Virus record (IMG/VR): IMGVR_UViG_3300020437_001282
Span: 1 to 23,766 of that record
Length of the DNA: 23,766 nt
Source of the DNA: a virus
Strand: one strand, 5' to 3'
The notes under the pieces were generated by a model. That model was not told where the DNA came from. It worked only from the letters and a program-made list of their open reading frames with translations, and made no database searches. Positions 1 to 23,766 of this stretch are shown here, piece by piece. Made by a program: the position numbers and the translations under genes. How positions within the stretch are numbered: the stretch's first letter is position 1; every line of letters starts with the position of its first letter.

Positions 1-1099
1 GATCAAAGAGACCTAATCCGCCTGTGACAGCAGCTGCCAGTGGTCCTGCAAATTTTGTCGCAGTGGTGAGTTTACTTAAGAATCCTGATCTCGGTTGACC
101 AGGTGGCTTAGCGTTATCTAATTCATCTAAGTATTGTGTAGCTGATGGTGCTTTTAAGTTTGATGTAGCTGGATTAGGAACGTTTATATTACCTACACTT
201 GGTGCTAAGGGTTTTGATCTAAAAAGATTTACTGGATTGAGTCTACTGAGCAATCTTCCGGTGCCAATACCACCAGCAATTCCTACACCCCCGGCAAACG
301 TTAGACCTAGAGTTTTTGCAATCGTTTGTAATATCGTAGGTTTCCCACCATCACCACTGTCGCCACCAGCTCCTCCAGCTCCTCCAGCTACTGTAGCCCC
401 TAAAGCTGACGTTCTTCTTGAACTAGGTGTAGGTACTACAAATCCTGGTAACTTATTTCTTTTATCCCTTTCAGCTTCAAGTGCATCAAGTCTTCCTCTT
501 CTCTTTAACTTGTACTCAAGCTCCATCATCTTGACTATATCTTCTACATTTTCAGATATCTTTTCATTAATATCTTTTATAGCAGTTGTTTCTTCAAGAG
601 CCTTTTGATTTATATCAACAAGGGCTTTCATGCTCTTACTTTGAAATAAGTTTCCTATTGTATTAGTAATTGCCTTTGGACCAGCAGCAATTGCTCCGCC
701 TATTCCTCCAAGTGTAGACTTTACTGCACCTGTCGCAAGACTAAAAGGCGCAGTTACTATATCTCTCACACTACTAATACCACTTGATACCGCTTTTCTA
801 GCTCCACTTATTGCTCGTCCTGGTAGTCTTGTTACTGTCTGTAGTATGTTTTCTCTGCCACCACCTACTTTATCGCCCATTTTTAATATGTTATCGTTTA
901 GTTCAACTAATTGATCAATAACTAAATCAGTTTTATCTGAAAAAGTTACAGTTAATTCGTTTAAACTTTTAAATAGTTTATCACTCTGTGATTGGCCTTG
1001 TTGTGTTTGTTCTGCTGCTACAGAAGGAAGCAACAGTCTTCTGTCTAAACCACTTTGGTTTTCATTTCTTAATTGATTTGTTGCGTCTTCAATAGCCAT
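1..1099 (-). CDS. Probable tail tape measure / tail-length protein (gp29 role), N-terminal 366 residues
   Basis: Partial gene: it starts with ATG at 1099 and runs off the window at position 1 without a stop (366 codons seen). The start shares its A with the stop of the small gene upstream (TAATG), so translation is probably coupled. The protein begins MAIEDATNQLRNENQSG. It has a charged helical region (residues 40-80), a glycine/alanine-rich hydrophobic stretch (115-150), a strongly helical charged segment (155-215), a Gly/Ala linker (232-252), and more hydrophobic glycine-rich stretches (262-285 and 349-365). Alternating long helices and hydrophobic glycine-rich segments are typical of tape measure proteins. 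The position directly after a gp26/gp51 chaperone pair is where tail phages keep the tape measure gene. No catalytic motif is visible. Function rests on composition and context, not on a clear sequence match; another hub or internal structural protein is possible. Confidence 0.6.
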   Translation of the reverse strand, partial: MAIEDATNQLRNENQSGLDRRLLLPSVAAEQTQQGQSQSDKLFKSLNELTVTFSDKTDLVIDQLVELNDNILKMGDKVGGGRENILQTVTRLPGRAISGARKAVSSGISSVRDIVTAPFSLATGAVKSTLGGIGGAIAAGPKAITNTIGNLFQSKSMKALVDINQKALEETTAIKDINEKISENVEDIVKMMELEYKLKRRGRLDALEAERDKRNKLPGFVVPTPSSRRTSALGATVAGGAGGAGGDSGDGGKPTILQTIAKTLGLTFAGGVGIAGGIGTGRLLSRLNPVNLFRSKPLAPSVGNINVPNPATSNLKAPSATQYLDELDNAKPPGQPRSGFLSKLTTATKFAGPLAAAVTGGLGLFD

Positions 1100-1290
1100 T
1101 ATACTTTTTTTCTTCTTTGTTGTTTTAGTCTTTCATTCTCTTCTTTTAGGAACTGAACTAACATATTTATGTATGCTTCTCTTTCCCATGGAATCATATT
1201 TTCCAGTTCTGATAACGAATATTTATGATGTTGTACTAGTGCGAAATTGGTCTTATAATGATTCACTAAGGATTCATTAGAAGACCACAC
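1099..1290 (-). CDS. 51: gp51-like small tail/baseplate hub assembly protein, likely made by -1 frameshift from gp26
   Basis: A 63-codon frame whose product contains SLSELENMIPWEREAYINML followed by a charged helix (EENERLKQQRRKK). This pattern matches the short protein encoded after gp26 in T4-like marine phages and annotated there as gp51, hub assembly catalyst. It also resembles the T half of G/GT tail chaperones. As a separate gene it would start with GTG at 1290, which overlaps the last base of the gp26 TAG stop, and there is no Shine-Dalgarno at a usable distance (the nearest AGGA lies about 20 nt upstream). A slippery T run at the gp26 stop would instead join it to gp26 by -1 frameshifting, giving a product of about 301 residues. 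It ends by sharing bases with the tape measure start. The frame is clearly coding; how it is expressed is inferred. Confidence 0.7.
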   Translation of the reverse strand: MWSSNESLVNHYKTNFALVQHHKYSLSELENMIPWEREAYINMLVQFLKEENERLKQQRRKKV

Positions 1291-1299
1291 TAAAAAAAA
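1248..1299 (-). promoter_or_regulatory. Candidate programmed -1 ribosomal frameshift signal (gp26 to gp51)
   Basis: On the minus strand the end of gp26 reads GAT TTT TTT TAG. The heptamer T TTT TTT (1299-1293) is a perfect X XXY YYZ slippery site in the gp26 frame and abuts the stop. After a 5-nt spacer lies a perfect 7-bp inverted repeat, TGGTCTT (1287-1281) and AAGACCA (1254-1248), with a 26-nt loop. A slip of -1 continues as TTA GTG TGG TCT straight into the gp51-like frame. Site, spacing and stem are read directly from the sequence. That it works is inferred from the known conserved frameshift in tail-assembly chaperone genes (for example lambda G/GT). Confidence 0.65.
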
Positions 1300-2003
1300 T
1301 CAGAAACATTCCTTATTTTAATATGTCTTTTTTTCTTACACCCTTCACATACGTACTCATGATTAATCTCAACTCTTGGTACAGATTCAACATAATCTCT
1401 TAACTTACCAAACTGATCATTAGTCATAGATTCTATGAACTCAAGAATCTTTTCACGTGGTTCATCTCTCATCATAATCTTTTCTTCTTCGGTATTAATA
1501 CAAACAATACAATCAGCTATCAGTTCTATTACACTTTCAACTGTTGACTGCTGTGACATTATCTTATCATTTGAAATCATTTTTAAAAAATTTGGATACA
1601 TCATTTCAACTGAAACAGAATCTGTTATTTGAATTACATCATCAGGTTTATCTTCTGTTTCAACAATCTGTACAGTATCAATGTCAACAGAAGTATCAGT
1701 CTTATAATTACATTCTTCACAGGTTACAGTTAAGTTAGCATTCTCACCTATGGATTTTGCTCTTATCTTTGTGAACATATATTCAATATCATAAAGCTTT
1801 AAATCATTTACTTTAATGTCTTCATTAATACAGCTTGTTATAGTATCAGCAACTGCATTTAAAGCAACTTTCTGATCGTCTGCTTCAAAGGCCATCAGTA
1901 AAACTTTTTCTTCTTTTACTAAGTACGGTCTAAATTTTACTTCTTTATTCAAAGAAGGTATTACAAGATCATACTTTGGTGTATCATTTAGTTTAGGTAT
2001 CAT
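1290..2003 (-). CDS. 26: gp26-type baseplate hub / tail assembly protein
   Basis: A 237-residue protein of the T4 gp26 baseplate family (Pfam T4_baseplate). It starts MIPKLNDTPKYDLVIPSLNK and continues EVKFRPYLVKEEKVLLMAFE, the most conserved part of the family. Two CxxC pairs (C95/C98 and C219/C222) could bind one zinc ion. In T4, gp26 is needed for hub assembly; tail-gene order here suggests it also acts like the G-type chaperone of the tape measure. The start chosen is ATG at 2003, because a strong GGAG (2012-2009) lies 5 nt upstream. A GTG at 2009 would use part of that ribosome site and is unlikely. The stop TAG lies in a T run that may cause frameshifting into the next gene. It follows the tube-fold gene by about 11 nt. 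Confidence 0.85.
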   Translation of the reverse strand: MIPKLNDTPKYDLVIPSLNKEVKFRPYLVKEEKVLLMAFEADDQKVALNAVADTITSCINEDIKVNDLKLYDIEYMFTKIRAKSIGENANLTVTCEECNYKTDTSVDIDTVQIVETEDKPDDVIQITDSVSVEMMYPNFLKMISNDKIMSQQSTVESVIELIADCIVCINTEEEKIMMRDEPREKILEFIESMTNDQFGKLRDYVESVPRVEINHEYVCEGCKKKRHIKIRNVSDFF

Positions 2004-2008
2004 TTTCA

Positions 2009-2012
2009 CTCC
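2009..2012 (-). promoter_or_regulatory. Ribosome binding site that fixes the gp26 start
   Basis: On the minus strand the sequence reads TTGGAG TGAAA ATG. GGAG sits 5 nt before the ATG at 2003. The in-frame GTG at 2009 overlaps this element, so ATG 2003 is the better start. Confidence 0.75.
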
Positions 2013-2014
2013 AA

Positions 2015-2566
2015 TTAAATCATATCTATTATGTTAAGTGCTGCAGTTCCGTCACCTGGAATCCAGTCTGTATATGAAAGTTGTACGTTGTATCGAGCTA
2101 AAACATTAGTAGCTTCGCTTGATAATTCAACAGAATTTAATGTTGTTGGAAAAGCATCACGTAAAGTGCACATATTGCTTGTACTTCCGTCTCTTTTCAG
2201 ATGATGAATCTGTACTTCTTTTTGATAATCAACTTTAAAATTTACTATCCCTTCATCATTTGGAACAGTTTTTCTTGCCCATGTTTCAAAATATTTTTTT
2301 ATGGAATTATCTGCTGGCATATAGAATTCAAGTGTTACATCATCTACAGCATATCCATCAGCAACCTTTTCGCTTTTTATTCCTATTCTTCTTTCTTGAG
2401 TCATTATTTGTCTACCTGGCAAAGTTACTGAAGAACATAATAGTTGTAAATCTTCTGTAGTGGCGAGTCCAGCTCCTTCAATAAAAGGAAGAATAACTTT
2501 AAATCTGTTGACGTCAAGCAGACCTTCTTTCTCAGATACTTTTCGAACAAATGAGTTAATATTCAT
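2015..2566 (-). CDS. Tail-tube-fold protein, probably gp54-type tube initiator (gp19 family)
   Basis: A 183-residue protein with the features of the T4 gp19 tail-tube family: RFKVILPF near residue 21, CSSVTLPGR (44-52), AVDDVTLEFYMPADNSIKKY (73-92) followed by FETW, and a C-terminal beta strand region ARYNVQLSYTDW (157-168). The true gp19 tube gene normally sits beside the sheath gene gp18, which is absent here. The neighbours are gp26 and the probable tape measure on one side and gp2/gp4-like genes on the other. I therefore favour the tube initiator (gp54 role) or another tube-tip paralogue; the family assignment is firmer than the exact gene. Its ATG overlaps the TGA of the upstream gene (ATGA), so the two are probably translated together. 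It is shorter than T4 gp54 (about 320 residues), close to gp19 (163). Confidence 0.7.
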   Translation of the reverse strand: MNINSFVRKVSEKEGLLDVNRFKVILPFIEGAGLATTEDLQLLCSSVTLPGRQIMTQERRIGIKSEKVADGYAVDDVTLEFYMPADNSIKKYFETWARKTVPNDEGIVNFKVDYQKEVQIHHLKRDGSTSNMCTLRDAFPTTLNSVELSSEATNVLARYNVQLSYTDWIPGDGTAALNIIDMI

Positions 2567-3126
2567 GATAACGCTCTTACTTTCATTCTAGATTCTTTAT
2601 AAACAGTAGATGCCGGGGCTTTTCTCCACTGTGCAGTAGGTAGGAAGGTTGCTATTTCCCACTCAGGTTTTTCAACTAGAGCAAATTGACTTCTAACATG
2701 GTTGTTAAGATATCTATGTATTGTCGGTTCAACAAATCTACGTGGAAGACCAGCTCCTCCAGTGTTTCCAAGAATAGCATCAAGTAGCTTTGCTCTTAAC
2801 GTTGGTGGTAAGTAATGCAGATTCATTCCTATAAATCCTCCCCGTCTAGCGCCTGTTATAATAACCAGAGGAAACGCATCATAGTACGGTAGACTTACTC
2901 TGTACTTTGGATCATACTGAAACATGTACATATTTCCTATCGGTCCTACTGCGTCTGTATCCGCTCTTGACGATTTTGTAAGTTCGGGCTCATCCATAAT
3001 ATTTGGAATTGATACTTTTCCAAGTTGTGAAGCCTTCTTACGAAACCACTCAATAGACTGCTTAGTTCGCGGTGTAATTCCAGCACGAAATGCTTCTATC
3101 TCTAACTGTTGAAATAAATTTGCCAT
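2563..3126 (-). CDS. gp2-like protein, possible DNA end protector
   Basis: A 187-residue protein. The N-terminus reads FRAGITPRTKQSIEWFRKKA, the middle MYMFQYDPKYRVSLPYYDAF, then GFIGMNLHYLPPTLRAKLLD, ending WEIATFLPTAQWRK. I recall these blocks from a conserved protein of T4-like marine phages that is annotated as gp2, the DNA end protector that caps the packaged DNA end during head-tail joining. T4 gp2 is longer (274 residues) and I cannot verify homology by eye. Placement in the gp4 cluster fits, since genes 2 and 4 are neighbours in T4. No good ribosome binding site precedes the ATG. A perfect late-promoter box lies so close upstream that the predicted transcript would start at the ATG itself. 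It overlaps the next gene by 4 nt (ATGA). Confidence 0.5.
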   Translation of the reverse strand: MANLFQQLEIEAFRAGITPRTKQSIEWFRKKASQLGKVSIPNIMDEPELTKSSRADTDAVGPIGNMYMFQYDPKYRVSLPYYDAFPLVIITGARRGGFIGMNLHYLPPTLRAKLLDAILGNTGGAGLPRRFVEPTIHRYLNNHVRSQFALVEKPEWEIATFLPTAQWRKAPASTVYKESRMKVRALS

Positions 3127-3130
3127 ACGA

Positions 3131-3859
3131 CTATTTATAACTAATCTTAAGAAAACTTTGTGGTAGATTTGAGGTTACTACTTCTCCTAGATCTCGTAAA
3201 AATTCTTTATTATACACTGTCACAAGATATTTGCAACTATCAGGTATTTCATCTTGAATTTTATTATCTACTAAATAATAATATGTTTCTGGACAGAAAG
3301 AAAGACTGTCACAGCTTCCATATTCATAATTTCTTTTTCCTTCAAACCATCTGACTATCACGTCAGTATTAATTACTACACTTAGATACATAACTCCATC
3401 TTTATTTAATTTAGTTTTAAAAAATTGTATAAACTCTATAAGATCTTCATACGTGGTATGGCTGAACACACTGTATGAATATATTAGATCATACTTTTCA
3501 TTAAGATCAGGAAATTCTTTTTTATTACCTTTTGGATTATACATAGGATTGTATCTGTTATAGTGTATCCATTTCGCATTTGGAAATCTTTCTTTTCCTT
3601 CTAACATTGATTTATGATTAATATCAACACAAGTGTAGTTTTCATTAGGTAAATCAGGATTCATGAGTAATAAGTTACCTATAGGATAGCCTGCTTTCTT
3701 GGTGTAGTTTGGATCTTTCTCTCTAGGATCGCCACCTGGATCATTAATTGTGAAATTTCCACCGAAGTCTAGTATCTTCTTATTTTGAAAAGGACGTAAG
3801 AAGAGCGATATTCTTTTTAGATTCTTTTTAGAGGTTTTAGCTTCTTCATTTTTTTCCAT
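3131..3859 (-). CDS. Class I SAM-dependent methyltransferase-like protein
   Basis: A 242-residue protein with the layout of a Rossmann-fold methyltransferase: motif I KILDFGGNF (28-36), a strand ending in acidic CVDINHKSM (77-85), YDLIYSYSVFSHTTYEDL (123-140) as motif IV with the following helix, and LNKDGVMYLSVV (151-162) as the next strand. The glycine motif is DFGG rather than the usual DxGxGxG, and about 40 residues (NDPGGDPREKDP onward) are inserted between motifs I and II. The target cannot be told from sequence; small molecule, protein, sugar or nucleic acid are all possible. It lies inside a head/tail completion cluster, where T4 has no such gene, so it looks like an added cargo gene. 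Its ATG at 3859 lies within the upstream gp4 gene (43-nt overlap), and the next methionine is far inside the fold, so this start is required. A GGGA lies about 14 nt upstream. Confidence 0.7.
   Translation of the reverse strand: MEKNEEAKTSKKNLKRISLFLRPFQNKKILDFGGNFTINDPGGDPREKDPNYTKKAGYPIGNLLLMNPDLPNENYTCVDINHKSMLEGKERFPNAKWIHYNRYNPMYNPKGNKKEFPDLNEKYDLIYSYSVFSHTTYEDLIEFIQFFKTKLNKDGVMYLSVVINTDVIVRWFEGKRNYEYGSCDSLSFCPETYYYLVDNKIQDEIPDSCKYLVTVYNKEFLRDLGEVVTSNLPQSFLKISYK
3132..3139 (-). promoter_or_regulatory. T4-type late promoter box before the gp2-like gene
   Basis: Minus-strand TATAAATA, identical to the T4 late consensus. It overlaps the 3' end of the methyltransferase gene (Tyr-Lys-stop codons). 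Counting 6 nt downstream as in T4 late promoters puts +1 at 3126, the A of the gp2-like ATG, which would make a leaderless message. The box could be chance, since coding sequence contributes to it. Confidence 0.45.
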
Positions 3860-4305
3860 TTTTGCATAATTCCCATTTCAGCTAGAGTATCTTCAGTCCA
3901 TACTTGAAACTGCCAGCCACGATCTTTTGCAAAGTTATTAGCAGCTTTCCACTTATTCATATTCTTGACGTATGTCAAAGACTCATTAATATATCTTCTT
4001 CCTTTGATTCCTTGTTTACCAGGTTTAGGAGGTTGTGTTTCTTTCTTCGGCTTAATCTCAACTAATATTGTCTTGCCATCTTTCATTTTAATCTTAAGAT
4101 CAATGAAATACTTATGAAATTTTTTATCGATATCATAGTAGTACGGAATCACCGTCTCTTCACTCGACCATGACTTCACATTTGGATTTTTATCACACCA
4201 ACTAAAACACTTCGCTTCCCATAAAGATCTATAAATAATGTTGTCCACATCACCTTTATATTTGCTGGGATTCGAAACTCTATACTTCCCTTGATATAAA
4301 ACCAT
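3817..4305 (-). CDS. 4: gp4-type head completion protein (TnsA-like nuclease fold)
   Basis: A 162-residue homologue of T4 gp4 (gp50/65), a minor protein needed to finish DNA-filled heads before tail joining. Conserved blocks are NPSKYKG (12-18), DNIIYRSLWEAKCFSWCDKN (21-40), VKSWSSEE (43-50), KYFIDLKI (65-72) and ILVEIKPKKE (80-89). E30, D69 and E83-x-K85 form the acidic/lysine arrangement of TnsA-like restriction-type nucleases. Whether it cuts DNA is not shown by sequence alone. ATG at 4305 is preferred over a TTG at 4308, giving MVLYQGKYRV and leaving a GAGA element about 6 nt upstream. It is the first gene of the leftward unit. The C-terminal end is very lysine-rich and overlaps the methyltransferase start by 43 nt. 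Confidence 0.88.
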   Translation of the reverse strand: MVLYQGKYRVSNPSKYKGDVDNIIYRSLWEAKCFSWCDKNPNVKSWSSEETVIPYYYDIDKKFHKYFIDLKIKMKDGKTILVEIKPKKETQPPKPGKQGIKGRRYINESLTYVKNMNKWKAANNFAKDRGWQFQVWTEDTLAEMGIMQKWKKMKKLKPLKRI

Positions 4306-4315
4306 CAATCTCTCA

Positions 4316-4323
4316 TATAAATA
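4316..4323 (+). promoter_or_regulatory. T4-type late promoter driving the rightward baseplate unit
   Basis: Exact TATAAATA in the divergent gap. The expected start of transcription is near 4329, leaving a leader of about 29 nt before the gp48 ATG at 4358. The leader contains a short GGA about 6 nt before the ATG. Confidence 0.75.
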
Positions 4324-4340
4324 CTACAAATAATTTAAAC

Positions 4341-4348
4341 TATTTATC
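4341..4348 (-). promoter_or_regulatory. 4: Near-consensus T4-type late promoter for the leftward unit
   Basis: Minus-strand GATAAATA, one base off the TATAAATA late consensus. The expected start near 4335 gives a leader of about 30 nt to the gp4 ATG at 4305. It mirrors the plus-strand box at 4316-4323, so the two promoters face apart and their leaders overlap. Confidence 0.6.
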
Positions 4349-4357
4349 GGATATTTC

Positions 4358-5329
4358 ATGTTAAGATTTCCAGTAGAAGACACAAGACAGTATCAAGGTA
4401 AGATTCTATTTCAGAAGTTTGAAACAGAACCACCGTCTCTTACTGATCAAGAAAGTTTTTTTCAGACAACTATGAATATAGTAGGTCGAACTGCAGCAGG
4501 TGGCGGCAGAGCTATTTCGTCTTTAACGGGATTCGACACTTTCTTTCCAGGTACAGGACTTCCTAGAAAGACATTAGATCCTGCTGAACAAACAGGTCCT
4601 AGTCCTGGAGTTAAAAATAATGTAAAAGAACTTCAAACAGATGCTGGTCTTCCAGGACAATGTCTCATGTACTTACCTGCTGAATTGAATTTTCTAGATG
4701 GATCTAATGTAAATAATGTAGAACTCGGAATATTTGGGTCTTTATTAGCTAACGGTCTAGGAAGTGGAGATCAAGGTGTTATATCAAGCTTAGCTAGTGC
4801 CGTTGGTGATATGACAGCTTCGATTGTAGACTTTGCGAAAGGCGGAGTTGATCAAGAATTATTTGCCATAGCAGCCGGAAGAATGACTCAGGCCAGTTCA
4901 TCTGTCAATTCTGCTGTCACTTCATCACTAGGTGTAACGCCTAATCCAAATATCAGAGCAATATTTCAGGGTGTAAATCCAAGAGAATTTGCTCTTGCAT
5001 TTGAAATGCACCCTAAGTCTAGAGAAGAGCAAATCTCTGCAAAGAACGTGATAAAATACTTTAGAACTGGGCTTTATCCTGAGTCTATTAGAGCGGGTGG
5101 AATATCAGCTGGATTTAAGATGCCAAATAAATTTCAACTAACTTTTAAGCATGGTGAAAATAATATTGCTTTTAAATTTAAGAATTGTTTTCTTATTAGT
5201 GTTCAAACAACATTCAATGGTCAAAACATGGCTTTTACTCCAGATGGTAACTTTTCAAGATATCTAATAAATTTGACTTTTAGAGAAGAGCAAACGATTG
5301 ATAAACAAGATGTAATGGAAGGATTCTGA
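4358..5329 (+). CDS. 48: gp48-type baseplate tail tube cap
   Basis: A 323-residue protein, close to T4 gp48 (364) and gp54 (320). It begins MLRFPVEDTRQYQGKILFQK. The N-terminal part has low-complexity glycine/alanine stretches. The C-terminal third has the tail-tube pattern: NIRAIFQGVNPREFALAFEM, then VIKYFRTGLYPES, then FKMPNKFQLTFKH and NCFLISVQTTFNGQ, ending in beta strands (RYLINLTFREEQ). Such proteins sit on the central hub and start tail-tube polymerisation. Placement directly before gp53 and hub genes supports gp48, though gp54 is the main alternative. It is the first gene of the rightward unit, and its TGA overlaps the gp53 ATG (TGATG). Confidence 0.75.
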   Translation: MLRFPVEDTRQYQGKILFQKFETEPPSLTDQESFFQTTMNIVGRTAAGGGRAISSLTGFDTFFPGTGLPRKTLDPAEQTGPSPGVKNNVKELQTDAGLPGQCLMYLPAELNFLDGSNVNNVELGIFGSLLANGLGSGDQGVISSLASAVGDMTASIVDFAKGGVDQELFAIAAGRMTQASSSVNSAVTSSLGVTPNPNIRAIFQGVNPREFALAFEMHPKSREEQISAKNVIKYFRTGLYPESIRAGGISAGFKMPNKFQLTFKHGENNIAFKFKNCFLISVQTTFNGQNMAFTPDGNFSRYLINLTFREEQTIDKQDVMEGF

Positions 5330-6051
5330 TGTCAAATTATTTTAGAAAATTTCCACAAGTAGAATATAAATTTGGAAATGAAACAAACACAGCATTAATT
5401 CAAGATCTTACAGTATACATTGATATTATTGATCAACTTAAAGACGATGCGACTGCATATAGTTTTTATGATATATTAGATGGAGATAGACCAGATCAGG
5501 TGTCAAATACTCTGTATGGATCTAATAAATTTTATTGGACTTTTTATTATATAAATGATGGACTTAGAAGACAAGGCTGGCCTTTGTCATACAGGGAATT
5601 GGATAAAAAAGTAAAAGAGATATATCCTAACAGAACTTTAGTAATAAGAGAACATTTACTATCTAAATTTCAAGTCGGTCAAACTATAACGGGTTCTACA
5701 TCCGGAGCAACTGGTATCATACTACGTAGAAATTTAGATCTCGGACAAATAATCGTAAAGCCAACCAATAGTAACACGTTTCAAGCTGAGGTCATAACTA
5801 ATACTGTAGATGGTATTACAAATAGCTCTACGATTACTTCCACCTCTTTAGAATATCTTTCTGCACATCACTATGAAGATACATCTGGAAATACAGTTGA
5901 TATTGATCCAACACAAGGACCTGGTGGTAGTCTTGTTGAAATAACCTATTTACAGAGATATCAAACAGAAAACGATGCAATAAGAAGAATCAGAGTATTT
6001 ACACCTGAATTAATCGATGCTGTAGTACAGAAATTTGAAGCTGAGTTATGA
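5329..6051 (+). CDS. 53: gp53 baseplate wedge protein with an inserted beta module
   Basis: A 240-residue protein starting MSNYFRKFPQVEYKFGNETN, the gp53 signature. DILDGDRPDQVSNTLYGSNK (48-67), then FYWTFYYINDG, gives the LysM-like block DRPDxxSxxLYGxxxxYW of the family. T4 gp53 (196 residues) closes the wedge-to-wedge contacts when six wedges join round the hub. This copy is about 44 residues longer, and the extra length corresponds to residues 114-173, a beta-rich piece with VGQTITGSTSGATG that recurs in gp8 and the giant protein downstream. The C-terminal YLQRYQTENDAIRRIRVF is typical of the family. AAGGA lies 5 nt before the ATG. The stop TGA is one base before the downstream gene's ATG. 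Confidence 0.88.
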   Translation: MSNYFRKFPQVEYKFGNETNTALIQDLTVYIDIIDQLKDDATAYSFYDILDGDRPDQVSNTLYGSNKFYWTFYYINDGLRRQGWPLSYRELDKKVKEIYPNRTLVIREHLLSKFQVGQTITGSTSGATGIILRRNLDLGQIIVKPTNSNTFQAEVITNTVDGITNSSTITSTSLEYLSAHHYEDTSGNTVDIDPTQGPGGSLVEITYLQRYQTENDAIRRIRVFTPELIDAVVQKFEAEL

Positions 6052-6052
6052 T

Positions 6053-7486
6053 ATGGATTTTGGCATAAATTTAAATAGTGGAACTACAGAACCAAAGTTT
6101 GATTTACCAACAGACTTTAGATTCGATCATATTAGAATCACAACAGATAGAACTGATAGGATCTTTGAAGTTCAGAACGTAACTTCAGAATTTGTTATAT
6201 TTGAACACATTGACAAACCTTTTCTTACAGCAAAACTTGTAATAGTAGACATAGATCCTCAGGTAAATCTTGTGGATCAGATTCATTTTCTTGGAACTGA
6301 AAAAGTTGAGGTTAAGATTAGAACTCAGAGTTCTGAAGATTTTACAATAACTAAAAATTTTGTTGTAACTGAAGTCGTTATCTCTGAAAAGAGTGGTGAT
6401 GGTAATGAAGTCATAATATTAGATCTTATCGAAGATGTAGCCTATCATTCAGCCTTAATGAGATTAAGTAAATCTTACACTGACAATAAGTTAATGATAA
6501 TAGGAAAATTATGTCAAGTTGTAGAAAGAGAAGTTTTTATTACTCCAGGTACAGAAGAAAAAATAAATGGAGACAAACAAACAAAGGTAATTATTCCAAA
6601 TATGCATCCGCTCGAAGCAGCAAACTGGATAAAAGATAGAACGTATACGAGTGATGGCTTCCCTTTCTTTTTTTATTCATGCATTTCTGATGATAGATTG
6701 AGGCTTAGAGACCTTAGAGAGTGTCTAGAAGAGCCGGCTTTAAACAACAGTCAGATACCTTACAGCAATTCAATTTCTTTTGCTCAGAGCAACAGAGGTG
6801 ATGGAAATCCTAGTGAACCGAACTTATTAGATGAAGCATTCAATATTACTAAAGTCAAGGTTGCTAATATTGAAAGACATCTTGAACTTGCAAGAATGGG
6901 TTTTACGACTTCAAAATATAATTTTGTAGATACAACAACGGGAAACAATATTACGTTTGATTATGATATGTCAAAGCAATATGAAAAGTTAATTGAGAAA
7001 CAAGTATTAAATGGGTCTCGCCAAACTTTCTATCCTACCTACGATTTTAATTTTAGAACAGGAAAAGAACTTAAAAACATAAGAGAACATTCTACTAAAG
7101 AGATAACTCACTTCGCTACTTCTAGGCAGTTTAATGATTTTGCAGACACTGAAAGTTATCATGAAGGAAAAGTACTAGAAGATCATACACAAAAAGTTAT
7201 TGCAAAAAGTTTAAGACATTGGTTACTTAAATCAAGCATACAAATAGAAGTCCCGGGAAAGAATTTTTTAAAAAAAGATGCAAATTTAACAATTGGAAAT
7301 ATTATAAAATGTGAATTTCTATCTAATAGAAATCTTAGAAGAGGTTTAAATAGTGATGACATAAGTGATTTAAAAAAATCTGGTGAGTACATGATATATA
7401 CTGCAAGACATCAATTCACTGGTAACACGTATTACGTAACAATGGATATTGGTAGACTTGGAACAAAAGGATACGGAATAAATTAA
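6053..7486 (+). CDS. gp27-like baseplate central hub protein
   Basis: A 477-residue protein starting MDFGINLNSGTTEPKFDLPT. ATG 6053 is chosen; a TTG at 6035 inside gp53 would add only six residues, and 6053 follows the gp53 stop at once. The first 110 residues are beta-rich (FRFDHIRITTDRTDRIFEVQ, TAKLVIVDI, KVEVKIRTQS), as in the gp27/gpD/VgrG hub fold. Residues around 180-200 hold the conserved pattern IPNMHPLEAANWIKDRTYTS followed by GFPFFFYSCI, found in hub proteins of this type. The C-terminus is again beta-rich. T4 gp27 (391 residues) forms the trimeric collar that holds gp5. The next gene has a gp5 OB-fold, so gene order supports the hub role. Similarity to T4 gp27 itself is weak by eye. 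The stop TAA shares its A with the gp5-like start (TAATG). Confidence 0.72.
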   Translation: MDFGINLNSGTTEPKFDLPTDFRFDHIRITTDRTDRIFEVQNVTSEFVIFEHIDKPFLTAKLVIVDIDPQVNLVDQIHFLGTEKVEVKIRTQSSEDFTITKNFVVTEVVISEKSGDGNEVIILDLIEDVAYHSALMRLSKSYTDNKLMIIGKLCQVVEREVFITPGTEEKINGDKQTKVIIPNMHPLEAANWIKDRTYTSDGFPFFFYSCISDDRLRLRDLRECLEEPALNNSQIPYSNSISFAQSNRGDGNPSEPNLLDEAFNITKVKVANIERHLELARMGFTTSKYNFVDTTTGNNITFDYDMSKQYEKLIEKQVLNGSRQTFYPTYDFNFRTGKELKNIREHSTKEITHFATSRQFNDFADTESYHEGKVLEDHTQKVIAKSLRHWLLKSSIQIEVPGKNFLKKDANLTIGNIIKCEFLSNRNLRRGLNSDDISDLKKSGEYMIYTARHQFTGNTYYVTMDIGRLGTKGYGIN

Positions 7487-8382
7487 TGAAAACATTATAT
7501 TCAGAGTATGCACCAGCCGATGCGATTTGGTTCGTAGGAAAAGTTATCAGCAATACTGATCCTTTAAAACTTGGTAGAGTTCAAATAAGGGCGATGGGTA
7601 TTCATACTAGTAACTTATCAGATATACCTACAGCAGATCTTCCTTGGGCACAAGTATTAACAACAGACGGTGGAACTTCTGGTGTTGGATCATTTGTTCC
7701 ATATCAGCCTGGTGCTTTTGTCGTAGGAATATTTTTAGATGGAAAGTCCGCGCAGATACCTCTTATATTAGGAACAACACCTACGATACAAGAAGCATCA
7801 CCTACACAAAGAACTGATCCAAAAGCACCACCGTTTCCTATAAAGAGAGAAAGAAGCTCGAACATAGAAGAGTCAAATGTTCCAACAGATGGAACAGTTG
7901 ATGATCAAAGTGTTAATTCTAATATCACAGGAAGTACCAATGCTGAAAAAGTTTTTAATTTCTTTACTATAAATGATTTTACACCAGAACAGGCTGCTGG
8001 ATTCATAGGTAACTTTTCAATAGAATCTAATTTAAGACCTGATGCACTGAACCCAAACGATAAAGGAAAACCAGCTTTTGGATTGGCACAGTGGAGAGGA
8101 GATAGACTCGAAGGTTTAGAATATTATGCAAAAGGAAAGAATTTAACTAGAGACAGTCTAGAAGCTCAGTTACAATGGACTATGCATGAGTTAAGAAACA
8201 AAGAAAGAGGTGCAGGCGCAAAAATTAGAAATACTAGAACTGTCGTTGAAGCTACAACAGTGATATGTAGATTTTATGAGAGACCATCTTTTAAAATTGT
8301 TGATGGTGTATACACAAGTCCATCTCTTCCAAAAAGAATAGCAGATGCAAAAGAAAGTTTTGAAAGGTTTGCAAGAACATGA
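7486..8382 (+). CDS. 5: gp5-type hub protein: OB-fold plus tail lysozyme domain, lacking the needle
   Basis: A 298-residue protein. Residues 12-100 resemble the gp5/VgrG OB-fold: WFVGKVISNTDPLKLGRVQI, then LPWAQVL, VPYQPGAFVVGIFLDGKSAQ and IPLILGT. A Pro/Ser/Thr linker (100-150) follows. Residues 152-245 form a phage tail lysozyme-type domain, with TPEQAAGFIGNFSIESNLRP (166-185) and FGLAQWRGDRLEGL (198-211). E180 is the likely catalytic acid, set as in lytic muramidases or transglycosylases of that family. In T4, gp5 (575 residues) also carries a C-terminal beta-helix needle. Here the protein stops after the enzyme and the needle appears two genes downstream. The lysozyme is of a different family from T4 gp5 lysozyme. 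The stop overlaps the amidase ATG (ATGA). Confidence 0.85.
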   Translation: MKTLYSEYAPADAIWFVGKVISNTDPLKLGRVQIRAMGIHTSNLSDIPTADLPWAQVLTTDGGTSGVGSFVPYQPGAFVVGIFLDGKSAQIPLILGTTPTIQEASPTQRTDPKAPPFPIKRERSSNIEESNVPTDGTVDDQSVNSNITGSTNAEKVFNFFTINDFTPEQAAGFIGNFSIESNLRPDALNPNDKGKPAFGLAQWRGDRLEGLEYYAKGKNLTRDSLEAQLQWTMHELRNKERGAGAKIRNTRTVVEATTVICRFYERPSFKIVDGVYTSPSLPKRIADAKESFERFART

Positions 8383-9896
8383 CAACTATTAATAAAGTTC
8401 CAGTTAGTAAAGTTAATAATACGTTAACAAGAGTTCCTATCACGGGTAGGTTTAGCTCACAACTAACACAGATCGAAAAAGCTGCAGAAACATTAAAAGC
8501 TGCTCAAAGCACTAAACTAGGATCAAGCTTGAATGAAACTATAAGTGGTGTAAAAGCACTAACTCAACCAGATGAATATCCAACAGACATATTGTCTGAA
8601 CCACCGATTGCACAGATTACAGAAGAAGCCGATGCCTCTTTGAAAAAAACATCATCTCAAGTTTCAAACATTAATAAAATGACATCATCTGGTCTATCTG
8701 GTGATGGATTTATGAATGCGCATATAATGAGTGGAACACCACAAGCAGTAAAAAACGGAATATTTAATGCTTCAGGTATTGAACCACCATTAGGAAACTT
8801 ACAAGCAATAGCTCCAAACTTTTTACAATCTGCGGCTGCTACTTCTTTACCAAAAATGTCAGTAGGAGGAGAATTTCTTTCTCAAATTACTTCAGCGAAT
8901 GCTGAGTTAGGAAGCACCACCTCAAACATAACATCATTAGTATCTTCATTGCTAGGTGAACAACAAAATATTGGTCTTACGCAAAAAACTATTATTAATA
9001 GTCAGAATTATTTAGAAGAATTTTTAAAAACTGTTTCAGAAAATACTTTATCACCTGAAGAAGTTTTAAACTGTACTAATTTACTTTTAGAAGGAAAACA
9101 AAACGAAGTAATAAACATTGTTTCTAAAGCTGGTGCAAGAGAAGGAGTTACGTTAGATAACGTCAACGTAGAAAATTCTATAATTAAAATCACACCGTCT
9201 GCTGCAGAAGCTATAGACATCAAGTCTTCATCACTAAACAGTATGGGATCTTCAACAAGAAAAACTAGAGATCTAGGTACGGTCGGAAATAAATGGAATG
9301 GTTCTAGTACAAACACTGGTGACTATAACTTTGAAAAAGTAAACTCTATGGAAGAACTAGTGGCTGATCTAAGAAATCTAACAAGAGAAATAACAGAAGT
9401 TGTAGTACACTGGACAGCACATTTTAACGATCAAGGACATGTTGGAGCAAAAGAGATACATCAGATAGCAATCAATAGAGGTTTTGCAGGATGCAGTTAT
9501 CACTACATTATTAAAAGAAACGGCGACTTAGAGAGAGGAAGGCCGGTCAGACTAAAAGGAGCGCACGCAAGAACTGCTGGTCATAATAACTTTAGCATAG
9601 GAATAGCGTTTATTGCTGGTTATAACTGTCCTTCTGGAACACGTAATCCAGACAGATACGTGAGTTCTGAATCAATAACTCCAGCACAGTATAAAACTTT
9701 TGATATGTTTTTAAAAGGATTCTTCATGATATATCCTGGAGGACAAGTATTTGGTCATCAAGATTTTGATAATAATAAAGTAGATCCTGGTTTTGATGTT
9801 GAGGCTTATATTGATGCTAGATTCAATAGAAAAAACGTTACAAATCCAAATGACGGGCCAGCTACTCCAACACAAATCGCAAGTATCGTAGGATAA
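8379..9896 (+). CDS. Tail-associated N-acetylmuramoyl-L-alanine amidase (Amidase_2 fold)
   Basis: A 505-residue protein. The N-terminal 320 residues are Ser/Ala/Thr-rich, match nothing I recognise, and may anchor the enzyme in the hub. Residues 340-485 are an Amidase_2/T7-lysozyme-like domain: VVVHWTAHFN (341-350), AKEIHQIAINRGFAGCSYHY (357-376), then IIKRNGDLERGRPV, NFSIGIAFIAG (404-414), and FGHQDFDNNKVDPGFD (458-473). Predicted zinc ligands are H344, H460 and D469; Y374 and K467 fit the catalytic Tyr and Lys of T7 lysozyme. The third ligand is Asp, as in E. coli AmpD, where T7 lysozyme has Cys. The enzyme would cut the amide bond between muramic acid and L-Ala. There is no signal peptide. 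It sits between lysozyme and needle genes, so I infer it is delivered by the tail spike rather than being the lysis endolysin. Confidence 0.85.
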   Translation: MTTINKVPVSKVNNTLTRVPITGRFSSQLTQIEKAAETLKAAQSTKLGSSLNETISGVKALTQPDEYPTDILSEPPIAQITEEADASLKKTSSQVSNINKMTSSGLSGDGFMNAHIMSGTPQAVKNGIFNASGIEPPLGNLQAIAPNFLQSAAATSLPKMSVGGEFLSQITSANAELGSTTSNITSLVSSLLGEQQNIGLTQKTIINSQNYLEEFLKTVSENTLSPEEVLNCTNLLLEGKQNEVINIVSKAGAREGVTLDNVNVENSIIKITPSAAEAIDIKSSSLNSMGSSTRKTRDLGTVGNKWNGSSTNTGDYNFEKVNSMEELVADLRNLTREITEVVVHWTAHFNDQGHVGAKEIHQIAINRGFAGCSYHYIIKRNGDLERGRPVRLKGAHARTAGHNNFSIGIAFIAGYNCPSGTRNPDRYVSSESITPAQYKTFDMFLKGFFMIYPGGQVFGHQDFDNNKVDPGFDVEAYIDARFNRKNVTNPNDGPATPTQIASIVG

Positions 9897-9900
9897 TAAA

Positions 9901-11925
9901 ATGACAACAGAAAATAATGAGTTAGAACTACGTATTCAAGATACAAGTGAAGCAGCAGTAAATGCCGAAGGTCGGCCTGAAGACGCATTTAATGATCCAA
10001 CAGGTCAGTTTCCTAGAGGTAACTATCATGATCAACCATCGGTCAATAAGGCCGTAAGAGGCGATACTATAAATGAGCTTGATCTTAGAAATGGTATTCC
10101 AGGTGTAGATACAGATCTACAGCAAAAAGTAGCAACACAATATCCGATGGCTGCTACTACGGAATCTGTATCAGGACATATTATAGAAATAAATGATACT
10201 CCCGGTGGAGAACGTATTCTTATCAAACATAATACTGGTGCCGGTATTGATATTAAGTCTGATGGCTCTATTGTTATAAACACTAAAGGAAATAAAGTAG
10301 ATATTGTTGATAACGATCATCGATTAGTTGTAGAAGGTGATGGAAATGTTTCTTACTTTGGAAACTTAAATATGAATGTTTCTGGTGATTATAATTTAAC
10401 AGTAGGAGGAAACTATAACTTAAAAGTAAAGGGTAACTGGATAGCAACTATTAGCGGTTCTTATAAAAAGAAAATATTAGGAATTATGAGTGAAGTTGTT
10501 TTGAAATCAAAGTCTGTAACAATTTTAGGTCAGACTATAAACACACATCTTTCAAATGTTGGTAATTTTATTAAAGGTACCTATCAACAAATGGTGAAGA
10601 AAAGAGCTGATTATAATCATGGAGCAGAAGCTTTGTTCAATGCCGAAACAGAAATAAACATGACTAGTCCAAAAGTAAATATTGCAGCAACTGATCTTTC
10701 TGTTATAGGTGCACAAGGAACTATAGGCGGGCAAAATATGATTCATTATGGAAAGAATATGTATCTTGAAAATACTATACACTCTCCGACTGCGAGTTTT
10801 ACATCAGCATACGCTACAACTTTTCATGGATCATTAAATGGTACAGCTAACTTTGCTGTTAACTCATCTGTGGCTGGTGGTATTGCTGTTGTACAAATTC
10901 CAAGTGCCAACATTAATTCAGACGCAGTTGATAACACAGAAACTCAAAAACCTACGAGTTCAGAAATTACTGATCTTTTAACTAACAATGAGATTGGTCC
11001 GAAGAAAGTAAGTATAGATGAAAACAATGAGATTAAAAACTTTCATGATAAAACTGTTACATCAGGTGGAATAACAACAGGTGAAACAAACACTAGAGAG
11101 ACAAGATCTAAACTAAAGGATAAGAAGAATCTACAAAACACAAACTTTGTAGCTGATAGAGTGGCATCAGGAAACTTATCTGCTTCATTTGCAAATGCTG
11201 TTCCTGGGCAAATTGAGAGAGTAAGTGGAAAAGCAACGACACCGAGAATCGGTCATGACATAATGGGTCAAACTGGAAGATCTCTAAGTGAGAATAAGTA
11301 TAAACCATCTGAAGCTGCTGCTAAACCAAGAACATATGTTTATTCAGTTACAGCTAAGTTTAATCCTAATAATCTCACAGAAATAACACATAACACTTTA
11401 CTTGGAAGAGGTATACCGATATCAAAATTTACCGGAGCAGTCGGTAATAAAACGACTTTAAATCATATTACGGATAAAGATAAAAGACTACAAATCGCGA
11501 GAAACTTACTAGTTCAAGCTAATATCATTGAGTTATTTAGATTTCTTGGATCTATGAAGGGATTTAATCTAGTAGTTGCTGAAGGAATATATCAACCAGG
11601 ACCTGGTGAAACACCGACTCCAGAAAGTTTCAATGACTTGGCACAAACTGGAAGAGCTGTAGCATATGAAATATATGCCCAAGGTGGTGGAATAGCCTTA
11701 GATAAACTATATGACTTTGCAGAGTTCTTAAAAGATAGCTACAGCTATAATAAATTAGGATTAGCATATGATAAATTTAATCCAGATGGAAAACTACATG
11801 CACAGTTAATAGTTGAAATACCTAATATTCCTGCTTCATACAGAGCTACTTATGATATGCAATTAGAAACAACTTTTAACAGTGAGATTCAGAGTTCATC
11901 AGATTTAGTTGAAATATTATCTTAA
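9901..11925 (+). CDS. gp5 C-terminal-type beta-helix needle protein with a possible degenerate M15-like domain
   Basis: A 674-residue protein. Residues 85-130 hold a beta domain (SGHIIEINDTPGGERILIKH, then GAGIDIKSDGSIVINTKG) seen in gp5 and VgrG-like spikes before the needle. Residues 140-215 hold near-octad repeats around VSGDYNLTVGGNYNLKVKGN (160-179), then SGSY, the VxGxxxxx pattern of the T4 gp5 and VgrG triple-stranded beta-helix. This makes it the likely membrane-piercing spike. Residues 340-470 are low complexity and probably a linker. The C-terminal 195 residues form a separate globular domain. NLLVQANIIELFRFLG (535-550), then FNDLAQTGRAVAYEIY (577-592) and LHAQLIVEI (632-640) loosely resemble an M15 carboxypeptidase, but the SxHxxGxAxD ligand residues are absent. 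That part is only a suggestion. It begins 4 nt after the amidase stop. Confidence 0.72.
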   Translation: MTTENNELELRIQDTSEAAVNAEGRPEDAFNDPTGQFPRGNYHDQPSVNKAVRGDTINELDLRNGIPGVDTDLQQKVATQYPMAATTESVSGHIIEINDTPGGERILIKHNTGAGIDIKSDGSIVINTKGNKVDIVDNDHRLVVEGDGNVSYFGNLNMNVSGDYNLTVGGNYNLKVKGNWIATISGSYKKKILGIMSEVVLKSKSVTILGQTINTHLSNVGNFIKGTYQQMVKKRADYNHGAEALFNAETEINMTSPKVNIAATDLSVIGAQGTIGGQNMIHYGKNMYLENTIHSPTASFTSAYATTFHGSLNGTANFAVNSSVAGGIAVVQIPSANINSDAVDNTETQKPTSSEITDLLTNNEIGPKKVSIDENNEIKNFHDKTVTSGGITTGETNTRETRSKLKDKKNLQNTNFVADRVASGNLSASFANAVPGQIERVSGKATTPRIGHDIMGQTGRSLSENKYKPSEAAAKPRTYVYSVTAKFNPNNLTEITHNTLLGRGIPISKFTGAVGNKTTLNHITDKDKRLQIARNLLVQANIIELFRFLGSMKGFNLVVAEGIYQPGPGETPTPESFNDLAQTGRAVAYEIYAQGGGIALDKLYDFAEFLKDSYSYNKLGLAYDKFNPDGKLHAQLIVEIPNIPASYRATYDMQLETTFNSEIQSSSDLVEILS

Positions 11926-11928
11926 TCA

Positions 11929-11936
11929 TATAAATA
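11929..11936 (+). promoter_or_regulatory. 25: T4-type late promoter before gp25
   Basis: Exact TATAAATA in the short gap between the needle gene and gp25. The expected start near 11942 leaves a leader of about 16 nt that still includes AGGA (11948-11951), 6 nt before the ATG. Confidence 0.7.
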
Positions 11937-11957
11937 TGGATAATTATAGGACACAAA

Positions 11958-12398
11958 ATGGTAACTAAAGCATTTTCAATAGAGGACGGCAATCAAAGTT
12001 CATCTTTGCTTACGAGTCGAAGTACAAAGTATTCTGACATAGATTTGCTTTTTGCGAATAAATTGTCTGGTGATATTTTTAAAAAAGTTGATGCTGCAGC
12101 AGTAAAGCAATCGGTGAAAAATATTGTTCGTACTAGAAAAGGCGAGAAACCATTTAATCCAGAGTTTGGTAGCAATATTGGAGACTTTCTTTTTGAACTT
12201 GCTGACGAAGGATTTTTGGAACAAGTAGAAAGTAGTTTGAAGGCAGAAATACTAAACTTTGAACCTAGAGTAAAAGAATTAGATATAACTGTTGTACCTC
12301 AGCCTGATCAGAATACTATGTCAGTTACTATTCAATTCAAAGTCGGTAGTAATGTAAACCCTGAACTCATAAACACTACAATGGCGAGGTTAAGATAA
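11958..12398 (+). CDS. 25: gp25 baseplate wedge protein
   Basis: A 146-residue member of the GPW/gp25 family, near T4 gp25 (132). It has KYSDIDLLF (24-32), the helix KQSVKNIVRTRKGEKPFNPE (50-69) continuing FGSNIGDFLFE, and the family's EPR motif at 102-104 (FEPRVKELDITV). In contractile tails and type VI secretion systems (TssE) this protein sits at the wedge core beside gp6 and gp53 and nucleates sheath assembly; the EPR motif makes the core contact. It is the first gene after a late promoter and is directly abutted by gp6 (stop TAA 12396-12398, ATG at 12399), as in many contractile systems. No oddities are seen. Confidence 0.95.
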   Translation: MVTKAFSIEDGNQSSSLLTSRSTKYSDIDLLFANKLSGDIFKKVDAAAVKQSVKNIVRTRKGEKPFNPEFGSNIGDFLFELADEGFLEQVESSLKAEILNFEPRVKELDITVVPQPDQNTMSVTIQFKVGSNVNPELINTTMARLR

Positions 12399-14246
12399 AT
12401 GGCAACAAATATTACATCAAGTGCTTTAGATTTTAATAATATTAAAACATCACTTAAAAATTTTTTAAAGAAGAAAACAGAATTTGCTGACTATGACTTT
12501 GAAGGATCAGGACTGTCAAACATATTAGATGTATTAGCTTATAATACACATATCAATGGATTAATAGCTAATCTTGCAACAAATGAATCGTTTCTACATA
12601 CTGCTCAGTTAAGATCTTCTTTAGTTTCACATGCAGAGTCATTAGGTTATGATATTAGATCAAAGACATCTGCTCAAGTAAAATTCACTGCAAGTTTAAA
12701 TTTAACCGGAGTTGCTGGTAGAGCTCAGACCTATATACTTCCTATAGGAACAACTTTCACTGGAACTAATGAAGATGGAAACTTTACTTTTCAGACTTTA
12801 GAATCTTACTCAGCTTCAGATGATGGTTCAGGATTATACACTTTTAGTGATGTGAACGGCGTAACTGCAGTAACAGCATTTGAAGGAACTAATATTACTA
12901 AAACATTTTTTGTAGGTCAAGCGACAGATCGGCAGATTTATATAATACCCGATAATGACATCGATACCTCTACAGTTGTAGTCAGAGTTTTTCCTTCTGC
13001 TTCATCTGATACGAGTGAAGAATACACACCTTTGAAAAAAGCAGTTAAGGTTGATTCTAAATCAACTTACTATACTTTAAGAGAAACACCAAATCAAGCA
13101 TATGAACTTAATTTTGGAGATGGAGTTACTTTTGGTAAGACACCAGAAGCCGGAAGTAGAATAGTAGTAACTTATCTGAGGACATCTGCTGCTTTAGGAA
13201 ATGGTTGTAAGTCATTTACAACAAGTGCAGCATACACAATAGGAGGAACTCCGTATTCAGTATCCATAGTTCCACAAAGTAATTCGGTTGGTGGTGCAGA
13301 TAAACAAGGAATAGAATCTATAAGACAAGAAGCCGCAGCAGCTTTTGCAGCTCAACAAAGACTTGTAACTCCTGAAGACTATAGAGCTACTATATCTTCT
13401 AACTTTCCTACAGTTTCTGATATATCAGTTTGGGGTGGTCAAGATAATGTACCTATAGCTTATGGAAAAGTTTATATTGCTTTAGATTTTAACACTGGAT
13501 TATCTGATGCTGCTAAAACAACAATCAAAACATCTATTAGAAGAGACTTTTCTGATAATTTATCTGTGATGTCTATTACTCCAGTTTTCGTTGATCCTGT
13601 GGAATCATATTTAGAACTTACTACAAATTTGACAGTAAATCCTGACATAACATCTAAAGCACCATCAACTTTAGAGAGTAATGCAAAAGATAAAGTTCTT
13701 GAATATTTTAATAGCACCATAAACGGCTTTTCAAAAACATTTAGAAGGTCAAATCTTTTAACAGAAATCGATGAACTCGACGTTGGAATTCTTAACTCTA
13801 AGATGGATGTAAAAGTTCAAGCAAGATTAGTACCGACTTTAAATACAGCAGCATCATATGAAATTCAATATCCTATGGCAATATTAGGGCCTGATGATTT
13901 AAGAATCGTTGTTGAATCTAGTACGTTTGATGTTACTGGAGTCAATGGTACATGTAAGATTATCAATAAGTTAAACAGTAATATTTTACAAGTAGTTAAT
14001 ATTGATGATGGAGACAATGTGATTACGGATAATATAGGATCATATGACGCTTCAAATGGAAAAATAAACTTAAATAATTTCAATCCGAGTTTAATAATTG
14101 GTGGTGTAAACTTTTTAAAGTTTTTTGTCATTCCTCAAGATCAAGCAACTATCATAGGATTAAGAAATTATATTTTTAAGGTAGACTTATCTAAATTAAT
14201 TGTTACAAGTAGTATTGATAGACAAGGCGTAAGAGTAGTACTATAA
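12399..14246 (+). CDS. 6: gp6 baseplate wedge protein (baseplate J-like)
   Basis: A 615-residue homologue of T4 gp6 (660). N-terminal blocks are FNNIKTSLKNFLKKKTEFAD and LDVLAYNTHINGLIANLATN, then ESFLHTAQLRSSLVSHAESL and GYDIRSKTSAQV. A central beta domain has LNFGDGVTFGKTPEAGSRIV, then VTYLRT. EAAAAFAAQQRLVTPEDYRA and VSDISVWGGQDN mark the J-like core. The C-terminus (GTCKIINKLN, DNIGSYDASNGKINL) follows the marine T4-like version. gp6 dimers form the inner ring that ties wedges together through contact with gp25 and gp53. The gene starts immediately after the gp25 stop and its own stop overlaps the next ATG (TAATG). Confidence 0.92.
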   Translation: MATNITSSALDFNNIKTSLKNFLKKKTEFADYDFEGSGLSNILDVLAYNTHINGLIANLATNESFLHTAQLRSSLVSHAESLGYDIRSKTSAQVKFTASLNLTGVAGRAQTYILPIGTTFTGTNEDGNFTFQTLESYSASDDGSGLYTFSDVNGVTAVTAFEGTNITKTFFVGQATDRQIYIIPDNDIDTSTVVVRVFPSASSDTSEEYTPLKKAVKVDSKSTYYTLRETPNQAYELNFGDGVTFGKTPEAGSRIVVTYLRTSAALGNGCKSFTTSAAYTIGGTPYSVSIVPQSNSVGGADKQGIESIRQEAAAAFAAQQRLVTPEDYRATISSNFPTVSDISVWGGQDNVPIAYGKVYIALDFNTGLSDAAKTTIKTSIRRDFSDNLSVMSITPVFVDPVESYLELTTNLTVNPDITSKAPSTLESNAKDKVLEYFNSTINGFSKTFRRSNLLTEIDELDVGILNSKMDVKVQARLVPTLNTAASYEIQYPMAILGPDDLRIVVESSTFDVTGVNGTCKIINKLNSNILQVVNIDDGDNVITDNIGSYDASNGKINLNNFNPSLIIGGVNFLKFFVIPQDQATIIGLRNYIFKVDLSKLIVTSSIDRQGVRVVL

Positions 14247-15373
14247 TGGTTGAAAGAACTCTCACAGACTATGGAAGGTTAGATGTAAGTTTTCATCGTA
14301 ATATGGTCGGTGAAATTCTGCCTGAGTATTTTGCTTCAGATTATCCGAATCTTATAAATTTTCTAGAATCTTACTATGAGTTTTTAGATAGCGGTGATAA
14401 CTTCGGTGCATTGATTCAAGATCTTTATACTATAAGAGATGTTGAAGCATCTTCTTTACAACATTTAGACAATATGTTTAGAGAATTTGCTCAAGGTATG
14501 TCTCAATCTTTTTTTAAAAGTCCAAGAGAAATAATAAGAAATTTTGCACGATTCTTTAGAGTTAAAGGTTCACGATATTCTGCAGAAGGATTTTTTAGAG
14601 GTTTTTTTGGCGAAAATGTTGAAGTAAGTTTTCCAAAAGATGATATATTTCTTTTAAACGATTCAAATCATCAAATAAATGATCCCTTTAGTGTGTTACA
14701 AGATGGAGCTGCTTTTCAAATACTTTCCATAATGCTCAAGGTTCCTTTATCAATTAATATATGGGGAGAACTTTACAAGAAGTTTGTTCATCCAGCTGGT
14801 TTTTTTCTTTCAAATGAAGTACTGATACAGCCAGAAATAGGAACAGTTCTTTCTGCAAATGAAGCCGTGTTTGATTCACAGCATGGTGGACCTACACCAA
14901 TACTGGTGTTTAGTGAAGAGACAAACATGGTTTTTGCATCTTTAGCAGATACGACGATTATGGATTTTATGGGATCGACTTCATATATCATGGCTGGTGA
15001 TAGTTTAAATACAGTTGAATTTAATCAAGTCGATAGTAACACAAATACCTGGACTGCGAATAGTAACAACGCTTTTGGATTAAAAGATTCTTCTATAAGT
15101 TATACGTCTGCGAATCCAGGATCTAACAGAGTATTTACAGTAAGAATGGATCCAAATGAAACAGTAGCGAAGTATAAAGATCAATCAATTCAAGCATTAG
15201 ATAACATATATAGATCAATATTTGATATGGCAGATGCAAGTAGTCCAAGAATGGATAGAGATCAAATAAACGGATTTCCAACCGATATCCGGTTCGATAA
15301 TACTAACGAAACTCTTGATCAAGGAATTTATGATTCGCACGGTAGGACTTGGAACTATATGTCCAATCTTTGA
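14246..15373 (+). CDS. Baseplate wedge protein in the gp7 position
   Basis: A 375-residue protein. The N-terminal half is helical and well ordered: EILPEYFASDYPNLINFLES (23-42), FARFFRVKGSRYSAEGFFRG (100-119) then FFGENVEVSFP, and FQILSIMLKVPLSINIWGEL (157-176) then YKKFVHPAGFFLSNEV. These blocks resemble tail protein I-type wedge components that bind the gp6/J-like protein, and I recall them in T4-like marine phage genomes directly after gp6. T4 has gp7 (1032 residues) in that place, so a gp7 role is likely, but no direct match to T4 gp7 is visible. The C-terminal 180 residues are Asn/Ser/Thr/Asp-rich and less ordered. Its start overlaps the gp6 stop. It is followed by a 46-nt gap with a late promoter. 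Confidence 0.6.
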   Translation: MVERTLTDYGRLDVSFHRNMVGEILPEYFASDYPNLINFLESYYEFLDSGDNFGALIQDLYTIRDVEASSLQHLDNMFREFAQGMSQSFFKSPREIIRNFARFFRVKGSRYSAEGFFRGFFGENVEVSFPKDDIFLLNDSNHQINDPFSVLQDGAAFQILSIMLKVPLSINIWGELYKKFVHPAGFFLSNEVLIQPEIGTVLSANEAVFDSQHGGPTPILVFSEETNMVFASLADTTIMDFMGSTSYIMAGDSLNTVEFNQVDSNTNTWTANSNNAFGLKDSSISYTSANPGSNRVFTVRMDPNETVAKYKDQSIQALDNIYRSIFDMADASSPRMDRDQINGFPTDIRFDNTNETLDQGIYDSHGRTWNYMSNL

Positions 15374-15383
15374 TGAAAACAAG

Positions 15384-15391
15384 TATAAATA
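15384..15391 (+). promoter_or_regulatory. 8: T4-type late promoter before gp8
   Basis: Exact TATAAATA in the 46-nt gap. The predicted start near 15397 gives a leader of about 23 nt. AGGA at 15407-15410 is 9 nt before the gp8 ATG at 15420; a nearby ATG at 15415 is out of frame with gp8. Confidence 0.7.
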
Positions 15392-15419
15392 ACATTAACA
15401 TGACACAGGATAAAATGAC

Positions 15420-16769
15420 ATGGCAGCTATAGTAACAGATAGATTAAAACTAGCTATTGTAGATCAGATTGTAACGATAATGAATGATACTTCAGATCCG
15501 ACTTACATTGGATTTGGAAAGTCTGAACAATGGGATAGTAATGATACAGCTCCTACACCTACAAATTCTTTGGATGAAGAAAGAGCTTTTAGAAATTCTT
15601 TACAGTCTATAAAAAAGATGACAGCAGTTTCAACTGTGGTTCCAAGAGTTAATTGGACAAATGGAACAATATATCATGGTTTTGATGATAAAGTAACGGG
15701 ATATGGGTCTGCGTCATATTATGTATTAACAGAAAATTTTAGTGTATACATATGCTTAAGAGCTGGAAGAAACAATCAAGGAGATTTAGTTCCTTCAACA
15801 GTTCAGCCTTCAGGATCTAATAATGATCCTTTTGAAACTGCAGATGGTTACGTGTGGAAGTTTCTATATACAATATCAGAGGCTGAAGCGAGAAGATTTA
15901 TGACTGCGGCTTTCATGCCTACAAAAATTATAACATCAACAGATTCAAATTCAACTGGTGCAGAGATAAAACAACTTGAGATACAAAACAATGCTGATGC
16001 GAGACAAATAACTCAGATTATAGTAACAAATGCTGGTTCTGGATATACATCACCTCCAGCCGTTCTGATTACTGGTGATGGTGATAGCTCTTTTACTGCA
16101 TTTTCAACTATTGACAGTAACTCAGGAACTGTAACAAAAGTAGAATTTGCTAATGACTCTTCAACTTTAGACTATCCTCAAGGATACACAAACGCAACTG
16201 TAACACTTGCAGGTGGCGGAGGAACAGGTGCTAAAGCTCGAGCAGTAATAAGTCCACGTGATGGGTGGGGAAAAAATGCAAAGTTTGATCTTAAAACAAC
16301 TGCTCTATGTGTTCATTGTAAAGTAGAAGGATCAGATTCTGATTTCGTAACTGGTCAAGATTTTAGACAGATTGGAATATTAAAAGGTGTTAAAAAGACG
16401 ATTGCTGATTCTGACTTCTTTGGTATAACTGGAAATTGCTTGAAGCACTTAACACTGTCTTCTATCTCTTCAACTTTTACAGCAGATAAACTAATAGTAG
16501 GAACAACATCTGGTGCAAAGGCATTAATAGACAAAGTTGATTCAAATAAGATATTCTTCCACTATAATGACAACACTGATTTTAGACCATTTCTTGATGG
16601 TGAAACACTTACTGAAAGTGATGGATCTGGATCTGGTGTAATTGATTCAGCATTAGTGTCACCTCTAATAAATGCTGCTTCTGTCAAATTACAATATCTA
16701 AATAATAGAACACCTGTAGATAGATCATCATCGCAGAATGAAGACATTAAAATAATATTACAAATTTAA
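15420..16769 (+). CDS. 8: gp8 baseplate wedge protein, enlarged by two beta insertions
   Basis: A 449-residue homologue of T4 gp8 (334). Landmarks shared with T4 gp8, in order: IGFGKSEQW (30-38), VPRVNW (74-79), the ADGYVWKFLYTI block (141-152), DFRQIGILKG (314-323), and the C-terminal NNRTPVDRSSSQNEDIKIIL (428-447). The gp8 dimer joins the outer wedge arm, binding gp7 and gp10 in T4. The roughly 115 extra residues fall in two places: 198-277, two copies of a GSGYTxPPxVxI / GYTNATVTLAGGGGTGAKA motif, and 352-411, a VGTTSGAKALIDK module also present in gp53 and the next protein. These insertions are read from the sequence; their roles are unknown. It begins after a late promoter and ends 10 nt before the giant gene. 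Confidence 0.9.
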   Translation: MAAIVTDRLKLAIVDQIVTIMNDTSDPTYIGFGKSEQWDSNDTAPTPTNSLDEERAFRNSLQSIKKMTAVSTVVPRVNWTNGTIYHGFDDKVTGYGSASYYVLTENFSVYICLRAGRNNQGDLVPSTVQPSGSNNDPFETADGYVWKFLYTISEAEARRFMTAAFMPTKIITSTDSNSTGAEIKQLEIQNNADARQITQIIVTNAGSGYTSPPAVLITGDGDSSFTAFSTIDSNSGTVTKVEFANDSSTLDYPQGYTNATVTLAGGGGTGAKARAVISPRDGWGKNAKFDLKTTALCVHCKVEGSDSDFVTGQDFRQIGILKGVKKTIADSDFFGITGNCLKHLTLSSISSTFTADKLIVGTTSGAKALIDKVDSNKIFFHYNDNTDFRPFLDGETLTESDGSGSGVIDSALVSPLINAASVKLQYLNNRTPVDRSSSQNEDIKIILQI

Positions 16770-16779
16770 GAGTATATAA

Positions 16780-19700
16780 ATGCCAACTACATTAACTGAA
16801 AATTTATTTGCGACAAAATATAAAGATGACTATGCTGACAGCCATGGCTTTCAAAGAATATTATTCAATCCAAGAAGAGCTTTGCAAGCTAGAGAACTAA
16901 CTCAGCTTCAAACAATAATTCAAAAAGAAATTGAAAGATTTGGAAAAAATATATTCAAAGAAGGTGCTGCTGTCAATCCTGGTGGTCTAGTAATAAATGA
17001 CAACTATGAGTTCATAAAAATTACAGACGCTACTTTTCCAACAGGAATAATTGGAACAGAATTTACGGGTCAGACGTCAGGAGTTATAATAAAAGTTCTT
17101 GCAACTTTTGCTGCAGCAGGATCTGATCCTAATACTCTCTATGTGAGATATACAAATAGTATTGCAGGAACTTCTGGAGCTACACCAGTTCGAGTTACTC
17201 CTGGTGAACAACTTTCCTCAAATGTTGGTGCTACGAGTGTCACAGTACAAACAACTAATACCGCATCAAATCCTGCAGTTGGTGCTGGTGTCAGAATTAG
17301 TATTGGTGCGAGTGATTTTTTTGTACAAGGCTTTTTTGTAAGTGTTGATGCTCAATCTTTAATTATCTCTAAATATGATAAGTCAAAAACGGTTAACATC
17401 GGATTCAAAGTTACACAAGATGTTGTTAGCGTTGATGATGATGTTAACTTATTTGACAATCAAGGACAAACATTAAATCAAACAGCACCTGGAGCAGATA
17501 GATTTAGAATCAAGTTATTATTAGTTACTCAAGACTCAATAGCTTCTGGTGATACGTTTGTTCCTATAGCAAAAATAGAAAACTCAAGAATAATAGAAAC
17601 AAATAACGGACAAAATTCTTATAACAGAATAAATGATATATTTGCACAAAGAACAAAAGAAGAATCTGGAAATTACATCGTAAATCCTTTTACAGTATCT
17701 TATGATTCAGCAGACGCATCGAATCTTCAGTTAACAGTTAGTGAAGGTACTGCCTATGTTAATGGCTACAGAGTTAATAATCCAACTCCTACAAAAATAA
17801 ATGTTCCAAGATCTACTGCTACTACTACTTTTAATAATCAACCAGTATCAATTGAGTTTGGTTCTTTTGTTATAGCCTCTACTGCAAAGATTAGTGCTGA
17901 TATAATATCAGCTCATACTAAATTAAACATATCAACTCATGCTTCTAATCCAGCAGGAAGTATAATAGGATCTGCTAGAGTAAGATCTTTAGAGAAACTT
18001 ACTGATGGAACATTTAAAGTCTTTTTGTTTGATGTTAATATAAACTCAGGATCTAACTTTAGAACAGCAAGAACGATAGGAACATCTGCAACTCAAGCAT
18101 TTATATTAAAAACAAAAACTGATACAAACAGTAATGTTGTGGCAGAACTTTTTGAAGCTGACAATGAAAATTTATTATTTAAACTGCCTTCGGTAAGACC
18201 ATCAACCATAACAGATATCAATGTAGCAGTGCAGAGAGCTTTTTCAGGAACTACTGATTCAAACGGTGAACTCGGTATTAACTTAACAGCAACAGGTGAA
18301 ACTTTTACTCTAAATGATACCTGGCTAGCTTTTAGAAATGATAGTGGACCAGAAATTGCCATGCCAAGTACACCGACTGGAAACGGAATTGCTGCTTCTC
18401 GTGTTACTACAAATATGCCTGGTAAAAACATAACTGTATTTGCATATGTTCAAAAAGGACAAGCAGCTGCTAAGTCAAAAGCGATATCTCCGAGAACGGT
18501 AACTGGAACCGCAGCAGTTGAGTCTGATGGAATGGGTAACGTTATAACAGCTCTAGATCTCGGGGCTAATGACATTATTAGTATAACTTCAATTAATAAA
18601 GACAGCGCTAATGGCCCAGACGTCGCACATATGTTCGATCTTGATGATGGTCAAAGAGACGCGTATTATCAACAAGGAAAAATAGTTTTAAAAACTGCGT
18701 TTTCTAATCCAGGAGCAGTAAGAGTAGTTTGCCGACACTATGTTCATACAACTACTGGTGATTTTTACAACATCAACTCATACAATACTACACCTTATAG
18801 TGAGATACCTTCTTTCACATCAAAAACTGGAGAAGAATTTAAACTTAGAGATGTTTACGACTTTAGACCGTCTAAAGATGTTAATGGTGAGTTCTTAGGA
18901 TCAGGTCATAGAATAATTAATCTTCCTAAGAATACAAGTACATTAGTTTCAGATAATACTTATTTTATGCCTCGAAATGATAAAATTACAGTTACAGAAA
19001 CTGGAGATGTTGGCGTTATACAAGGGTCATCTTCTCTTACACCAAAATTTCCAGAAACTCCTACCAATTCTTTAGAACTTTATAGAGTTAAAATGGGAGC
19101 AAATACGTTAAATGGAGAAGATGTTTCATATGATCTTATAGAAGCAAAAGGCTTCACTATGAAAGACATAGGAAAGATTGAAAAAAGAGTTGAAAGAATA
19201 GAAGAACTACATAGTCTTAGTATTCTTGAACTCGACACTAATAAGCTTTCAGTAACGGATTCAGCTGGAAATGAAAGAGTAAAAGTTGGATTCGTAGTTG
19301 ATAATTTTAAAGATCAATCTCAATCAGATATTTCAAGTTCTCAATATCATGCTTCAGTAGATCCAAAAGATCATTCATTACATCCATCATACTATGAAAA
19401 TAATATAGGAATGGTTTTTGATTCCGATGATGCTGAAACAAGTGGAGTTACACGGCGAGGAGATAACTTGTATGTCAATTTCACTGACTCTGCCTATATA
19501 GAACAATCGCAAGTATCGAAGGCAATTGATATAAATTCATTTGATGTATTTCAGTTTAATGGACATATAAAACTTTCGCCTTCATCTGACGAGTTTAGAG
19601 ATAAATTAAAAGCAGGAACAAAATCTATTTCTGGTTCAAATTCTTTATCTAATAAAGAAAATACTTTATGGGAAAGTTGGAAGTGGAATTGGTTAGGTAC

Positions 19701-21879
19701 AAGTTTTGATGGTACTGTAACCGAAGAAGATAATAACATACATACAAACACAAGATCATTTGGACATAATACTTCGCAATTATTAACAAATGGTTTAGAA
19801 TCAGTTGAAAAAACAATCGTTAACAGAGTAGTATCATCAGAAACAATAAGAAAAGTCATAGATGATAGAGTCGTTGACATCGCTATTATTCCTTTTATGA
19901 GATCACGGTTGATTCACTTTGAAGCTATTGGAATGAGACCTAACACAAGAGTCTTTCCATATTTTGATAATGTTGATGTATCTGCATTTTGTAGAGAAGA
20001 ACCATTTACTTTTCATGGTGAAGATTCAGATGGTGCTGAATTTGGAAACTCACAAATATTTGCTACTGCTCATCCATCAGGAACAACTAACTTAACAACT
20101 GATGATGAAGGAAAAGTATCTGGAACATTTTTTGTACCTAATACAGGATCTTTGAGTTTTAGAGCCGGTGTAAGAGAATTTAAACTTCTTGATATTACAG
20201 TATCTGATGAGACGAACGCTTCTACAAAAGCTAGTGCTTTATATAATTCAAGTGGAGTTATAGAAAAAAGTAGAACGAATGTCATTTCAACAAGACATAT
20301 AGCAGTCGCAGGTGGAGATAAGAATATTCTTTCTGATAGAGTCATTGGAACTTCGGATACACGTGGGAGAATAGATCCACTAGCTCAATCATTCTATGTC
20401 AATACACCAACAGGCATTTTTGTTTCATCTATAGATTTGTATTTCAAAGAAAAGGATACTAGTCTTCCAGTTTGGATTCAATTGATTCCTATTATAAATG
20501 GAACACCATCAAGAGAAGTAATAGTACCAGGATCTACGAAATATCTTTCACCAGCTTCAGTAAATACTTCAACCACAGGTGCAACTTCTACTAACTTCTT
20601 ATTTGATGAACCCATATACTTAGATTCTTTTACTGAATATGTTATTGCAGTTAATTCTGATAGTAAGGACTATAAGATATGGGCTGGAAAAACTGGTGAT
20701 CTTGTCATTGGATCAACTCAAGAAAGAGTTACTAAAAGAACTATCATAGGAGCGTTGTATCTTCCACAGAATACTTACAAGTGGGAGCCAGTATACGATA
20801 TGGATCTTAAGTTTAAAGTTAACAGAGCAAAATTTACGACTGGAACACATACTGCAAGACTTAATAATGCTACTTTACCAGAAAAAATTCTACAAGCAAA
20901 TCCTATTGATGTGACTAATAGTTCTGCCGAAGTAAAAGTAAATGTTAAAGATCATGGTTTACAAGTTGGTGATACTGCCATTATAAAAAATGCTGGAACT
21001 ATCGGTGGAATATCATTAGGAACTTCTTATAGCGCCACTGTAACTAAAGTGTCTGGTGAATGTTATTTCTTTAACTTTTCTAGTAATGCAACCTCAACAA
21101 CCTCCGGAGGTGGAATCAATGTTTCATCAACTGTGAATTATCAATACGACTTAATAGTTCCTTATTTAGAAACATTGACTCCACAAAATACCAGTATATC
21201 AGCACAAATGAAGCAAACAACCGGAAGATCACTCGCAGGTGCAGAAACACCATTTGTGATAGATACATCGTATTCTGATGTTACATTAAAAGAAAACAAT
21301 TTTTTAGCAGCACCTAGGGTTGTTACCAATGCCGCTAAAGGAACAAAATCAGCAAGAATGAAGATTACAATGACGACTTCAAATGATTTTGTTTCTCCAG
21401 TGATAGACATGCAAAGAGCATCTGTAATACTAGTTGGAAATAGAATAGACAATCAATCGCAGTCAGTTGCTGCAGGATTTAACCTATCATATCCTTATGT
21501 TGCTGAAACAGATAAAACAGCTGGAACGCACTTATCTAAACATATTACAAAACCAATAAGTCTCTTATCTGATGCAGTTGGATTGAAAGTACTATTAAGT
21601 GCTAATAGACCATCAGTCGCTGACTTTGATCTCTATTATAAAGCAATTACAGAAGATCAATTACTAGATAACATAGCATGGACTTTAGCACCCAAGCAAT
21701 CAACCATAGCTTCTGATGAAAACAGAGACATATTTAGAGAGTATACATATCTTATAGGTGGTGATAACGGAACACTATTACCATTTACTACATTCCAACT
21801 TAAGATTGTTATGAGATCTAGTAACTCAAGTAAAGTACCAATCATCAGAGATTTAAGAGCTATAGCTTTAGGAGTTTAA
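16780..21879 (+). CDS. Giant DUF4815-type baseplate/tail structural protein
   Basis: A 1699-residue protein. The N-terminus TENLFATKYKDDYADSHGFQ then RILFNPRRALQARELTQLQ, and the middle block AYYQQGKIVLKTAF ... FYNINSYNTTPYSEIPSF ... FKLRDVYDFRPSKD (about 640-705), are typical of DUF4815 proteins of T4-like marine phages. A short coiled coil (KIEKRVERIEELHSL) lies near residue 798. Residues from about 1200 (DPLAQSFYVNTPTGIFVSSI then DLYFKEKD, and WEPVYDMDLKFKVNRAKF) are a conserved receptor- or baseplate-facing domain of the same family. Beta modules lie at 88-158 and 1388-1447. There are no membrane or enzyme motifs. Position after gp8 suggests an outer wedge or fibre-attachment protein replacing T4 gp7/gp9/gp10; which of these is not clear. 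An SD-like AAGAG lies about 8 nt before the ATG. Confidence 0.75.
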   Translation: MPTTLTENLFATKYKDDYADSHGFQRILFNPRRALQARELTQLQTIIQKEIERFGKNIFKEGAAVNPGGLVINDNYEFIKITDATFPTGIIGTEFTGQTSGVIIKVLATFAAAGSDPNTLYVRYTNSIAGTSGATPVRVTPGEQLSSNVGATSVTVQTTNTASNPAVGAGVRISIGASDFFVQGFFVSVDAQSLIISKYDKSKTVNIGFKVTQDVVSVDDDVNLFDNQGQTLNQTAPGADRFRIKLLLVTQDSIASGDTFVPIAKIENSRIIETNNGQNSYNRINDIFAQRTKEESGNYIVNPFTVSYDSADASNLQLTVSEGTAYVNGYRVNNPTPTKINVPRSTATTTFNNQPVSIEFGSFVIASTAKISADIISAHTKLNISTHASNPAGSIIGSARVRSLEKLTDGTFKVFLFDVNINSGSNFRTARTIGTSATQAFILKTKTDTNSNVVAELFEADNENLLFKLPSVRPSTITDINVAVQRAFSGTTDSNGELGINLTATGETFTLNDTWLAFRNDSGPEIAMPSTPTGNGIAASRVTTNMPGKNITVFAYVQKGQAAAKSKAISPRTVTGTAAVESDGMGNVITALDLGANDIISITSINKDSANGPDVAHMFDLDDGQRDAYYQQGKIVLKTAFSNPGAVRVVCRHYVHTTTGDFYNINSYNTTPYSEIPSFTSKTGEEFKLRDVYDFRPSKDVNGEFLGSGHRIINLPKNTSTLVSDNTYFMPRNDKITVTETGDVGVIQGSSSLTPKFPETPTNSLELYRVKMGANTLNGEDVSYDLIEAKGFTMKDIGKIEKRVERIEELHSLSILELDTNKLSVTDSAGNERVKVGFVVDNFKDQSQSDISSSQYHASVDPKDHSLHPSYYENNIGMVFDSDDAETSGVTRRGDNLYVNFTDSAYIEQSQVSKAIDINSFDVFQFNGHIKLSPSSDEFRDKLKAGTKSISGSNSLSNKENTLWESWKWNWLGTSFDGTVTEEDNNIHTNTRSFGHNTSQLLTNGLESVEKTIVNRVVSSETIRKVIDDRVVDIAIIPFMRSRLIHFEAIGMRPNTRVFPYFDNVDVSAFCREEPFTFHGEDSDGAEFGNSQIFATAHPSGTTNLTTDDEGKVSGTFFVPNTGSLSFRAGVREFKLLDITVSDETNASTKASALYNSSGVIEKSRTNVISTRHIAVAGGDKNILSDRVIGTSDTRGRIDPLAQSFYVNTPTGIFVSSIDLYFKEKDTSLPVWIQLIPIINGTPSREVIVPGSTKYLSPASVNTSTTGATSTNFLFDEPIYLDSFTEYVIAVNSDSKDYKIWAGKTGDLVIGSTQERVTKRTIIGALYLPQNTYKWEPVYDMDLKFKVNRAKFTTGTHTARLNNATLPEKILQANPIDVTNSSAEVKVNVKDHGLQVGDTAIIKNAGTIGGISLGTSYSATVTKVSGECYFFNFSSNATSTTSGGGINVSSTVNYQYDLIVPYLETLTPQNTSISAQMKQTTGRSLAGAETPFVIDTSYSDVTLKENNFLAAPRVVTNAAKGTKSARMKITMTTSNDFVSPVIDMQRASVILVGNRIDNQSQSVAAGFNLSYPYVAETDKTAGTHLSKHITKPISLLSDAVGLKVLLSANRPSVADFDLYYKAITEDQLLDNIAWTLAPKQSTIASDENRDIFREYTYLIGGDNGTLLPFTTFQLKIVMRSSNSSKVPIIRDLRAIALGV

Positions 21880-21880
21880 A

Positions 21881-22090
21881 ATGAAACTAGTAAGAATAGG
21901 AAAAGATTTAGTAAAAGATGAAGAGTCTGGAGCAGTACTTAATACTAATGAAGATGAAATAGAAAAAGCAAAAAGTATTAAGGAAGTTAAAAAGACTGAA
22001 AAAGAAGAACTAGAACAGCTTAAAGATGATGTGAGTGAACTAAAAGATATGATGAAACAACTATTAGAAAAGATGAATAACGATGGCTAG
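21881..22090 (+). CDS. Small charged coiled-coil protein, function unknown
   Basis: A 69-residue protein. The N-terminal 25 residues (MKLVRIGKDLVKDEESGAVL) are mixed. Residues 25-65 are almost entirely charged and helical with a heptad pattern (EELEQLKDDVSELKDMMKQL, then LEKMN), so a coiled coil is likely. It lies 1 nt after the giant gene, with GGAG about 7 nt before its ATG, and its last 8 nt overlap the next gene. Both neighbours contain or form coiled coils, so it may be a partner or chaperone for the fibre proteins. This is inference; I do not recognise a family. The tight spacing and the ribosome site argue that the frame is real. Confidence 0.65.
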   Translation: MKLVRIGKDLVKDEESGAVLNTNEDEIEKAKSIKEVKKTEKEELEQLKDDVSELKDMMKQLLEKMNNDG

Positions 22091-22757
22091 AAAAACTTTT
22101 GTAGATTTAAGTGATACACTGAATGCTTTCAGGGTTAAGACTAATGTTATATCATATAACGTTGGCGACTTAGACAGTCTTCATTCAAGTTTACCTGATT
22201 CTGACTTAGTTCAAGCAATCAATTTTCTTAGATCAAACGATTCGAATAACTTTGTTAATCTACAAGCTCAGATTACAAGTAATGACTCCGATGTTATTAA
22301 TCTACAATCGCAGATCACGACTAACGATTCTGATATATTAAATTTACAAGCTCAGATTACAAGAAACGATTCAGACGTAATCAATTTACAATCACAGATC
22401 ACGACTAACGATTCTGATATAAATCATTTGCAGTTACAAATTGCAAGTAATAATGATTCTTTAGCTTCAGAAAGACTTGCTCGTATTGCTGGTGATAACA
22501 ATCTTCAAACTCAAATTACAAATAACGATTCTGATATTTTAGCTTTACAAAATATTACAGGTGGTGGTGGAAGTACTTCTCTACAGACACAAATAAATAA
22601 CAATGATTCTGACATATTAAATTTACAAGCTCAAATAACTGGTAATGACTCTGATATTGCAAACATAACAGTTGTTCGAACATCAACATTTAGTATTTTG
22701 AAATCTGATGGGACAGTAGCAAAAAGGATTTTCGGTTTTGTAGATTCAGGAGTTTAA
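22083..22757 (+). CDS. Fibrous trimeric coiled-coil structural protein with asparagine-layer repeats
   Basis: A 224-residue protein. The N-terminus (MARKTFVDLSDTLNAFRVKT) may be an attachment domain. Residues 57-125 are 14-residue repeats of the form LQxQITxNDSDVIN. Written in heptads, I or V occupies position a, and position d alternates between Leu and Asn (IxxNDSD then IxNLQxQ). This is the IxxNxxxI asparagine-at-d pattern of trimeric coiled coils such as trimeric autotransporter stalks, where Asn layers hold anions. Further repeats occur at 140-160 and 166-195, separated by a glycine hinge (TGGGGSTS). The last 28 residues form a small cap (FSILKSDGTVAKRIFGFVDS). A fibre, whisker or connector role is likely. 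It overlaps the previous gene by 8 nt and is followed 2 nt later by another structural gene. Confidence 0.7.
   Translation: MARKTFVDLSDTLNAFRVKTNVISYNVGDLDSLHSSLPDSDLVQAINFLRSNDSNNFVNLQAQITSNDSDVINLQSQITTNDSDILNLQAQITRNDSDVINLQSQITTNDSDINHLQLQIASNNDSLASERLARIAGDNNLQTQITNNDSDILALQNITGGGGSTSLQTQINNNDSDILNLQAQITGNDSDIANITVVRTSTFSILKSDGTVAKRIFGFVDSGV
22261..22428 (+). repeat. Two tandem 84-bp direct repeats inside the fibre gene
   Basis: Copies at 22261-22344 and 22345-22428 both begin TACAAGCTCAGATTACAAG and share the block CAGATCACGACTAACGATTC. Each encodes a 28-residue double repeat. Imperfect 42-bp (14-residue) periodicity continues downstream. The near identity at DNA level suggests recent duplication. 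Confidence 0.85.
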
Positions 22758-22759
22758 TA

Positions 22760-23766
22760 ATGCCTTTTCGAAGACCTCTTAAACTTGGACTTGATGGAGC
22801 TCTCCAAGAAATGGGAGATGACGACATACAGGTGCTAAGAAATAGAGCAATAGTTAATCATGGAAGAGATCAAGGTTTCAGATTGACTGTAGTTGGAAGC
22901 AATACCGGTTCTCTCAATTCAATGATTGATACTAGGAAAAAAGGTGGAGCAGTAAGTGAAGTAGATTCTGCCGGAGCTGGTAACGTAACGATAGAGCCAA
23001 CAACCTATGATAGAATTTCATCTAATACAGATAATACTGGTTATAATAATGATGCAAATAAAATATCATATCCAGTATACTATGAAAGCGATGGTAACTC
23101 AGCACACTTAAAAATTAGAGCTATGACAGACTCTGATTTTAAAGATACCTTTATAAGGCCTGTTATAAATACACTAGTGAACGGAGGTACTGGTGTTGGT
23201 AATCAAGGTGTTTACTTTGTAACTCAAGATAGTACATCATCAAATTTAGTAAGCAGCACTCCAATCTTTATAGATACTGTTTTCGACGTTAATACGTACG
23301 CAGGCGGTCATAGCGGAAACTTATTATTACCCGAAGACAGCGATCAGCCTAAGATAAATGCAAAATATTATTTGGCTAGATCTCCAATCGATTCAAGTAT
23401 ATCAACAGGAGCAAATATAATAAAACCTTTACTGATAGATAGCATTACTATTAGTTCTTTTTCTCCGACAATAAGAGAAATGGATAGTGGTAGTATTGAC
23501 GATCTTCTTTTAACGTCAATGAAAGATACTGAGATGAACGATCCACATGGATATAAAGTAAGATATCAAATCGCTGGACCAGGTCACGGTGCTGTATCTG
23601 GAACACAAGTTGGAACGTCTATCATTGACAAAGCATTTGCAGGACAAACAATATTCAGTAACAATATCACTGGATATTTTCAAGCATTACCTTACGGTGA
23701 CTCATTCGGTGGAAACGTACCAGCGGTTGTGAGTACCTATCAATTGAAAATAAGAAAAGAGTATTT
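22760..23766 (+). CDS. Unidentified structural protein, N-terminal 335 residues
   Basis: Partial gene, open to the window end. ATG at 22760 lies 2 nt after the previous stop, with an AGGAG at 22748-22752 about 7 nt upstream. The protein begins MPFRRPLKLGLDGALQEMGD, then DDIQVLRNRAIVNHG. It goes on with beta-type, Asn/Ser/Thr/Gly-rich sequence (GAGNVTIEPTTYDRISS, IDTVFDVNTYAGGHSGNLLL, AKYYLARSPIDSS, YQLKIRKEY). There are no transmembrane, signal or catalytic motifs. I do not recognise a named family. The context (after a coiled-coil fibre gene in a baseplate/fibre operon) and the composition suggest a virion structural protein, perhaps a fibre or tail-collar component. Confidence 0.65.
   Translation, partial: MPFRRPLKLGLDGALQEMGDDDIQVLRNRAIVNHGRDQGFRLTVVGSNTGSLNSMIDTRKKGGAVSEVDSAGAGNVTIEPTTYDRISSNTDNTGYNNDANKISYPVYYESDGNSAHLKIRAMTDSDFKDTFIRPVINTLVNGGTGVGNQGVYFVTQDSTSSNLVSSTPIFIDTVFDVNTYAGGHSGNLLLPEDSDQPKINAKYYLARSPIDSSISTGANIIKPLLIDSITISSFSPTIREMDSGSIDDLLLTSMKDTEMNDPHGYKVRYQIAGPGHGAVSGTQVGTSIIDKAFAGQTIFSNNITGYFQALPYGDSFGGNVPAVVSTYQLKIRKEY

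Follow-up and report, generated by a model that had tools for sequence, protein, structure and literature searches.

In phage lambda, the tail tube gene is followed by a chaperone gene with a -1 extension near its 3' end (gpG/gpGT) and then by the tape measure gene, and tape measure and tube binding roles have been described for this pair (PMC5009743). The contractile-tailed phage P2 also carries an annotated -1 frameshifted tail protein pair, gpE/E+E'. In 2016, G-T frameshifting was described as widely conserved except in T4 (PMC5009743). Cyanophage gp51 had earlier been noted to reach only ~20% of the usual length, with no frameshift explanation being offered (Sullivan et al. 2010, PMC3037559). 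The tail assembly chaperone genes of T4-like phages have since been identified, in outline, by Vladimirov, Gautam & Davidson (2022, Virology 566:9-15, doi 10.1016/j.virol.2021.11.003); where other papers refer to that work, they credit it with the finding that some T4-like phages pair a short gene with a long, fused one and do not frameshift (PMC10885494), and with poly-T slippery sites in T4-like phages (PMC12846349).

The stretch of DNA analysed here (the window) is a 23,766-base IMG/VR virus record, a fragment, with profile matches to T4-like contractile-tail genes for the tail tube, DNA end protector, head closure, tube cap, and baseplate wedge and hub. The features of its chaperone locus are as follows:

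2015-2566, minus strand: tail tube protein, upstream neighbour of gp26 (phrog_45, E 7.5e-34; PF06841)
1290-2003, minus strand: gp26, a TAC-N-like chaperone of 237 aa from the ATG at 2003 (PF12322, 170.9 bits; phrog_150, 182 bits)
1293-1299, minus strand: slippery heptamer T TTT TTT, in phase with gp26 (sequence; in-phase T TTT TTN in 174/177 loci)
1290-1292, minus strand: 0-frame stop TAG, directly 3' of the heptamer and overlapping the GTG of the listed gp51 ORF
1288-1292, minus strand: 5-nt spacer TAGTG
1281-1287, minus strand: 5' arm of the stem, TGGTCTT (sequence and folding; same stem in relatives L001, L003, L004 and L107)
1248-1254, minus strand: 3' arm of the stem, AAGACCA (sequence and folding)
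1099-1290, minus strand: gp51 domain (TAC-C-like) in the -1 frame, with no Shine-Dalgarno (phrog_634, E 8.2e-26; phrog_150 positions 238-277)
1099-2003, minus strand: predicted gp26-gp51 fusion (TAC-NC-like) of 301 aa (-1 reading from ATG 2003)
2-1099, minus strand: tape-measure-like protein, downstream neighbour, running off the window (weak phrog_167 and phrog_58 matches, E 1e-4 to 4e-4)

The 3' end of gp26 reads, on the minus strand, TCT GAT TTT TTT TAG TG TGGTCTT(26 nt)AAGACCA, and the heptamer, the 5-nt spacer and the 7-bp stem with its 26-nt loop (1280-1255) proved exact to the base as the earlier note had placed them. The -1 reading, DFFLVWSSNESLVNHYKTNF..., begins DFFLVWSSNES and ends at the TAA at 1101-1099, which, counted from ATG 2003, yields the fusion of about 301 residues that had been predicted. 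A GGAG lies upstream of this ATG, with which the GTG at 2009 is also in frame, and the PF12322 match is above threshold (cut-off 24.5 bits). With a GC content of 34%, T runs are not rare in the window; this is its sole run of eight T in this orientation, and a heptamer of the form X XXY YYZ occurs within the last five codons at only 3 of 44 ORF ends (ORFs of at least 60 codons). Some other features of the window were recorded. A methyltransferase-like gene (3131-3859, minus strand) lies between head closure (3817-4308) and DNA end protector (2563-3126), and is absent from the same place in C48C1 (L006). The gp5-like hub/lysozyme region (7486-11925) appears split among several ORFs: 7486-8382 contains the OB and lysozyme domains, 8379-9896 an amidase and 9901-11925 another gp5-like part (phrog_430). 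The ORF at 22083-22757, with weak minor-head-protein and adhesin matches, contains a tandem repeat (22255-22421) of two copies of an 84-base unit with a 42-base sub-unit.

We propose that the window comes from a T4-like marine myovirus whose short tail assembly chaperone is gp26. Most ribosomes would stop at the TAG and release gp26, and a minority would slip one base back, the Phe-tRNAs re-pairing on TTT TTT, and read on through the gp51 domain into the fusion; in the window phage, the slip would be helped by the stem-loop 5 nt downstream. If lambda gpG/gpGT is a guide, the N-terminal part common to both products would cover the tape measure protein, and the C-terminal extension, carried by few molecules, would bring in tail tube subunits. 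The likeness to lambda noted here is one of layout, the T domain, the slippery site and the length being different, and P2 gpE/E+E', whose proteins are shorter, is likened to the window by annotation and not by sequence. The sequence layout, conservation, homology, fold match and copy-number pattern are directly observed; that ribosomes slip, how often they do so and which proteins are bound is inferred.

Among relatives, the slippery site was conserved almost throughout. We drew on 893 records with gp26 in the phage collection and on 160 loci from two profile scans of IMG/VR; the heptamer count covers the 177 loci readable across the gp26/gp51 junction, and all locus counts come from related sequences that are not independent. 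The in-phase T TTT TTN was present in 174 of these, and in 173 it is separated from the downstream gp26 stop by 0 or 3 nt; the three loci lacking the heptamer are L005, a remote match (39 bits), and two Ackermannviridae. Past the slip, every one of the 173 has 58-68 open codons in the -1 frame, which carries the gp51 domain, and these frames are colinear up to the YxxNF region. All 165 distinct loci use TTT for the first Phe, compared to 72% elsewhere in gp26, and the codon before Phe-Phe ends in T in all 165 distinct sequences (a naive log10 P of -51, which ignores kinship); a control using other Phe-Phe dipeptides, where 1 of 101 was slippery, is biased by the preceding residue and carries little weight. 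This conservation also bears on the idea that an assembly error or a decayed gene split produced the junction. A homopolymer position would invite such an error, but the idea is refuted by 173 loci that share the layout, complete isolate genomes among them, and we give it practically no credence. The best reading, with which the 173 loci agree, is that gp26 and a -1 frameshift into gp51 very probably supply a short and a long tail assembly chaperone of the G/GT type, which supports the interpretation in the earlier note.

Transcriptional slippage on the T8 run could also give rise to the fusion. Eight T suffice for RNA polymerase slippage in some systems, and the window has eight. However, 101 of the 165 distinct relatives carry only T6C and not a longer T run, which makes a poor transcriptional site and a good ribosomal one, and we find this route to the fusion most improbable.

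In several Ackermannviridae, the gp51 domain also lies in the -1 frame and the canonical heptamer is absent. The Kuttervirus/Taipeivirus loci (L023, L185 and L189-L203) have an invariant ATT TTC ATT TAA TTTTTGAAATTGATTTA and no usable start codon, and two Vibrio phages (L020, L186) have CTT TTT CGC TAATG and GTT TTT CGC TAATG. All of these heptamer-less loci retain an A-site TTY able to re-pair as TTT, an arrangement that can be likened to T7 gene 10.

A different account would make gp51 a separate small protein, produced by stop-restart coupling (TAGTG, TAATG, TGATG), with the T run merely coding for a conserved Phe-Phe. In its favor, a GTG (1290-1288) overlaps the gp26 stop in the window, TGATG or TAATG occurs in several distant relatives, and public records list gp51 as a separate CDS or omit it. 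Yet a Shine-Dalgarno precedes the first -1-frame start in only 2 of 173 loci, versus 93 of 172 for gp26 and ~10% of random positions, and 40 of the 173 have no ATG, GTG or TTG in the first 13 -1-frame codons; in C48C1 and HTVC008M, the first such start does not come before codons 28 and 20, respectively. Taken together, the scarcity of ribosome sites and of early start codons argues that gp51 is generally not self-initiated. Moreover, the gp51 domain is covalently fused in T4 gp51, and a need for Phe-Phe alone leaves T TTT TTN unexplained, since T4 keeps Phe-Phe with other codons. We therefore hold stop-restart coupling alone to be very unlikely. The earlier note had named, as evidence against a frameshift, relatives that lack a slippery sequence and whose gp51 has its start and ribosome site intact; no such relatives appeared among the Kyanoviridae-type phages. 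The note's description of the window's gp51 frame as lacking a normal start and ribosome site held for the Shine-Dalgarno, which is absent, and less so for the start, as the overlapping GTG is present. This GTG could allow for both products, a frameshifted fusion and some free gp51 by restart. The window and its closest relatives all have an unchanged TAGTG, but the GTG has no Shine-Dalgarno and, more widely in the family, the stop/start overlap is not kept, which leaves such a combination rather unlikely.

The stem downstream of the slip site is a more local feature than the heptamer. In the window, only 1.6% of positions have a perfect 7-bp stem within reach downstream, and folding of the 60 nt from 1290 to 1231 (minus strand) gave -16.3 kcal/mol (z -3.74). 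Upon comparing the window with its four closest relatives (L001-L004), we found degenerate codons for invariant amino acids to be identical at 18 of 20 positions from the slip site through the stem, versus 36 of 129 in the gp26 body and 10 of 24 beyond the stem, indicating synonymous constraint. Some cyanophages have another stem, e.g., AAGTATGTCTCA/TGAGACATACTT, in which L098, L103 and L176 show paired changes. Over 165 loci, the mean folding z was -1.45, compared to -0.33 to +0.31 in adjoining stretches, and folding of these junctions left many of the loci with no evident stem. A universal downstream stem was considered and rejected: the best shared register (i+j = 40) paired 62-70% of cells in cyanophage-type loci, versus 29-54% for other registers, and covariation was mixed. 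Thus, of the T run and the stem, both of which were to be sought in relatives, the former was conserved (174/177) and the latter was found in some lineages only; by its sequence distribution, the stem would be a clade-level enhancer at most and no part of a universal cassette. That the stop, the overlapping GTG and a stem under unusual constraint together set three products in the window clade (gp26, the fusion and a free gp51 domain) seems to us rather unlikely; if it were true, chaperone stoichiometry would be tuned by a clade-specific RNA element and not by the heptamer alone.

An AlphaFold model of gp26 (pLDDT 93.8) provided a link to known chaperones, gp26 having no significant match by sequence among solved structures. 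Residues 1-85 resembled the HK97 tail assembly chaperone gp13 (2OB9) with a Foldseek probability of 0.95 and a weak E-value of 0.32, and superposition gave Z 7.6, below 8, with an rmsd of 3.7 over 84 residues, where unrelated rows reached Z ≤3.2. By this fold match of moderate strength, gp26 looks like a tail assembly chaperone, which differs from HK97 gp13 in having an additional region that contains two paired CxxC motifs. These CxxC pairs, at ORF residues 97 and 221 (numbered from GTG 2009; window 1293-2003, minus strand), are far apart in sequence; CxxC motifs also occur in T4 gp26 and are missing in 97 of 173 loci, and the second part of the model weakly resembles zinc-ribbon proteins (ZPR1, Z 3.2). 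Together with the fold match, the adjoining tail tube gene and the tape-measure-like gene downstream support the lambda G/GT analogy. Of these neighbors, the tube gene is clear (E 7.5e-34) and the tape measure gene was matched only weakly (E 1e-4); in HTVC008M, a putative tape measure is annotated two genes after gp51. At the 3' end of the window's gp51 (1099-1115, minus strand), AGA AAA AAA GTA TAATG contains A AAA AAA in phase, from which the -1 frame continues into the tape-measure-like ORF; a second frameshift at this site, out of gp51 and into the tape measure (A AAA AAA G before TAA), was considered, and the site was taken as chance, such a heptamer occurring in only 5 of 172 loci.

The comparison with T4 suggests a different solution to the same need for a short and a long form. 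T4 gp26 (208 aa, 215.6 bits) and T4 gp51 (249 aa, 177.5 bits) each match PF12322 over its full length, and gp51 alone extends into a C-terminal domain (residues 147-246, phrog_634), which corresponds to what the window reads in the -1 frame. Like the window, T4 thus combines PF12322 and phrog_634 domains in short and long chaperone forms; unlike the window, it does so with two divergent paralogous genes, an in-frame fusion as the long form and no slippery site, the 3' end of its gp26 (GAG TTC TTT GAG) having kept Phe-Phe but not having the heptamer. Frameshifting is reportedly described, in an abstract from 2022, as conserved in several T4-like groups, with T4 using genes 26 and 51. PF12322 is present once in each of the 20 relatives (20/20) whose gp51 lies in the -1 frame, twice in T4 and Klebsiella phage VAC36, and once in the window, a 23.8-kb fragment. 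XZ1, a phage filed under Straboviridae, has a single copy together with GAT TTT TTC, so that both states occur within this family. Judged by these sequence matches, T4 would thus have two paralogous genes where the window phage has one gene and a frameshift. The proposed equivalence of gp26/gp51 of T4-like phages to G/GT therefore finds agreement in 173 loci, and in T4 itself takes the form of two full-length divergent paralogues. The Kyanoviridae (S-SSM7, P-SSM2, HTVC008M, C48C1) share the window's cassette, with T TTT TTY and the -1 frame, but their gp26 is only 33-37% identical and their stem is different or absent; cyanophages mostly have T6C and one codon before the stop.

The earlier note knew of no demonstration of this for gp26 and gp51, a statement that is out of date given the identification of the T4-like chaperone genes by Vladimirov et al. 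(2022). The frameshift idea is right and already published in outline, and the window phage is a well-supported further example. It would explain the short cyanophage gp51 noted by Sullivan et al. (2010), as the missing 200 residues would come from gp26, and it corrects the annotation of cyanophage and pelagiphage gp51, usually entered as a separate gene and sometimes truncated or missing; among the database records of this family that were consulted, none had a joined CDS. Overall, the pattern fits the notion that the T4 lineage exchanged a frameshift for a duplicated gene, which agrees in outline with the 2022 publication.
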